The notes below the pieces were generated by a model. The model was not told the DNA's origin. It did no database searches and was given only the letters and a program-made list of their open reading frames with translations. From Carnobacterium mobile DSM 4848 (GTDB lineage: Bacteria; Bacillota; Bacilli; Lactobacillales; Carnobacteriaceae): a stretch of DNA of 64,000 nt. Made by a program: the position numbers and the translations under genes. The stretch lies in the NCBI RefSeq assembly GCF_000744825.1, contig NZ_JQMR01000001.1, forward strand, positions 62,001 through 126,000, written 5' to 3'. Shown here piece after piece: positions 1 to 64,000 of this stretch (positions are counted from its first letter, which is position 1; every line of letters starts with the position of its first letter).

Positions 1-204
1 ACTTACAGTGATTTTGATAAGCAAAGACTTTTGGTTATTCCTGGAATTACAGGTTTATGGCAAGTCAGTGGAAGAAATTCATTAACATTCCAAGAAATGG
101 TCGCTTTAGATTTAAAATATATTCAGTTAAGATCTATAAGACTAGATTTTAAATTACTTTTTAGAACTATTAAAGAAGTTATTAGCCATCAAAACGCTTA
201 CTAA
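1..204 (+). CDS. Initiating sugar transferase, C-terminal part (truncated by window edge)
   Basis: Reading from base 1 gives 67 codons that end in TAA at 202-204. The peptide contains PGITGLWQVSGRN followed by LDLKYI, the conserved end of bacterial polyprenyl-phosphate hexose-1-phosphate transferases (CpsE/WcaJ family, PF02397). These membrane enzymes load the first sugar phosphate onto undecaprenyl phosphate and so start capsule or exopolysaccharide repeat units. The N-terminal membrane segments lie outside the window. Its position just ahead of a run of glycosyltransferase genes fits. The natural substrate cannot be told from this fragment. Confidence 0.9.
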   Translation, partial: TYSDFDKQRLLVIPGITGLWQVSGRNSLTFQEMVALDLKYIQLRSIRLDFKLLFRTIKEVISHQNAY

Positions 205-654
205 TATTTTTATGAAATAAGATTGTTACATATCATTAATTAAAAGAATATAAGTATTTTGAGGACAATATGAATAGAAATTGCATTATTAATTATCAAA
301 AGATTACTTAGTAAAGAAACATGATTTATGGCAATATAGAATAAATTGAAGTTGTTGATTAAATATGAGTCACTTTAATTTCCTTTCTACTTGTGATTAT
401 ACATTCCTCTCTATAGCAGAAATAGAGAATATAATAAAGCAGAATTTTTTTCAAATGTTCCTTTCCAATTTCTCAATTTGATAAAAATTTGGATACAATT
501 GATTCAAACTTTTTATCCTATTTATTAATATTGGGGATTTTATAATCAAGATTAAAGTTTTATATTATGGAAAAAGTCATAGCAGAGTATTGAGATTTGT
601 ATTTTTAAAGTAGCAAATCATAGAAGAGAATCAGTTTAATTTGGAGGCGTAGTT
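205..654. other. AT-rich intergenic gap in the polysaccharide cluster
   Basis: This 450-base gap has no ORF of useful length on either strand. A GAGGACAAT-ATG start at about 264-272 reads only 13 codons before a stop, so it may be the decayed start of a lost gene. The only clear signal is the GGAGGCG ribosome binding site just before the TTG start at 655. Confidence 0.6.
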
Positions 655-1590
655 TTGAAAGTATTTTTAAAAAAGCACTTTAGTATATTATTTAGGATTC
701 GGAATGGTATAATAAGCAGAAAATCTTATTTATATTTAAAGAATTTAACACCTAACAAATATAAGTTGAATATAGAAGAAGAATATAAAAAGAAAACGGG
801 CTTTGATTTAAATCTTGATAATCCTAAAACTTATACGGAAAAAATGCAATGGGCAAAATTATATGAGAATACTCCACTTAAAACGGAGTTAACAGATAAA
901 CATTTAGTAAGAGAATGGGTAAAGCAAAAAATAGGTTCCGAATATTTAATACCAATATATGGTGTTTGGGAAAAATTTGAAGACATTGAATTTGATAAAT
1001 TACCTAATTCATTTGTTTTAAAAGCCAATCATGCTTCAGGATGGAATATAGTAGTAAAAAATAAAGTGAATTTTGAATATAACCTTGCGAAAAAAAAATT
1101 CAATAAATGGATTAAAAAAAATTATGCTTATATATATGGATTACAACTACATTATAAAAATATAAAACCTCTTATTGTTTGCGAAAAGTATATAGAAGAT
1201 AGTAACGGTGAGTTAGTAGATTATAAATTTATGTGTTTTGATGGAAAAGTATATTATTGCTGGGTTGACGTTGGTAGATTTGAAGATCACAGGCGTAACG
1301 TATATAATACTCAATGGGAATTGCAGCCCTGGATTCAACACAATTATAAAAATACAGATTATACCATTGAAAAACCAAAGAATTTTGAAAAAATGCTTGA
1401 AATAGCTGAAAAATTATGTCAAAATTTCTCACACGTTCGTGTTGATTTATACAATGTTGATGACAAAATTTACTTTGGAGAAATGACTTTTACTAATGGT
1501 TCAGGTTATGAATTAATATATCCTAATAAATATAATTATATGTTAGGCAATTTATGGAAATTACCTTTAAAGCACAGCAGAAACGAATAA
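655..1590 (+). CDS. TupA-like ATP-grasp protein of the polysaccharide cluster
   Basis: This 311-residue cytoplasmic protein resembles the TupA-like ATP-grasp family (PF14305) common in capsule and teichuronic acid clusters. Visible signatures are the early KTYTEKMQWAKLY block (about residues 59-71), FVLKANHASGWN (about 122-133), VCEKYIED (about 176-183), DYKFMCFDGK (about 189-198) and the acidic ATP-grasp-like end HVRVDLY...IYFGEMTFTNGSG (about 261-285). Family members are thought to join an amino acid or similar group to a sugar, or to act as glycosyltransferases; no activity can be assigned from sequence. The start is TTG, chosen because GGAGGCG lies 6 bases upstream and no earlier in-frame start fits. 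It begins the run of modifying genes after the initiating transferase. Confidence 0.8.
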   Translation: MKVFLKKHFSILFRIRNGIISRKSYLYLKNLTPNKYKLNIEEEYKKKTGFDLNLDNPKTYTEKMQWAKLYENTPLKTELTDKHLVREWVKQKIGSEYLIPIYGVWEKFEDIEFDKLPNSFVLKANHASGWNIVVKNKVNFEYNLAKKKFNKWIKKNYAYIYGLQLHYKNIKPLIVCEKYIEDSNGELVDYKFMCFDGKVYYCWVDVGRFEDHRRNVYNTQWELQPWIQHNYKNTDYTIEKPKNFEKMLEIAEKLCQNFSHVRVDLYNVDDKIYFGEMTFTNGSGYELIYPNKYNYMLGNLWKLPLKHSRNE

Positions 1591-1618
1591 AAAAATATAT
1601 AAATAGGGAGGAATTACT

Positions 1619-2368
1619 ATGATTCCTAAAAAAATTCACTATTGTTGGTTTGGTGGTGGTGAACCAACTGAAAGCGTGCTTAAATGTATAGAAAGTTGGA
1701 AAAAAGTTTGTCCAGAATATGAAATAATTCAATGGAATGAAACAAATTATAATATTGATCAAAATGAATATATAAAACAAGCATATAATAGTAAAAAATG
1801 GGCTTTTGTAAGTGATTATGCACGTCTAGATATATTATATAATCACGGTGGTATATATCTGGATACAGATGTTGAATTAATAAAAAATTTGGACCCATTA
1901 CTTAAAAACAAAGCTTTTGTTGGAAAAGAAGGTGTTGATAGCATATCTACAGGGCTTGGGGTAGGATCAGAAAAAGGGCTACCAATAGTTAAAGATTTAA
2001 GAGATATATACGATAAAATGGAATTTTTTGTCAATGGTAAGCCAAATGAGGTTACTTGTGTAGAAATAACCACAAAATATTTACAAGAACATGGTTATCA
2101 AAATAATGATGAGTTTCAAAACATTAAAGAATTATCAATATATCCTATTGACTATTTTTGTCCGTTAAAACCAGGAAGTATGAAATTAAATATAACCAAA
2201 AATACTTATTCAATCCATTGGTTTGAGGGAAGTTGGAAAAATTCAAATAAAATTCTAAGAAAATTTGAATTTTATTTGATACCATTAAAAAAAATAAGCA
2301 AAAAAACTATTAATAAATTATTTGGGGAAGACAGCTACGAAAAACTTAAGTTGAAAATAAAAAACTAA
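1619..2368 (+). CDS. GT32-type capsular glycosyltransferase
   Basis: The 249-residue protein begins IPKKIHYCWFGGGE and carries WAFVSDYARLDILYNHGGIYLDTDVE (about residues 62-87, given here as its adjoining motifs). The DTD (DXD) motif binds the metal and sugar nucleotide. This is the Gly_transf_sug/GT32 pattern (Och1-like, PF04488) seen in many capsule loci, so the protein likely adds one hexose to the lipid-linked repeat unit at the inner membrane face. A strong AGGGAGGAATT site precedes the ATG. The gene follows the ATP-grasp gene by 28 bases, which suggests one transcript. The sugar and linkage are unknown. Confidence 0.85.
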   Translation: MIPKKIHYCWFGGGEPTESVLKCIESWKKVCPEYEIIQWNETNYNIDQNEYIKQAYNSKKWAFVSDYARLDILYNHGGIYLDTDVELIKNLDPLLKNKAFVGKEGVDSISTGLGVGSEKGLPIVKDLRDIYDKMEFFVNGKPNEVTCVEITTKYLQEHGYQNNDEFQNIKELSIYPIDYFCPLKPGSMKLNITKNTYSIHWFEGSWKNSNKILRKFEFYLIPLKKISKKTINKLFGEDSYEKLKLKIKN

Positions 2369-2383
2369 GAATAGGATTTTAGA

Positions 2384-3385
2384 ATGTCAGAATTAGTATC
2401 AGTAATTATACCTATCTATAATAGTCAAAAGAAAATAAAGAAAACGATCCAAAGTATAGTTGATCAAACATACGAAAATCTTCAAATTTTACTAATAGAT
2501 GATGGTTCTACAGATCAAAGCCTTTCAATTTGTCGTGGTTTCGAGAATATTGATGAAAGAATCGATATATATACTGGCGAGAATTTAGGTGTTTCACATG
2601 CTCGTAATACAGGACTAAAGGCTAGTAAGGGTAAATATATTTATTTTATTGATTCCGATGATTATATAGAAAATAATACAATAGAAACTTTAGTTACAAA
2701 CATTGAGAAATATGAAGCAGATATTTCTATTATTGGTTACAGTATGTATTGGGATAATGGTAAAGTGCAAAAAATGTCGAACCCTGATACATTAAAAATT
2801 TTAGGATATGAGGATGCAATAAAAGAATGGTTTTCAAGTAGGTTATTTAAAGGATTTATGTGGGATAAAATGTTTCGTTCGGAATTATTCAAAGATATTT
2901 TTTTCCCCGAAAGTTTAAGTTATATGGAAGATGTTTACATAGGCAATAAATTATTTTTAAAAAGCCAACGAGTAGTATATAATGGTGAAAATTTATATAT
3001 GTATTATCAAAGTAATCAGAATATTACTAATGGAGCTTTTAAAAAAGAATATTTAGAGGGATTGGAAAGTATTAAGTTTATGGTAGATTTTTCAATAAAT
3101 AATGGATGTAAATATGATGAAGCGGCTTATTCACGACTGATTCAAACCTCATATGATTTTATTGAAAAAATATATAATAGTAAACTAGAAGAAGAATATA
3201 AAGCTGAAATCAAAGAATTGTTAGATAATATTAAAAATCACCAAAATTATATTTTTTCTCAATATATTAAGAAAATAAATAGTTTTTTTATATTCCTTTT
3301 AGCAAAAGGAATTAGTCCAAAACTAGTAACTAGAATAAGAAGTGGATTGCTAAATATAAAAAGAAGAGTACTACCTGAAAAATAA
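2384..3385 (+). CDS. GT2 family glycosyltransferase
   Basis: This is a 333-residue GT-A fold protein. It opens with VSVIIPIYNSQKKI, then LLIDDGSTDQS (about 36-46), GVSHARNTGLKAS (about 72-84) and the metal-binding FIDSDDYIE (about 91-99), the standard GT2 (PF00535) order. The C-terminal half has the WDKMFR and FPESLSYMEDV elements of polymerizing or capsule GT2 enzymes. It sits 15 bases after the GT32 gene. It should add one sugar from a nucleotide donor to the growing repeat unit; the sugar cannot be named. Confidence 0.9.
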   Translation: MSELVSVIIPIYNSQKKIKKTIQSIVDQTYENLQILLIDDGSTDQSLSICRGFENIDERIDIYTGENLGVSHARNTGLKASKGKYIYFIDSDDYIENNTIETLVTNIEKYEADISIIGYSMYWDNGKVQKMSNPDTLKILGYEDAIKEWFSSRLFKGFMWDKMFRSELFKDIFFPESLSYMEDVYIGNKLFLKSQRVVYNGENLYMYYQSNQNITNGAFKKEYLEGLESIKFMVDFSINNGCKYDEAAYSRLIQTSYDFIEKIYNSKLEEEYKAEIKELLDNIKNHQNYIFSQYIKKINSFFIFLLAKGISPKLVTRIRSGLLNIKRRVLPEK

Positions 3386-3561
3386 ATATTTAAGCTTTGG
3401 AAAAACAAAACAACTACTGATTAACATATTAAAATTAATTTGGTTTAGTGTTAGAGAAATATTTAAATAGTTCATTTTCGCGCACATGTTTAAAAAATAT
3501 TTTCTCTCAAAACTCATAAAGTTAATAGAGAAATATATTTTTAGGAGTAGGAGAGTAAATT

Positions 3562-5013
3562 TTGAAAGAAAAATCACTGGTAAAAAACGTTATATTCAAT
3601 TCTATTTATACAGGTCTTAATATACTTTTCCCGCTTATAACTGCACCCTATGTTTCAAGGGTTTTAGGAGCATCTAATTTAGGCCTAGTAAATTTTGCTG
3701 CATCGTTTGTAAATTGGTTTGTCATAATTGCTGCATTTGGTACAGCAACATATGGTGTTAGAGAGATTGCAAAGAATAAAAATGATCAAAGCGCTTTAAA
3801 TAAGGTGTTTTCAGAAATTATGATTATTAATACCATAATGTCTTTACTAATGTTTTTTATTTATATAGTTATTATTCTCTATATGACTCGATTCCAAAGT
3901 GATTTGACTTTATATGGTATTATGTCTTTAACATTATTATTAAATATGTTTTCTATTGATTGGTTTTATCAAGGTCTAGAAGAATATGGATATATTACAA
4001 TTAGAAACGTTATGTTTAAAGTTATATCTATTATTTCTATATTTATTTTTATAAGAAATAGTCAGGATTATACAATTTATGGACTTATAAGTATTTTAGC
4101 TACTAGCTTAAGTGGAATTTTAAACGTTATTTATAGTAGAAAATTTGTTAAATTCAGTTTTAAGAATGTAGCTTTACTAAAGCACATCCCCAGATTATCA
4201 ATATTTTTTAGTCTTACATTAATCGTAAGTTTATATACTAATTTAGACCAAACATTGTTGGGACTATTATCAACGAGTGCTGCTGTTGCATATATGAATA
4301 GGAGTAAAACTATCACTGCAGCAGCCAAAGCACTAGCTACTTCTATAAGTAATGTTACACTTCCAAGAGCTTCTTATTATATGAATACTGATAAGAAAAA
4401 ATTTGCTGATCTTATTAACGTTGTGCCTAATTTTATTTTGTGGATAACGATACCTTTAACTATAGGAATTATGTTCCTTTCTTCTAATATTATGTATATT
4501 TTAGGAGGCAACCAATTTATAGGAGCGACTAGTCTTTTACAAATTATTTCTCCAATAATTATACTAGGACCATTATCATCTTTTTTACAAAACCAATTTT
4601 TAGTACCAACCGGAAATGAACGTTATGGATTAGTAGCAGCAATTTTAACTAGTATACTAAGTGTGCTTTTAAATATTGTTTTAATACCACGATATAGTTT
4701 TAATGGCGCTGCCGTTACATCAGTAGTATCAGAATTATTTGCAGTATTAAGTAGAATATTTATTATTAAAGAGCTTATCCAATATAAAGATATTAATATA
4801 GTAAATAAAAACTTTTATAAATATTGTTTTTCTGCATTAGTAATGGGTTTAATTATTTTTCTAATAAAAAGTATAATAATTAATCCATTTGTAGAGCTCC
4901 TATTATCTGCTTTATTTGGGGCTTCAGTTTATTTTATTATGTTATTTTTATTAAAAGAAGAAGTGACATTTTTATTAGTGGGTAAACTGAAAGAAAAAGT
5001 GAAGTTTTTGTAG
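3562..5013 (+). CDS. Wzx-type polysaccharide flippase
   Basis: A 483-residue integral membrane protein with about 12-14 hydrophobic segments. The N-terminus contains NVIFNSIYTGLNILFPLITAPYVSRVLG, shown here in part, the classic start of the MOP-superfamily polysaccharide transporter group (PF01943). It would flip undecaprenyl-linked repeat units to the outside of the membrane for Wzy. The start is TTG at 3562, backed by AGGAGTAGGAGAG upstream. The gap before it (3386-3561) has no gene. Only one flippase is present in the window, as expected for a Wzx/Wzy-dependent system. Confidence 0.9.
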   Translation: MKEKSLVKNVIFNSIYTGLNILFPLITAPYVSRVLGASNLGLVNFAASFVNWFVIIAAFGTATYGVREIAKNKNDQSALNKVFSEIMIINTIMSLLMFFIYIVIILYMTRFQSDLTLYGIMSLTLLLNMFSIDWFYQGLEEYGYITIRNVMFKVISIISIFIFIRNSQDYTIYGLISILATSLSGILNVIYSRKFVKFSFKNVALLKHIPRLSIFFSLTLIVSLYTNLDQTLLGLLSTSAAVAYMNRSKTITAAAKALATSISNVTLPRASYYMNTDKKKFADLINVVPNFILWITIPLTIGIMFLSSNIMYILGGNQFIGATSLLQIISPIIILGPLSSFLQNQFLVPTGNERYGLVAAILTSILSVLLNIVLIPRYSFNGAAVTSVVSELFAVLSRIFIIKELIQYKDINIVNKNFYKYCFSALVMGLIIFLIKSIIINPFVELLLSALFGASVYFIMLFLLKEEVTFLLVGKLKEKVKFL

Positions 5014-5059
5014 CTCATGGCTGATCTTATCTTATATTATATTTTAAGAGGAGAAAAAT

Positions 5060-6043
5060 ATGTATAAAATCTCAATAATCATACCTCATTATAATTCAAT
5101 ATTTTCTTTGAAATATCTGCTCAGTACTATTCCTGAGATACCAGAAATTCAAATTATTATTGTTGATGATAGAAGCACATTTGATAACGAAAGTTATGAT
5201 AAATTAGCAAAAACTATAAAAAGAAAAAACATACTTTTTCTTAGAAATACTAGTGAAAACAAAGGAGCAGGCGCTTGTAGAAATATAGGTCTTAATTATG
5301 CTAAAGGAGAATGGATTTTATTTGCTGATTCAGATGATTACTTTATTGAAAAATTTTACAACACAATTTCGAATTACCTTGAATCTGAGAATGATGTAAT
5401 ATTTTTTACTCCTACTAGCATCGAAATAGAATCTGGTAAAGTATCAACACGTCATTTAGCTTATGAAACTTTAATCGATAATTATATTTCATTTCCTAAC
5501 TATAAGAACAGCCTTGATCTTAAATTTAAATTTTTTGCACCCTGGTCAAAATTAATAAAAAGAAAATTAATTGAAACGCATCATATAAAATTTGATGAAG
5601 TAATAGCTTCAAATGATGTTTTATTTTCAACTAAAGTAGGATACTATATGAAAAAATATGAAGTAACCCATAAAAAAATTTATTGTATAACTAGAAAAAA
5701 AGGGAGCCTAACTACACAAGTTTCTTTAGATGTTTATAACTCACGCCTACAAGCTTTTATTAGACAATCTAATTTTTTGAAAGAAGGATTACCTAAAGAT
5801 AGTTATGACAGTCTTGAATTAATTGGACGTTCTATGCTATTAAATGGTTTTTATTATAAAATAGGTTATGTCAATATATTAAAGACTTTTGTATTGATGC
5901 AGAAAAATAATATCAAAATTTTCGATTGGAAATTATTAAATCCTTATTTTATATTAAAAAAATTATCTTTCTATAAGAAACAATTTAATAAAGATAAAAA
6001 ATTTTTGGCGAATAAAAATGATCATATTGATATTCAATACTAA
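5060..6043 (+). CDS. GT2 family glycosyltransferase
   Basis: A 327-residue GT2-type enzyme: ISIIIPHYNS at the N-terminus, IIVDDRSTFDN (about 33-43), NKGAGACRNIGLNYA (about 67-81) and FADSDDYF (about 91-98) holding the DXD-like acidic triplet. The rest, with WSKLIKR and the pairing FDEVIASNDVLFS, matches capsule GT2 proteins that choose acceptor in the C-terminal half. It has its own AAGAGGAGA site and follows the flippase by 46 bases. Role by family: transfer of a sugar to the lipid-linked repeat. Donor and linkage unknown. Confidence 0.87.
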   Translation: MYKISIIIPHYNSIFSLKYLLSTIPEIPEIQIIIVDDRSTFDNESYDKLAKTIKRKNILFLRNTSENKGAGACRNIGLNYAKGEWILFADSDDYFIEKFYNTISNYLESENDVIFFTPTSIEIESGKVSTRHLAYETLIDNYISFPNYKNSLDLKFKFFAPWSKLIKRKLIETHHIKFDEVIASNDVLFSTKVGYYMKKYEVTHKKIYCITRKKGSLTTQVSLDVYNSRLQAFIRQSNFLKEGLPKDSYDSLELIGRSMLLNGFYYKIGYVNILKTFVLMQKNNIKIFDWKLLNPYFILKKLSFYKKQFNKDKKFLANKNDHIDIQY

Positions 6044-6088
6044 GAAAGATAAAGAGATTAAATATTCAATTAGGAGATATATATAATT

Positions 6089-6568
6089 ATGAGCAAAAAG
6101 CTAAATAGTAACAAAAATATAAAGGTTTGTTTAGTAGGCTCAAGTGGTGGACATCTGACACATCTATATATGCTGAAGCCTTTCTGGGAAAATAAAAATA
6201 GATTTTGGGTAACCTTTGATAAAGAGGATGCTAAAAGCCTTTTAGAAGGAGAAAAAGTTTATAATTGTTATTATCCTACGAATAGAAACGTTAAAAATTT
6301 AATAAAAAACACCTTTTTAGCTGTAAATGTATTATTAAAAGAAAGACCAGATTTTATTATTTCTTCTGGAGCGGCTGTAGCTGTTCCGTTTTTTTATCTT
6401 GCAAAGTTAATGAGAAAAAAATTGATTTATATAGAAGTATATGATCGTATAGACAAACCAACTTTAACGGGTAAATTAGTATATCCTATTACTGATATAT
6501 TTATTGTTCAGTGGGAAGAAATGTTAGAAGTTTATCCTAAAGCAACTAATTTAGGAAGTATTTTTTAA
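6089..6568 (+). CDS. PssD/Cps14F-like glycosyltransferase enhancer (Alg14-like half)
   Basis: The 159-residue protein has KVCLVGSSGGHLTHLYML at its start and PDFIISSGAAVAVPFFYLA in the middle, with IEVYDRIDKPTLTGKL and FIVQWEEM later (each quoted separately). This is the Alg14-like half of a split GT-B enzyme (PF08660), as in streptococcal Cps14F or PssD, which anchors and activates the catalytic partner. That partner is the next gene, 19 bases downstream. Together they usually form a beta-1,4-galactosyl or glucosyl transferase acting on the second sugar. Specificity is inferred from family only. Confidence 0.88.
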   Translation: MSKKLNSNKNIKVCLVGSSGGHLTHLYMLKPFWENKNRFWVTFDKEDAKSLLEGEKVYNCYYPTNRNVKNLIKNTFLAVNVLLKERPDFIISSGAAVAVPFFYLAKLMRKKLIYIEVYDRIDKPTLTGKLVYPITDIFIVQWEEMLEVYPKATNLGSIF

Positions 6569-6587
6569 TTTAAAAGAAGGTGAAAAA

Positions 6588-7091
6588 ATGATATTTATTA
6601 CAGTTGGTACACATGAACAACAATTTAATAGATTAATAAGGTATATAGATGACTTTTCTTTAGAAAATAATATTGAAGAGGAAATAATTATACAAAGCGG
6701 TTATTCTGATTACAATACAAAAAATTGTAAAACTAAAAGACTATTATCTTATAACGAAATGATTACTAATGTTGAAAAAGCTCGAATCATTATCACTCAT
6801 GGAGGTCCATCCAGTATTATGATGCCATTACAAATTGGTAAAGTTCCTATTGTAGTACCGAGGAAATATGAGAACAACGAACATGTAAATAATCATCAAG
6901 TGTCTTTCTTAAAAGCTTTAGAAGAAAGACAAGCGAATGTTATTCCCATTTATGATATTAATGATTTAGGTCAGGCTATCCTAGATTATGATATTATTGT
7001 AGAGAAATTAGAAAAAGGTGTAACAAACAACAACGAAAAGTTTAATAATGACTTATCAAGAATTATAAATAAAATAGTTAACAAAAAGTAG
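6588..7091 (+). CDS. PssE/Cps14G-like glycosyltransferase (Alg13-like catalytic half)
   Basis: A 167-residue partner of the preceding gene. MIFITVGTHEQQFNRLIR opens the protein, and ARIIITHGGPSSIMMPLQIGK with VPRKYENNEHVNNHQ marks the C-terminal GT-B nucleotide-sugar site (PF04101, Alg13/Cps14G group). The HGGPSS element is the expected diphosphate-binding loop. AGAAGGTG precedes the ATG. The pair order (activator then catalytic subunit) is the same as in pneumococcal type 14 capsule loci. It probably adds the second sugar of the repeat unit. Confidence 0.88.
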   Translation: MIFITVGTHEQQFNRLIRYIDDFSLENNIEEEIIIQSGYSDYNTKNCKTKRLLSYNEMITNVEKARIIITHGGPSSIMMPLQIGKVPIVVPRKYENNEHVNNHQVSFLKALEERQANVIPIYDINDLGQAILDYDIIVEKLEKGVTNNNEKFNNDLSRIINKIVNKK

Positions 7092-7099
7092 GTGAAAAA

Positions 7100-8239
7100 T
7101 TGAATTTCAAAAAAGTAATTAATTTAGATTTTAAAACATTTGATTTAGCAATTATTTTAGTTTTGATTTTTAGCAATTTAGTTTTTCTTGAAGATAGTGT
7201 TAATAATATGTTGTTAGCAGCAGTCATTTTATTACTTGGTTTTTTTCGTTTTTTTAAACCAGGGATAAACTTTAATAAAGTTTTTCTACTTATAATTTCT
7301 TTAAGTAGTTTTATTACAGTAGTAACATGGCAACCAAACAAAATATCATTAATTGTATTATTGTTTTTATATTTAATTGCTAAATCAAATCCTAAGTTAA
7401 TTAATATTGATTTATACATCAATCTTTCGATAATAATCTTTTTATTAATAACTTCTTTTTATTTTTTATTTGGATTAAATATTGATTATGATACAACAAT
7501 ATGGAGACCGTTAGAAGGAAAGTCTTATCCAAGGATGAGTCTAGGATATTATCATTCTAACCAAGCTATGCTCAAGTGGTTAATTTTAGTTATGGCTTTA
7601 TTTTCTAAGGGGCTAAGTAAAAGTAATATGACTAAGATTATACCAATTCTAGTAATTACATACTTACTTTACTCAGTGACGGTGTCCCGTACATCTACCC
7701 TTATTGTTTTTATGATATGTTCATTATTTTATATTTTTAAAAATAAATTACATATAACTTTAACAAAAAAAATGGTTAATATTTTAGCATTATTACCACT
7801 GTTCTTTACAGTTATATCTTTGTTGATGGTTAGATTAACTGAAATTACTTGGATTAATAATTTATTATCAGGTAGGCTCGTTATCTATAGTAATGCTTTA
7901 CAGACCTATGGTATTACTTTATTGGGAAGCTCAGAAATTGAAAAATTGATGTTCGATAATGCTTTTCTTCATATGTTGCTTGGAAAGGGAATCATTTTTA
8001 GTGTTATTTATTTTTTCCTTTTTTACAAGGTTGTTAAAGGAGCTGAGTACATTACTTTTAGAGAAGCTCTCATTATTTTAGGTTTTCTTTGTGTAGGGAT
8101 CATGGAAACTATGTTATTGAAATTTGAAATATTGATTCTACTTATCGCTATGTTATATAGAGAGAAGGATGAACTTCTAGTTCCATATAGTACTGGTAAA
8201 AAGAAAAAAATATTTAAGAGAATTACACTTTCGAGGTAA
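7100..8239 (+). CDS. Wzy-like polysaccharide polymerase
   Basis: A 379-residue membrane protein with about 10 hydrophobic segments, beginning with a TTG codon 8 bases after the pssE-like stop and preceded by GTAGGTG. Polymerases of this kind share little sequence; the call rests on topology, on SLGYYHSNQAMLKWL (a large external loop motif typical of Wzy/EpsG-like proteins) and SVTVSRTSTLI, and on the fact that the cluster otherwise lacks a polymerase. It would join flipped repeat units at the outer membrane face. An unrelated multi-span transporter is the main alternative. Confidence 0.75.
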   Translation: MNFKKVINLDFKTFDLAIILVLIFSNLVFLEDSVNNMLLAAVILLLGFFRFFKPGINFNKVFLLIISLSSFITVVTWQPNKISLIVLLFLYLIAKSNPKLINIDLYINLSIIIFLLITSFYFLFGLNIDYDTTIWRPLEGKSYPRMSLGYYHSNQAMLKWLILVMALFSKGLSKSNMTKIIPILVITYLLYSVTVSRTSTLIVFMICSLFYIFKNKLHITLTKKMVNILALLPLFFTVISLLMVRLTEITWINNLLSGRLVIYSNALQTYGITLLGSSEIEKLMFDNAFLHMLLGKGIIFSVIYFFLFYKVVKGAEYITFREALIILGFLCVGIMETMLLKFEILILLIAMLYREKDELLVPYSTGKKKKIFKRITLSR

Positions 8240-8308
8240 TATTTTCTGTTATAGTAAAGTGATTAAAAAAGTGTTTTTGATTTTATTATTATTGAAAGGA
8301 TGATTGTC

Positions 8309-9190
8309 ATGTTTGAAAATTTAAAAAATTTTATTTTTAAAAATATATATAAGATTACTAAACATTCATCTAAAAATCCAAAAATCTATAGTATTGAAGA
8401 AACTATAGATAAAATAATAACAGATAAAGTAGCTGTTAGTAGATATGGTGATGGAGAATTCAAATGGATGGCAAATAGAAATCAACAATCTTTTCAAAAG
8501 AATTCGCCTCAATTAAAAAATAGATTGATCGAGATTATAAAAACTGATGAAAAAAATCATATAGTATGCTTAACAGACGTATTCGGAGATTTGAATCAAT
8601 ATACTGAAGAAGCTAAACTATGGTGGGAAATATTTATGGGGAAATTTAGATATAAATGGATTTCATTTCTAAAGCCAGGCAAGGATTATTACAATACCAA
8701 TATTACTAGACCCTATATGGATTATAAAGACAAAGAAAATATAGGAGAACGTTTTGAATTACTTAAAGGTATTTGGAATGAGAGAAATCTATTGATTATT
8801 GAGGGAGAAAAAACGCGTCTAGGTATAAATAATGATTTATTTGATAATGCTTCTTCAATTAAGCGAATTCTTTGCCCATCAACAAATGCATTTGATAAAT
8901 ATGACGTAATTATTAATTCAATAAAAAGTAGTACAACTAAAAATGATTTAATATTAATTGCATTAGGACCAACAGCGACTATATTAGCATATGACTTATC
9001 TTTAGTTGGACTTCAAGCAATTGATATTGGCCATATAGATATAGAATACGAATGGTATTTAATGAAATCTTTACAAAAAGTTCCTATAAAAGGAAAATAT
9101 GTCAACGAAGCTTCAAATTTACAAGACACAGCAATTGAAGAAAATGATGATCCAAAATATCTAAATTCAATTATTTTACAAATTAAATAA
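8309..9190 (+). CDS. GT-D fold glycosyltransferase (SP_1767/DUF1792 type)
   Basis: About 293 residues. VSRYGDGEFKWM near residue 44 is the hallmark of the GT-D (PF08759, formerly DUF1792) fold, with the metal-binding acidic residue in the YGDGE segment. The middle has WISFLKPGKDYYNTNITRPYMDY, quoted here as its shorter parts GKDYYNTNITRPY and LLIIEGEKTRLG, and the end has IALGPTATILAYDLS and QAIDIGHIDIEYEWYL. Known members glucosylate streptococcal serine-rich adhesins, while others sit in capsule clusters as here. I prefer ATG 8309 to ATG 8300 because GAAAGGA overlaps the earlier one and is correctly spaced for the later one. Confidence 0.85.
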   Translation: MFENLKNFIFKNIYKITKHSSKNPKIYSIEETIDKIITDKVAVSRYGDGEFKWMANRNQQSFQKNSPQLKNRLIEIIKTDEKNHIVCLTDVFGDLNQYTEEAKLWWEIFMGKFRYKWISFLKPGKDYYNTNITRPYMDYKDKENIGERFELLKGIWNERNLLIIEGEKTRLGINNDLFDNASSIKRILCPSTNAFDKYDVIINSIKSSTTKNDLILIALGPTATILAYDLSLVGLQAIDIGHIDIEYEWYLMKSLQKVPIKGKYVNEASNLQDTAIEENDDPKYLNSIILQIK

Positions 9191-9211
9191 AGAATGAGGT
9201 TTGATTATTAT

Positions 9212-10282
9212 ATGAATAATCCTAAAGTATCTTTCATTATTATAACTTATAATACTAAAGAAACTTATCTGAAAAAAAGTATAGATTCAATAATCCAACA
9301 AACATACAGGGATATTGAAATCATTATCGTTGATGATGGTTCTACTAATGGAACTGAAAAACTATGTGATGGATATGCGAATTATGATTCTCGGATTCAA
9401 GTCATACACCAAAAGAATAGTGGGGCAGGAGTTGCACGCAATAAAGGAATTGAGATTGCACAAGGCGAGTGGATCGCTTTTATTGACTCTGATGACTGGG
9501 TATCTTTAAATATGGCTGAAAATATCCAAAAGCATTTTTCTAATGAACAAGATATTATTTCTTTTGGGTATGCAGATTATATTGGTAATAAATATTATAA
9601 TCATATGTACGGGAATTCAGAAAGCATTCAATTTAAAAAATCAGAATTTGAGTCTATTGAATTAGCTATTATGAAAGATAAAGAAGAGACAGAGAAATAC
9701 CCAATGTTTTTTGGAGCAGTCTGGAATTGTGTTTATAGACGAGAATTTTTAAATAGAAACAATATTCGTTTTGTTGCGAGTTTAAGAAGAGCACAAGATG
9801 CTGTCTTTAATTTACATGCTATAGAAAAAGCAGGAAATATAATGTATTTAAAAGAAGAATTTTATTATTATAGAATACACAATGAATCTATATGTCACCG
9901 TTTTGCGAAAAATCCTCAAATATATGATGCCTTGATTAATGAACTGTTTAAATTTTGTCAGTTAAACAATAAAGATATACGATTTTATAAGGCATATGAT
10001 AATTTTAGAGCTACCTTTTTATTAGAATCTATTAAATTACATTATTTCCACAAGGATAATCCCAGTCCAAAAAAAGAACGTATTAATCAGTTAGATAAAA
10101 GTATTAACAAGGAACCTTATAAAAGCTTAATGGTGAAATATGATAATATTGATTTGAATAAGAAGCAAAAACTGCAATTAAATCTTTTGAAAAATAAAAA
10201 ATATTTTGAATTACAAAGTATTTTTAGACTTTATTACAAAGTAAAAAGCTCTCAACAAAAAATTTATGATTTAACAAAATAA
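9212..10282 (+). CDS. GT2 family glycosyltransferase
   Basis: A 356-residue GT2 enzyme beginning MNNPKVSFIIITYNTKE. It has IIIVDDGSTNGTE, SGAGVARNKGIEIAQG and FIDSDDWVS, the usual donor-binding and DXD motifs, followed by WNCVYRREFL and RAQDAVFNLHAIEKAG. The ATG at 9212 is favoured over 9194 because it starts at the conserved N-terminus and has TGAGG upstream, although the spacing of about 12 is long. It ends the intact part of the cluster, just before a hairpin terminator. Sugar and linkage are unknown. Confidence 0.87.
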   Translation: MNNPKVSFIIITYNTKETYLKKSIDSIIQQTYRDIEIIIVDDGSTNGTEKLCDGYANYDSRIQVIHQKNSGAGVARNKGIEIAQGEWIAFIDSDDWVSLNMAENIQKHFSNEQDIISFGYADYIGNKYYNHMYGNSESIQFKKSEFESIELAIMKDKEETEKYPMFFGAVWNCVYRREFLNRNNIRFVASLRRAQDAVFNLHAIEKAGNIMYLKEEFYYYRIHNESICHRFAKNPQIYDALINELFKFCQLNNKDIRFYKAYDNFRATFLLESIKLHYFHKDNPSPKKERINQLDKSINKEPYKSLMVKYDNIDLNKKQKLQLNLLKNKKYFELQSIFRLYYKVKSSQQKIYDLTK

Positions 10283-10306
10283 TTATCTTATAGTTTGTTG
10301 AATCAT

Positions 10307-10347
10307 TTACATGAAAACATTGGAATGCTTTTCATGTAAATGTTTTA
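10307..10347 (+). terminator. Hairpin after the last intact glycosyltransferase gene
   Basis: ATTTACATGAAAA pairs with TTTTCATGTAAAT across a short loop and is followed by GTTTT. It lies between the GT2 stop at 10282 and the ribosome binding site of the broken acyltransferase gene, so it probably ends or attenuates the capsule transcript. Confidence 0.6.
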
Positions 10348-10361
10348 GGAGGCATGTATTT

Positions 10362-11205
10362 TTGGAAGAAAAAAAGGAGAGAGATAAAAGAATAGATATT
10401 ATTAGAGCATTGGCCATGTTAGGAGTGATTGTGGCGCATATTAATGTCCATGCTATTATCTTGCAATTAAGAAGCTTTGATGTGTCTATGATGGCGTTAT
10501 TGATGGGGACTTTTTTTTTCTTAGCAGCCCTGAAAAACGCTTTTCTTATAAACAATATATTTTTAAGAGAATTAAAAGATTAGCTATGCCTACTTGGAAA
10601 ATATTAACTTTATTTTTTTGTCTTATGTTTTTAGGTTATCTTATAACGGGATCAGAGAAATTTGTTTTTTCTTTAAAGGATATTATTAGTTCTTACTTTT
10701 TTATAAAAGGAATAGGATTTGTATGGATTATTATGGTTTTTTTAGTAATTTCTTTTGCCAACCCATTACTTTTAAAGATAAGTAAGAAAATACAAAACAC
10801 TAAAATTTATTTTTTCATATATCTAATGATTTATTTCGTTTACTTGGGTCTAACAGAACTAGATTTCCTCTTTGAGGGAAAGGCACTTACTTTGTACAAC
10901 AACATATTCCTTTATAATATTGGTTATATGGTTATGGCTGCTATTGGAATTAGATTGAAATTATTGACACAAAAACAATTGCGACTAATGGTTGCTGCAT
11001 TTTTTATGGTATTTGTTTTTTGATGGTCAGAATTGGTTTTACATTGACTAGTGCTGCCAAGTATCCGCCGACTACTTATTACTTTTCTTATGCCTTGTTT
11101 ATTGGTTTAGGCCTTTATGACATTTTAAGTATTAAATCTGTTTTGAATATATTTGATAATAAGTTTATATATTTCACTTCCAAATATTCATTTGATATCT
11201 ATTGA
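10362..11205 (+). pseudogene. Broken acyltransferase-3 family gene
   Basis: Three successive frames together give a membrane O-acyltransferase (PF01757): DKRIDIIRALAMLGVIVAHI in frame one, FKRIKRLAMPTWK in frame two, and YYFSYALFIGL...SKYSFDIY in frame three. The TTG start at 10362 has AGGAGG 9 bases upstream. The first shift is in the run of nine T at 10511-10519; one more T restores the frame and yields FFLSSPEKRFSYKQYIFKR. The second is in the six-T run at 11016-11021. The gene then stops at SFDIY, short of its usual C-terminus, where an IS21-type end begins. Intact relatives acetylate cell-surface polysaccharide. The homopolymer shifts could be sequencing errors; the truncation cannot. 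Confidence 0.82.
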
Positions 11206-11207
11206 AT

Positions 11208-11417
11208 ATTGCGTTTAAATAGAGCCACGTGTGCGGAAAATTGAGCCAGTAGTTGCGGGGAATAGAGCCAGCTATTGTGGATATGAGAACCACTCAAACT
11301 ATATAACTAAATATAAAAAGAAACCTTCTGTATAATAATATTGCATGTCTAAAAGCATGACACTATATACAGGAGGTTTTTTTATGATTCAATATCGTAA
11401 GATTCTGGAGTTACATT
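11208..11417 (+). mobile_element. IS21-family left-end remnant with first codons of istA
   Basis: Three GAGCCA copies at 11222, 11243 and 11265, about 21-22 bases apart, are the subterminal repeats typical of IS21-family ends. A good AGGAGG site precedes ATG 11384, which reads MIQYRKILELH, the common istA start. After 11 codons the sequence switches into the IS66 end at 11418. No istA or istB sequence is found on the other side of the IS66 element, so only this stump remains. It cuts off the acyltransferase gene. Confidence 0.75.
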
Positions 11418-11505
11418 GTAAGCGCCTAATAGAAAGGTACCTAGAAAATGGAAAAGGATACCTCTATACTGAGAGGTGTCCAAATGATTGAATATCATGT
11501 GCGTT

Positions 11506-13068
11506 TTAATGACAATTTATCTGCACTTTTGGAGCCCATGGCAAATAAGCCTCCAAAAGTGTGTTTTTTTGATTTGGCAGGTGTGTCAGGAGATAATCAA
11601 AATATTTTTGTGGATTCAATCCATTGGCTTTTGCTGTTTCTTGCAGACTCAAGATGGCTGCGTTGGCGTGAGCACCTTCGGTGGTAGCCGCAAACAGCCA
11701 ATTCTTCCGCCCCATGACGAGTGTTTTTATGCCGCGTTCTGCTAAGTTATTGGAAAGCACTAAGCGACCATCTCTCAGAAAATTCAATACTTTTACTTCC
11801 TGTTTTAATGCGTAGGAAATAGCTGTTCCGATTTTTCCTTTGATCATCGGATTCAGTGTTCGAAGCCACCCAAAAAATTCTTCAAGTTTTGGCTGCACAA
11901 ACTCCCACCTTTTTAATTGCCGTTCCTCGACCGTCAGGTCTGCCAGTTTCTTTTCCTCTTGAAAGATAGCATCGCATTTCTCCACGGCTAACCGTGAAGT
12001 ACTTTTCTTTTCCCCTTCTTCGGCGGGAAGAGCATCATAGAATTTCCTTCGAACATGAGCAAAACAGCCAATGGACGTAACATCAGTGAGTTTCCCGTAA
12101 GAGGAATACCCATCCGAGTGAAGGTATCCTTTATAACCAGCTAAAAAGTTTTCGAGAACCTCGCTTCCTCTGGAAGGTCCATGTTTGTAAATGTGGATTT
12201 TCTTCTCCGCATACCGTCCCGAGCTGAAGAGCCAGACGTAATCCTTTGTTCGATGGCTATCCAAAACATTGAAAGTTGTCTCATCCGCATGAAGCACCTC
12301 TTCTTCCAATAAGGCTTTCTTCAATAGCTGAACCAACGGTTCAAAATAATACTCACTGGTTTTTTTATGCCAATTGGAAATCTTGGTGCGTTTGATATCA
12401 AAATTCATCATCTTCCAATGGGCTTCCTGACGGTAAGTAGGGACTTTTTGTTGAAACTTTTGGTAAATGGTTTCTGCAATAAGAGAAGCAGAAGCGAAAG
12501 AGCCGCTGAGTGGAGGTTTCGGTACTTCAGCTTTTATGATAGATGTTTCTCCGTATTTTTCGCAAGATGGGCAGGAATAGGCCCATCGAATATGCCGATG
12601 ATTCTCTAAGCGGGCAGGAATGTATACGACCTCTTCACGTACGACTTCTTTTCCCATTTCTTTCATGGCAGAAGCACATTGAGGACAAGTACAATTTTCT
12701 TCACGGTATAGATGCTCAACAACTGGTAAGTGAGCGAGTTTTTCTTTTTGATGACCTTTCTTCTTATGACGATGAACAGGATTTTCTTCGATTGTTTCTT
12801 CTTCGCTTTGGCTGCCAGTCTGCTCTGGCCAACTAAAAGATGGGTCATCCTCAAAAAAATCCGTTTGGTTGGGATGAATTTTTTCAGGAGACAAAGTCTC
12901 CTTTTTGCGTCCAAACAATTGTTGGAGAAGGTACTGGTTCTGTTCGCGTTGAAGGGCCAATTCTTCATTTACGTGTTTGAGTTGTTGTGTTAACTCAGTT
13001 AGATTTTGAGTCATTAACTCATTTTGTTGTAAGGCTTTTTCCAACTGCTTTTCTAACGACTTCGACAT
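11506..13068 (-). CDS. tnpC: IS66 family transposase TnpC
   Basis: A full-length 520-residue IS66 transposase. In order it has an N-terminal coiled coil (about 1-45), a zinc-finger region with CTCPQCASAM and SCPSCEKYGE (about 140-185), and a DDE core: LHADETTFNVLD, LHSDGYSSYGK and LSNNLAERGIKTLVMGRKNW. These carry the expected acidic residues. It catalyses strand transfer of the IS66 element together with TnpA and TnpB, but both companions are damaged here. It is read on the minus strand, and its 3' end overlaps a plus-strand hairpin. Confidence 0.95.
   Translation of the reverse strand: MSKSLEKQLEKALQQNELMTQNLTELTQQLKHVNEELALQREQNQYLLQQLFGRKKETLSPEKIHPNQTDFFEDDPSFSWPEQTGSQSEEETIEENPVHRHKKKGHQKEKLAHLPVVEHLYREENCTCPQCASAMKEMGKEVVREEVVYIPARLENHRHIRWAYSCPSCEKYGETSIIKAEVPKPPLSGSFASASLIAETIYQKFQQKVPTYRQEAHWKMMNFDIKRTKISNWHKKTSEYYFEPLVQLLKKALLEEEVLHADETTFNVLDSHRTKDYVWLFSSGRYAEKKIHIYKHGPSRGSEVLENFLAGYKGYLHSDGYSSYGKLTDVTSIGCFAHVRRKFYDALPAEEGEKKSTSRLAVEKCDAIFQEEKKLADLTVEERQLKRWEFVQPKLEEFFGWLRTLNPMIKGKIGTAISYALKQEVKVLNFLRDGRLVLSNNLAERGIKTLVMGRKNWLFAATTEGAHANAAILSLQETAKANGLNPQKYFDYLLTHLPNQKNTLLEAYLPWAPKVQINCH
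11524..11570 (+). terminator. Plus-strand hairpin and T-run overlapping the 3' end of tnpC
   Basis: CACTTTTGGAG pairs with CTCCAAAAGTG across a short spacer and is followed by seven T residues. On the plus strand this is a good intrinsic terminator although it lies inside the antisense of tnpC. It would stop transcription entering the element from the polysaccharide side. Confidence 0.65.
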
Positions 13069-13172
13069 GAAGAGACCCTTCTTTCTGTTTTTTCGATAGG
13101 CTAATTATAATCGGTTTTCATCAGAAAAACTAGCCTGGAAAGAAAATTTATTCTCCGTTCCAGACTAGTTTT

Positions 13173-13538
13173 TTATGTCACGATTCCTTCAGCTGCCGGA
13201 TGTATGGTAACTTTCTGATCAATTGACAACCCTTCCAGCAGCCAACGTAGTTGCTGGGAAGTCAGTTGTTTGAATTCTTGTTGATTTCTAGGCCACTTCA
13301 AACGGCCATTTTCGAGTCTCTTTTATAAAAGAATAAACCCGTCTCCCTCCCAATATAGGGCTTTGAACCGGTCTTTTCTTCCACCGCAAAATAGGAATAC
13401 GGCATCATCGTAGACATTCATATCGTATTCTTCCACAATTGTTGCAGCTAAACCATCAATTTGCCGGCGCATATCAGTTTTTCCACAAACGATAAATACA
13501 TTCTTCACTTTAGTAAGGTCAATAATTTTCATGAGCAC
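13173..13538 (-). pseudogene. tnpB: IS66 TnpB with premature stop
   Basis: The first 71 codons (KNVFIVCGKTDMRRQIDGLA, then DDAVFLFCGGRKDRFKALYW and EGDGFILL) are the IS66 Orf2/TnpB family (PF05717). An in-frame TAA at 13323-13325 then replaces the tyrosine codon expected in the GFILLYKR motif. Reading on in the same frame gives KRLENGRLKWPRN and QLRWLLEGLSID to a natural stop at 13173, for about 121 residues in all. The lesion is therefore a single nonsense change. TnpB is an accessory protein of IS66 transposition. Confidence 0.85.
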
Positions 13539-13725
13539 TTAACTCCGATAAAAGAATATGCACTATCTCCTCTTTGATCTCTTCATAGAGAAATAACTCT
13601 GCTCAGGAGAATTTGACACGATCCACCAATGTAGAGGGGGAAGCCTTCGGCTTAAATGACGTGGTAGATGGAGCTTTTTAATCACCGGTTAACGTCACTG
13701 GGACAATATCTTGTTTTGCTTTCAA
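13519..13725 (-). pseudogene. tnpA: Decayed IS66 tnpA (Orf1) remnant
   Basis: On the minus strand a TTG behind AGGAGG reads AKQDIVPVTLTGD, then a TAA, then more in-frame sequence with a second stop (TGA), ending at 13519 and overlapping the tnpB start as is usual in IS66. Only the end of a normal Orf1 seems present and the N-terminal DNA-binding part is missing. The assignment rests mainly on position and on the VPVTL segment. Confidence 0.5.
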
Positions 13726-13811
13726 AAATAAAACCTCCTGTAAACTTGAATTGTTTCAAGTTTATCAAGAAGTCTTATATTTCGGAAGATACCTTTCTAT
13801 TATGCGCTTAT

Positions 13812-14142
13812 GGTGTGCTAATAAAAATGTGAGTTTGTCTATTAACATTTTTAAATAATGTCCGATATTTAAAAGTTGTATAAAAAAGAAAATGCTTGTT
13901 TTTATGGATTCTATTATTTTTTCATTGATGAAGGAGGTTTTAATTTACATTTTTATCTGAAGATGATACGAGAGAACAAGGCAAGATAAATGCTTTTTGA
14001 ATGGAAAAAGTATTTGGCGCGCGAAATGATAGGTAGAGCAATAATACAAAAAAATAATTATTTATAGTATGAGTATAGTCGTTTAAATGAATCTTTAGAT
14101 AATAGAAAATGAAAAAATATATTTAATGGAGGAGAAGTCTAA
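13812..14142. other. Intergenic stretch between IS66 end and TM2 pseudogene
   Basis: About 330 AT-rich bases with no credible ORF on either strand. A GAAGGAGG site near 13929-13936 is followed by no sustained reading frame. I see no continuation of istA here. GGAGGAG just before 14143 is the ribosome binding site of the next, broken gene. Confidence 0.55.
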
Positions 14143-14485
14143 ATGTATAACAAATTAACAAGCGAAGAAAAAATGTTAGCTTATTCTGAAGTGGCAAATA
14201 ATAAGAAAAGCACAGATGTCGCTTATTTATTATGGTTCTTTCTGGGGTCAATAGGTATTCACAGTTTTTATCTGAATCGTAAAGGATCAGGTATCACAAT
14301 ACTGATTTAAGCGTCGTTGGATGGTTGACAACGTTCTTGATAATAGGTTTCTTATTCCTTGCAGTAGTTGGCATCTGGGTTCTTGTAGATGTATTCTTAG
14401 TTGGTAAAATGGTTAAAGAAGAAAATGAAAAATTAGTCGAAGAATGTTATAGAAAAATATTAGCTGGTAGAGCGGCTACTGTTTA
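14143..14485 (+). pseudogene. Frameshifted TM2-domain membrane protein
   Basis: ATG 14143 with GGAGGAG upstream reads KKSTDVAYLLWFFLGSIGIHSFYLNRKGSG, given here by its key parts FFLGSIGIHSFYL and NRKGSGITIL, which is the first helix and GxxGxHxFYL turn of the TM2 domain (PF05154). A stop at about 14308 interrupts it; a shift of one base restores LSVVGWLTTFLIIGFLFLAV and VGIWVLVDVFLVG, the second helix with the usual acidic residue. The C-terminal tail continues to TAA 14483-14485. TM2 proteins are small membrane proteins of unknown role. This copy is broken by one frameshift. Confidence 0.8.
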
Positions 14486-14676
14486 ATTGTTCTGAATTTT
14501 TAAATCTCTGCCTATTCTGATGTAATGGGATTATAGCAAACAGCTCATTTTCTTTTGTTGATTTTCATCTTAAACAAATCATACAAAAGTTTTGGAGTTG
14601 TTTGTATTTTTATACCAAAAAAAATACAAAGCTTATGAAACAGGAGAAAAAAATATAAAAGGAGGAAATAATACAA

Positions 14677-15714
14677 ATGCATATATAAAAAAAAAACGCT
14701 GATCGCACTAATTCTGATAGTTTTACTAATTGTTGGAGGCGGTTCGGTAATTGCTATTGAAAAAAATAAAAAGAAGAACAAAAAATGTATGATGAAAAAA
14801 TTGAAAAATATCTAAATGAAATCAACGAAAAGTACTATGAAACAACTTTAGAAAAAGATGAAACTAAAAAATTAGAAGAGTTAAAAAATATTATTGTAGC
14901 ACAAAAAGGATATAAAGCGGACAAAGAAAAAGACGAAAAAGTCTTAAATGCACATAAGGATTCAATCAATAAATAAAAAAAAGAATTTAAAATGGGTAAT
15001 GGAGAAATATTGAAAGAAAATACTATTAAAGAATTAGACAAAGAAGAAAAAGATGCAATTAAGAAAAAATCAGAAGCTTTAAAATCCTTAAAAGAAAAAT
15101 TTAAATTACAAGAAAATATTGTTTATACTAAGAAAGAAAAAGAAGAATTAGATAAGAAAATAGATTAAATTTTGAAGACATACAATGATAGAGTAATACA
15201 ATTAGAAAAAGAAAAGGCTGAAAAAAAAGCTGAGGAACAAAGAATGAAAGATGAGCAAGAAGCACAAGCCCGATTGGAAGCAGAACAGCAATTAGAAAAT
15301 CAAGATGGCGTTGACTATAGTGAAAAAAATGCTTCTGATGCTAATGGTTCTGTTGAAAGCAGCAACAGTAGCGGAAGCAGCGATACTACAAGCAGAAATC
15401 CTAATGTGGAAAATAGCCAAACCCCAAGTACAAACAATAGTCAAAACAGTTATAATAATATAAGCAGCAATAATGAAGACAGTAGCAACAATAGTGGAAA
15501 TGAACAAACACCACAAACAACAAAACCAAATAATTCATCAAGCAACAACAGTTCATCTAATAATTCTAGCAAAGAATATGGACCTTCATGGATAGGAGAT
15601 AGCAAAAATAAACGGGATAACTGGATAGAAAAAAACACAGATGGTTCCTTTTCAGCAGGGGTAGGTAATGGAACTAACGATGAAGAACTAGGAGGATGGG
15701 TGGTTGGTGACTGA
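14677..15714 (+). pseudogene. Multiply broken membrane-anchored coiled-coil surface protein
   Basis: A strong AAAGGAGG site leads to ATG 14677. A ten-A run (14687-14696) shifts the frame into a single hydrophobic helix, LIALILIVLLIVGGGSVIAI, then the frame returns at 14785. From there the same frame runs to 15714 but is cut by TAA at 14974-14976 and again at 15166-15168. The product would be a membrane anchor, a long lysine/glutamate coiled coil, a serine/asparagine-rich low-complexity linker (about 15350-15570) and a C-terminal block with GPSWIGDSKNKRDNW and GGWVVGD. I do not recognise the family. Two in-frame stops plus two shifts make it a true pseudogene. Confidence 0.72.
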
Positions 15715-15938
15715 ACTATAAAAAACAAGAGACTTTACATCCTTATTTTTTTGTTTAAAGATATAGAGGGATAGATTAGTTTAAAAGAATACCATCACTT
15801 CATAAATTCTTAAAAACATATATTCTTTTATCGATCTGCAAGGCCTTACAGTGAATTGAATCATTTTTCAAGGGAAATTATTGAGTTGCCAAAGTGAACT
15901 GAATTTAATGCATCATTTAACTGGAGGGAACATAAAAA

Positions 15939-16920
15939 ATGAATTTATTAGTAACCGGTAGAGCGGGTTTTATCGGCAGCAACTTTGTTCATTATTTGTT
16001 GGAAAACTATCAGGAGTATAAATTGGTCAATTTAGATTTATTGACTTATGCCGGCAATATCCATAATTTAGCTGATATTTGGGAGAATCCCAATCATGTA
16101 TTTGTACAAGGCAACATTACAAATAAGGAATTAGTACGTCATTTGGTCAAAGAACATGAAATCACTCATTTTGTGAATTTTGCGGCTGAATCGCACGTGG
16201 ATCGGAGCATTTTTGACCCTGAAGCATTTGTTGAAACCAATATTCAAGGAACGTTGGCTTTATTAAATGTAGCCAAAGAAATGAAAATTGAAAAATACGT
16301 ACAAATCTCAACGGATGAAGTATATGGAGAATTAGGAGCGGAAGGATATTTTACCGAAGAAACGCCAGTAGCACCAAATAGCCCTTATTCAGCAAGTAAA
16401 GCGGCTGCTGATTTATTGGTACGATCATACTATGTAACTTATGAATTTTAATATTACACGCTGCTCATACAATTATGGTCCATATCAGTTTCCAGAGAAG
16501 TTGGTAACCTTGATGATCACTAATGGGTTGAATGGGAGAAGCTTGCCAATTTATGGTGATGGTTCGAATGTGCGCGATTGGCTGAATGTTCAAGATCACT
16601 GCAAAGCAATTGATTTAGTTCTGCATAAAGGACGCAAGGGTGAAGTATACAACATCGGCGGACATAATGAACGCACCAATAATGAAATTGTTGATTTGAT
16701 CGTTGATAACCTTGGTCTATCGCAGGAACTGATTACGTATGTGGAAGATCGTTTAGGCCACGACAAACGCTATGCGATTAACCCCTAAAAAATAGAAAAT
16801 GAACTTGGCTGGAGACCGAAATACACCTTTGATACAGGGATCGAGGAAACGATTGAATGGTACCGACAAAATGAAAAGTGGTGGCGTCCATTAAAGAAGC
16901 GTGCTGAACTAACTAATTAA
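15939..16920 (+). pseudogene. rfbB: Broken dTDP-glucose 4,6-dehydratase gene
   Basis: Two frames plus a tail give a nearly complete RmlB/RfbB short-chain dehydrogenase. LDLLTYAGN, NFAAESHVDRSI, STDEVYGELG and SPYSASKAAADLL, the last holding the YxxxK catalytic pair, come from the first frame. A one-base shift near 16446 leads to NITRCSYNYGPYQFPEK, DGSNVRDWLNVQDHC and EDRLGHDKRYAINP. A TAA at 16786-16788 then interrupts, and the same frame continues as KIENELGWRPKYTF to 16920. In the NAD loop TGGAGFIG has become TGRAGFIG. The enzyme makes dTDP-4-keto-6-deoxyglucose for rhamnose; this copy cannot. Confidence 0.9.
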
Positions 16921-16925
16921 ACAGC

Positions 16926-16971
16926 AATAAGAGACTTATTTTGCAGCTGAAATGAGTCTCTTGTTTTATTG
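16926..16971 (+). terminator. Intrinsic terminator after rfbB remnant
   Basis: AAGAGACTTATTTT pairs with GAAATGAGTCTCTT across GCAGCT and is followed by GTTTTATT. It lies 6 bases after the last rfbB stop. Confidence 0.75.
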
Positions 16972-17133
16972 ACGCGAGAGCAATTTGATTAACTAAAGCT
17001 ATGGATGAATTTAAAAAACACTGAAATAAAAGAATTGATTTTCAACTAGCTAGTATAAAGATTCTATTCTATAATGAGAATGTAGATTACATGAAGTTAC
17101 AGATTACTCAAAATAGATTGAGGGGATAAAAAA

Positions 17134-17901
17134 ATGATTGATTTACACTGCCATATTTTGCCTGGTATTGATGATGGGGCAAAGGATATAGAAGATTCAA
17201 TAGATATGGCGCGAGCAGCTGTTGCAGAAGGCATTACGCATATTTTAGCTACTCCGCATTATAAAAATGGCCACTGGGACAATGAGAAAAAAGATATTTT
17301 AGTTCTAGTAGATGAATTGCAAGAGGAATTAGATGCAAGAGATATTCCGCTGACTATTTTTCCTGGACAGGAAGTTCGGATTAATGGGGAATTGTTTGAA
17401 GATTTAGCAGAAGAAAAAATTCAATTTATTGATGAAGGCAACCAATATGTATTAATTGAATTTCCAACACCTTCTATACCGGCATATACAGAATCGTTAT
17501 TCTTTGAATTGCAAAAAGAGGGAATCACGCCGATCATCGTTCATCCTGAACGCAACCGAGCAGTGTTAAAAAATCCAAATGTCTTATTGCCATTTGTTGA
17601 AAAAGGAGCATTAGCACAACTGACTGCTGCTAGTTATACTGGGGGTTTTGGAAAGAGTATTCAAAAAGTAAGCAAACAGCTTGTTGAAGCAAATCTGGTT
17701 CATTTTATCGCTTCAGATGCACATAATATTTCTTCACGGTCTTTCCATATGAAAGAAGCTTTTCGAAAGCTGGAAAAAGAATTTGGGAGAGAAAAAGTTA
17801 ACGAGTATCAACAAGTCACGAAAGACTTAGTTAACGGAGAAGTGATCGTCTCTCCAACAGCACGAACAGTGAAACAACCAAAGTTTTTGGGATTGTTCTA
17901 A
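17134..17901 (+). CDS. cpsB: CpsB-type protein tyrosine phosphatase, PHP fold
   Basis: The 255-residue protein carries all the PHP metal-binding motifs of the CpsB/YwqE family: HCHILPGIDDGAKD at the N-terminus, LATPHYKNG (about 49-57), FPGQEVRING (about 92-101), IIVHPERN (about 134-141) and FIASDAHN (about 192-199). Such manganese-dependent phosphatases remove phosphate from the C-terminal tyrosines of the CpsD kinase and so tune chain length and capsule export. It stands alone here, with its own GAGGGGATAAAAAA site and a terminator behind it, apart from any cpsC/cpsD. Those genes may lie upstream of the window start. Confidence 0.93.
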   Translation: MIDLHCHILPGIDDGAKDIEDSIDMARAAVAEGITHILATPHYKNGHWDNEKKDILVLVDELQEELDARDIPLTIFPGQEVRINGELFEDLAEEKIQFIDEGNQYVLIEFPTPSIPAYTESLFFELQKEGITPIIVHPERNRAVLKNPNVLLPFVEKGALAQLTAASYTGGFGKSIQKVSKQLVEANLVHFIASDAHNISSRSFHMKEAFRKLEKEFGREKVNEYQQVTKDLVNGEVIVSPTARTVKQPKFLGLF

Positions 17902-17946
17902 ATAGAAAGATAGAGTAAAACCTACAAGTAACTTCTTTTAATATAA

Positions 17947-17986
17947 AATAACCTCATGCAATTTTTAATTGTGTGAGGTTATTTTG
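17947..17986 (+). terminator. Intrinsic terminator after cpsB
   Basis: ATAACCTCA and TGAGGTTAT pair around an inner CAATT/AATTG stem, followed by TTTGTGT. Placed 46 bases after the cpsB stop. Confidence 0.78.
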
Positions 17987-18103
17987 TGTCTATTGTATAA
18001 AAAAATTAGTAACGACATCCCATTGATGGAGAAGATTAGTTAAACAAAAGGATAATATTTTAAAAGAGAAAAGGAATTATATTCCATTTATTAATAAAAA
18101 GTG

Positions 18104-18132
18104 TTGAAATAATATTTCGATTAAGTTATACT
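18104..18132 (+). promoter_or_regulatory. Sigma-A promoter for the murein-recycling PTS operon
   Basis: TTGAAA (18104-18109) and TATACT (18127-18132) are separated by 17 bases, a near-consensus housekeeping promoter. It is the only strong one in the 490-base gap 17902-18393, and it points at the PTS IIB gene. The leader between it and 18394 is about 260 bases long and contains the candidate cre site but no ORF. Confidence 0.7.
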
Positions 18133-18227
18133 CATTTTGAAAGGGGATACATACAGATTGGTTAAAGCATAAATATGATAAAAGACTTAGATTGAAGAAT
18201 TCGTAAAGGAGGGTAATTCGTTTGTTT

Positions 18228-18241
18228 TGTAAACGCTTTTA
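18228..18241 (+). promoter_or_regulatory. Candidate CcpA cre site
   Basis: TGTAAACGCTTTTA matches the consensus TGWAANCGNTNWCA at 13 of 14 positions. It lies about 96 bases downstream of the TATACT box, a position where CcpA acts as a roadblock. This suggests the operon is repressed when glucose is present. Confidence 0.65.
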
Positions 18242-18393
18242 ATAATGAATCTAAGTATTGATATTAAAAGTAATAGTATAAAGAGTTTATCACAAAATGC
18301 ATTAAAAGGTTATGTATTCTTTTTTTAGTAAAAGCTGGAGAGGTATCTAGTAAGAAACAATTAGGAAGTAGTAAATAAGAGGAGGAAAACAAG

Positions 18394-18699
18394 ATGAATG
18401 TCATTATGGTTTGTTCGGGTGGTATGTCAAGTACAATTGTCGTTAAAGCAATAAAGAAAGAGGCAGATAAACAAGGTTTAGATTTAGATATCAAAGCTGT
18501 TGGATCAGGAGAAGTAGAAGAAGAGTTAAAAAATGAAAAGTATGATTTGCTGCTTGTTGCACCACAGGTAAAGCATAGATTTGCTGCTTTTGAGACTTAT
18601 GCTAATGAAGCTGGTGTTCCAATCGAAAAAGTGGAGCCAATGGGCTATACTCCTATCGGTGCTCCAAAAACATTAGAAACAATAAAAAAATACCAGTAA
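18394..18699 (+). CDS. PTS cellobiose/chitobiose-family EIIB
   Basis: A 101-residue soluble protein starting MNVIMVCSGGMSSTIVVKAI. Cys7 in VCSGGMSS is the phosphorylation site of the lactose/cellobiose EIIB family (PF02302). Later LLLVAPQVKHRF and the MGYTPIGAPKTL end fit the family and its normal length. It accepts phosphate from EIIA (gene at 21751) and passes it to the sugar during transport by the next gene. AGAGGAGG precedes the ATG. As the first gene of an operon with muramic-acid enzymes, it probably serves a cell-wall amino sugar instead of cellobiose. Confidence 0.92.
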   Translation: MNVIMVCSGGMSSTIVVKAIKKEADKQGLDLDIKAVGSGEVEEELKNEKYDLLLVAPQVKHRFAAFETYANEAGVPIEKVEPMGYTPIGAPKTLETIKKYQ

Positions 18700-18772
18700 T
18701 TATTTTTAAGAAGATCTATACGTGTAATAAAATGAGTATTTACCAATTATTTACTTAAAGGAGAAAATAAAA

Positions 18773-20101
18773 ATGACGAACTTTTTAAATTGGTTGGAAA
18801 CAAAGTTTATGCCGCCATTAGCGAAGCTTTCTGAACAAAAACATTTAAAAGCGATTCGGGATGGAGTTATCTCTACATTATCACTGATTATTATTGGCTG
18901 TTTCTTCCTAGTTATAGGAAATCCGCCTGTAGAATCTTGGGCTGAAGCTATTGCTCCTTACGCGGCTCAAATAGCTATACCGTTTCGGATTACCACTGGT
19001 TTAATGTCTTTATATGCAGCATATGGAATGGGATATAGTTTATCGAAATCATATAAGCTAGATGGTGTTTCGGGAGGAGTTTTGTCTTTAGCTACCTTTT
19101 TAATGTTAACGATTCCAGTAAACGTTGATGCTTCTCTTCCTGCAGATGCTGGTATTGGTTGGGTGCTTCCGATGGGTAACCTTGGCGGATCAGGCATGTT
19201 TTCTGCTATTTTGGCAATGATTTTTGCAGTTGAAGTATTACGATTTTTCAAACAAAAGAATTTAATGATCAAGATGCCAGAGCAAGTACCTGAATCTGTT
19301 GCGCGAAGTTTTGAAGCTCTGATTCCTGGAGCATTCGTTATTGTTTTTGTTTGGATTATTCGTGTATTGCTTAACTTTGATATCAATCAAATTTTAATCA
19401 ACATTTTTTCACCATTAAATAATATTTTAGGCAATAATTTGTTAGGAGTCTTATTGCCGGTTGTATTGATTACTTTATTATGGGCAGCAGGTGTGCATGG
19501 AGTGAGTGTTATCGGTTCGATCGTTAGACCCATGTGGTTAGTCATGCTTGAAGCAAATGGACAAGCATTGATCAGTGGTACTCCGGGGAATGAATTGCCT
19601 TATATTGCTCCAGAACAATTCTATCAATGGTTAGTATGGGTTGGTGGATCTGGTGCGACATTGTCTTTATGTATCTTATTATTATTTACAAAATCTGTTT
19701 ATTTAAAGCAAGTAGGACGTTTTTCAATTATTCCAGCTATTTTTAATATCAATGAACCCTTGATATTCGGAGCACCAATCGTGATGAATCCGATACTGGC
19801 TATTCCGTTTGTGGTAGCTCCGTCAGTAACGACAACTATCAGTTATTTTGCAGTGAAATTTAGTATTATTAATGGATTCTCTGTTAATGCCCCATGGACA
19901 TTACCAGCACCAATTGGAGCATTCTTATCTGCAGGAAATGATTGGAAAGCGGCTGTCTTAGTATTAATCAACATAACTATTGCTAGTTTGATTTACTATC
20001 CGTTTGTCAAAGTCTATGATAAGAAAATGCTAGAAGAAGAAAATACAGAAGTACAAGAAAATGAGTTTAACGAAGTAAATGCAGTAACCAGTTCAAGATA
20101 A
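18773..20101 (+). CDS. PTS cellobiose-family EIIC permease
   Basis: A 442-residue membrane permease of the EIIC lactose/cellobiose group (PF02378). It has about ten membrane segments, the HLKAIRDGVISTLSLIIIGC start and the substrate-binding block FSIIPAIFNINEPLIFGAP with its NEP signature (each quoted in part). The C-terminal acidic tail is cytoplasmic. It sits 73 bases after EIIB. With MupG, AnmK and a MurR-like regulator in the same operon, the likely substrate is a MurNAc-containing sugar such as MurNAc-GlcNAc. That substrate is inference, because ordinary MurNAc carriers (MurP) belong to another PTS family. Confidence 0.9.
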   Translation: MTNFLNWLETKFMPPLAKLSEQKHLKAIRDGVISTLSLIIIGCFFLVIGNPPVESWAEAIAPYAAQIAIPFRITTGLMSLYAAYGMGYSLSKSYKLDGVSGGVLSLATFLMLTIPVNVDASLPADAGIGWVLPMGNLGGSGMFSAILAMIFAVEVLRFFKQKNLMIKMPEQVPESVARSFEALIPGAFVIVFVWIIRVLLNFDINQILINIFSPLNNILGNNLLGVLLPVVLITLLWAAGVHGVSVIGSIVRPMWLVMLEANGQALISGTPGNELPYIAPEQFYQWLVWVGGSGATLSLCILLLFTKSVYLKQVGRFSIIPAIFNINEPLIFGAPIVMNPILAIPFVVAPSVTTTISYFAVKFSIINGFSVNAPWTLPAPIGAFLSAGNDWKAAVLVLINITIASLIYYPFVKVYDKKMLEEENTEVQENEFNEVNAVTSSR

Positions 20102-20165
20102 GTGGGAGAGGGCTGTTTAGGATAAACTAATCAGTCCTTTTCATTCTAGAATAGGAGGGGAAAAA

Positions 20166-20489
20166 ATGAAATTGATTATCATACTGGTACTTATTCTTTT
20201 TATTTTGATAGGAGTAAAGTTAGTGAATATCTTACAAAAAAAAGGAATCTTTATCAATCGATGGATTTTTGGTTTTGCAGCTTTTCTGATTGTTTTAATT
20301 CCGAGTGTATTTTTTGATTCAATTCCTGATATTGGAAAGAACCTATTGTATGTACTTTCCGGTTTGTTTGCAATTATGTTTTTTGAAACAGGCCGTATTA
20401 TGATCGAAAAGAATGAAATAAAAGGGATGATCCGCTCAGACCAGTTTCCTAAGACAGCTAAAAAGAAGACGAAAGTTGCTAGCAAGTAA
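20166..20489 (+). CDS. Small three-helix membrane protein of the PTS operon
   Basis: A 107-residue protein with hydrophobic segments at about residues 2-21, 32-50 and 58-76 and a basic C-terminal tail rich in lysine. I do not recognise a family. A strong ATAGGAGGGG site precedes its ATG, and it lies between the EIIC and MupG-like genes, so it is surely co-expressed. It may be an accessory of the permease, but nothing in the sequence shows this. Confidence 0.75.
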   Translation: MKLIIILVLILFILIGVKLVNILQKKGIFINRWIFGFAAFLIVLIPSVFFDSIPDIGKNLLYVLSGLFAIMFFETGRIMIEKNEIKGMIRSDQFPKTAKKKTKVASK

Positions 20490-20570
20490 CTAGAACATAT
20501 ACAAAATAGACCAAGCGATAAAATCTATTCGAGTGATAGTATGAATAAGAAAGAAATGGAGAAAGATAAA

Positions 20571-21668
20571 ATGAGACGATTAGGCATATCCGTATACCCC
20601 AATCATAGTACGGTTGAAGAAATCAGAGATTACATTGAACTGGCTGCTCGCTATAATTTTAAAAGAGTTTTTACTTGCTTACTCTCTGTAGAAGGCAATA
20701 AGGAAGAAGTAGTTAAAGAATTTACAGAAGTCATTGCATTTGCAAAAGAAAAAAAGATGGAGGTAATTGCTGATGTCAGTCCTAAAGTATTTGGAGAATT
20801 AAATATCAGCTACCAAGATCTAACTTTTTTTAAAGAAATAGGAGCGGATGGAATCCGTTTAGATATGGGATATACCGGTAATGAGGAGTCTATTATGACT
20901 TTTAATCCTCAAGGACTAAAAATTGAATTGAACATTAGCAGCGGTACGAAATATTTAGACAATATTTTAAGTTATCAAGCTAATGCTGATCAGTTAATGG
21001 GATGCCATAATTTTTATCCTCATCGGTATACCGGCTTGAACTATGACCACTTTATCGAAACCAGTAAGCAATACAAGAAACAGGGCATCACGACTGCAGC
21101 ATTTGTTAACTCTCCGTCAGCTCATATCGGTCCATGGCCAGTAGACGAAGGATTATGTACATTGGAAATGCATCGCGAATTGCCAATAGTAGTTCAAGCA
21201 AAACATTTATGGGCTACAGAAGTGATTGATGATGTGATTATCGCTAATGCATTTGCAGCAGAAGAAGAATTAAAAGCATTAAGTGAAATCGATCCTTATC
21301 AATTAACCTTAAATTGTGAACTGGTTGAAGACATTCCAGAAACGGAGAAAAAAATCGTTTTAGAAGAATTGCATTTTAATCGAGGTGATGTTTCAGATTA
21401 TGTCATTCGTTCTACACAAAGCCGTGTAAAGTATAAAGGACATGAATTCGTTCCTTTTAACACTAAGGACCTTCAGAGAGGAGATGTTATCATTGAAACA
21501 TCTCTTTATGCTCATTATGCCGGCGAATTACAAGTTGCTTTACAAGCGATGAAAAATTCTGGAAAAACCAATGTTGTCGGTCACGTTGTTGAAGATGAAC
21601 ACTTTTTATTAGATTATGTAAAACCTTGGCAAAAATTCAAATTTCATTTAAAAAAGGACGATCTTTAA
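20571..21668 (+). CDS. mupG: MupG-like 6-phospho-N-acetylmuramidase (DUF871 family)
   Basis: The protein (365 residues from ATG 20571) matches the DUF871 family: RRLGISVYPNHSTVEEIRDY at the start, GADGIRLDMGYTGNEES, the NFYPHRYTGL segment, FVNSPSAHIGPWPVDEGL and a smaller C-terminal domain with FNRGDVSDYVIRSTQSR. The N-terminal part is a TIM-barrel. The S. aureus homologue MupG cuts MurNAc-6-phosphate from MurNAc-6P-GlcNAc after PTS uptake. The ATG at 20541 would add ten residues outside the conserved start; GGAG lies before 20571. Placed with PTS and AnmK genes, a role in peptidoglycan recycling is strongly suggested. Confidence 0.88.
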   Translation: MRRLGISVYPNHSTVEEIRDYIELAARYNFKRVFTCLLSVEGNKEEVVKEFTEVIAFAKEKKMEVIADVSPKVFGELNISYQDLTFFKEIGADGIRLDMGYTGNEESIMTFNPQGLKIELNISSGTKYLDNILSYQANADQLMGCHNFYPHRYTGLNYDHFIETSKQYKKQGITTAAFVNSPSAHIGPWPVDEGLCTLEMHRELPIVVQAKHLWATEVIDDVIIANAFAAEEELKALSEIDPYQLTLNCELVEDIPETEKKIVLEELHFNRGDVSDYVIRSTQSRVKYKGHEFVPFNTKDLQRGDVIIETSLYAHYAGELQVALQAMKNSGKTNVVGHVVEDEHFLLDYVKPWQKFKFHLKKDDL

Positions 21669-21750
21669 ATGATTTTAAAAGAAAAAGGTCTACATAGATG
21701 AGTATTTTCTGCTTTTCTAGTTCTAAAACAACAAAAAGGAGTTTAAAAAA

Positions 21751-22077
21751 ATGGAAGATTTAGAAACTATTATTTTTGAAATTATTATTCATGGAGGAAA
21801 TGCTCGAGCATTAGCTTATGAAGCTCTTGAAAAAGCTCGTTTAAATGAGTATGAAGAAACTGATCGTTTGATGGAAGAATGCAAAAAAGAAATGAATTTA
21901 GCACATAATACTCAGACTAAATTAGTACAAGATGAAGTTCGGGGCAACGATGTAAACATTAGTTTGTTGTTAATTCATGCTCAAGATCAATTAATGACTT
22001 CAATGGCTGAGCAGACCTTGATTCTTCAAATGATTGAGATGCAGAAAGAAATCAATACATTAAGAAATAAGGAGTGA
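21751..22077 (+). CDS. PTS lactose/cellobiose-family EIIA
   Basis: A 108-residue EIIA of the PF02255 type. It has IIIHGGNARALAYEALEKA near the N-terminus and LLLIHAQDQLMTSMAEQ later; the histidine in IHAQDQLM (His76) is the expected phosphorylation site. It carries phosphate from HPr to the EIIB at 18394. Separation of EIIA from EIIB and EIIC by the small membrane protein and mupG is unusual but the whole set is in one direction with short gaps. Confidence 0.92.
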   Translation: MEDLETIIFEIIIHGGNARALAYEALEKARLNEYEETDRLMEECKKEMNLAHNTQTKLVQDEVRGNDVNISLLLIHAQDQLMTSMAEQTLILQMIEMQKEINTLRNKE

Positions 22078-22081
22078 TGAA

Positions 22082-23218
22082 ATGGCGTTTGCAGTAGGGT
22101 TAATGTCAGGAACTTCTCTAGATGGTATTGATGCAGCTTTAGTTGAAATAAAAGGCACAAATACAGAAACTACAGTTAATTTAATCGATTTTATTACGTA
22201 CCCGTTAGGAACTGAAACGATAGCAAAAATCAAAGATGTACTTTCTATACAAACGTCTTCTGTTGATAAGATTTGCAGCTTAAACTTTGAATTAGGTTAT
22301 TTATTTAGTGAAGCCGTTAAAGAAGTCTGTAAAAAAGCTGAATTCCCCTTATCACAGTTAGACTTTGTTGCTTCTCACGGACAGACAATTTTTCATTTGC
22401 CTATTCCAGACGTATCTCAAGTTGCCTCAACACTTCAAATTGGCGAATCAGCAGTTATTTGTGAAGAAGTCAAAACAACGGTTGTTTCTGATTTCAGAAC
22501 GCGAGACATGGCATTAAAAGGACAAGGAGCTCCGATTGTGCCCTATTCTGAATTCGTTTTATACCGTGATGAAAAAAGGACCCGTTTACTACAAAATATT
22601 GGCGGAATAGGGAACGTTACAGTTATTCCTAGTTCAGCTGAATTAGAAGAGCTTACAGCTTTTGATACAGGACCTGGAAATATGATCATTGATGAATTGT
22701 GTGAGGTGTTTTATCAAAAAAAATACGATGAAAATGGTCATTATGCTGCATTAGGGAAAGTAAATGAAGAAGTATTAAATGAAATGATGGAACATCCATT
22801 CATTAAGAGGCATTATCCGAAAACGACTGGAAGAGAAGAGTTTGGCAAAGAATATACACAAGCTTTACTAGAAAAGTGGCAAGGAAAAATAAAACCAAAT
22901 GATTTAATAGCAACCGTCACTATGTTTACTGCACAAGCAATTGCTGTAAATGCGAAGCCATTTATAGATCAATCGACAGATTTGATTATAAGCGGCGGTG
23001 GAAGCTATAACGACACTTTAGTTCAAATGATTAAAGAACAATTACCTGAAGTACATGTAATGATTCAAGAAGAAGTCGGACTTTCTTCAGAAGCAAAAGA
23101 AGCCATTGCAATGACGATTTTAGCGAACCAAACATTGCATCACTTACCTAGTAATGTTCCAAGTGCCACCGGAGCAAAAAAAGCAGCAATACTTGGAAAA
23201 GTTACTTATTATCAATAG
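22082..23218 (+). CDS. anmK: Anhydro-N-acetylmuramic acid kinase
   Basis: 378 residues, full length for AnmK (PF03702). GLMSGTSLDGIDAAL at the start is the phosphate-binding loop, followed by VASHGQTIFHLP, LQNIGGIGNVT, FDTGPGNMIID and SGGGSYNDTLVQMI. The enzyme opens 1,6-anhydroMurNAc and phosphorylates it to MurNAc-6-phosphate in the cytoplasm. It begins 5 bases after the EIIA stop with GGAGTGATG as its site, so the genes are coupled. Its presence implies that anhydro-muropeptides, made by lytic transglycosylases, are among the recycled material. No MurQ etherase gene is in the window. Confidence 0.95.
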   Translation: MAFAVGLMSGTSLDGIDAALVEIKGTNTETTVNLIDFITYPLGTETIAKIKDVLSIQTSSVDKICSLNFELGYLFSEAVKEVCKKAEFPLSQLDFVASHGQTIFHLPIPDVSQVASTLQIGESAVICEEVKTTVVSDFRTRDMALKGQGAPIVPYSEFVLYRDEKRTRLLQNIGGIGNVTVIPSSAELEELTAFDTGPGNMIIDELCEVFYQKKYDENGHYAALGKVNEEVLNEMMEHPFIKRHYPKTTGREEFGKEYTQALLEKWQGKIKPNDLIATVTMFTAQAIAVNAKPFIDQSTDLIISGGGSYNDTLVQMIKEQLPEVHVMIQEEVGLSSEAKEAIAMTILANQTLHHLPSNVPSATGAKKAAILGKVTYYQ

Positions 23219-23270
23219 ATTGATTTCTTCATGAAATTCCTGTAATCTTTGATAATATGAGGTGAAAAAA

Positions 23271-24122
23271 ATGGTCGGAAATAATATTTTAGGCAGGATC
23301 AGGAGCGTGTTAAGCGAACTTCCAAATTCAGAAAAAAAGATTGGGAATTTTATTTTACAGCACCCAGAAGAAACAATTAAAATGACAACCGCTCAATTGG
23401 GCGAAGCATCTGATTCCAATTCTACCGCTGTGATACGATTTTGCAACCGAATCGGCATAAACGGATTCACAAAATTAAAAGTCGATTTATCAGCTGAAAT
23501 TGTTTCAGCCGACGAAATAGATTATGCAGATATACAATCAGAAGAATCCATTAATGAAATTAAGAGTAAACTATTAGGCAATGCTTTTAAATCAATGGAA
23601 GAAACAATTTCTTTAATGAATGATTACGATATTGAAAAAATAGTGGAACTTTTATATACGGCCTCAATTATCTATGTATATGGAATTGGATCATCACATC
23701 TAGTAGCTGAGAACACAGCTCAAAAGTGGAGTAGAATTGGGAAAGTTTGTATTTGTCCTACTGACTCTCATAGTTTGCTTACTATGCTGACATCCGCTCC
23801 CAAAAATGCTGTTTTTTTTAGTATTTCTAATTCAGGTGAAACACGAGAAATTATCGAGTTGATTAAAGTAGCTGAAAAATACCATATTAAAACAATTGGA
23901 TTAACTCAATTTGGAAATAATCCGCTCTCCAATCGAGTGACTTATTCTTTGCAAACTGTAAGACCATATGAAAATGAGAATAAACGTGGTGCAACTAGTT
24001 CTTTACATGCTCAATTTATTGCAGTAGATGTACTTTTCTACGCCTATGCTGCTAAAGATTATGAAAGCTCCATTGAAAAAATTAGACGATCGCGTACAGA
24101 AATCAATCGCTTTAAAAACTGA
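23271..24122 (+). CDS. MurR/RpiR family transcriptional regulator
   Basis: About 283 residues. The N-terminal RpiR-type HTH (PF01418; about 1-75) includes NSEKKIGNFILQHPEE and DSNSTAVIRFCNRIGINGF, and the C-terminal SIS sugar-binding domain (about 120-250) has IYVYGIGSSHLVAENT and FFSISNSGETREIIEL. Regulators of this kind sense phosphosugars such as MurNAc-6P. It is the last gene of the recycling operon, 52 bases after anmK. ATG 23271 is preferred over GTG 23262 because GAGG overlaps the latter. Confidence 0.88.
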   Translation: MVGNNILGRIRSVLSELPNSEKKIGNFILQHPEETIKMTTAQLGEASDSNSTAVIRFCNRIGINGFTKLKVDLSAEIVSADEIDYADIQSEESINEIKSKLLGNAFKSMEETISLMNDYDIEKIVELLYTASIIYVYGIGSSHLVAENTAQKWSRIGKVCICPTDSHSLLTMLTSAPKNAVFFSISNSGETREIIELIKVAEKYHIKTIGLTQFGNNPLSNRVTYSLQTVRPYENENKRGATSSLHAQFIAVDVLFYAYAAKDYESSIEKIRRSRTEINRFKN

Positions 24123-24205
24123 AACTTTAACTATTGAATTAAATAGTTGGAGTTAAAGATGTACGGGTCTTTGGAAACAAATGTTTTTAAAGAAGATAAT
24201 AAAAA

Positions 24206-24249
24206 AAAGCCATGGTTATCTATTTTATACTGGAGATAACTATGGCTTT
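24206..24249. terminator. Hairpin downstream of the MurR-like gene
   Basis: AAAGCCATGGTTATC pairs with GATAACTATGGCTTT around a 14-base loop. Eight A residues precede it but no T-run follows, so it is a better terminator on the minus strand than on the plus strand. The rest of the 307-base gap 24123-24430 holds no gene; AGAAGGGG before 24431 is the next ribosome binding site. Confidence 0.5.
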
Positions 24250-24430
24250 GCGGTTGCTTTAAAAGCTGAAATAATTCTTATACTCTCAGAAAGAATCCAC
24301 TCAATATAGTATTACTTAATTCTTTCTTTTATTTACCGTTATTATCGATATAAACAAAGAAAGGAGAATCAAAAGAGCTGGTATATCCTCATACGTTTTA
24401 TTATTAATATAAAATAGAAGGGGATTTTTT

Positions 24431-25624
24431 ATGAAAAATTGGAAAGTTATTATATGGTTATGTGTATTTTACCCTGCCGGGATTTATTTCATGTTTAAAT
24501 ATACGAAATGGAAAAAAGGTATTAAGTATACTATTACAGCGTTTCTAAGTATTATTGCAGGTATTATTGTTGCTTCTGGAGAGTTGTTTTTTTCCTTAGT
24601 CATTTCTGGAATGTTTATTTTTTTAATTGGATTAATATCCATTGTTAAAAGTGTTGTCAATAAAGGAAGTAAAAAAGTGCCATTTGCTATTTTATTTGTT
24701 GGCATCTTGCTATTTGGCTTTAGTATTCCACAAGTTGAAAGCCAAGAAGCAGAACGAGTAGCAATAGAACAACAGCAGCAAAAAGAAGAACAAAAAGAAC
24801 AAGAAAAGAAAGAAAAAGAAAAACAACTTGCTCAATTAAAAGAAGCCACTGTAGCCGTTGAAGCTGTTGAACAAGATAAAAATAGAGAAAACTATGATAA
24901 GGCCTACACACTAGTAGCTGCTCTTGCACTAGAAGATGAAGGTCTAACCAAACGTTTAAAAGTTATTGATACATATTTAATTAAAGAAGAAAAAACGAAA
25001 GAAGCTACTCTTGCAGTAGAAGCAGCAGAAGAAAATAAGACGAGAGAAAATTACGATAAAGCCTTTTCTATTGTTTCTTCTATTGACCTAGAAGACTCTG
25101 ATTTAGATGCACGATTAGCAGAAGTAGAAAAATTTGTAGTCTCAGAAGAAGATAAAAATGAAAAAGCTGTTGCCGCTTTAGAAAAAGTAAAATCAGATAA
25201 AAATAGAGATTCTTATAACGCAGCCTCCACGTTAATTTCTGCATTAGCTGTAAAGAATACAAACTTAACTTATAGACTAAAAGAAGTTGATAAAGTTATA
25301 AGTGCTGAAGAAACTAGGATAGCTACTGAGAAAGCAAAAGAAGCTGAAGAAGCTCAAAAAGCCGAAGAAGAACTTGTTGCTGAAGAGAATAAAAAAGCAA
25401 CCAAAGAGGCTGAACAGCGAGAACAAGCTAAAAACGAAAACCCAACAACTTCCAGTGCTGGATCATATGTGGATGCTCAAGTAAACGGCTTAATTAAAGG
25501 AAGCAGTTCGGGAATCTATCATGTACCGGGTAGTACGTATTATGACAGAACTACAAATCCTGTTGCCTATTTTACCTCAATAGAAGAAGCGCAAGCTGCT
25601 GGATATCGAGCACCCTTGAGGTGA
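24431..25624 (+). CDS. Membrane protein with three internal repeats and a compact C-terminal domain
   Basis: A 397-residue protein. Four hydrophobic segments at about 6-22, 31-49, 52-70 and 82-98 anchor it. A glutamine/glutamate/lysine coiled coil follows (about 100-135). Then come three repeats of about 53 residues, each with an AVEA.E..K.RENYDKA-like helix, a D/L-rich turn and LxxRLxEVDxxI. A second coiled coil precedes a C-terminal block with [13 protein letters not shown] and [11 protein letters not shown], which resembles the Ada-like or 'sunset' ends of some Firmicutes nucleases but has no cysteine. The function is unknown. It has its own AGAAGGGG site and is followed by a small basic gene. 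Confidence 0.75.
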
Positions 25625-25650
25625 GTTTTAAGAAGGAGCGTGTTGTAGTA

Positions 25651-25851
25651 ATGAAAATAGGAATGAGAAAACCCAATATAAAAAAATCGATTAGCGCCCG
25701 GACTACAGGGAAAGCTAAAAGGGTGGTTAAAAAAACTGTCATACCGGGTTACGGAAAAAAAGGCACAGGTTGGATAAAAGATCCAAAAAAAGCAGCTTAC
25801 AATAAAGTATATAAAAAGACGACCTTTTCTATTTTTGATTGGTTCAAATAA
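25651..25851 (+). CDS. Small basic conserved protein, unknown function
   Basis: The 66-residue protein is very rich in lysine and ends GKKGTGWIKDPKKAAYNKVY then KKTTFSIFDWF. The WIKDPKKA.YNKVY..TTF pattern is one I associate with small phage or plasmid-borne Firmicutes proteins of unknown role. GAAGGAG is upstream, though about 14 bases from ATG 25651. It starts just after the preceding membrane-protein gene, and no other function is visible. Confidence 0.65.
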   Translation: MKIGMRKPNIKKSISARTTGKAKRVVKKTVIPGYGKKGTGWIKDPKKAAYNKVYKKTTFSIFDWFK

Positions 25852-25900
25852 ATTAAAAAATCTTATTTTCTGTTTCATAGGTTAGACTTTTAAATAAAAC

Positions 25901-25955
25901 AACAAGATCCAGTTATCATATAAGCGATGATAACTGAGCCTTGTTTCTTTTTTTT
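25901..25955. terminator. Bidirectional terminator between convergent genes
   Basis: AACAAGATCCAGTTATCA pairs with TGATAACTGAGCCTTGTT around a short loop and is followed by T-rich sequence on the plus strand and a poly-A (T on the minus strand) on the other side. It can serve the small basic gene and the minus-strand PTS gene. Confidence 0.75.
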
Positions 25956-27258
25956 AGCTTTGAAGCACTTCTTCTTTGCTTAAACTGTTTTCATAAATTT
26001 TAAAGAACGGGTAGTAAATGAAGATACTTAAAATGATCAAAGCGCAATAAAAGAGAACATTTTTAAAGTCCATTGTTGCTAAGTATGCTTGGGCGAAGAA
26101 TGGAGTGAAAGAAGGATCAATAATATATCCCATAGAAATAATTCCGCTTAGTTGAGCATAATAGGTCAGGACCAAGTTAATGATTGGCGTGATCAAAAAG
26201 GGAATAGCCAAGATGGGGTTAAATACGATAGGCAATCCAAAGATAATTGGCTCATTGATCCCGCAGATTCCTGGAACAATCGAAATTTTGCTTAAGGTCT
26301 TAAGATGCGTCAATTTACTGCGCATCATTAAAATAATCAAGCCCAATGTTCCGCCGGATCCGCCTAAAACAGAAATCCGGAACATTTGCAGGTTCATCGC
26401 CACATCTGGTTGTTGCCCATTAGCAACTAATTCACTGTTGATACCGGTATTGGCGATTCCAATTGAGAAAAGAATCGGAAAAATAATAGAAGAGCCGTTG
26501 ATACCGAACAACCATAAGAAGTTGCCGAATGTAACAATAGCGATAAAGCCCCAAAGGTTGCCGGCAAATCCTAAAGCAGGTGTGAGAATCGACATAATGA
26601 ATTCTGGGAAAGTACTGCCGGTTAAAGCAATGATAATTAAATTTGCTCCATAGATAAGAATGATATTAAAAAGTAAAGGAAGCAAGGAGTTCACAAAAGC
26701 AGTCACTGCAGTAGGAACAGAATCCGGCATCGTGATCTTCCAGTTCAGCCGATCAATCATCCGAGTAACTTCTACGACAATTAATCCGATAATAATAGCT
26801 ACGAATAAACCGTTAGTCTCAAGGAATTCAGTTGAGATTTGTCCTTCGACACTGTTGGCAGCTACTAACATGAAAATGGAAACGGACATCATTCCGTTCA
26901 TCGCGGCATTTAATTGATAGTCGCGTGCCAATGAATAAGCAATACCAAAAGCACAAATCAAACCAAAAATGCCCATTGTCATATTGTAAGGAGCTGTTAG
27001 CAAGTCATAATTCGCAACAGCAAATTCTTTCCAACTTGCTAAAAATCGGACAAAAAAGTTGGCTGTTTCTGGATTGTATAAGTCCAGATTGATCGGAGGG
27101 TTGGCAAAAATCAAGAATAGCGAACCCACCACGATGAACGGCAACCCGAACATCATCCCTGTAGAAATGGCTTTTAAATGAACCTGGTTACCCAATTTAT
27201 TCCCGATTGGACTTAAAACACGGTCTAATTTTTCTAGAAAAGTATCATTCTTTTTCAT
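25954..27258 (-). CDS. celB: PTS cellobiose-family EIIC permease
   Basis: A 434-residue EIIC of the cellobiose/diacetylchitobiose group with about ten membrane segments: HLKAISTGMMFGLPFIVVGS at the start and ISIVPGICGINEPIIFGLP near the end, containing the NEP substrate-binding motif. No EIIA or EIIB gene is adjacent, so it must share them with another system. GAGGAGAAAAGCC precedes the ATG. The DNA about 30 bases upstream of the start is the left side of the TnpB element, so the original promoter was probably displaced. Confidence 0.88.
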   Translation of the reverse strand: MKKNDTFLEKLDRVLSPIGNKLGNQVHLKAISTGMMFGLPFIVVGSLFLIFANPPINLDLYNPETANFFVRFLASWKEFAVANYDLLTAPYNMTMGIFGLICAFGIAYSLARDYQLNAAMNGMMSVSIFMLVAANSVEGQISTEFLETNGLFVAIIIGLIVVEVTRMIDRLNWKITMPDSVPTAVTAFVNSLLPLLFNIILIYGANLIIIALTGSTFPEFIMSILTPALGFAGNLWGFIAIVTFGNFLWLFGINGSSIIFPILFSIGIANTGINSELVANGQQPDVAMNLQMFRISVLGGSGGTLGLIILMMRSKLTHLKTLSKISIVPGICGINEPIIFGLPIVFNPILAIPFLITPIINLVLTYYAQLSGIISMGYIIDPSFTPFFAQAYLATMDFKNVLFYCALIILSIFIYYPFFKIYENSLSKEEVLQS

Positions 27259-27431
27259 GGCTTTTCTCCTCGTTTTTTAAGTTATTCGACAGAAGACTTC
27301 CACTTCTATCAGTAGGAGATACCTTTCGTTTGAGCTTTAGCTCAAAATGGTTGTGATTATCAATCACGTAAGCCTTTCCTTGCTTAAAAATCCTTTGTAG
27401 AGTATACTGTATTTAAAAAGGGGTAGAACAT

Positions 27432-28577
27432 ATGTTCAGGTCGTTCCGTTACCGGCTTTATCCAAACAAAAAACAACAAACATGTCTAAACAAAACCATC
27501 GGCTGTTCTCGTTTTGTCTATAATCACTTTCTGAACCAGTGGAACACACAATACAAAGAAACCGGTAAAGGATTGTCCTACAACACGTGTTCTGCCCTTT
27601 TGACACATCTCAAAAAACAAGACGAAACCTGCTGGCTCAAAGAAGCCGACAGTACGGCCCTCCAGTCTTCTCTTCGGGATTTGGCGGACGCATTCGACCG
27701 CTTCTTCAAAAAACAAAACCAGCATCCACGCTTCAAGGCGAAGAAACACGCTAACCAATCCTACACAGCCAAAAATAATGTAAACAATGGGAACTCTTCC
27801 ATCGAAGTCGTTGGGAGCTATGTAAAGCTGCCGAAACTGAAGTGGGTCAAGTTTGCTAAAAGCCGCGAAGTGGAAGGCAAGATCATCAGTGCCACAGTTC
27901 GTCGGAATCCTTCTGGAAAGTACTTTGTATCGCTTTTGTGTGAAACAGAGGTGACGCCTTTTCGCTTAACAGGTTCTGCAGTCGGCATCGATTTGGGGAT
28001 TACGAATTTTGCGATCTTGTCCACAGGAGAAAAACGAGACAATCACCGTTTCACTTCCAAGATGGAACAGAAACTCAAACGGGAACAAAGGAAACTGTCT
28101 AGAAGACAGGAGCAAGCAAAAAAAGACGAAAAAGACCTCTTTGAAGCGAAAAATTACCAAAAGCAACGAATAAAAGTGGCAAAACTCCACGGAAAAATCG
28201 CCAACCAGCGAGAAGACTTCTTGAACAAGTTGAGTACAGAGATCATCAAAAATCACGATATCATCTGTATCGAAGACTTGAATGTGGAAGGCATGAAGAA
28301 AAACCATAATCTCGCTAAATCTATTTCGGATGTGTCTTGGACGGCTTTTGTGGATAAACTAGCCTACAAAGCCAAGTGGCACGGAAGAAAAATAGTAAAA
28401 GTGAACCGGTGGTTCCCTTCCAGCCAACTGTGTTCTTCTTGCGGCCATCCTGACGGAAAGAAATCTCTTGAGATAAGAGAGTGGATTTGTTTAAAGTGTG
28501 GTACCCTTCACGATCGGGACCTCAATGCGAGCCAGAATATCCTACATGAAGGACTACATTCCCTACAACATGTATAA
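27432..28577 (+). CDS. tnpB: TnpB RNA-guided nuclease family protein
   Basis: An intact 381-residue TnpB (OrfB_IS605). It starts with the HTH-like FRSFRYRLYPNKKQQTCLN. A split RuvC nuclease follows with all acidic residues present: Asp187 in VGIDLGITNFA, Glu281 in ICIEDLNVEGM and the DRDLNASQN motif (about Asp361-Asp363). Cys334, Cys337, Cys353 and Cys356 form a zinc finger (LCSSCG and CLKCGT). Family members cut DNA guided by an omega RNA made from the element's right end. It has no TnpA beside it, so it would need one in trans to move. Confidence 0.93.
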   Translation: MFRSFRYRLYPNKKQQTCLNKTIGCSRFVYNHFLNQWNTQYKETGKGLSYNTCSALLTHLKKQDETCWLKEADSTALQSSLRDLADAFDRFFKKQNQHPRFKAKKHANQSYTAKNNVNNGNSSIEVVGSYVKLPKLKWVKFAKSREVEGKIISATVRRNPSGKYFVSLLCETEVTPFRLTGSAVGIDLGITNFAILSTGEKRDNHRFTSKMEQKLKREQRKLSRRQEQAKKDEKDLFEAKNYQKQRIKVAKLHGKIANQREDFLNKLSTEIIKNHDIICIEDLNVEGMKKNHNLAKSISDVSWTAFVDKLAYKAKWHGRKIVKVNRWFPSSQLCSSCGHPDGKKSLEIREWICLKCGTLHDRDLNASQNILHEGLHSLQHV

Positions 28578-28716
28578 TAAACCAAACCATAGGAACTATG
28601 GGAATCGCTTGGCCAATAAAAGTAACCTCTGTCAGCAAAGACATCCGCTGTTAAGTCTGCTTTGTTTCCAAGAATCTCCCACTTCTAAGTGACAAAATAA
28701 GTGGGAGTAGTTCAAG
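28560..28716 (+). ncRNA. Candidate omega RNA region of the TnpB element
   Basis: In this family the guide RNA scaffold covers the 3' end of tnpB and the right end of the element. This interval has CCATAG/CTATGG at about 28587-28605 and CCCACTT/AAGTGGG near the end. A guide would be read from bases after about 28716. The call rests on family knowledge and structure only; ends are not defined. Confidence 0.45.
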
Positions 28717-29078
28717 GTTCTGTTCTACTAGTATTTGAACTCTTGCTAAGCGCTTATTTGAAACGTTCAATCAGCTGATGAAAATATCATAACAGGATTT
28801 GAAGCGGTATCATATATGGTTAAGGTGTTTTTGAACAAGTTTAGAAATGTAAAAACACGTTCACGTTTTAAATGAAAAAAGGTTTAAAATGGTTTTTCTT
28901 TAAACTACGTCACAATAAAAAGAAACAGCTCTTTTTTAAAGAGCTGTTTCTTTTATTGTGGAATATATGAGTTAAGTAAACTTAATCCTATGTTTCTTTA
29001 GATAGGAATAGTTTGGTTCAAGAAATTTGTCAGTAGGCTAAGATCTGGAATCAAGAAAATATCATCAGTTTTATACCA
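28717..29078. other. Intergenic region with a 50-base inverted repeat
   Basis: There is no gene here. A nearly perfect inverted repeat at 28911-28960, with arms CACAATAAAA...AGCTCTTT and AAAGAGCT...TTTTATTGTG, is a good terminator for the minus-strand RpiR gene. Near the TnpB element, TTGAAACGTTCAA and TAAGCGCTTA palindromes (28740-28770) may be the old control region of the minus-strand PTS gene, now separated from it by the insertion. Confidence 0.6.
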
Positions 29079-29834
29079 TTACTTATTAGATTTTTTCTTA
29101 TGTGCTTTTCTAACTTCTTTAGCTAAAAATTCAATAGTATATAATGCAGGAATTTGAGAAGTAATATCTGCATGTTTATTGTATTCTTTGGAAATATAAT
29201 AAGGAATATTTACATCAGATAATTGGGCAATTGTCGATTTAGAGCTATTTGTAATGGAGATGATGGAGCTGTTAGTAAAGTTAAGATGATTTAAACAATT
29301 AATAATTTCGTTGGTTTCTCCAGATACAGATAAAGCAATAATGCAAATTTTTTTAGATAAGCTTTTTGATACATAATCGATAGGTAAGTTTACCGGATCT
29401 TCAATTCTTAAAGCGATATTAAAAATGGAAGAAAAATATAACGAACCATATGCAGCTATAATATTTGAAGAACCTAATCCTAAGAATAAAATCAATTCTT
29501 TGTCCTTTAGTAAGTCTACGGCTTCTTTTATTCTTTCTTGGTACAACGGCTGGGTTGTTCTGCTAATAAAATCGATCATTGCCATTTCATCTATTCCTTC
29601 AAAGGACGTTGTTTGATTTTCTTTTAAATATATATTTAATTTAATACGAAATTCTGAATACCCTTCACATTCAAACTTTCTGCAAAAACGTAAGATACTT
29701 GTAGGGCTGGTGTGTGTATTACTGGCTAAATCCCGTATTCTCATATAAATAACCTGTTCCAAATGAGCAGAAATATACTTATATATGTCTCTATCTAGAG
29801 GAGTTAGCTCAGGGGTATAGTCTAAAAACAACAT
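29079..29834 (-). CDS. RpiR family transcriptional regulator
   Basis: 251 residues with an N-terminal HTH_6 domain (TPLDRDIYKYISAHLEQVIY, then TSPTSILRFCRKFECEGYSE) and a C-terminal SIS domain holding LILFLGLGSSNIIAAY and IIALSVSGETNEIINCL. SIS domains in this family bind phosphosugars. It is read away from the GH4/NagB/PTS operon at 30013, with 178 bases between starts, so it most likely controls that operon and itself. Its terminator is the inverted repeat at 28911-28960. Confidence 0.88.
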   Translation of the reverse strand: MLFLDYTPELTPLDRDIYKYISAHLEQVIYMRIRDLASNTHTSPTSILRFCRKFECEGYSEFRIKLNIYLKENQTTSFEGIDEMAMIDFISRTTQPLYQERIKEAVDLLKDKELILFLGLGSSNIIAAYGSLYFSSIFNIALRIEDPVNLPIDYVSKSLSKKICIIALSVSGETNEIINCLNHLNFTNSSIISITNSSKSTIAQLSDVNIPYYISKEYNKHADITSQIPALYTIEFLAKEVRKAHKKKSNK

Positions 29835-29870
29835 GTTAATCAGTCCTTTCAGTTTTGTAAATTAAATGTA

Positions 29871-29902
29871 GAACGCCCTGTTACTGTAATGTAACGGGTT
29901 CC
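29871..29902. promoter_or_regulatory. Inverted repeat in the divergent promoter region
   Basis: GAACGCCCTGTTAC and GTAACGGGTTC form an imperfect inverted repeat centred near 29887, midway between the divergent RpiR gene and the GH4 operon. It could be the RpiR operator. It is not followed by a T-run on either strand, so it is less likely a terminator. Confidence 0.45.
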
Positions 29903-29979
29903 AAAAGTCAAGATGGTATCCTAAACAACTGGTAAATGTAACTATCCATAATTTTTATATTATAATAAAACCGAACAAA

Positions 29980-29993
29980 TGAAAGCGTTATAA
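29980..29993 (+). promoter_or_regulatory. Candidate CcpA cre site for the GH4 operon
   Basis: TGAAAGCGTTATAA agrees with TGWAANCGNTNWCA at 13 of 14 positions. It lies just after a TATAAT box (29961-29966) and before the AAGGAGG site at 30000-30006, an effective repressing position. Confidence 0.68.
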
Positions 29994-30012
29994 TTTTCAA
30001 GGAGGTTATATT

Positions 30013-31362
30013 GTGGAAGGTATAAAAATTGTTACGATAGGTGGGGGTTCTAGTTATACTCCTGAATTAATTGAAGGGTTCATTAATCGGTATGATGAAT
30101 TACCAATTAAGGAAATATGGCTAGTAGACATAGAGAAAGGACGTGAAAAACTCAACATCATTGGAGATCTTGCCAAAAGAATGGTAGAGAAAGCCAAATT
30201 GCCTATTCATATTCATTTGACTTTTGATAGGGAAGAAGCGCTAAAAAATGCAGATTTTGTTACGACTCAATTTCGTGTAGGACAATTAGATGCTAGAGAA
30301 AAAGATGAAAAAATTCCTTTAAAATACAATACGATTGGACAAGAAACAAATGGCCCAGGCGGATTATTCAAAGGGTTAAGAACTGTTCCAGTTATTTTAG
30401 ATATTTGTTCGGATATGGAACGACTTTGTCCAGATGCATGGTTGATCAATTTTACTAATCCTGCAGGAATGATTACGGAAGCCGTATTAAGATACAGCAA
30501 TATAAAAAAAGTGGTTGGATTGTGTAATGGCCCCATTGGAATCGAAAAAGGCATAGCTGAATTATTAAACGTTGACAAAGATGAGATTTTTGTTGAATTT
30601 ACCGGATTGAACCATATGGTCTTTGCTAAAAAGATTTATTTAAGAGGCAAAGATGTGACTAAAGAAGTTATGGAAAAAATGGTGGGCCAAGAAGAAGCTA
30701 TTGGATTAAAAAACATTGAAGAAATTGGCTGGGAGCCAGAATTTTTAAAAAAACTTGGAATGATTCCCATTGGTTATTTAAGATATTATTACCAAACATC
30801 AAGAATGCTAGAAGAACAGAAGAAATCGTTTGAGCATGAAGGAACAAGAGCAGAAGTGGTAAAAAAAGTAGAAAAAGATTTATTCGAACTATATAAAGAT
30901 CCTAATCTATCTGTAAAACCAAAGGAATTAGAACAAAGAGGAGGAGCTTATTATAGTGAGGCAGCATGTAATTTAATTAATTCTATTTACAATGATAAAA
31001 GAGATATCCAAACCGTTAATACACGTAACAATGGAGCTATCTTAGATATTGATCCTAATTCAGCTGTAGAAGTAAATTGTGTGATTACCAGTCATGGTCC
31101 AATCCCATTAACCACTGGAGAGCTGCCTATTCCAATCAAAGGGTTAGTTCAACAAATCAAATCATTTGAAAGAACAGCAATAGAAGCTGCCGTAACGGGA
31201 GATTATGATACAGCCTTATTAGCAATGACGATCAATCCATTAGTCAATAGTGATACAGATGCAAAACGTATGCTGGATGAACTACTGGAGGCGCATAAAG
31301 AGTACTTGCCTCAATTTAAATCAAAAAATAAAGAAAGGAGGACCAATGATGCAACCTTTTAA
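30013..31362 (+). CDS. GH4 family 6-phospho-beta-glucosidase
   Basis: A 449-residue NAD- and metal-dependent glycosidase (PF02056). IKIVTIGGGSSYTPELIEGF is the NAD-binding start; later GPGGLFKGLRTVPVIL, LINFTNPAGMITEAVL, KVVGLCNGPIG (holding the metal-binding cysteine region) and EFTGLNHMVFAKK match CelF/LicH enzymes. It hydrolyses a phosphorylated beta-disaccharide after PTS uptake. The start is GTG with AAGGAGG at good spacing. The next gene overlaps its 3' end. With a NagB-like gene downstream, the substrate may contain an amino sugar, which is inference. Confidence 0.92.
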   Translation: MEGIKIVTIGGGSSYTPELIEGFINRYDELPIKEIWLVDIEKGREKLNIIGDLAKRMVEKAKLPIHIHLTFDREEALKNADFVTTQFRVGQLDAREKDEKIPLKYNTIGQETNGPGGLFKGLRTVPVILDICSDMERLCPDAWLINFTNPAGMITEAVLRYSNIKKVVGLCNGPIGIEKGIAELLNVDKDEIFVEFTGLNHMVFAKKIYLRGKDVTKEVMEKMVGQEEAIGLKNIEEIGWEPEFLKKLGMIPIGYLRYYYQTSRMLEEQKKSFEHEGTRAEVVKKVEKDLFELYKDPNLSVKPKELEQRGGAYYSEAACNLINSIYNDKRDIQTVNTRNNGAILDIDPNSAVEVNCVITSHGPIPLTTGELPIPIKGLVQQIKSFERTAIEAAVTGDYDTALLAMTINPLVNSDTDAKRMLDELLEAHKEYLPQFKSKNKERRTNDATF

Positions 31363-32068
31363 CTTAATAAAAACCAAAAATTATGAAGAACTCAGTCAGG
31401 CAGCAAGCGAAATAATCATTAAAGTGTTAAAGGAGAACCCTCATTCTCTTTATTGCTTTGCGGGAGGCGACACTCCTGTTAGGACACTAGAGCTGCTGGT
31501 AAAAGCTCATAAGGAAAAAGAAATCAACTTGTCTGACGCTTATTATATTGGATTGGACGAATGGGTGGGATTAGATAGTTTTAATGAGGGAAGTTGTTTA
31601 TCTTATATGAAAAGGAATTTGTTTGATCCTGCGAACATTCCTGAAGAACAGGTACATTTTTTTAATGCTACGTCTGAAGATTTGGAAAAAGAATGCAATT
31701 TAGCAGATGAGTATATTAAAAAACATGGTGGGATAACGCTCTCTTTATTAGGAGTGGGAGTAAACGGACATTTAGGATTTAACGAACCGGGTACTAGTTT
31801 TGAAAGTTTGGCTCACATTGTAGACTTGAATGACATAACTAAAAAAGTAGGCCAGAAATACTTTGAACAAGATGTAATGATTAGTCAAGGAATTACATTA
31901 GGAATCAAACAACTATTAGAATCTAAGTACCTTATCCTTGAAGCAAGCGGTGAAACAAAAAAAGAAGCTGTAAAAAAACTAATGGAAAGTAAGATAACTG
32001 AAGATTGGCCAGTAACAGCATTGAGACTTCATACTAACTGTACAGTGGTGCTGGATGGAATGCTATAA
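31346..32068 (+). CDS. Glucosamine-6-phosphate deaminase family protein (NagB-like)
   Basis: 240 residues from ATG 31346, which overlaps the GH4 stop by 17 bases and has GAAAGGAGG at proper spacing; a longer frame upstream lies inside the GH4 gene and is rejected. CFAGGDTPVRTLELL, YYIGLDEWVGLDS, LSLLGVGVNGHLGFNEPGT and the DWPVTALRLHTNCTVVLD end match the NagB/SugarP_isomerase family (PF01182), including the active-site aspartate in LDEW and the histidine in GHLGF. It would convert glucosamine-6-phosphate to fructose-6-phosphate and ammonia. The relation to other subgroup members and exact substrate are not certain. Confidence 0.85.
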   Translation: MMQPFNLIKTKNYEELSQAASEIIIKVLKENPHSLYCFAGGDTPVRTLELLVKAHKEKEINLSDAYYIGLDEWVGLDSFNEGSCLSYMKRNLFDPANIPEEQVHFFNATSEDLEKECNLADEYIKKHGGITLSLLGVGVNGHLGFNEPGTSFESLAHIVDLNDITKKVGQKYFEQDVMISQGITLGIKQLLESKYLILEASGETKKEAVKKLMESKITEDWPVTALRLHTNCTVVLDGML

Positions 32069-32122
32069 TTTGAAATTTAAAAAACGTTTATAACATTAAA
32101 ATGATCAGAGGAGAGATGGTAT

Positions 32123-33382
32123 ATGTTAGAGGTATTCGAAAATAAAATTGTTCCTGTTCTGTTTAAGATTGGTCAAAATAAGCGATTGATTGCTATACGT
32201 AATGGACTTTCCATCACGATTCCATTTACCATTATTGGAAGTTTTTTCTTAATTATCGGAAATCTCCCGATACAAGCATGGATGGATTTTATTTCTCCCT
32301 ATTCAGAGATATTAAATGCACCTGTAAATGTCACATTTGGTATGCTGGGATTGATCTCCGCTATTGGAATTGGTTATTACATGGGAGAACAATTAGATGT
32401 AGAGCCGATTTCTAATGCTGTGATTACGTTGGTAGCCTTTTTGCTAGCTACACTGTCAAAAGAAAATACATTAGATATTGATTCCTTGGGAGCTGTAGGA
32501 ATGTTCACAGCTATCATTGTCTCTTTGTTTACTGTTGAAGTCTACCGATTCTTTATTCGTAATAATATAACCATTAAAATGCCTGAAGGAGTTCCGCCTG
32601 CTGTTGCTCAATCTTTTATTAGTTTGATTCCAGCATTTGTCATTATTACTGTAATTTGGATTGCTCGAGTGATTATAGGAGTCGATCTAAATGCCATTAT
32701 TCAAACCGTTTTTCAGCCACTAGTATTTGGCCTAGATAGTATACCTGGTTTAATTATTTATTCACTTCTAGTTTGTCTTTTATGGTCAGCTGGTATTCAC
32801 GGTGATCATGCTTTAGCTGGAATTGCTACTCCCATTTTTTTAAGTAATCTAGCTGCGAATACAGCGGCTTTCCAAGCAGGCACGCCTTTACCTCATGTTG
32901 TAGTTGATGGATTTTGGATTGTATTTATGTGTCTCGGAGGTACTGGTTCAACTATTGGATTGGTTTTAAATATGATGAGATCAAAAACAAAAACGTATAA
33001 ATCACTAGGTCGTTTATCTTTACCCTCAGCTATTTTTGCTATAAATGAACCGGTAATCTTTGGTTTTCCAATAGTAATGAATCCGATCATCATGATTCCA
33101 TTTATTTTAACACCTATGATCTTAGGAACTATTGCCTATATACTAACAAAATTAGGAATTATTGGAGCAATCGTCTTTTTAGTTCCATGGACGACGCCAC
33201 CAGTAATTGGAGCTTATCTAGCTACAAATGGAAATATCCCTGCAGCTATTTTCTCAGTTTTATCTATTGTCGCTTCTTACTTTATCTATATGCCTTTTTT
33301 CAAGGTAGCAGAGAAAAAACAATTGCTGCTTGAAGAAGGAGAGACTGAAGAAGAAGCAATAGCAGAACTACGTAATGTTTAA
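32123..33382 (+). CDS. PTS cellobiose-family EIIC permease
   Basis: A 419-residue EIIC with KRLIAIRNGLSITIPFTIIG at the start and LSLPSAIFAINEPVIFGFP near the end, with the NEP motif and about ten membrane segments. It is the third gene of the GH4/NagB-like operon and no EIIA or EIIB is beside it. CAGAGGAGAG precedes its ATG. It should take up and phosphorylate a disaccharide for GH4; phosphate must come from another system such as that at 18394-22077. Confidence 0.88.
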   Translation: MLEVFENKIVPVLFKIGQNKRLIAIRNGLSITIPFTIIGSFFLIIGNLPIQAWMDFISPYSEILNAPVNVTFGMLGLISAIGIGYYMGEQLDVEPISNAVITLVAFLLATLSKENTLDIDSLGAVGMFTAIIVSLFTVEVYRFFIRNNITIKMPEGVPPAVAQSFISLIPAFVIITVIWIARVIIGVDLNAIIQTVFQPLVFGLDSIPGLIIYSLLVCLLWSAGIHGDHALAGIATPIFLSNLAANTAAFQAGTPLPHVVVDGFWIVFMCLGGTGSTIGLVLNMMRSKTKTYKSLGRLSLPSAIFAINEPVIFGFPIVMNPIIMIPFILTPMILGTIAYILTKLGIIGAIVFLVPWTTPPVIGAYLATNGNIPAAIFSVLSIVASYFIYMPFFKVAEKKQLLLEEGETEEEAIAELRNV

Positions 33383-33421
33383 AATGATTTTGATAACGCA
33401 TACAATGCAATGAACCGATAT

Positions 33422-33485
33422 AAAACAACTCCTTCTCTTTAAAGAGGATGTTTGACAACATTCTTGAACGAGAAAGAGTTGTTTT
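33422..33485 (+). terminator. Terminator after the GH4/PTS operon
   Basis: AAAACAACTC pairs with GAGTTGTTTT, with TTCTC/GAGAA extending the stem and a long loop, followed by GATT. A weak TGATAACGCATACA cre-like sequence (12 of 14) lies before it at about 33391-33404. Confidence 0.55.
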
Positions 33486-33586
33486 GATTAAAGCTATATC
33501 ATGGCAGGTAAAAACATAAAAACAATTCAAAACGGTGAATACTTTATATTGTATAAATAATGAGAGGAAAAGAACGGAGAGAGTGA

Positions 33587-35932
33587 ATGAACCAGTTATT
33601 GAAAGGAACAGAATGGGAAATTTGGGAAGAAAAGGTTGATCCGGCTTTAATTGCTCATAATGAGACCCTCTTTTCTTTAGGGAATGGGCACATTGGTACG
33701 CGAGGCAGCTTAGAAGAAAGCTATTTAAATAAAAACTTTACTGTAAATGAAGGAAGCTATGTAAATGGCTTTTTTGAATCTGCACCGATTATTTATGGAG
33801 AAACGGCCTTTGGTTATGCTAAACATACACAAACGATTTGTCAAGTTCCTAATGGAAAAGAAATGAGCTTTTCGATTGATGGAGAGTGGTTTCATTTAGG
33901 GGCAGGAACCATCTTAAACCATAAACGTGTTTTAAATATGAAAGAAGGAATTCTTAAACGTTTCTTTACGTGGAAAAACGCAAATGGGAAAATAGTCGAT
34001 GTGGTGATTGAGCGATTTGTTTCTTATGATACACCTGAAATATTAGCCATTTCGTATACGCTAACACCAGTAAACTTCAGTGGAGAGATCATCTTTAAAA
34101 GCTGTTTGGATGGTGATGTAAACGTCTCTCCCGTTGTTGGAGACTTAATAGATGATCCTCGAGTGGTTAAACGTGAAAAGCGCGACTTTCATACTTGCTT
34201 AAGCTATGAAGAAAATCAAGCTTTTTTAGTAGCCGCCACAGAAGTCAGCAACTTGCATTTAGCAACCGGACAGCTAGTTAGTGTCTCCTCGTCTAATGAA
34301 AAACCTCAACGTAGAGCGACCGATGATTACATTCTAAATGAAATCACCCTTAATGTTACAGAAGGAAAGACAGAAGCCATTGAAGTGTTTACCGGCTATA
34401 GTACTTTTTATTCAGCAGCTGAACAAGACAGTACAATGATTAAAACATTAGGAAAAACCTTACAAGAAGTTGAAAAACTAGGGTACGAGAAACTTAAAGA
34501 AAAACACTTAAAAACCATGAATGCCTTTTGGGAACAAAGTGACATTCAAATCAAAGGCGATACAGTATTGCAAAAAGGATTGCGGTTCAATTTATTTCAT
34601 TTAAACCAAGCTGCTGGACGAGACGGTCTAACCAACATTCCGGCTAAAGGACTGACTGGTGATGGGTACGAGGGGCATTACTTTTGGGATACAGAGATGT
34701 ACATGCTGCCCTTTTTTGTTTATACTCAACCGGATATTGCAAAGTCTTTGCTAATGTACCGCTATTCTATTTTGGAAAATGCACGAAGACGGGCGCGAGA
34801 GTTAGGTGTGGAACAAGGAGTGTTGTTTCCATGGCGGACCATTAATGGAGAAGAATGCAGTGCCTATTATCCAGCAGGCACAGCACAGTTTCATATTAAT
34901 GCCGATATTGCTTATGGAGTAAAATTGTATTTAGAAGCTGTAAATGACCTAGACTTTAGATACCATGAAGGATTAGAAATCCTAGTGGAAACAGCTCGTT
35001 TTTGGATAGAATTTGGCGATTATATTCCCAAAAGCGGGAATACTTTTTGCATTAATGGAGTAACAGGTCCAGACGAATATACGGCTATTGTTAACAATAA
35101 TTATTACACGAATCTAATGGCTAAAACGAATTTAGAGTATGCTGCAAAATTGGCTAAAGAAGTGTTAAGCGAACCCGGAGAAGAGACCTCAGAGATAGTC
35201 GAAAGATTAACGATTGATAGTAGTGAAATTCAGCTTTGGGAAGAAGCTGCTGAAAAAATGAAATTACCATTTGATCAAGAAAAAAAATTAACGAAACAGG
35301 ACGATACATTTTTTGAGAAAACTGTGTGGGATTTTAAAAATACACCTAAGGAAAAATATCCTTTGTTGTTACATTACCATCCATTGATGATTTATCGTTA
35401 CCAAGTGAATAAGCAAGCAGACGTCGTTTTAGCTCAACTGCTGCACTCTAAAAACATTTCTAAAGAGCAAAAAATACGGGATTACCATTATTATGAATCC
35501 ATCACAACTCATGATTCTTCTTTGTCCCGATCTATTTTTGGAATGATGGCGAGTGAAATCGGAGAGAAAGAAAAAGCTTATCGTTATTTTATGGATACAG
35601 CATTAATGGATCTTGTTGACCAACAAGGAAACACAAAAGATGGAATTCATGCTGCTAATATGGGCGGAACGTGGATGAGTATGGTGTATGGATTTGCAGG
35701 AATGGCCATCTATGAAGATAGATTAACTTTTTCGCCTAGATTACCAAAAGAATGGCAGGAGTTACGTTTTAAAATTCATTTTAAAGACAGGTGGCTTAAA
35801 ATTATCTTATCTGAACAACAAACGATTTATGAGCTGATCTCGGGAGATAGCTTAACTTTTAGTCATAAAGATAAAGAAATTTTTCTTGAAGACAGTTTAA
35901 CGATTCTCAATGTAAAAGAGGACATCCAGTAG
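33587..35932 (+). CDS. GH65 family disaccharide phosphorylase
   Basis: A 781-residue GH65 enzyme, normal length. The N-terminal domain has ETLFSLGNGHIGTRGSLEES, and the (alpha/alpha)6 catalytic domain has GYEGHYFWDTEMYMLPFF and CINGVTGPDEYTAIVNNNYY; the acid catalyst is Glu497 in TGPDEYT. The phosphate-binding THDSSLSRSIFGM lies further on, followed by NTKDGIHAANMGGTWM. These enzymes split an alpha-linked disaccharide with phosphate to give beta-glucose-1-phosphate. Maltose, trehalose, kojibiose or nigerose specificity cannot be read from the motifs. No beta-phosphoglucomutase gene is adjacent, which is unusual. The protein is cytoplasmic. Confidence 0.92.
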   Translation: MNQLLKGTEWEIWEEKVDPALIAHNETLFSLGNGHIGTRGSLEESYLNKNFTVNEGSYVNGFFESAPIIYGETAFGYAKHTQTICQVPNGKEMSFSIDGEWFHLGAGTILNHKRVLNMKEGILKRFFTWKNANGKIVDVVIERFVSYDTPEILAISYTLTPVNFSGEIIFKSCLDGDVNVSPVVGDLIDDPRVVKREKRDFHTCLSYEENQAFLVAATEVSNLHLATGQLVSVSSSNEKPQRRATDDYILNEITLNVTEGKTEAIEVFTGYSTFYSAAEQDSTMIKTLGKTLQEVEKLGYEKLKEKHLKTMNAFWEQSDIQIKGDTVLQKGLRFNLFHLNQAAGRDGLTNIPAKGLTGDGYEGHYFWDTEMYMLPFFVYTQPDIAKSLLMYRYSILENARRRARELGVEQGVLFPWRTINGEECSAYYPAGTAQFHINADIAYGVKLYLEAVNDLDFRYHEGLEILVETARFWIEFGDYIPKSGNTFCINGVTGPDEYTAIVNNNYYTNLMAKTNLEYAAKLAKEVLSEPGEETSEIVERLTIDSSEIQLWEEAAEKMKLPFDQEKKLTKQDDTFFEKTVWDFKNTPKEKYPLLLHYHPLMIYRYQVNKQADVVLAQLLHSKNISKEQKIRDYHYYESITTHDSSLSRSIFGMMASEIGEKEKAYRYFMDTALMDLVDQQGNTKDGIHAANMGGTWMSMVYGFAGMAIYEDRLTFSPRLPKEWQELRFKIHFKDRWLKIILSEQQTIYELISGDSLTFSHKDKEIFLEDSLTILNVKEDIQ

Positions 35933-35990
35933 TTTACTGAAGCTAAGTCACTCAGAAAAGTACAGATAGAAGTTTTAAAAATTTATATGT

Positions 35991-36019
35991 AAAAAAAGCC
36001 TTTGTAGGCTTTTTTTATT
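35991..36019 (+). terminator. Intrinsic terminator after the GH65 gene
   Basis: AAAAAAGCCT pairs with AGGCTTTTTT across TTTGT, followed by TATTTTTT. The following 36020-36273 bases hold a possible remnant hydrophobic frame (AGVTVIGLFVVIIVVFDLYK) with in-frame stops upstream. Confidence 0.82.
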
Positions 36020-36273
36020 TTTTGGTAATTCCTGGTTAGAGGCAGGATTTCAAAAACAAAAAAAAGTAAGCACAGATAGGAGAATGAAGTTAACTCCTGC
36101 AATTACTGGAAGCGGCAGTGTGATTGTTTTTAGGTTTACTGAGGCTGCTATATAAAATAACCAACTATTAGGAATTTGAGTATTTTTATTTGCAGGGGTT
36201 ACAGTTATTGGGCTATTTGTCGTTATTATTGTAGTATTTGATTTGTATAAAGAATCAAAAGGAGGAATGAATA

Positions 36274-37083
36274 ATGAGCGCACAAACAGAAGGCTTTATC
36301 AACAAAGTGAAAGGAGAGGCTACAGCATTGTGGCCCGTCTACAAGGTTCTGCCATCGGTGGCTATCGCACAAGCAGCGCTAGAATCAGCGTGGGGCACAT
36401 CTGGACTTGCTGCTAATCACAATAATTTATTTGGCATCAAAGGCGATTATGGCGGGAATGCGGCGAATATGGCTACTTGGGAAGTGTCTGGCGGTATAAC
36501 TTATTATATTACCGCTAATTTCAGATCCTATCCTGACTGGGCAACTTCGATTAAAGATTACGGCGTATTTTTAAATGTAAACAGCCGCTACAAACATGCT
36601 TTAGGTTTAACAAATTATAAAAAACAGATTAAAGCCATTCACGAAGCGGGCTATGCGACGGATCCGCATTACCAAAGGAAAATCATTTCAATTATTGAAG
36701 CAAACGATTTAGCGAGATTTGATAAACAAGTATTGGGTGGTATGGTATCTGCTCCTAGTAAACCGTCAAACGATAAAATTACTGGCAAGAGCTACACAGT
36801 TCAGTCGGGTGATACGTTGAGCGGAATTGCCGTTAAGCAGAGAACAACTGTAGCTACCTTGCAAAGCTTGAATAGCATTAAAAACGCCAATTTGATCTAT
36901 ATTGGGCAAGTCCTTAAGTTGCCTGGAGCAGCTGCTTCGAGTGGTGGAACCTATACGGTTAAATCAGGTGATACTCTAAGTGAAATTGCCATTCAGGTCA
37001 AATCAACGGTTAAGAAGCTGCAAGACAAGAATGGCATTAAAGATGTGAATAAAATTTACATTGGTCAAAAAATAAACTATTAA
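36274..37083 (+). CDS. Glucosaminidase with two LysM repeats (phage-lysin-like)
   Basis: A 269-residue wall hydrolase. Residues about 1-150 form a glucosaminidase domain (PF01832): [19 protein letters not shown] with the catalytic glutamate, [27 protein letters not shown] and [11 protein letters not shown]. Two LysM repeats follow ([15 protein letters not shown]... and [15 protein letters not shown]..., about 173-217 and 226-269). No signal peptide is present, as in phage endolysins released by a holin. The remains of a hydrophobic frame upstream could be such a holin, but that is weak. AAAGGAGG precedes the ATG. No other phage genes are nearby. Confidence 0.9.
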
Positions 37084-37087
37084 ACGA

Positions 37088-37128
37088 AGCAAAACTCTAT
37101 CTCTTAGTTGAGGTAGGGTTTTGTTGTG
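37088..37128 (+). terminator. Terminator after the glucosaminidase gene
   Basis: AGCAAAACTCTATCTC pairs with GAGGTAGGGTTTTGTT (one G-U pair) around TTAGTT and is followed by GTGTTTT. Confidence 0.75.
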
Positions 37129-37153
37129 TTTTAAAGATAAGGATGATTTTGGG

Positions 37154-37627
37154 CATTTCGGCCGCGCCGAAATGGTCTGACTTAAGCTAATAAAATCTGT
37201 TGCGTGACCTAACTAAGATGCAGCAACAAACTTAGGGCAGGATAAACTTCTTTGCGTGACTTAACGGGTTATGATTTCTCTACTTATGTCACGCAATACC
37301 TATTTAAGTGCCCTAACAAGTAGTAGGTGCTCTCTTTAGGTCACGCAAATCAAATTTTAAAAATATTTCAATGCGGTTCATTTCGGAGGCAGCCGAAATG
37401 GACTGACTTGAGCTAATAAAGTCTGTTGCTTGCCCTAACTAGGAGGCAGTAACAAACTTAGGGCAGGATAAACTTCTTTACGTGACTTAACAGGTTATAA
37501 TTTCTCTACTTATGTCACGCAACACCTATTTAAGTGCCCTAACAAGGATTAGGCACTCTCTTTAGGGCACGCAAATCAAATTTTTAGACCATTTCAATGC
37601 GGTTCATTTCGGCCCCAACCGAAATGG
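37154..37627 (+). repeat. Tandem array of two 226-bp modular repeats (array A)
   Basis: Palindromes of the form CATTTCGG-N-CCGAAATG start at 37154, 37379 and 37605, giving periods of 225 and 226 bases. Arms are constant while the inner bases differ between copies. Each unit between them carries six copies of a TTGCGTGMCYTAA-like motif in alternating orientation, about 30-50 bases apart, forming three inverted pairs. The two units are alike through their whole length. Nothing codes for protein. The same unit occurs at 41810-42510 inverted, and as single copies at 40579 and 48957. Confidence 0.9.
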
Positions 37628-37647
37628 TCCAAATTCTTCCAGCTGGT

Positions 37648-37669
37648 AACTTTCGTCTGCGCGAAAGTT
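37648..37669. promoter_or_regulatory. 22-base inverted repeat before the FAD oxidoreductase gene
   Basis: AACTTTCG and CGAAAGTT flank TCTGCG. It lies about 15 bases before a TATACT-like box (37683-37688) and could be an operator for the Mga-like regulator of the operon, or a hairpin. Confidence 0.45.
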
Positions 37670-37720
37670 TTCCGCTATGTGTTATACTTGAGAGAAATCA
37701 CATGGATGAGGAGTAATAGT

Positions 37721-39058
37721 ATGAAAGTAGTCATTATAGGGGCTTCTTTTGCTGGGGTAGCGGCAGCTTTAGAGGTTCGTAAAAAACAGTCCGATGCAGA
37801 GATTCTTTTGCTGGAAAAGCAGCCGACTTTAGGGTACATTCCGAATGGTCTGCATTTGTACTGGGAAAATAGGATCTCCGATTTAAAAGACGCTTATTTC
37901 ATCACTCAAGAGCAATTGGAAAAACAGCATATTCGTTGCTATTTAGCAGCGGCTGTTGAAAAAATCCACACGAAACAGAAAACAGTTGACTATCTTTACC
38001 AGGAGCAAGAAATGACGATCGCTTATGACAAATTGATCATCGCTACGGGTTCGAGCCAGTTATCGCAAAAAATTACAGGCAGCGATAATGAAAATGTCTT
38101 GAAGTACAAACGGCATCATGAAGCCGAAGCAGCTTTAGCCAAGATGGAAGCCAGCCAAAGTGTCAGCATTATTGGAGCGGGTCAAGTGGGAGCAGAAGCA
38201 GCTGATTTATTAAGCAAGCAGCAAAAGCACGTCACATTGATTGAAAGCATGGACTACGTGTTGTTCAAGTACTTTGATCAAGAGATGATCCAACCTGTGC
38301 AGCAGAAAATGCGGGAACAAGGGATCGATTTGCGCTTGAACCAAACCGTTTCGGCTATTGAAACTGAAGCGGATCAGCAGGTCACGGTTCGATTTGGCAA
38401 TGAAGCGGTTAAGAGCGATGCCGCTATCTTAGGGGTAAACGTGCGACCGGACTTGCGCTTTTTGGATGAACACATTCATCTTCACAGGGACCAAACCATT
38501 GCCGTCGATCGCTATATGCAAACGTCGGCGAAAGATGTGCTTGCTGTTGGCGATTGCATCCAGCTGGCTTTTGGAGAAGACGACGAAACGGTGTACATTC
38601 CGCTGGTAAACAATGCTGTCCGGACAGGAATCGTGGCGGCTGCGAATCTTATCCAACCAGAAGTGGAATTTAAAGGTTCCTTGCGTACGATTGGAACGCA
38701 TTTATTTGGCTACTACATTGCCAGCACCGGTATAACCGAAGCCGAAAGTTTGTTTACTGGGCAAACGGTTAAAGCTTGTCGGCAAGAAGTGCGCTTAACC
38801 AGTCTGCCGGATGCCGACACCGTCATGATCAATTGGATCTATGATGCAGCCAGTCACGTTTTACTTGGCGCACAACTGATTTCGACTTCAAATATCTTAG
38901 AGAAAATCAATACAGTGGCGTTGGCCATTCAAACGAAACAAACGTTGGAAGATGTGCGGCAAAAAGATTATTTCTTCCATCCATCCTTTTCTCAATTGAT
39001 TTCGGCCACTAATTTGGTTTCGTGGCAAGAAGTGAGGGATGACGGAAATGAAGATTGA
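37721..39058 (+). CDS. NADH-oxidase/CoA-disulfide-reductase-like FAD oxidoreductase lacking the redox cysteine
   Basis: 445 residues from ATG 37721 (GGATGAGGAG upstream; the longer frame is rejected). The FAD loop KVVIIGASFAGVAAALEV, the LIIATGSSQL element, the NAD loop VSIIGAGQVGAEAADLL and VLAVGDCIQL are in the order of the pyridine nucleotide-disulphide family (PF07992), followed by a dimerisation domain. In NADH oxidases and CoA-disulfide reductases a catalytic cysteine sits near residue 42 in SFLSCGxAL. Here the segment reads TLGYIPNGLHLYW and the cysteine is missing. The protein therefore may use NADH without this residue or have another role. It is co-transcribed with the next gene. 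Confidence 0.82.
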   Translation: MKVVIIGASFAGVAAALEVRKKQSDAEILLLEKQPTLGYIPNGLHLYWENRISDLKDAYFITQEQLEKQHIRCYLAAAVEKIHTKQKTVDYLYQEQEMTIAYDKLIIATGSSQLSQKITGSDNENVLKYKRHHEAEAALAKMEASQSVSIIGAGQVGAEAADLLSKQQKHVTLIESMDYVLFKYFDQEMIQPVQQKMREQGIDLRLNQTVSAIETEADQQVTVRFGNEAVKSDAAILGVNVRPDLRFLDEHIHLHRDQTIAVDRYMQTSAKDVLAVGDCIQLAFGEDDETVYIPLVNNAVRTGIVAAANLIQPEVEFKGSLRTIGTHLFGYYIASTGITEAESLFTGQTVKACRQEVRLTSLPDADTVMINWIYDAASHVLLGAQLISTSNILEKINTVALAIQTKQTLEDVRQKDYFFHPSFSQLISATNLVSWQEVRDDGNED

Positions 39059-40517
39059 ACACTTCCTTGAGAAAAATGAAATCAGAGAAGTCACGATTTT
39101 TAAACAACTCGTGTTGAACGGTGGGACTCTCTCTTATGCGGAAATGCTAGAACATTTGGCCGTTGCTAAAGCTTCGCTGGATAAAGATTTGGAATCTATT
39201 TCTTTTCGGATTCAAGCGCTTGCTGATCAGGTTCAAGTCAACTATGATGGACAGTCCATTTCGTTGTTCATGAGCGATGACTATTCATTGCAGCAGATTT
39301 ATCAGCTTTATTTGAATCAGTCAGTCAAAGTGGAATTGATCCGTTTTTTATTTAAACACCAAGAATTTTCGATTGTTCAGCTGACTCAAAAGTTGCTGAT
39401 CAGTGATTCTTCTTTATTTCGTAAAATCAAAGAATTGAACAGCTATTTGAAAGAGTTCGGCATCAAAATCCGTAACGGTCAGCTGCACGGGGAAGAGTTG
39501 CACATTCGGTATTTCTACTTTCAATTTTTCAGCTATATTGAGGAAAGAAATGCCCTTTTCACTTCGCATTCCGATAAACAAATCACTCAAATGATCCAAG
39601 CCGTGGAAAGTTTTTTGCATGTGGCGATTGAACCTGAAAACAAACAGCGTCTTAACGTTTGGATGCTTATCAGTAAAAACCGTGTCAATAGTAAAGAGAA
39701 GCAGTATACCCATTTACGCGAACAAATGCAGCCTTATTTAGAAGATCCGTTGTACCAAAAAATCCGTATTATGGTTTTGCGCTACTTCAGCCGTTATTCG
39801 ATTGAAGTCGATGAAGAAGAAGCGATGCTGCACTTTGCTTTTTTACTGGCTTTTCCTATCCTGACCGAACACGATTTTCACGAATATCGCTTGGAACGGG
39901 ATCGTCGTGCACCGATTGCGGTACTCGATACCTATATCGTGGAAACGATTATTATTCAATACAAATTCCGCCGATTGCCGTATATGTTGGAGCGCGATAT
40001 GTATTATCACTTATCTCATATTCACACAAAACTGTATTTCTTCCAAGGCGATATTGAAATCTATGACTATGACGAAATGCTAGCCAAAGAAAAACAATTT
40101 ACTGGTCGGGATTTGATTTCATTTGCACAGACATTGCTGACTATCAGTATAGGCAAGCTGGGAATCAAAGAAACTGAAGAAAATAGTCTGGTAAAAATGG
40201 AATTGCTGAAATACAGTAGTTTACTGGCCATTGTATCCTTTAAAATGACCACCATCGTGCAAATTGGGATCGATTTAAAAATGGAGAGTATTTATACGGA
40301 AACGTTGAATCAGCTGCTGATACTGAATATGCGGCATATCAACGGCATACGAGTAGAGGCTTATCAGCCGAATAAACACTACGATCTCATTCTTACTAAT
40401 GAGCAACCCACCGAAAAGGACCACTACGAAGATGCTAAAGTGTACGTCCTCTCTGAAATCTTGTCGCCTTTCGATATGAAAAACATCCAGCGCATCGTGC
40501 AGCAGTTAAATGCTTAG
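39048..40517 (+). CDS. Mga/PRD-like transcriptional regulator
   Basis: About 489 residues from ATG 39048, overlapping the oxidoreductase stop by 11 bases with GAGGG upstream. The N-terminal region has two winged-helix parts: VTIFKQLVLNGGTLSYAEM and LLISDSSLFRKIKELNSYL, the latter the Mga HTH (PF05043). The long middle matches the Mga/PRD-like architecture and the end looks like an EIIB-like fold (YDLILTNEQPTEK). Such regulators respond to PTS phosphorylation in streptococci and enterococci. Overlap with the oxidoreductase suggests it controls that gene. Confidence 0.78.
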   Translation: MKIEHFLEKNEIREVTIFKQLVLNGGTLSYAEMLEHLAVAKASLDKDLESISFRIQALADQVQVNYDGQSISLFMSDDYSLQQIYQLYLNQSVKVELIRFLFKHQEFSIVQLTQKLLISDSSLFRKIKELNSYLKEFGIKIRNGQLHGEELHIRYFYFQFFSYIEERNALFTSHSDKQITQMIQAVESFLHVAIEPENKQRLNVWMLISKNRVNSKEKQYTHLREQMQPYLEDPLYQKIRIMVLRYFSRYSIEVDEEEAMLHFAFLLAFPILTEHDFHEYRLERDRRAPIAVLDTYIVETIIIQYKFRRLPYMLERDMYYHLSHIHTKLYFFQGDIEIYDYDEMLAKEKQFTGRDLISFAQTLLTISIGKLGIKETEENSLVKMELLKYSSLLAIVSFKMTTIVQIGIDLKMESIYTETLNQLLILNMRHINGIRVEAYQPNKHYDLILTNEQPTEKDHYEDAKVYVLSEILSPFDMKNIQRIVQQLNA

Positions 40518-40578
40518 AATAGGACATTACACTGTATGGGCTTAACGGATTGGATTTTGGAAATGATGAGAAAAGGGT

Positions 40579-40729
40579 TTGCCTACCTTAACGGTGTTTA
40601 TTCTACATGCTTAGGGCAGGGAAAAACGGATATCGTGCCTTAACTCGCATAAGTTCATCAGGTTAGGGAAGGGAAATTCATTTTGCGTGCCCTAACGTTG
40701 TTCTATCTAAAGGGTTACGTTACGCAACG
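40579..40729 (+). repeat. Diverged single copy of the 226-bp repeat
   Basis: The motif order of the repeat is kept: TTGCCTACCTTAACGG, GCTTAGGGCAGGGAAAAACGG, ATCGTGCCTTAAC, TTAGGGAAGGG, TTGCGTGCCCTAAC and TTACGCAACG. Neither CATTTCGG palindrome is present. Much more substitution than in the tandem arrays suggests an old copy. Confidence 0.72.
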
Positions 40730-40737
40730 TCCTAAAT

Positions 40738-40785
40738 AAAACTAACCATCTATAAGCGATAACTGCTTAGGATGGTTAGTTTTTG
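40738..40785. terminator. Bidirectional terminator between Mga-like and NERD genes
   Basis: AAACTAACCATC pairs with GATGGTTAGTTTT around a partly paired loop; T residues follow on the plus strand and on the minus strand. It lies two bases from the NERD stop. Confidence 0.82.
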
Positions 40786-40786
40786 A

Positions 40787-41707
40787 TTATACATAATACG
40801 AAGCTCTTCCTATATCAATTAGCACATATTCCTTTTGCAAGGCAGAACGAATTCTTTTCTCAGAACACAATCCACCACACCAATCGTAAATAGCTGGTAC
40901 AGTTAGTTTTTTATCTGGAAACAGGTACTTGAATTCCAACACATGCCGGGAAATTAGAGTTGAAATTCGTTCTTTATGACCGCATGCTTTGCATGTGCAG
41001 AATTTGCTATTGAGCTCAATCTCTGGAATGAATTGCTCGCATCCTAAACAAATAATGCCTTTTTTACATTCCTCATAGGTGTAATCCGGTATGCCATTTA
41101 AATAAGGTTTTGTTTGAGCAGACAATTCGCATAACGTTTTAGCGAGAAGAAAATGTTTTTCAGAAAGAGGTTCTAACTGTCCAGTTAACTTTCTGAAATG
41201 TTTTGGAAGTGTTGCGCGCAGCAGAATTTTTTGGATGTTTTCCACGTCATACAGCATAAATTCAGGATGCACAAACGCCACAAAAGATTTAATGGGCAGG
41301 TCCATTTGGTGGGTTTCCAATAAGCTTTGGAGCAATGAAGTATGGCGATTGATTCTTTCTGTTGGGCTATGAAAAGATTTTCCAGATGGGATAGATACAA
41401 GAAACCCATCGTTGTAAGTATATTCTCCGCCATAATTTTTTACTTCATATAGCAAGATTTCTTGCGCGGTGATGATCAATGCATCAATTTGAAAATCTGT
41501 GCTGCCGATTGCTAGCGGTAAATCATTCAAAACGAGACAATCATTGGATAATGTGACTGTCAATGTATCAAAGAAACACTCACCATCTTGATAACCTTTT
41601 ACTTGGTTCTGGTATTCATTCCAGTTCTCTTGAGAAAATTTAATTCGGTTTTTTAAATAATCCAATATCAGCAATTTATAAGGTTTTTCACGTTTTTTGT
41701 AAATCAC
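40787..41707 (-). CDS. NERD-domain protein with zinc-ribbon-like tail
   Basis: A 306-residue protein. The NERD (nuclease-related) domain covers about residues 40-150: STDFQIDALIITAQEILLYE, with VKNYGGEY and INRHTSLLQSLLE, includes the acidic D...E.K motif of the restriction-like fold. In the C-terminal half CLGCEQF and FCTCKACGH give four cysteines spaced like a zinc ribbon, then SRHVLEFKYLFPDKKLT. NERD proteins may process nucleic acid but have no settled role. The gene lies alone between two repeat loci, with a good terminator. Confidence 0.8.
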   Translation of the reverse strand: MIYKKREKPYKLLILDYLKNRIKFSQENWNEYQNQVKGYQDGECFFDTLTVTLSNDCLVLNDLPLAIGSTDFQIDALIITAQEILLYEVKNYGGEYTYNDGFLVSIPSGKSFHSPTERINRHTSLLQSLLETHQMDLPIKSFVAFVHPEFMLYDVENIQKILLRATLPKHFRKLTGQLEPLSEKHFLLAKTLCELSAQTKPYLNGIPDYTYEECKKGIICLGCEQFIPEIELNSKFCTCKACGHKERISTLISRHVLEFKYLFPDKKLTVPAIYDWCGGLCSEKRIRSALQKEYVLIDIGRASYYV

Positions 41708-41809
41708 TTTGCACTCTCCTTTCTAGCTGAATGTCCGCAAAAACTACTTTTTTATTTCTATAAATGGAACTTTATTTATCAAATGAACTTTAGCGGTATC
41801 AAGTCAGAC

Positions 41810-44140
<2,331 letters not shown>

Positions 44141-44157
44141 AAGGAGGAAAAAGAGTC

Positions 44158-45996
44158 ATGGTTTTTTCAATTGAACGCAGAAAAAAAGATATCGAAGCTT
44201 TAAAACAAGAAACACTCGATGTTTTGATCATCGGTGGAGGGATCACAGGCGCTGGAACGGCTTTGCAAGCCAGCGCTTCTGGTCTTAAAACTGGACTAGT
44301 CGAGATGCAGGACTTTGCAGAAGGCACTTCTTCCCGCTCGACTAAATTAGTTCACGGGGGACTGCGCTACTTAAAGAATTTTGACGTTGAAGTTGTAGCC
44401 GACACGGTTCAAGAACGGGCCGTTGTGCAAGGAATCGCACCGCACATTCCAAAAGCAGACCCAATGATTTTGCCGGTCTATGACGAACCGGGTTCAACTT
44501 TCTCGATGTTTTCGTTAAAAGTAGCGATGGACCTGTATGATCAGTTAGCAAGTGTGACGGGAACTAAATATGCCAATTACATGTTGACAAAAGAAGAAGT
44601 TTTAAAACGTGAACCGCAGCTTAACAGCGAAGGCTTGTTAGGTGCCGGTGTTTACTTGGACTACCGCAATAACGACAGCCGTTTGGTGATTGAAAACATC
44701 AAACGAGCTGCTGAAGACGGCGGGCACATGGTCAGCCGCGTCAAAGTAGTGGGCATGCTGCACGACGAAAAAGGCAAAGTTTCCGGAGTGAAAGCAGAAG
44801 ACCTATTGACCGGCGAAACGTTTGAAATCAAAGCACGTACGGTTTTAAATACAACCGGTCCATGGTCAGATACGATTCGCCAACTAGACGGCAAATCAGA
44901 AGCTGCTCCGCAAATGCGCCCGACAAAAGGTGTTCATTTGGTCGTCGACAACAAAAAATTATATGTACCGCAACCCACTTACTTTGATACGGGTAAAAAC
45001 GATGGCCGAATGGTCTTTGTGATTCCGCGAGAAGAAAAAACGTATTTTGGAACGACCGATACAGATTATAACGGCGACTTTGCACATCCAACGGTTGAAC
45101 AAGAAGACGTCGATTACTTGTTAGACATCGTCAACACGCGGTACCCTTCAGCAGACATCACTATTGGCGATATTGAATCCAGCTGGGCAGGATTGCGTCC
45201 GCTGATCATGTCAAATGGCGGCTCTGACTACAACGGCGGCAACAGCAAACCAATCAAAGATGCTAGTTTCGACAAAGTGATTGCAACGATCGAACGCTAC
45301 CAAAAAGGGGAAACAGATCGTCAGACCGTGGAAGACGTATTGAAAAATATTGAAACCGGCAACTCTGAATCAGAAGCCAACCCTTCAGCGATCTCACGCG
45401 GCAGCGCGTTGGATATTGACAAAGACGGCTTGATCACAGTAGCAGGCGGCAAATTGACCGACTACCGTAAAATGGCAATCGGCGCAATGAAAGCTGTTAT
45501 TGAAATCCTGCAAAAGGACTTCAATTTATCATACGAATTGATCGATTCTGCTAAATACCCTGTATCCGGTGGAGAACTTAATCCGCAAGAAGTCGATGAA
45601 GAAACCGAAAAATTAGCACAAATGGGTGTTGAAAAAGGCCTGAGCGAATCAGAAGGACTTTACCTGGCTCATTTATATGGTTCAAATGCTCCTAAAGTAT
45701 TTGCTTTATTGGATGATGGAGTCGAACAAATAGAAGGATTGACGTTAGCGGATACGATCAGTTTGTGTTATGCTTTGAACGAAGAGATGACGTTAACTCC
45801 AAGCGACTTCTTGATTCGCCGGACAAACCATATGCTGTTCATGCGCGATACTTTGGATGGAGTGATTGAACCTGTGATTGCCGAAATGTCTCGTTACTAC
45901 GACTGGACAGAAGAAGCAACTGCTCGCTATAGAAAAGAATTAGAAACGGCTATTGCAGCCTCTGATTTAAAAAACTTAAAAGGAGATGGAGAATAG
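44158..45996 (+). CDS. glpO: Alpha-glycerophosphate oxidase
   Basis: 612 residues, the length of the lactic-acid-bacterial GlpO. DVLIIGGGITGAGTALQAS is the FAD loop, then SSRSTKLVHGGLRYLKNFD, DYRNNDSRLVIENIK, RPTKGVHLVVDNKKLYVP and an insertion before ISRGSALDIDKDGLITVAGG followed by KLTDYRKMA; this region differs from GlpD. It oxidises glycerol-3-phosphate to dihydroxyacetone phosphate with O2, giving hydrogen peroxide. It is 17 bases after glpK and its stop abuts the glpF start. Confidence 0.95.
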   Translation: MVFSIERRKKDIEALKQETLDVLIIGGGITGAGTALQASASGLKTGLVEMQDFAEGTSSRSTKLVHGGLRYLKNFDVEVVADTVQERAVVQGIAPHIPKADPMILPVYDEPGSTFSMFSLKVAMDLYDQLASVTGTKYANYMLTKEEVLKREPQLNSEGLLGAGVYLDYRNNDSRLVIENIKRAAEDGGHMVSRVKVVGMLHDEKGKVSGVKAEDLLTGETFEIKARTVLNTTGPWSDTIRQLDGKSEAAPQMRPTKGVHLVVDNKKLYVPQPTYFDTGKNDGRMVFVIPREEKTYFGTTDTDYNGDFAHPTVEQEDVDYLLDIVNTRYPSADITIGDIESSWAGLRPLIMSNGGSDYNGGNSKPIKDASFDKVIATIERYQKGETDRQTVEDVLKNIETGNSESEANPSAISRGSALDIDKDGLITVAGGKLTDYRKMAIGAMKAVIEILQKDFNLSYELIDSAKYPVSGGELNPQEVDEETEKLAQMGVEKGLSESEGLYLAHLYGSNAPKVFALLDDGVEQIEGLTLADTISLCYALNEEMTLTPSDFLIRRTNHMLFMRDTLDGVIEPVIAEMSRYYDWTEEATARYRKELETAIAASDLKNLKGDGE

Positions 45997-46713
45997 ATGA
46001 CTGGAGATACATTACAGATTTTTAGCGAGTTCTTAGGAACGATGGTTTTGGTGTTATTGGGTGACGGTGTATGTGCTGCCGTTAATATGAAAAAAAGTAA
46101 AGCAGAAGGAGCAGGATGGGTTGCCATTGCTCTTGGATGGGGAGCAGCTGTAACGATTGCGGTATATGTTTCAGGTTCTATGGGACCCGCTCACTTAAAT
46201 CCCGCTGTAACACTTGGAATGGCTATCATTGGTAATTTCGAATGGGCATTGGTTGTGCCGTTTATTATTGCTCAAGTACTCGGAGGTATTTTAGGAGCGG
46301 TTTTAGTTTGGTTGACTTACTTGCCGCATTTCAAAGAAACAAAAGACCAAGGCGCTATTTTAGGAACATTTGCAACGGGTCCTGCTATCCGCAATACTAC
46401 TAGCAATGTGATGTCTGAAGTAATCGGTACTTTCGTATTGGTATTTGCACTAATGATGTTCGGGAAAAATACATTCACTGATGGACTAAACCCATTAGTC
46501 GTAGGGGTATTGATTCTTTCAATCGGTCTTTCTTTAGGAGGATCAACAGGCTACGCGATCAACCCTGCACGTGACTTAGGTCCGCGTATCGCACACCAAT
46601 TGCTTCCAATCGCTAACAAAGGAACTTCTGACTGGAGCTATTCATGGATTCCAGTCGTAGCACCGATGATTGGCGGAGCTATCGCTGCAATGCTTTATAT
46701 GGTCATTGTTTAA
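45997..46713 (+). CDS. glpF: Glycerol uptake facilitator
   Basis: A 238-residue aquaglyceroporin with six membrane segments and both pore motifs, GPAHLNPAVTLGMA and GYAINPARDLGPRIA (two NPA boxes, the second followed by the arginine typical of glycerol channels). The start is the first codon after the glpO stop. It lets glycerol enter passively; GlpK then traps it. A strong terminator follows. Confidence 0.95.
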   Translation: MTGDTLQIFSEFLGTMVLVLLGDGVCAAVNMKKSKAEGAGWVAIALGWGAAVTIAVYVSGSMGPAHLNPAVTLGMAIIGNFEWALVVPFIIAQVLGGILGAVLVWLTYLPHFKETKDQGAILGTFATGPAIRNTTSNVMSEVIGTFVLVFALMMFGKNTFTDGLNPLVVGVLILSIGLSLGGSTGYAINPARDLGPRIAHQLLPIANKGTSDWSYSWIPVVAPMIGGAIAAMLYMVIV

Positions 46714-46760
46714 TTTTTACTCATTAAGTGATTTTTCGTTAAGTGCTTATAAATAAAATG

Positions 46761-46803
46761 GAAGTCTCCGCTATCTTGTAACTGAAGATAACGGAGACTT
46801 CTC
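46761..46803. terminator. Terminator between glpF and the malic enzyme remnant
   Basis: GAAGTCTCCGCTATCTT pairs with AAGATAACGGAGACTTC around TGTAACTG (one mismatch), followed by TCTATTTTG. Serves the glycerol operon and the convergent remnant. Confidence 0.8.
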
Positions 46804-46884
46804 TATTTTGTACACATTCTTTCTCTTCTAGTGCTGGTAAGCAAACTTCCTGCAGGCTAGAGGGTTGTAAGAGAAAGCATCTGA

Positions 46885-48060
46885 TTAAATCTGGTTAACT
46901 CCTGTCTGGATAGCAGCTTCTTGAACAGCTTTTGCAACAGTAGGGCAGACACGTGGATCTAAAACAGCTGGAATAACATAGTCGGCTTTCAATTCATCAT
47001 CCGTAACCAGTGAAGCTATTGCATGAGAAGCAGCCATTTTCATTGCTTCGTTGATATCATGCGCCCGTACAGTCAAAGCACCTCTAAATAGGCCAGGGAA
47101 AGCTAAAACGTTGTTGACTTGATTCGGAAAGTCGCTGCGTCCGGTTCCCATAACCGTTACTCCAGCTTTAAGAGCGGCTTCCGGCATGATTTCGGGCACA
47201 GGATTAGCTAAAGCAAAGACGATAGGATCTTGGTTCATTTGTTTGACCATTTCAGGAGTCAGTACATTTCCTGAGGATACTCCAATAAAAACATCTGCAC
47301 CGGCTAAGGCATGAGCCAGGTCTCCATACTGGTTATCAGGATTTGTCAAAACCGTCATTCTCTGTTGCTCGTCATTCAAGTTAGGCATGTCGTTAGTCAA
47401 AATTCCGGCTTTATCGGTTAAAATCAGGTTTTGAACACCAAAATTCATGAGGTGTTTGGCAACTGCGATACCCGCTGCTCCAGCACCATTGACAACGACT
47501 TTTATCGTCTCAAAAGTTTTTCCTACAAGCTTTAGGGCATTGATCAACCCTGCTGCTGTCACAACAGCGGTACCGTGCTGATCGTCGTGAAATAAAGGAA
47601 TATTCAGTGAGGCTTTTAAGCGGCGCTCAATTTCAAAGCAGTTAGGTGCGGCGAAGTCTTCTAAGTTGATGCCGCCAAAGCTGCCGCTGATCTGCTCAAT
47701 TGTTTGAACAATCGTATCCACATCTTTTGACTGGAGACAAATTGGAAAAGCATCGATATCAGCAAATTCTTTAAATAAAATACATTTGCCTTCCATCACC
47801 GGCATAGAAGCAGCTGGACCAATGTAGCCTAATCCTAAGACAGCAGTACCGTTAGTGATCAGCGCTACCAGATTATTCTTACGGGTCAACTAATAAGCTT
47901 TGTCTGGATCTTCTTCGATTGCCAAGCAGGCTTCAGCTGCTCCGGGAGTATAGGCCAAGGCCAAATCTTCGCGGGTCTTTAGCGGTACTCGACTGTTGAC
48001 TTCTATTTTTCCGTTCCATTGATAGTGTTTTGCTAAGGCTTCTTTTTTATGGTTCATCAT
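46885..48060 (-). pseudogene. Malic enzyme gene interrupted by a nonsense codon
   Basis: On the minus strand AAAGGAGAG precedes ATG 48060. The N-terminal part reads NHKKEALAKHYQWNGKIEV, PLKTREDLALAYTPGAAEA and EEDPDKAY, including the catalytic tyrosine, and then a TAG at 47890-47892. The same frame continues LTRKNNLVALITNGTAVLGL to DPRVCPTVAKAVQEAA, about 391 codons in all. The usual LGDIGPEAGMPVMEGK is here LGYIGPAASMPVMEGK, so conserved residues next to the catalytic lysine have changed as well. This is the NAD malic enzyme (MaeE-like) that decarboxylates malate to pyruvate. It looks inactive. No malate transporter is adjacent. Confidence 0.9.
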
Positions 48061-48344
48061 GCTCTCCTTTAAGCTTCAAAAGCGAAGCGGTAGTTTGTAA
48101 AATGTCATCGTCGAAACTCAGTTCATTTTTAATTGTTGCAGAAAACGCTTACTTAAGAAGTAGTTTAGAACAGAAATTTGAGCAACTCAATCCTTCAACG
48201 TTGAAAATCAACCAATCTAATTTACAGTAGTTCCTGCATCTTTTCATTTTAAATATGCTTGTAGTAAAGCAGGCTTTCATTTTCTCTTAAACAAAGTTAT
48301 GGTAGAATAAATGAAAAGACATTTAGCAAGGCAGGTGAAGCAGA

Positions 48345-48896
48345 ATGAAGCAATACAACCGAAAAAAACAGCTGAAAAATAGCATCATCATTTTAAGCGG
48401 TGTGTTGTTAGCCTGCGTTTTTCTTACTTGGCTGTTTTTCACTGCGGGGTCGATTCCTCTATCTGTTCGAATCTGGACGCCGCTTGTCAAAAAAGAGCTG
48501 CAAGCAAATGATCTGGAAGAATACACGCCGATCGTTATGGCGATCATTGCTCAAGAATCTGGCGGTAAAAAATTAGATGTGATGCAGTCCAGCGAATCAA
48601 TCGAATTGCCGCCCAATACGATCAAAGATCCGCGCGAAAGTATCAAGACCGGTATCGCTTATTTCAAACAAAGTATTGAGCGGATGGAAGAAACGGATGT
48701 CGACTTGGACACTGCGATTCAAAGTTACAACTATGGATTGGGGTATATCGATTATATCAAGGAAAACGGCGGAAAGCATTCTGCCGATCTGTCTGAAGAA
48801 TTTGCAAAAGAATGGGCAAAAAAGATGGATTGGCCCAGTTACGGCGATGCAAAATATGCTTATAAAATCAAACATTATCGGAAAAAAATATCTTAA
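48345..48896 (+). CDS. Membrane-anchored lysozyme-like protein
   Basis: 183 residues with an N-terminal hydrophobic anchor (about 13-33) and a lysozyme-like domain (PF13702, as in CwlT or pneumococcal PmpA): EYTPIVMAIIAQESGGKKLD with the likely catalytic glutamate, PRESIKTGIAYFKQSIE, LDTAIQSYNYGLGYIDYIKE. It would cut the glycan strand outside the cell as a muramidase or lytic transglycosylase. If it is a transglycosylase it would supply anhydro-sugars for AnmK; that link is inference. GGCAGGTGAAGC precedes the ATG. A terminator follows. Confidence 0.85.
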   Translation: MKQYNRKKQLKNSIIILSGVLLACVFLTWLFFTAGSIPLSVRIWTPLVKKELQANDLEEYTPIVMAIIAQESGGKKLDVMQSSESIELPPNTIKDPRESIKTGIAYFKQSIERMEETDVDLDTAIQSYNYGLGYIDYIKENGGKHSADLSEEFAKEWAKKMDWPSYGDAKYAYKIKHYRKKIS

Positions 48897-48905
48897 TAAA
48901 CGAGT

Positions 48906-48934
48906 AAAAAAGAGACTTTTGTTCTCTTTTTTTT
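48906..48934 (+). terminator. Terminator after the lysozyme-like gene
   Basis: AAAAAAGAGA pairs with TCTCTTTTTT across CTTTTGT and ends in a long T-run. Confidence 0.8.
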
Positions 48935-48956
48935 GGCTTGAAAGGTAAAAGTTGCG

Positions 48957-49157
48957 TTGCGTGCCCTAACTAAGCTGCAGTAATGAACGTAGGTCACGGT
49001 AAACGTCTTTTCCTGACTTAACCAGTTGTGAATTCTTTTTTATGTCACGCAAAGCCCTTTTAAGTGCCTTAACAATGAGCAGAACTTCCTTTTGTGTCAC
49101 GCAAATCAAATTTTAGAGCATTTCAATGCGGTTCATTTCGGCAGTTTGCCGAAATGG
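48957..49157 (+). repeat. Single partial copy of the 226-bp repeat
   Basis: In the array A orientation, the unit starts at TTGCGTGCCCTAACTAAG and runs through TCCTGACTTAAC, TTATGTCACGCAAAG, AGTGCCTTAAC and TGTGTCACGCAAATC to a complete palindrome CATTTCGG...CCGAAATGG at 49134-49157. The left palindrome is missing. The following 49158-49550 contains no gene and has traces of repeat-like text only at its start. Confidence 0.85.
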
Positions 49158-49550
49158 TCTGACTTGAATGGTTAAATCCTTTTTACTTGCAATATGAAGT
49201 AAGAAATATCCACCATATCTTAGGTAAACCCTCTTTACGTAACATATGAAAGAAATAAAACCATAGATACATCACACAATCATGGTTTACGTACTATATC
49301 GATTAAGCAAATACATCGATATAGCAGGCAACCCTATTTTGAGGATTTATGTAGTACATAAATCAATTGAATGTTCCGATGTATTTAGGCTGTTTGCTGA
49401 AATAACCAGATGGTATTTTAATTTTCGGGATTTTTGTTCTATTTGAAAAGACCTGCTTCAAAAACGCTAAATGAATCGTTGAAATTTTGCCACATTTAAG
49501 TGCTTGAAAACATGGTATACTGCATGAACTAACAAGCGGAGGTTTTTAAG

Positions 49551-50366
49551 ATGAATAGGAAGAGACAACTAAAATCAACAGGTTTTATTATCGGATCAGC
49601 TTCAGTTTTCGTTTGCTTTTTTGTCCTCTTTTTCAGTGTTTCTCAAAAAAATAGAACATTTGCACAGATGAATAAAGACTATCAATCATCGGATACCTAC
49701 CAAGAAGATAGTCTGTTGGACCGTGCAAGATTTGTGACAAAAAGAGATGGAGAAGCGACTATCGTTGTGCTGGGAAGCAGTGTTACCTTTGGCAAAGGGG
49801 CAACACTAGAACAACCGGTCTGGGGAGAGCTGCTGGAAAATGAACTGAATCAGACAGACGGGGTTAAAGCGACCGTGATTAATCGCGGTTACAGCGGCTA
49901 TAGTACTGCCGACTTAATTTCGAAGAATAAAATTGAAGCAGTAATTCAGGATAAACCAGATATCATTCTTTTTGAATTGTGTTTAATCAATAATAACCGT
50001 TACCCGCAAAACGATATCGGTCAAACTAAAGCAGACATTCAACTTATTATGAATACGTTTAAAGAGCAGCTGCCGGATACGTTGATCATTTTACAAACTG
50101 CCAATCCTACCCACTACGATCAAGTTGTCTTGGAACAAGGGAAAGTGACGTATGACCAATACAATGACGAAATCGCTGAGTATGTCAGAACGAATCAATG
50201 GCCTTTTATTGATACATATCATCTGATGCTGAATGAAATGGAAGAACACCATTTATCGGCAGAGGCTGTTTTATCAGACGCTGTTCATCCCAATGGCGAC
50301 GGATATTATGTATGGTTTGATTTATTGAGAGATCGATTAGCTGTTCCGGTTAAGATGCTGCACTGA
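49551..50366 (+). CDS. Membrane-anchored SGNH/GDSL hydrolase
   Basis: 271 residues with an N-terminal anchor (about 12-30), then the SGNH blocks: VVLGSSVTFGKGA holds the catalytic serine, RGYSGYSTADL the glycine block, LCLINNNRYP the asparagine block, and LSDAVHPNGDGYY the aspartate-histidine pair. It is probably an extracellular esterase, perhaps removing acyl groups from wall polymers or lipids. CGGAGG precedes the ATG. It stands alone, with its own terminator. Its substrate is unknown. Confidence 0.86.
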   Translation: MNRKRQLKSTGFIIGSASVFVCFFVLFFSVSQKNRTFAQMNKDYQSSDTYQEDSLLDRARFVTKRDGEATIVVLGSSVTFGKGATLEQPVWGELLENELNQTDGVKATVINRGYSGYSTADLISKNKIEAVIQDKPDIILFELCLINNNRYPQNDIGQTKADIQLIMNTFKEQLPDTLIILQTANPTHYDQVVLEQGKVTYDQYNDEIAEYVRTNQWPFIDTYHLMLNEMEEHHLSAEAVLSDAVHPNGDGYYVWFDLLRDRLAVPVKMLH

Positions 50367-50383
50367 TTACCAAAATATTATGA

Positions 50384-50421
50384 AAGCCTCAGGAATTTAA
50401 ATTCTTGAGGCTTATTTTTTT
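50384..50421 (+). terminator. Terminator after the SGNH hydrolase gene
   Basis: AAGCCTCAGGAATTT pairs with AAATTCTTGAGGCTT, followed by ATTTTTTT. A second hairpin, AACCGTTTCT/AGAGACGGTT with seven T, lies at 50476-50507. The remainder of 50367-50699 has no gene; TATCCTTTT/AAAAGGATC at about 50638-50665 is a stem before the next operon. Confidence 0.78.
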
Positions 50422-50699
50422 CGGTGTATCGTATGACATTTATTTACATAAGTTTTAGCGTTCTCTAGCATTTGTAACCGTTTCTTATTTTGAGAGACGG
50501 TTTTTTTCTAATAAAACATTTACAAAGGGAATTGCCTTTTACAAATATTTAACAAGAAGTTGATTTAAAATCCACATGAGCTTGTTAAGCTTTGGGTGTT
50601 GAAAGGAATACGTTACCTAAAAAAGACGGTAGTGAAGTATCCTTTTAATACTATGTAAAAGGATCAAACAATAAACATTATTATGAGGAGGAAAAAAAC

Positions 50700-51806
50700 G
50701 TGAAACATTTAAAAAAAGGATTAGTTTCAACTATATTAGCTGGAGCATTACTTGCAGGATGTGGGACAAAAGGCGAAGCAACAGAAACTTCAGTCGTTGA
50801 TTTAAATGCGTTAACAACTGAAGAAATCGAGACAAAAGCTAAAGAAGAAGGCAAACTTCAATCTGTTGGGATGCCAGACACATGGGCGAACTGGGGTGAA
50901 ACATGGAGTGAAATCGAAAAGAACTATGGCATTACTCAATCCGATACGGATATGAGTTCTGCAGAAGAAATTGCTTTGTTTGAAGCGGAAAAGAACAATC
51001 CGACTAAAGACATTGGAGATGTTGGACAGTCATTTGGTCCGATTGCGGAAGACAAGGGAGTGACGATTCCTTACAAAACGTCTTACTGGGATGAAATTCC
51101 AGAATGGGCGAAAGACGATGACGGCGACTGGGTAGTAGGGTACACTGGAACGATTTCTTTTATTACTAACACAAATGCTGTAGCAGAAGCACCGACATCA
51201 TTTGCCGATGTTTTAGAGGGCGACTACAAAGTCAGTATAGGTGATGTAAATGCAGCTACTCAAGCTCAAAATGCTGTCTTGGCAGCAGCGATTGCGAATG
51301 GCGGAGATGAAACCAACCTTGAACCAGGGATTGCCTTTTTCGCAGAACTAGCGAGTCAAGGACGATTGGATATGGGAGATACTGATTTAGCTCGTTTAGA
51401 AGCTGGTGAAATTGAAGTGGGCATTTATTGGGACTTCAACGCATTGAATTATGCCGATTCGATTGAATCAAGCAATCCAGATGCAGCCTTTGCTGTCACG
51501 ATTCCTCAAGATGGTACAGTTCAAAGCGGCTATGCGACTATTATCAATACTTATGCGCCAAATCCTCATGCAGCAGCATTAGCAAGAGAATATATTTTAT
51601 CGGATGAAGGGCAAATCAACTTAGCAAAAGGTTATGCACGTCCGATTCGTGAATCGGTTGAATTGCCGGCAGATGTGCAAGAAAAATTGATTGCTGCTGA
51701 TCAGTACGAAGCGGCGCAACCCATTGAAGATACGGCTGCTTGGGATAAAGCAGCCGCTGGATTAGGACAGACTTGGCAAGAAGAAGTGTTAACAAAAATC
51801 AACTAA
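50700..51806 (+). CDS. ABC transporter substrate-binding lipoprotein (family 1)
   Basis: 368 residues with a lipoprotein signal peptide whose lipobox is LLAGC (cysteine about 21). The mature part is a periplasmic-type binding protein of the iron/polyamine/2-aminoethylphosphonate group: DTWANWGETWSEIEKNYG, GYTGTISFITNTN and YWDFNALNY are typical positions. The start is GTG behind ATGAGGAGG. It is the first gene of a six-gene operon with permeases, ATPase, an alkaline-phosphatase-superfamily enzyme and a PHP enzyme. The bound substrate is probably a phosphorylated or phosphonate compound, by context only. Confidence 0.85.
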   Translation: MKHLKKGLVSTILAGALLAGCGTKGEATETSVVDLNALTTEEIETKAKEEGKLQSVGMPDTWANWGETWSEIEKNYGITQSDTDMSSAEEIALFEAEKNNPTKDIGDVGQSFGPIAEDKGVTIPYKTSYWDEIPEWAKDDDGDWVVGYTGTISFITNTNAVAEAPTSFADVLEGDYKVSIGDVNAATQAQNAVLAAAIANGGDETNLEPGIAFFAELASQGRLDMGDTDLARLEAGEIEVGIYWDFNALNYADSIESSNPDAAFAVTIPQDGTVQSGYATIINTYAPNPHAAALAREYILSDEGQINLAKGYARPIRESVELPADVQEKLIAADQYEAAQPIEDTAAWDKAAAGLGQTWQEEVLTKIN

Positions 51807-51830
51807 TCAAGCGGTTAGGAGTGTAAAAAA

Positions 51831-52640
51831 ATGAATAAAGTGATTTTAATCGTATTAGATGGATTAAATGCCAGAACAGCTCATGTGTATATGGGCTTTC
51901 TGGAACATTTAATCGAAAACAAGCAGTGTGCCGCGTATACGGTAAAAGCAGAATTGCCGGCACAATCTAGACCGCTGTATGAAGTTATCCAAACGGGAGT
52001 GCCGACATATCTGAATGGCATTGTGTCCAACGGAACAGTAAAACGTTCGAAAGAAGCCAGTGTGTTTCAATTAGCTAAAGCAGCAGGACTGAAGACAGGA
52101 GCTGCCAGCTACCACTGGGTAAGTGAGCTGTACAATCAAGCTCCATTTGACCCAATGACCGACCGCATTCAACTGGATACGGAACGCGTTATTCAAAATG
52201 GATTATTTTATTTTGAAGACCATTACCCGGACAATCATTTGATGGCGGATGGCGCGTATTTGATCCGCGAGAAGCAAACCGATTATACACTGATCCATTC
52301 GATGAATATTGATGATATCGGGCACAAGTTCGGTTCGCAAAGCAAAGAATATATCCAAGCAGCTGTCACGATGGATGCTACCTTATCCAATTATCTGATG
52401 GAGTGGCTCGAAAAAGGGTATCAAGTCGTTGTGACAGCTGATCATGGTATGAATGAATATTTTACTCATAATGGTGTGACAGATGACGAAAGAAAGGTTC
52501 CGTTGTATCTCTTTTCTGATAAAATCGCTGTCGGAGATTACCGAGAAACGGTTGTGCCGCAATTGCAAATGGCTCCGTTGCTGTGCCACTTATTAGACAT
52601 TAAGAAAAGCGACGCGATGCAGGTATTGACATTTATTTAA
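51831..52640 (+). CDS. Cytoplasmic alkaline-phosphatase-superfamily phosphodiesterase-like enzyme
   Basis: 269 residues, no signal peptide. VILIVLDGLNARTAHVYM supplies the first metal aspartate, AQSRPLYEVIQTG the probable nucleophile (serine of QSRP), MNIDDIGHKFG the second aspartate/histidine pair and VVTADHGMNEYF the last pair, as in PF01663 nucleotide pyrophosphatase or phosphonoacetate hydrolase enzymes. It would hydrolyse a compound after import by the neighbouring ABC system. Reaction (phosphodiester, phosphomonoester or phosphonate) is not known. GTTAGGAGTG precedes the ATG, 24 bases after the lipoprotein stop. Confidence 0.82.
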   Translation: MNKVILIVLDGLNARTAHVYMGFLEHLIENKQCAAYTVKAELPAQSRPLYEVIQTGVPTYLNGIVSNGTVKRSKEASVFQLAKAAGLKTGAASYHWVSELYNQAPFDPMTDRIQLDTERVIQNGLFYFEDHYPDNHLMADGAYLIREKQTDYTLIHSMNIDDIGHKFGSQSKEYIQAAVTMDATLSNYLMEWLEKGYQVVVTADHGMNEYFTHNGVTDDERKVPLYLFSDKIAVGDYRETVVPQLQMAPLLCHLLDIKKSDAMQVLTFI

Positions 52641-52654
52641 GGAGGAAGAACGTT

Positions 52655-53503
52655 GTGTCCGTTAAAAAAACAAACTTAACCTATTTATTGTTTTTACTGC
52701 CGTTTATGGTATTGATCGTGTTGTTTGAACTTTTACCATTGCTGAGCATTGTGATCAACAGCGTTTCGCCCATTGGAACCAACGGCTTTACGTTGGATCA
52801 CTTTACGAGTATTTTCGCCAGCGACTATTACATGATGTCCATTCGCAATAGTTTGCTGATCGCTGTCTTTTCTTCACTGATCGGCTTATTGGTTGCTGTT
52901 CTAGGGGCTTATGCTATCCACCATGCGACACCGAAAGTAAAACAATTTTTTATTAATCTCATCAATATGACGTCAAACTTTCAAGGCATCCAATTGGCTT
53001 TTGCGTTTATTATTTTGCTGGGAAATGCTGGAGTATTGGTATTGATCGGACAGCAAATGGGCATTGACTTTTTAGCAAACTTCGATGTGTATTCCAGCAT
53101 GGGTATTCTGCTGACGTTTGTTTATTTTCAGATTCCGTTAGCCACATTGTTGATGTATCCGTCATTTGATGCGATCCACCAGGAATACAAAGAAGCCGCT
53201 ATGCTGCTGAATGCTTCTCAATTTAGTTTTTGGATGCGTGTAGGCATTCCGATTGTTTTACCGAGTATTTTTGGAACCTTTTCCGTGCTCTTTTCAAATG
53301 CGTTAGCCGCTTACGCTACACCGTATGCTTTGATGGGCAATAACTACGCTCTTTTGCCGATTCGAATCTCGGCTATGTTTACGGGAGACGTTGTCCAGCA
53401 AGTTGAACTGGGTAGTGCGCTGTCGGTGATCTTATTGTTTTTAATGAGCGTGATGACGGTCATCAGTACCAATTTATTGAAAAAAATGCGAAAGGAAGGC
53501 TAG
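52655..53503 (+). CDS. ABC transporter permease
   Basis: 282 residues with six membrane segments. KEAAMLLNASQFSFWMRVGIP is the EAA loop that contacts the ATPase, and the N-terminus LTYLLFLLPFMVLIVLFELL is the first helix (each quoted separately). It belongs to the spermidine/iron-type permease group (PF00528). The start is GTG with AGGAGGAAG before it. It pairs with the next gene, which starts 2 bases after its stop. Confidence 0.9.
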   Translation: MSVKKTNLTYLLFLLPFMVLIVLFELLPLLSIVINSVSPIGTNGFTLDHFTSIFASDYYMMSIRNSLLIAVFSSLIGLLVAVLGAYAIHHATPKVKQFFINLINMTSNFQGIQLAFAFIILLGNAGVLVLIGQQMGIDFLANFDVYSSMGILLTFVYFQIPLATLLMYPSFDAIHQEYKEAAMLLNASQFSFWMRVGIPIVLPSIFGTFSVLFSNALAAYATPYALMGNNYALLPIRISAMFTGDVVQQVELGSALSVILLFLMSVMTVISTNLLKKMRKEG

Positions 53504-53504
53504 T

Positions 53505-54389
53505 ATGCAGAAAAAACATCCATGGGTCAGCAATGCTATCTTGTTTATCCTTTCATTTGTTCTAGTCTTACCGCTGATTGGAACCTTTTTAAACTCCCTT
53601 TTCAGAGATTTTACGAGCATCGTTCCAAAAGGATTCACGTTATCGTTTTATGCTGAATTGTTTACAGGCGATAATCAGCTGCTGCCGGTATTGCTGCGGA
53701 CAGTAGTGATTTCGGTAGTGCCGACAGCAATTTTACTAGTGCTCTTGCTTTTAGCGATGTACGCTGTGCAAGTTTACTTTCCACATTTGGATAAATACTT
53801 AGATATCTTATCGAAAATACCTTATGGGATCCAAGGTGTGATCTTAGCAGTCAGTATTCTTTCGCTGTATACCAGTGGAGGAGGGATTTTATCCAACCGG
53901 ATTTTGCTGCTCATTTGTGCGTATTGCATCATCATCTTGCCGTACATGTATCAAGGCATCAAAAACGCTTTGTTAACGATCGAAGCGCTGCCTATTCTAG
54001 AAGCAGCAGAAATTCTAGGTGCCAATAAAATTTATGCTTATTTCAGAATTGTGGTTCCGAGTATGATGAAAGGATTACTCGCCACCATGTTGTTGTCCAC
54101 AGGAATTTTATTCGGAGACTTTGTATTGGTCAATATTTTAGCAGGAAGCTACTACAAAACAATGGGGATCTACTTAAATGAAATCCGAGGATTATCTGGA
54201 CATGCAGCCAGCGCAATTTCAGTGATCATGTTCTTTGTGATGCTTGGGTTGTCTTTTGGCGTGAATCAAGTGAACAAAGACACAAAAGCCAAACAAAAAT
54301 CCGCTAAACAAAAGCAAGCCCTTAAAGTGATAAAAATTGACAGTTCAGCAGAAAAGGAGAGAGCGAATCATGAGTTATATCGAGTTTAA
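53505..54389 (+). CDS. ABC transporter permease
   Basis: 294 residues, six membrane segments and a cytoplasmic lysine-rich tail. EAAEILGANKIYAYFRIVVP is the EAA loop. ATG 53505 follows the previous stop directly with GGAAGGC upstream. Its end overlaps the ATPase gene by 20 bases. Together with the first permease it forms the membrane pore. Confidence 0.9.
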   Translation: MQKKHPWVSNAILFILSFVLVLPLIGTFLNSLFRDFTSIVPKGFTLSFYAELFTGDNQLLPVLLRTVVISVVPTAILLVLLLLAMYAVQVYFPHLDKYLDILSKIPYGIQGVILAVSILSLYTSGGGILSNRILLLICAYCIIILPYMYQGIKNALLTIEALPILEAAEILGANKIYAYFRIVVPSMMKGLLATMLLSTGILFGDFVLVNILAGSYYKTMGIYLNEIRGLSGHAASAISVIMFFVMLGLSFGVNQVNKDTKAKQKSAKQKQALKVIKIDSSAEKERANHELYRV

Positions 54390-55380
54390 AAACATTCAAA
54401 AATCGTATGATGGAGAAAACTTAGTTTTAAAAGACTTATCTTTATCAGTTGAAGAAGGTCACTTGGTTACTTTGTTAGGTCCTTCCGGCTGCGGGAAATC
54501 TACGTTGCTCCGTTCATTAGCCGGTTTTGAGAGCTTGGACAGCGGCACGATCACCATCAATGGCAAAGACATCACCAATTTGCCGCCCGGTAAGCGTGAG
54601 ATTGGCATGGTCTTTCAGCAATATTCGCTTTTTCCCAATATGACGATTGAAGAAAATATTGCTTTTGGCTTAAAAATGCAAAAACAAGCGAAAGCGAGCA
54701 TCAAAGAAAAAGTAGCGCGGATGATTGACATCGTAGATTTGAAAGGGAAAGAGAAAAAATACCCGAAAGAATTGTCTGGTGGACAAAAACAACGGGTGGC
54801 TTTGGCGCGTGCGATCGTTAATGAGCCGAAAGTTTTGCTGCTGGATGAACCGTTATCGGCTATTGATGCCCAATTGCGCAAAAGTTTGCAAAAACAGATC
54901 CGCCGCATTCAAAAAGAACTAAACATTACAACGATTTTTGTCACACATGATCAAGACGAAGCCATGATCCTATCTGATGTGGTTCATGTTATGAACCAAG
55001 GTAAAGTGGAACAGTCTGGCAAGCCGACTGATATTTATACGCATCCCAAAACCCATTTTGTCGCTTCTTTTATGGGCAACTATAATGTCCTGGCACCTGA
55101 ACAATTCAAACAGTTTTCCGGAAGAACAAATGGGGCCAGCATAGCCATTCGGCCAGAAGTGATCGATTCCTCTAAAATGCCTTTTGAGCCGGATGAGGAA
55201 CGCTATGCCCTACACGGGAAAATAGTGGATCAATCGACCAGCGGCAATATATTAAGTTACTATGTCGATTGTTCGGGAATAAATTTGCGGGTAGATGAAT
55301 TGTACCGCTCGTTTAACTTATTTAAAGTTGGAGAAGACGTTCATTTGAGTTTTGAAAAGCGCAATTGCCTTGAAGTTTAA
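54370..55380 (+). CDS. ABC transporter ATP-binding protein
   Basis: 336 residues from ATG 54370 (AAAGGAGAG upstream; the longer frame is rejected). GPSGCGKST is Walker A, LSGGQKQRVALARA the signature, VLLLDEPLSAID Walker B and FVTHDQDEA the H-loop. The C-terminal part (about 235-336) is a TOBE-like domain with AIRPEVIDSS. It belongs to the PotA/FbpC import ATPases. It drives uptake for the operon. Confidence 0.93.
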   Translation: MSYIEFKNIQKSYDGENLVLKDLSLSVEEGHLVTLLGPSGCGKSTLLRSLAGFESLDSGTITINGKDITNLPPGKREIGMVFQQYSLFPNMTIEENIAFGLKMQKQAKASIKEKVARMIDIVDLKGKEKKYPKELSGGQKQRVALARAIVNEPKVLLLDEPLSAIDAQLRKSLQKQIRRIQKELNITTIFVTHDQDEAMILSDVVHVMNQGKVEQSGKPTDIYTHPKTHFVASFMGNYNVLAPEQFKQFSGRTNGASIAIRPEVIDSSKMPFEPDEERYALHGKIVDQSTSGNILSYYVDCSGINLRVDELYRSFNLFKVGEDVHLSFEKRNCLEV

Positions 55381-55459
55381 TAAAAATACCGGTAAGGTTA
55401 TCCATAAGAGCAGATAGTTACTTGTCTGCAGTTTAATTTGAATTGGAGGAGAATCATTC

Positions 55460-56257
55460 ATGGCTATTTATGATCAGCATATGCACACATACTTTTCGCC
55501 GGATGCATCTGAAACATTCGAAAATTATTTGAAACAGACATCGGGTTCGATTGTAACGACGGAGCATTTGGACTTTAAAGATTGCTTTATGGGAGGGCAA
55601 GATACCCTGCTAGATTATGAGAAATATAGTAAAACCATTGACGAACTAAATAAGCAGTACACTAATCGGATTCGCAAAGGCATTGAAATTGGATACACCA
55701 AAGAGTCTCATCAGCAAATTCAAGACTATTTAGAAGGAAAAGAGTTTGATGTGCAGCTGTTGAGTGTCCACCAAAATGGAACATACGACTTTTTACAACC
55801 AATTGTAAAAGAGAAAAACGTTCAAGATGTGATGAATGAATATTTTCCGTTGCTGTTAGAAGCAGTGGAAAGTTTTCCAACGGCTAATGTACTGAGCCAC
55901 TTTGACTACGGTATCCGTTTATTTGAAGTTACAGTAGAAGAGCTGCAAGAGCATCAATCGATACTAAAAAAGGTTTTGCAAGCAGTCATCGATAAACATA
56001 TGGCTTTTGAATTGAATACGCGCAGCATGTACCAATACGGCAATGTGGATCTCTATGAACAAATGATCAGCTGGTATTTGGAATTGGGCGGGCATTCTTT
56101 TTCTCTAGGATCAGATGCGCATTCTATTGCCTATTACGGCTTTCATTTTGATGATGCTATTGCGTTATTAGAGAAACATGGCGTTTCAACTGTGACGGTT
56201 TTTGAACAGCAAAAGCCGACTCAAGTGTCTTTGAAACAATTTAAAGAAAATGAGTAG
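55460..56257 (+). CDS. PHP-domain phosphoesterase
   Basis: 265 residues. DQHMHTYFSPDASETF, VTTEHLDFKD, RIRKGIEIGYT, LLSVHQNGTYD, NVLSHFDYGIRLF and SLGSDAHSIAYYGF give the metal-binding pattern of PHP phosphoesterases (histidinol-phosphatase-like, PF02811). It is the last gene of the ABC operon, 79 bases after the ATPase and followed by a terminator. With no other histidine genes nearby, histidinol phosphate is an unlikely substrate. It may act on the product of the phosphodiesterase-like enzyme, which is inference. Confidence 0.82.
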   Translation: MAIYDQHMHTYFSPDASETFENYLKQTSGSIVTTEHLDFKDCFMGGQDTLLDYEKYSKTIDELNKQYTNRIRKGIEIGYTKESHQQIQDYLEGKEFDVQLLSVHQNGTYDFLQPIVKEKNVQDVMNEYFPLLLEAVESFPTANVLSHFDYGIRLFEVTVEELQEHQSILKKVLQAVIDKHMAFELNTRSMYQYGNVDLYEQMISWYLELGGHSFSLGSDAHSIAYYGFHFDDAIALLEKHGVSTVTVFEQQKPTQVSLKQFKENE

Positions 56258-56282
56258 ATTTTGATTGAAAAGTCAACCAAAC

Positions 56283-56313
56283 AAAAAGCCTTTAATTTTA
56301 TGAAGGCTTTTTT
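56283..56313 (+). terminator. Terminator of the ABC/PHP operon
   Basis: AAAAAGCCTT pairs with AAGGCTTTTT around TAATTTTATG, with more T after it. Confidence 0.85.
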
Positions 56314-56340
56314 GTAGATTAGGGTATTATAAGTTTTCTG

Positions 56341-56600
56341 CATTCAATGTCTAGCAGGACAAGCATGCCTCTCGGAAATTAGATAAATAAGGACCTAAAG
56401 TCTCGCTATGCGAGCTTTATACTAGTCGACGTAACCAGCTAAAGCTGGAAGTCTCTTAGCAATTGCGCTCTGTGATGCTCATTTGCCATGGCTCTTGCCA
56501 TTTTAATGGCTTAGAGACAATGGTACACTTGAGCTTTGCTCACAGTACTACTTTCCTAAATTTCTTTCGAGTCAGGGCGGGTTTGTCCCGCTTTTCTTGC
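56341..56600 (+). ncRNA. Candidate structured RNA in the intergenic gap
   Basis: No protein gene is visible. Several hairpins lie in series: AAAG-CTCGC/GCGAG-CTTT (56397-56418), CCAGC/GCTGG (56435-56448), a 10-bp stem GTCTCTTAGC/GCTTAGAGAC (56451-56460 with 56509-56518, one mismatch), TGAGC/GCTCA inside GTAC/GTAC (56523-56548), and GCGGG/CCCGC followed by TTTTCTT (56577-56598), which looks like a terminator. This density of stems ending in a terminator suggests an RNA gene on the plus strand. I recognise no known class. A repeat or decayed element remains possible. Confidence 0.4.
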
Positions 56601-56637
56601 TGTTTTCTATGCGTTAAGGGTTGTATCGGTCATATAG

Positions 56638-56689
56638 TTGAATGGAAAAAGCACATTTGGTATAGTGAAATAAATAGGAAACGTTTCCT
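56638..56689 (+). promoter_or_regulatory. Promoter with 14-base perfect palindrome at the start site
   Basis: TTGAAT (56638-56643) and TATAGT (56661-56666) are spaced by 17 bases. AGGAAACGTTTCCT (56676-56689), a perfect palindrome, covers the expected transcription start. This is a good promoter-operator arrangement pointing at the small gene 56893. It matches the CcpA consensus at only 10 of 14 positions, so another regulator is likelier. Confidence 0.6.
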
Positions 56690-56892
56690 TTTTCAGCTGT
56701 GATAAAACCCTTAGATGAACTTTTTTCCTTAAATGAAAAGTACCACTAGTTTATTTAGGAAATAAGCGGTATGATAAAAGTGAATGAATTCTAAAAGCTT
56801 TTTGTAAATAATGTAACCGCTTCGAAATAAAAAGTTTTTAAGAATGTTATTCACTATACGTTAAAGCAAAAGAGTACAAGGAGGCAGAAAAA

Positions 56893-57153
56893 ATGGAAAA
56901 ACAAGAAGTTTTTTCAGGTTATTTCAGTGGGCATGTAGAGGGAAAAGAAGTCGTACTGCACTATGCAGAAAGTAAAGACCTGGCACATACTTATGCTTTT
57001 GAAACAGAACAAGAAGCTAAAAACTTTTATGACATGTGTTTAAGAATCGGTGAAATGACTTCAGAAGTGTCAGAAAGTAAACAAGCTTTAGCTCATCAAG
57101 TACTAATTAAAGAGAATCTTAAAGGAAAAAAATACGAAGAAACTGTGTATTAA
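56893..57153 (+). CDS. Small acidic protein, unknown function
   Basis: An 86-residue soluble protein with no recognised family. It begins EKQEVFSGYFSGHVEGKEVV and ends NLKGKKYEETVY. CAAGGAGGC precedes the ATG and the composition is like that of the neighbours. A promoter lies about 230 bases upstream and a terminator follows, so it is probably a single-gene unit. Confidence 0.7.
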   Translation: MEKQEVFSGYFSGHVEGKEVVLHYAESKDLAHTYAFETEQEAKNFYDMCLRIGEMTSEVSESKQALAHQVLIKENLKGKKYEETVY

Positions 57154-57221
57154 ACGAGAAAGACAGCACATATTATAGTTAGTGGTCTGACTATAATGAA
57201 ATAACATATTAAGCAAGTAAC

Positions 57222-57262
57222 AGAGAAGAGACTGGATTTTTCCACTTTCTTCTCTATTTTTT
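57222..57262. terminator. Terminator after the small acidic protein gene
   Basis: AGAGAAGA and TCTTCTCT pair, extended by CTGGA/TCCAC-like pairing around a T-rich loop, then ATTTTTTTG. Confidence 0.7.
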
Positions 57263-57324
57263 TGCTCAGCCACATGTTTTAATTTTTAAAAATATATTCA
57301 GTAAGACGGACTTATTAAAGAAAG

Positions 57325-58257
57325 TCAGCTGAAATTGAAAGGAAAAGGCGGGATTTTAAAGTGGTTCATGATTTCCTCAATATAAGGATTTTCTTCGCCT
57401 AGTATCCGTGTTAACCCTTCTTGCATTTTAAAGTAATCTAAGTAACAGAAATAATCACGTAATGTAAAAAATTCTGGTAGTTCAGGTGTATGGAATTGCA
57501 GGCGTTTTTGAATAACATTGCGTTCTGCTTGGTAATTGAAGTCAGAAACGAGATGAAAAATCGACATGACTTCGCCTTTTAAAAGTTGTTGGACATAGTA
57601 AAGACTAGCTGCGCGCTCTAACTGATCATAATAGCCTCGTTTACCCAATGGCAGCAACAAACGATGTTGATTTCGGCAAAATAAATAGGTTAGACCATCT
57701 TTAGAATTTTTCTCTGCGTGCAATACATGGTGCATACCATACCAATTCGTATGTGCGGAGCTGGGTCCTTTTTCAGGAACAAAGGCTTCCTCTCCAAGAA
57801 CATAAGGACAACATTTCTGAATACCCAGACTCCTTCCTAGTAAGCTAATGTTTTTATAAGAAATTCCTTTGTGTTTAAAGTACCGTTCCATGATTGTACC
57901 CGAGTATTCAGTCGTTTTTAAAGGAGATTGGTTTAACTGGAAAACAATTGTATTGAACGGCGAAACTTTAAAGCGGCTGATATCAAATACATAAAGCGTT
58001 TCTTCGTTTAATAGAATACAGGTGTGCTCAAAACTCATATCGAGTAAGGGGTGAATATTTTGATGTGAAATGATTAAAGGTTCGATGTTTTGTTTCGGAA
58101 CAAAGTAGTCATAGGAAGAAGCGGTTTCGTAAAGGTGGCCATGCTTTTCATTTTGTCTATTTACATTGGTGACTAGAGACAATTTTGACTTTTCATAGAA
58201 TTTTTTTCCCTTTCTGTAATATTCTATTGCTTGTTGGTGCTGAAAGTTTTTTACCAT
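57325..58257 (-). CDS. ComK-like competence transcription factor (tentative)
   Basis: 310 residues. The central part agrees with ComK (PF06338) in order: HTCILLNEETLYVFD, then ISYKNISLLGRSLGIQ (compare the G-S..GR..G segment of ComK), AFVPEKGPSSAHTNWYGMHHV (F.P..S...NW...V, quoted in part), and HRLLLPLGKRGYYDQLERA, like the LP.S...F..Q..RA segment. Bacillus ComK is about 190 residues; this protein has an extra 50 residues before and about 100 after. ComK activates DNA-uptake genes by binding A/T boxes. It is divergent from a sigma factor gene, a fit with a competence role. The assignment is from memory of the family. Confidence 0.6.
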   Translation of the reverse strand: MVKNFQHQQAIEYYRKGKKFYEKSKLSLVTNVNRQNEKHGHLYETASSYDYFVPKQNIEPLIISHQNIHPLLDMSFEHTCILLNEETLYVFDISRFKVSPFNTIVFQLNQSPLKTTEYSGTIMERYFKHKGISYKNISLLGRSLGIQKCCPYVLGEEAFVPEKGPSSAHTNWYGMHHVLHAEKNSKDGLTYLFCRNQHRLLLPLGKRGYYDQLERAASLYYVQQLLKGEVMSIFHLVSDFNYQAERNVIQKRLQFHTPELPEFFTLRDYFCYLDYFKMQEGLTRILGEENPYIEEIMNHFKIPPFPFNFS

Positions 58258-58705
58258 GAAACATTCCTCATTTCTTTTTTTTGTTAAAACCGTAACATGA
58301 TTAGATTGTAACCGATTTCAATATAAAAATCAGTATTATTTAAGCTGCCATTAAATTATTAGTGTTTTTTAATCAGTTCCTCTTTATGTTCAGTAATAAA
58401 AAAAGAAACGGAACGAGAATGAGCCATTTTTTTAGTGCTTTTTGAAGGAAAGGGTCTTCTTCTCATTTTATTTTTACTCTTTTTCTATAGAAAAGGCATC
58501 AAAACAAGCTTCCTAACTTTTTTATTTTTTTAATAAGAAAATTTTTCTTTTTTTAGTCAAACTGAGAACAATTTCTGGCATAACGAGTGATTTCTTGATT
58601 TTCGGCTGGATTTTAACTGCTTTTGAGCTTTTGTCGGAATCAACTGCTTTCGAGTACTCTATGAGTGTACAAGGCCTTGTAACACTTTTTGAAGGAATGA
58701 TGAAG
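58258..58705. other. Divergent control region between ComK-like and sigma factor genes
   Basis: Very AT-rich with several A-tract/T-tract pairs, for example AAAATTTTTCTTTT at about 58540-58555, similar to the AAAA-N5-TTTT boxes bound by ComK but with altered spacing. No clear -35/-10 pair was identified for either gene. A longer reading of the sigma gene (TTG 58595) is possible but has no ribosome binding site. Confidence 0.45.
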
Positions 58706-59251
58706 ATGCTCAGAAAATTAGCAGTAGAAAAGGAAGAAGCGTTTTTTGAACGGCATTCTGGGATTGTATTTGGTGCGTTAAAAAAAGAAGGTGTATTGCG
58801 TTCTTATCCCGATTACGATGATTATGTGCAACAAGGTCTATTAAAGTTAGTAGAAGCTTATGAAACATTTCCACAAGACCCCGAACACCCTGAATTCATT
58901 TATCCATTTGGTGGTTTTGCATTCAGAAAGGTACAGTGGCACATTCGTGATTTACGCAGAAATCAATATAGAATCCACTCGAATGAATCGGCTTGGCCAG
59001 AATTTATGGAAGAGAACCACCCTGATACACAGCCGTGGTTTGAAGAAAACTGGCTGGAAATGGAACTATTCAAGGAAATGCTGCTGTTATTAACTGCTAA
59101 AGAACAAGGCTATTTAATTGATGCTGTTGTCTACCAATTGACCGTAACGGAAATTGCCCAAAAAAACCAAGTGAGTCGCAAGACCATTTACCAATGGAAA
59201 AAACGGATCCAACAAAAACTTGAACATTTTTTAGTTTTTTTAAAAGAATAA
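58706..59251 (+). CDS. Sigma-70 family factor, SigH/ComX-like
   Basis: 181 residues from ATG 58706, 9 bases after GAAGGA; two nearer ATGs overlap that site. Region 2 is visible as YPDYDDYVQQGLLKLVEAYE with FGGFAFRKVQWHIRDLRRNQ, matching the SigH/ComX group. Region 4 is LLLLTAKEQGYLIDAVVYQL and TVTEIAQKNQVSRKTIYQWK, a helix-turn-helix for the -35 box. Such factors control competence genes in Lactobacillales. The ComK-like gene is divergent and two DUF proteins follow, as in other lactic acid bacteria. Confidence 0.78.
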   Translation: MLRKLAVEKEEAFFERHSGIVFGALKKEGVLRSYPDYDDYVQQGLLKLVEAYETFPQDPEHPEFIYPFGGFAFRKVQWHIRDLRRNQYRIHSNESAWPEFMEENHPDTQPWFEENWLEMELFKEMLLLLTAKEQGYLIDAVVYQLTVTEIAQKNQVSRKTIYQWKKRIQQKLEHFLVFLKE

Positions 59252-59340
59252 CGTAACACTCTGATCTGCTAAATCGTTATTACTGGTGTAAGCAGTCATG
59301 ACAAACCTTACAAAAACTACTAAACAGGAGGGAACACATC

Positions 59341-59544
59341 ATGGAAAAAGAATGGAATAAAGGCGCAGTTGCAGTTTATTTTGAGGATATGGCCAATGAA
59401 AAAATCATTAAACGCAATTACTCAGATGCAGTGCAAGGAGTCACACCAGAACAAGTAGAAGGCTTCACAAATACACTGGAAACATTAACTACACTGCCAG
59501 CTTCATATACTGTGGTAGTAGAAGAATACCGCTACGTTCGTTAA
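59341..59544 (+). CDS. DUF1659-type small protein
   Basis: A 67-residue protein with KGAVAVYFEDMANEKIIKRN and YSDAVQGVTPEQVEGF, resembling DUF1659 (PF07872). Partners of DUF2922 are common downstream of sigma factor genes in lactic acid bacteria. The function is unknown. CAGGAGGG precedes its ATG. Together with the next gene it forms the same pair order as elsewhere in the order. Confidence 0.75.
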   Translation: MEKEWNKGAVAVYFEDMANEKIIKRNYSDAVQGVTPEQVEGFTNTLETLTTLPASYTVVVEEYRYVR

Positions 59545-59651
59545 TACACTGTTTGACCTGTCCACTGATTCTTTTGTTTAATGGCAGAGCATCAGTTGCA
59601 GAATCTATTTAAAATCAGCCTTTCCAAAAAAATTAAAGGAGGAAAAATACA

Positions 59652-59876
59652 ATGGCAAAATCACTAGAGTTAAGATTCAATACAAGTTTAGGAAAAGCAA
59701 AAACAATGAGTGTGCAAGATCCGGTCTTGGATCTATCACCCGAGGATGCACAAAAAGCGATGGCTGATATTATCGCTTTAGACTTGTTCGAAAAAGAAGG
59801 CGTTAACCTTTATACCTCTGTAGTTGGAGCGCGTTACGTTGAACGAGTAGTGGAAGATATTTTTGAAGTAGAATAA
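59652..59876 (+). CDS. DUF2922-type small protein
   Basis: A 74-residue protein: SLELRFNTSLGKAKTMSVQD with PVLDLSPEDAQKAMADII and GARYVERVVEDI, the DUF2922 (PF11148) pattern. It has AAAGGAGG 9 bases before ATG, a strong initiation site. The function is unknown. It is the last gene before a good terminator and the 52-bp repeat array. Confidence 0.78.
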   Translation: MAKSLELRFNTSLGKAKTMSVQDPVLDLSPEDAQKAMADIIALDLFEKEGVNLYTSVVGARYVERVVEDIFEVE

Positions 59877-59888
59877 CTGTAAAAAATA

Positions 59889-59931
59889 AAGGCGTCGGTT
59901 TAGTTGAAAGACTAAGCTGGCGCCTTTTTTG
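59889..59931 (+). terminator. Terminator after the DUF2922 gene
   Basis: AAGGCGTCGGTTTAGT pairs with ACTAAGCTGGCGCCTT around TGAAAG, then TTTT. Confidence 0.82.
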
Positions 59932-60029
59932 TAGAGTATGATAAAACAGTGTAGGAAAATAGAGGTAGATTAAACTTTTATAGCCTTTTACTTGTTTTGT
60001 ATTTGGTAAAGGGCGATATGTTAAATAAA

Positions 60030-60445
60030 GCCGGTCTAGCGAACAAACGGAGCAGGAAATAGGAGAGAAGTGTCTGCTAGAGCCGGTCTAGCGAATAAAA
60101 GAAGCAGAAAACAGGGAAGAAATGTCCGATAGAGCCGGTCTAGCGAACAAACGAAGTAGGAAACAAGTAAGAATTGTCTGGTAGAGGCGGCCTAGCGAAC
60201 AAACAAAGCAGGAAACAGGGAAGAAATGTCCGGTAGAGTCGGTCTAGCGAACAAACGCAGTAGGAAACAGGGAAGAGATGTCTGCTAGAGTCGGTCTAGC
60301 GAACAAACGGAGCAGGAAATAGGAGAGAAATGTCTGGTAGAGGCGGTCTAGCGAACAAACGTAACGCAAAACAGGAGTGATTTGTCTGGTAGAGGCAGTC
60401 TAGCGAACAAAAGAAGTAGGAAATAGGGAAGAAGTGTTAAGTAGA
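60030..60445. repeat. Eight direct 52-bp tandem repeats
   Basis: Units begin exactly every 52 bases at 60030, 60082, 60134, 60186, 60238, 60290, 60342 and 60394. Each has GGTCTAGCGAACAAA (or a one- or two-base variant) at its start, then a GCAGGAAA.AGG..AGA segment and TGTCTGGTAGAG. Units differ by several substitutions, but no unit changes length. Period 52 is not a multiple of 3 and no long ORF covers it. The remaining sequence of the 806-base gap (59877-60682) has only a terminator, a short element also found near 56555 and the start of the next gene's leader. Confidence 0.95.
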
Positions 60446-60682
60446 ATCACACTGGTTAATAAAAAAATAAAAAATCAATAAAAAAGCTCTTATCAAAGGT
60501 CCTAATGTTTGTTTTTCCAAATTTCTTTCGAGGAAAGACGGGCTTATTCACTTTTTTTGTTTGAGACAAACCTTAGATAGTAAGTTTTTGTTGGAAAAGA
60601 AGAAAAACGTGAATTTAACGAAAGAAACCTGTAGAATGTAAAGAATACAAAAGTAACCGGAACATAAAGGGTGTGAAAAAGG

Positions 60683-61312
60683 ATGAGAACAGTAAAAAAC
60701 AAAAAAATGAACCAACTTATTGCTTGGGCGACAGTCATCGTCTGGATGGGATTGATTTTTTACCTTTCTTCTCAACCAGCAGGAGAATCATGGAATCTCA
60801 GTTACGACATGATGAAAGTAACTGTACAGGCAGTTAAAGTATCTCAAGTCCTTGTTAGTCTGGTGTTGGCCTATGTAGTAGGAAGATTTTTAAAAAAGAA
60901 AAATAAAACGATCGGGTTAAAAGAACTCATTGGAATTGCTGTTATCATCGGCGTGCTGTATGTAGTGTCAGGTATCTTGCTGCGGCATTTTGCTCCGTCT
61001 GATCTGCATCATTTTATTAGGAAAAATGCTCATTTTTTTATTTATATGGCGTTAGGTTTTCTGCTCAAATATGCATTGAAAAGCAGTGGGATAACTGGTT
61101 TGAAAGCTGTAGGAATTGGACTGATAATCTGTGTTCTTTATGCTTTTTCAGATGAATTTCATCAATATTTTGTACCAGGAAGAGGGGCATTGTTGAGCGA
61201 CGTGATGATCGACAGTACAGGAGCGACTATAGGAATTGCATTACAAAGCCTATTCAGCAGGATAACAAAGCCGGTATGGTTAAAAGGAAATGCTGAAACA
61301 ATTAAAAAATGA
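60683..61312 (+). CDS. VanZ-like membrane protein
   Basis: 209 residues with five to six membrane segments. The VanZ family motifs (PF04892) are visible: FYLSSQPAGESW near the first helix, HHFIRKNAHFFIYMALGFLL and YAFSDEFHQYFVPGRGALLSD with DVMIDSTGATIG, each quoted in part. VanZ of enterococci gives low teicoplanin resistance, but most homologues have unknown roles. It is a single gene with AAAAAGG before ATG 60683, and lies between the 52-bp array and pepC. Confidence 0.88.
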   Translation: MRTVKNKKMNQLIAWATVIVWMGLIFYLSSQPAGESWNLSYDMMKVTVQAVKVSQVLVSLVLAYVVGRFLKKKNKTIGLKELIGIAVIIGVLYVVSGILLRHFAPSDLHHFIRKNAHFFIYMALGFLLKYALKSSGITGLKAVGIGLIICVLYAFSDEFHQYFVPGRGALLSDVMIDSTGATIGIALQSLFSRITKPVWLKGNAETIKK

Positions 61313-61383
61313 TTAAAAAAGATTTGTAAGGTGCTTTAAAAAGGAGTAACATGGTAATTATCTAATTATCAGGAGGAGATTAT

Positions 61384-62721
61384 TTGACCATTAACACAGA
61401 ATTATTAACCAATTTTAAAAAACGGTTTGATGAAAACCGCGAAAACCAAGTTATCCAAGGAGCGATTGCCAAAGTCGGCATCAATACGGCTTCTATCGAC
61501 AACGATGTTTTGCGTCGTCATTCGTTTACTTTTTCGGATGAAACGAAACGCGGAGAAATCACGAATCAACAAGCGAGCGGACGTTGTTGGATGTTTGCTG
61601 CCTTAAATACAGCTCGTGTTGATACCATGAATAGATTAAATGTGGATACTTTTGAGTTTTCGCAAAATTATACGTTGTTTTGGGACAAATTGGAAAAAGC
61701 TCATTATTTCTTAGATAGCATTTTAGATACACTAGATGAAGCACAAGACTCAAGAATCATTGCTCATTTATTGACAGACCCCGTTCAAGATGGCGGCCAA
61801 TGGGACATGTTCTCAGGTATCTTAGAAAAATACGGTGCAGTTCCTAAAGCCGTTATGCCGGAAACATTCCATTCTGCTAATACGGCTGTGATGAACAAAA
61901 TCTTGACTTCTAAGTTGCGTGAATTTGCCAGTGTATTGCGTGAAGGTCATCAAAATAACGAAACACTTGAAGCCTTAACAGCGAAAAAAGAAGACATGTT
62001 GTACTTTATTTATAATGTATTGGTCAAAGCTCTAGGAGAAATTCCTGAAACGTTTACGTATGATTACCGTGATAAAGACAATGCGTTCCATCGGATTGCT
62101 GATATCACACCGCAAGAATTTTTCAAAAAATATGTTGGTTGGGACTTGACGAACTTGGTCAGCTTATTGAACGCTCCCACGGCTGACAAACCATATGGCA
62201 GAGCTTACACCGTTAAATATCTGGGAACGGTAAAAGAAGCTCAACCGATCCGTTACATTAACGCACCCATCGAAGTTTTAAAAGAAGCTGCTATAACTTC
62301 CATTAAAGCGGGCGAACCGGTTTGGTTTGGTTGCGATGTCGGTCAAATGTCGATCAGAGACGGCGGCATTATGGACGAAAAGAGTTACCAATATGATTTG
62401 ACGTTAGGGGAAGGTTTGAATTTAACAAAAGCTCAACGGTTAGATTATGGCGACAGTTTATTGACACATGCGATGGTCTTTGTCGGAGTCAACTTAGATG
62501 ATGAAGGCAAACCGTTAACTTGGAAAGTCGAAAACAGCTGGGGCGATAAAGCCGGTAAAAAAGGTATTTATTCAATGAGCGACAAATGGTTTGATGAATA
62601 CAACTACCAAATAGCGGTTGACCGAAAATATATTCCTGAAAAATGGTTAAAAGCATTAGATGAACCTGTGATTGAGCTTGAGCCTTGGGATCCTATGGGC
62701 GCCTTGGCAATGGTTAAATAA
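61384..62721 (+). CDS. pepC: Aminopeptidase C
   Basis: 445 residues, full length for the C1B/bleomycin hydrolase family. Catalytic Cys68 is in SGRCWMFAALNTAR, the histidine in LTHAMVFVGV, and the asparagine in KVENSWGDKAGKKG. TTG starts the gene with AGGAGGAG upstream; this is a typical start for lactic acid bacterial pepC. The enzyme forms a hexamer in the cytoplasm and removes N-terminal residues from peptides. It is followed by a terminator. Confidence 0.97.
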   Translation: MTINTELLTNFKKRFDENRENQVIQGAIAKVGINTASIDNDVLRRHSFTFSDETKRGEITNQQASGRCWMFAALNTARVDTMNRLNVDTFEFSQNYTLFWDKLEKAHYFLDSILDTLDEAQDSRIIAHLLTDPVQDGGQWDMFSGILEKYGAVPKAVMPETFHSANTAVMNKILTSKLREFASVLREGHQNNETLEALTAKKEDMLYFIYNVLVKALGEIPETFTYDYRDKDNAFHRIADITPQEFFKKYVGWDLTNLVSLLNAPTADKPYGRAYTVKYLGTVKEAQPIRYINAPIEVLKEAAITSIKAGEPVWFGCDVGQMSIRDGGIMDEKSYQYDLTLGEGLNLTKAQRLDYGDSLLTHAMVFVGVNLDDEGKPLTWKVENSWGDKAGKKGIYSMSDKWFDEYNYQIAVDRKYIPEKWLKALDEPVIELEPWDPMGALAMVK

Positions 62722-62748
62722 ACGGTTGATTTGATAAGATAATGAAGA

Positions 62749-62781
62749 AGGAGTGTGATTTTATATCATACTCTTTTTTTG
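62749..62781 (+). terminator. Terminator after pepC
   Basis: GGAGTGTGAT pairs with ATCATACTC around TTTAT, followed by seven T residues. Confidence 0.8.
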
Positions 62782-63010
62782 TGGGAAAGGGGCGATAAAC
62801 CGCTATTTTCTCGAAAAGAAAGTTTCTCTAAAGACGAACGAACGAATTGTAAATATGTTAATTATTCGTTTTATTGTTGTAAATTTATTGTAAAAGCGGT
62901 AACTGAGTATTGATAAATTGAAAAATAACCGATATACTAATAAAGGACTTAAGAGCGGCTTACTGCTTTTGAGTTACATATCAGCTCTTTTAGGGAGGAA
63001 AATCAGTAAA

Positions 63011-63949
63011 ATGAAGAACATGAAAAAGATGGTTTTATTTGGTTTAAGTTTAGCCTTGACTGCGACTTTAGCGGCTTGTGGCGGAGGATCGGACAGCGGT
63101 GATGGTACGCAAACGGACGAAGGATATGTGCCAAAAACATTAAAAGTTCAATTTGTTCCTTCTCAGGCAGCAGAAACACTTGAAGCCAAAGCAAAACCGT
63201 TAGAAGATTTACTAGAAGCTGAATTGGATATTCCAGTTGAAGTAAGTGTTTCTACTGATTACAATACTATTATTGAAGCAATGTCTTCAGAACAAATCGA
63301 TATTGGATTCTTACCTCCAAATGCTTATGTATTAGCTCACGAACAAAGTGACGCAAAAGTATTGTTGCAAGCTCAACGTTATGGCGTTGAACAACCTGGC
63401 GGAAAACCAACAGACTCATTGGTTGATTCGTATAAATCAATGATCGTCGTTAAAACCGGCAGCGACATTAAAACACTAGAAGACTTAAAAGGCAAAACGA
63501 TTGCTACTCAAGATGTTACTTCTTCAGCAGGGTATGTATGGCCGGCTGCTGAAATGAAAAAAGCAGGTGTCGATATTGAAAATAGTGACATCACAACTGT
63601 ACAAGTAAAAGGACATGACCAAGCGATCCTTTCCGTTTTAAATGGCGATGTAGATGCAGCGTTCGTTTTTGAAGATGCTCGTAACAATGTAGTAAAAGAT
63701 GTTCCAGATATTTTTGAAAAAGTTGAACCAATGTACATTACTGAACCTATTCCAAATGACACAATTACTGCTCGTGCTGATATGAGTGAAGAATGGAATA
63801 AAAAAATCCAAGACGCTTTTATTGCAATTGGAAAATCAGAAAAAGGCAAACAAATCATTTCTGACGTCTATTCTCACGAAGGCTATGTCGTATCCGATGA
63901 CAAAAACTTTGATATCGTAAGAGAATATGCTGAAGAAGTTGGACAATAA
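63011..63949 (+). CDS. PhnD-type phosphate/phosphonate-binding lipoprotein
   Basis: 312 residues from ATG 63011; AGGGAGGAAA lies upstream and the longer frame is rejected. A signal peptide ends in the lipobox LAACG. The mature chain has LKVQFVPSQAAETLEAKAKP, IDIGFLPPNAYVLAHE, KTLEDLKGKTIATQD and SSAGYVWPAAEMKK (PF12974, PhnD family). It binds phosphate, phosphite or phosphonates outside the cell; transporter genes are expected just past the window end. Another phosphorus-linked ABC system lies at 50700-55380. The region 62782-63010 holds no gene. Confidence 0.9.
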   Translation: MKNMKKMVLFGLSLALTATLAACGGGSDSGDGTQTDEGYVPKTLKVQFVPSQAAETLEAKAKPLEDLLEAELDIPVEVSVSTDYNTIIEAMSSEQIDIGFLPPNAYVLAHEQSDAKVLLQAQRYGVEQPGGKPTDSLVDSYKSMIVVKTGSDIKTLEDLKGKTIATQDVTSSAGYVWPAAEMKKAGVDIENSDITTVQVKGHDQAILSVLNGDVDAAFVFEDARNNVVKDVPDIFEKVEPMYITEPIPNDTITARADMSEEWNKKIQDAFIAIGKSEKGKQIISDVYSHEGYVVSDDKNFDIVREYAEEVGQ

Positions 63950-64000
63950 GAGAGAATAAAAAATATTGTTTCACTATGAGAAGTTCTCTGCCTTTAGTAA

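Follow-up and report, generated by a model that had tools for sequence, protein, structure and literature searches.

A 52-bp tandem repeat array of Carnobacterium mobile is a module of a dispersed non-coding element and shares a dyad-plus-linker unit with arrays of other genera

The locus and its array

The window, that is the whole stretch of 64,000 nucleotides of Carnobacterium mobile DSM 4848 analyzed here, harbors a tandem array of 52-bp units between a pair of small genes and a VanZ-like gene (Table 1). One gene of the pair encodes a DUF2922 protein; the DUF1659 match in the pair reaches 23.8 bits, slightly below the cut-off. The first-pass annotation had placed the array behind a terminator, before vanZ and in non-coding DNA, and this location was confirmed by a hairpin recognised by eye, by the PF04892 match and by the lack of any ORF of at least 60 aa overlapping the array, which also rules out a coding repeat. 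Moreover, 52 is not a multiple of 3.

TRF describes the array with period 52, 7.9 copies, 81% matches, 2% indels and a score of 499 (60029-60437), against a maximum of 52 in 100 order-1 Markov resamples of 59501-61000. The eight units are identical to a hand-typed consensus at 42, 49, 46, 48, 46, 47, 40 and 45 of 52 positions. A period of 52 across all seven steps had been claimed, and indeed each step is 52, the rows being ungapped and free of any indel. The same annotation had counted exactly eight repeats from 60030. The array is real, but its natural register begins eleven bases earlier, at the TGT at 60019, and because a ninth unit lies in register, the array has eight good units and a degenerate one, whose identity is matched by 5e-5 of shuffles.

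Table 1. Features of the array locus in window coordinates, and 51-bp arrays of the same genome (G000:C1).
Feature	Position	Strand	Remarks
Upstream gene, DUF2922	59652..59876	+	PF11148, E 5.6e-22
Terminator-like hairpin with T-run of the upstream DUF1659/DUF2922 genes	59888..59930	+	By eye
5' module of the dispersed element	59931..60018	+	Genome matches and copy alignment
52-bp array, eight ungapped units	60019..60434	+	Each unit an imperfect 27-bp dyad plus a 25-bp purine-rich linker
Degenerate ninth unit	60435..60486	+	28/52 identical; similar ones end copies L010, L015 and L018
Shortened 3' module	60487..60559	+	Compared with complete copies; boundaries by eye
Downstream gene, VanZ-like	60683..61312	+	PF04892, E 3.3e-22
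3' module of a second element copy without array	56395..56487	+	G000:C1:118395-118487, E 3.8e-15
51-bp arrays L269-L276, first four	G000:C1:1143433-1143720, 1192051-1192360, 1375509-1375716, 1559613-1559769		
51-bp arrays L269-L276, last four	G000:C1:1678575-1678985, 2271758-2272016, 2417932-2418219, 2510347-2510634		

The window also contains, at 37154-37627 and 41801-42514, two arrays of 226-bp tandem repeats with a palindrome of the type CATTTCGGCC..GGCCGAAATG. A ComK-like protein (PF06338, E 2.5e-5) is encoded among the genes at 57325-58257 (-) and 58595-59251 (+). Its gene adjoins one whose product weakly matches sigma-70 region 2 and HTH, as well as the DUF1659/DUF2922 pair, and this neighbourhood is possibly a competence-related locus.

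A dispersed modular element

The core GGTCTAGCGAACAAA, which had been proposed as a query for the rest of the genome, recurs in C. mobile, frequently 52 bp apart, and two single cores are found at 1599088 and 2088092. One or more units are present at 13 C. mobile loci. The element is composed of a 5' module, n units of 52 bp and a 3' module, and is located behind gene terminators. The 5' module, common to many copies, starts after a T-run; the window element begins directly 3' of its hairpin and T-run, and the other copies are mostly preceded by a T-run too. Eight matches to this module were found in C. mobile at E up to 0.01, the weakest (0.003) being probably due to chance, and single weak matches (E 0.002-0.01) occur in five other genomes. 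The 3' module has about 220 nt and is present in some copies. In the window copy its start CTCTTATCAAAGG and its tail AATTTCTTTCGAG..GACGGGCTTATTCACTTTTTTTG are kept and the middle is absent. There are 16 matches to the 3' module at 15 places in the C. mobile genome; three of these places belong to arrays and the other 12 show no array match. In copy L245 the 5' end is joined straight to the 3' part. Several C. mobile copies terminate in hairpins that resemble terminators (by eye).

Outside C. mobile, the 3' module left one remnant in a genome of the same genus and had no match in the other 16 genomes of the family, and a comparison of the array DNA with 58 other relatives gave one weak match (E 6.9e-7). 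In G003, of the same genus, the order of small-gene pair (recognised by eye), terminator and VanZ gene is retained without the element. A modular, non-coding element is thus dispersed in C. mobile, with that remnant in one further genome of the genus, and the array is its amplified module.

If the origin is taken to lie next to dnaA and the terminus opposite, the element has leading-strand orientation at 13/13 unit-bearing loci and in 11/12 copies without array. The p value of this bias (24/25) is 0.007 at a baseline of 75% and 0.03 at 80%, both baselines being assumed, and it is only mildly surprising, because genes are usually biased likewise. A promoter in the 5' end of the element (TATTATAA) was considered and rejected, as no constant -35 could be seen by eye. 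A group II intron, suggested by insertion behind terminators, was also discarded, since no such match occurs among the Rfam matches at E up to 1.

Unit length

Neighbouring units in ten C. mobile loci are separated by forward steps of 52 in 46/46 cases. This is the free measure of the spacing: a set of 57 units from 11 loci, in which TGT, TAGAG, CTA and ACAAA are nearly invariant, was cut in 52-bp steps and includes neither loci L006 and L019 nor the degenerate units at array ends. The consensi of nine C. mobile loci differ by 592 substitutions over 36 ungapped pairs, whereas the 5' module, taken as a control (seven copies, 21 pairs), shows 58 internal indel events per 354 substitutions, or 61 per 402 with end gaps counted; in both comparisons the pairs are not independent. 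The first-pass claim that unit length matters passes this control, with constant steps beside an indel-rich module. In the wider set, TRF gave period 52 on 105/107 arrays, all chosen for that spacing, the other two having no TRF row, and indels are rare: 0% in 80 arrays, 1% in 15 and 2-6% in 10.

The same search at 51 bp detected a second satellite class in the C. mobile genome, with eight loci and TRF period 51 in 8/8. Its units are mostly TGTCC..GGACAAAC and can be read as TGTC-N18-GACA, that is, 26+25 bp. Arrays with 51-bp units are also present in four relatives (G004, G013, G016 and G015), and array L273 has some 50-bp steps. By eye, some of the 51-bp arrays come after a stop codon without an obvious terminator. 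At 53 bp, the search of 18 genomes returned three one-mismatch matches, none of them array-like in the C. mobile genome; a repetitive-looking TGTC match with one mismatch at this spacing (G008:C60:21215-21377) is possibly an irregular array. The 51-bp control rules out 52 as the only length. Because of this second class, a fixed unit length holds within each class (27+25 or 26+25) and not universally. The earlier idea of about five DNA turns is the weaker part of the first-pass reading, as 52 is not unique.

A dyad shared with other genomes

Named genomes were scanned for five TGTC at 52-bp steps on either strand, which gave at least 80 loci in at least 117 stretches. By title, the loci among the matches listed are mostly from Bacillus and related genera, together with Paenibacillus, Cohnella, Trichococcus, two clostridial records and a few from other phyla. 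Among these listed matches, GACA stands exactly 23 bp after TGTC in 52/86 array consensi and at any other offset in at most 2/86, and at least three of the four GACA bases are matched at offset 23 in 65/86. The 86 arrays include a few adjoining ones (81 once merged) and four Bacteroidales/Colwellia loci (L114, L123, L160 and L178) that were excluded from polarity counts. The compensation and mismatch analyses used 65 arrays, after removal of the 21 that have no near-GACA at offset 23. Finding arrays by TGTC conditions the period, the TGTC and partly the GACA, and could favour dyads about twofold, but not 26-fold. Arm complementarity in the 65 arrays, again among the matches listed, amounts to 298/455 pairs against a mean of 151.5 and a maximum of 196 in 2000 permutations that swapped arms among arrays.

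Published consensi, which had not been chosen by motif, point in the same direction: 7/27 match at least 7 of the 8 bases, with 0.37 expected, and in 17/27 the stem is reached by at most 3% of 60 shuffles. In the family of the window, the consensus stem is reached by at most 1/100 shuffles in only 11/26 arrays; for the window array it is reached by 18/100. Six of the eight window units are one mismatch (AACA) away from TGTC-N19-GACA and none fits exactly (0/8). The single dyad pattern is no detector on its own, since the window has 22 one-mismatch matches with 15.6 expected, six of them inside the array. Reversing the pattern of the 52-bp TGTC search left 7 matches against 48 real ones in C. 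mobile, and 128 against 45 in G008, a member of the same family whose arrays repeat other words and have other dyads. TGTC-N19-GACA therefore defines a large subclass and is not universal. Many arms retain mismatches, and several arm families occur within one genome, so that a single protein would not suit all arrays if it read the arm in full.

Constraint and location

The dyad is better kept than the loop and the linker. Within the 65 arrays (509 units), the mismatch rate is 0.078 in the right arm and 0.103 in the left arm, compared with 0.166 in the loop and 0.138 in the linker; GACA (0.038) and TGTC (0.059) are lower still, both partly lowered by the way the arrays were selected. Unit number changes between sister species at orthologous loci (12/8, 6/13 and 5/4) with unit length unchanged, and a fourth pair, truncated where the stored sequence ends, has 4/12 units. 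In the pair L113/L139 the dyad is identical at 26/27 positions and the linker at 10/25. In the other three pairs the values for dyad and linker are 25/27 and 23/25, 22/27 and 21/25, and 24/27 and 20/25, so that the dyad-over-linker contrast is small in three of the four pairs. L087 and L089, from two species of one genus and with similar flanks, carry 52-bp arrays with different unit sequences. In G008 the flanks are common to array copies, as in the C. mobile genome.

Arrays lie between convergent genes in 32/89 cases, compared with 47/277 of the other gaps in the same loci (p 3.2e-4), and in divergent gaps in 13/89 versus 67/277 (p 0.08). Gene calls for this test were plain ORFs of at least 80 aa, which overlap 25/107 arrays. 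The convergent-gap bias is compatible with neutral tolerance. A general rule for the polarity of arrays relative to transcription was not adopted, as the signal is weak (27/40 tandem contexts, p 0.04, C. mobile included); outside C. mobile the counts are 3/5 in the family and 19/30 tandem contexts in the named genomes.

RNA or DNA

The first-pass annotation had seen stems of the form GCTAGA-GCCGG-TCTAGC at some unit junctions. GCTAGA-GNCGG-TCTAGC is exact at units 2 and 6, but only there, and the loop GCCGG occurs in unit 2 only. The stem holds as a dyad in DNA, but not as a compensated RNA stem. Within the 65 arrays, compensatory double changes show no excess (4 observed, 4.8 permuted), and neither do Watson-Crick cells (3970 observed, 3970.5 permuted). 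G-T exceeds A-C slightly, by 135 to 103 without orientation (p 0.044), by 128 to 110 when oriented by the linker (p 0.27) and by 79 to 58 in the 35 most purine-biased arrays (p 0.09). The fold energy of the whole array is no better than that of shuffles (z +1.15 and -0.65), and no Rfam family matched the arrays. Compensation at chance level speaks against a selected RNA stem, which is not supported despite the slight G-T excess, and together with the ordinary fold energy makes a dyad at the DNA level preferable. The arm complementarity between arrays also fits cruciform or hairpin readings and keeps them alive.

Relation to known repeats

Tandem repeats of 52 nt in Bacillus and other Firmicutes were described in 2020-2021; according to Subirana and Messeguer (2021), their sequence is not conserved and their function is not known (PMC8161180). 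These satellites are non-coding, mostly of 4-10 units, with a constant 52-nt unit (51-53 in places) and families listed at 50-54 nt; the sequence is species-specific, several families occur per genome and short signals are kept (PMC8161180). Among the ideas discussed are stabilisation of the nucleoid by a protein polymerising along the DNA and the production of small RNAs from the arrays (PMC8161180). The length constraint suggested by the first-pass annotation had thus been published before. The window array resembles these satellites in its constant 52-bp unit, its non-coding nature, the several arrays and families per genome and its species specificity. Distant PepC-like matches in plasmids (17 records, the best at 48% to a Listeria record) agree with a host in the Bacilli. 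Unlike them, it lies inside a modular dispersed element; a TGTC-N19-GACA dyad is common to many arrays, while no conservation was reported (PMC8161180); and discrete 51-bp and 52-bp classes are found in one genome, that of C. mobile. Neither the common dyad geometry, nor the dispersed-element modules, nor the two classes in one genome appeared in the open-licence literature searched, where the satellite kind itself is known.

REP/BIME repeats, which are associated with RAYT transposases, are short imperfect palindromes that are dispersed, sometimes in tandem, and carry a constant tetranucleotide at their foot. The arrays are similar in their imperfect, dispersed and tandem palindromes with such a tetranucleotide, but differ in their exact period and linker, and no Y1 (IS200-like) transposase (PF01797) was found in the genomes of C. 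mobile and of five other family members with 52-bp TGTC matches. PF01797 is present in 2/18 family genomes, G004 (which carries a 51-bp array) and G009, and both lack 52-bp TGTC matches. On this ground a REP/RAYT repeat was rejected. A CRISPR array was also discarded, as unique spacers are lacking and the linkers are similar copies of each other. The boxB of pneumococcal BOX elements is about 45 nt long. In the elements described here, as in BOX (PMC3049150), end modules surround a core that can be absent or multiple, and many copies are dispersed. BOX is likewise reported to be enriched between convergent genes and to have 60.8% of its copies on the leading strand (PMC3049150). The core studied here belongs, in contrast, to a wider kind of satellite, and the likeness is one of layout, not of membership.

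Interpretation

We give a probability of about 0.5 to the reading that the array is a 52-nt satellite of the Firmicutes type, carried as a module of the element, whose dyads form a phased lattice read as DNA by a putative protein. A putative DNA-binding protein, dimeric or polymerising, would read each dyad of 26-27 bp as double-stranded DNA, and the 25-bp linker would hold successive sites near the same helical phase. Phased dyad sites would explain the loss of indels from arrays that nevertheless accept substitutions in linker and loop. Unit number may change by slippage or unequal recombination, whole units at a time, and such turnover would homogenise the linker. However, the fixed polarity in C. 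mobile (13/13 on the leading strand) is not predicted by a symmetric site, and the 51-bp class, the 50-bp steps in L273 and the published families of 50-54 nt are further counterpoints to a lattice. The interpretation of the first-pass annotation as a whole is partly supported. A broader proposal, which we consider rather doubtful, is that the Firmicutes satellites of 52 nt and 51 nt form, for the most part, a single system, with a dyad of the TGTC-N18/19-GACA type and a 25-bp linker, in which a putative conserved DNA-organising protein would read ends and spacing and the arms would drift.

A neutral or selfish satellite, with the unit inherited in a parasitic element, its length fixed by whole-unit change and common ancestry and nothing bound to it, is a possibility of some weight, though below likely. 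It would account for flanks common to the copies in C. mobile and G008, for unit numbers that differ at orthologous loci and for the convergent-gap bias, which is reported for BOX and IS elements as well (PMC3049150). It does not lead one to expect arms that change less than linker and loop within arrays, 46/46 steps of 52 beside a module with 58 indels per 354 substitutions, or a single dyad geometry across many genera. An array transcribed as a chain of hairpins (a sponge, a 3'-UTR stabiliser or a small-RNA precursor) appears unlikely to us. The 52-nt satellites of B. coagulans are reported to be transcribed (PMC8625621, PMC8161180), and the terminator-like ends of several copies, the one polarity at unit-bearing loci, the complementary arms and the slight G-T excess (p 0.04-0.27, by orientation) agree with an RNA; yet compensation in the 65 arrays and fold energy are ordinary, no Rfam family is matched, an RNA loop would be free to vary but the TGTC-GACA offset is invariant, and polarity to genes is weak outside C. 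mobile. Arms that differ between arrays and stay complementary, with several arm families per genome, would also suit hairpins of single-stranded or cruciform DNA recognised by shape in replication or recombination, with attC-like or REP-like logic as a model; TGTC/GACA would close the stem and the arms could vary as long as they pair. The chance-level compensation within arrays, the many arms that keep mismatches and the absence of a REP-type Y1 transposase from the six family genomes with 52-bp TGTC matches make such hairpins very improbable. Returning to the phased dyad lattice, the fixed geometry of the dyad, the two length classes and the empty site in a sister species make the question "why 52?" testable, and lead one to ask which protein binds TGTC-N19-GACA and what effect units of 50 or 53 bp would have.

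Neighbouring repeats and RNA elements

A second, palindrome-rich element of about 150-200 bp (..AGCCATGGA..CCATGGCT..) was recognised by eye in three family genomes, downstream of the unit in L006 and also in L108 and L110, where no Rfam family matched. There is a Guanidine-I riboswitch at L015:2433-2531 (-), near another copy of the dispersed element. A further 52-bp array with a divergent unit (L085, G000:C1:126120-126516) is located about 4 kb downstream of the window array, just past the end of the window, behind a gene for a phosphonate-binding protein.
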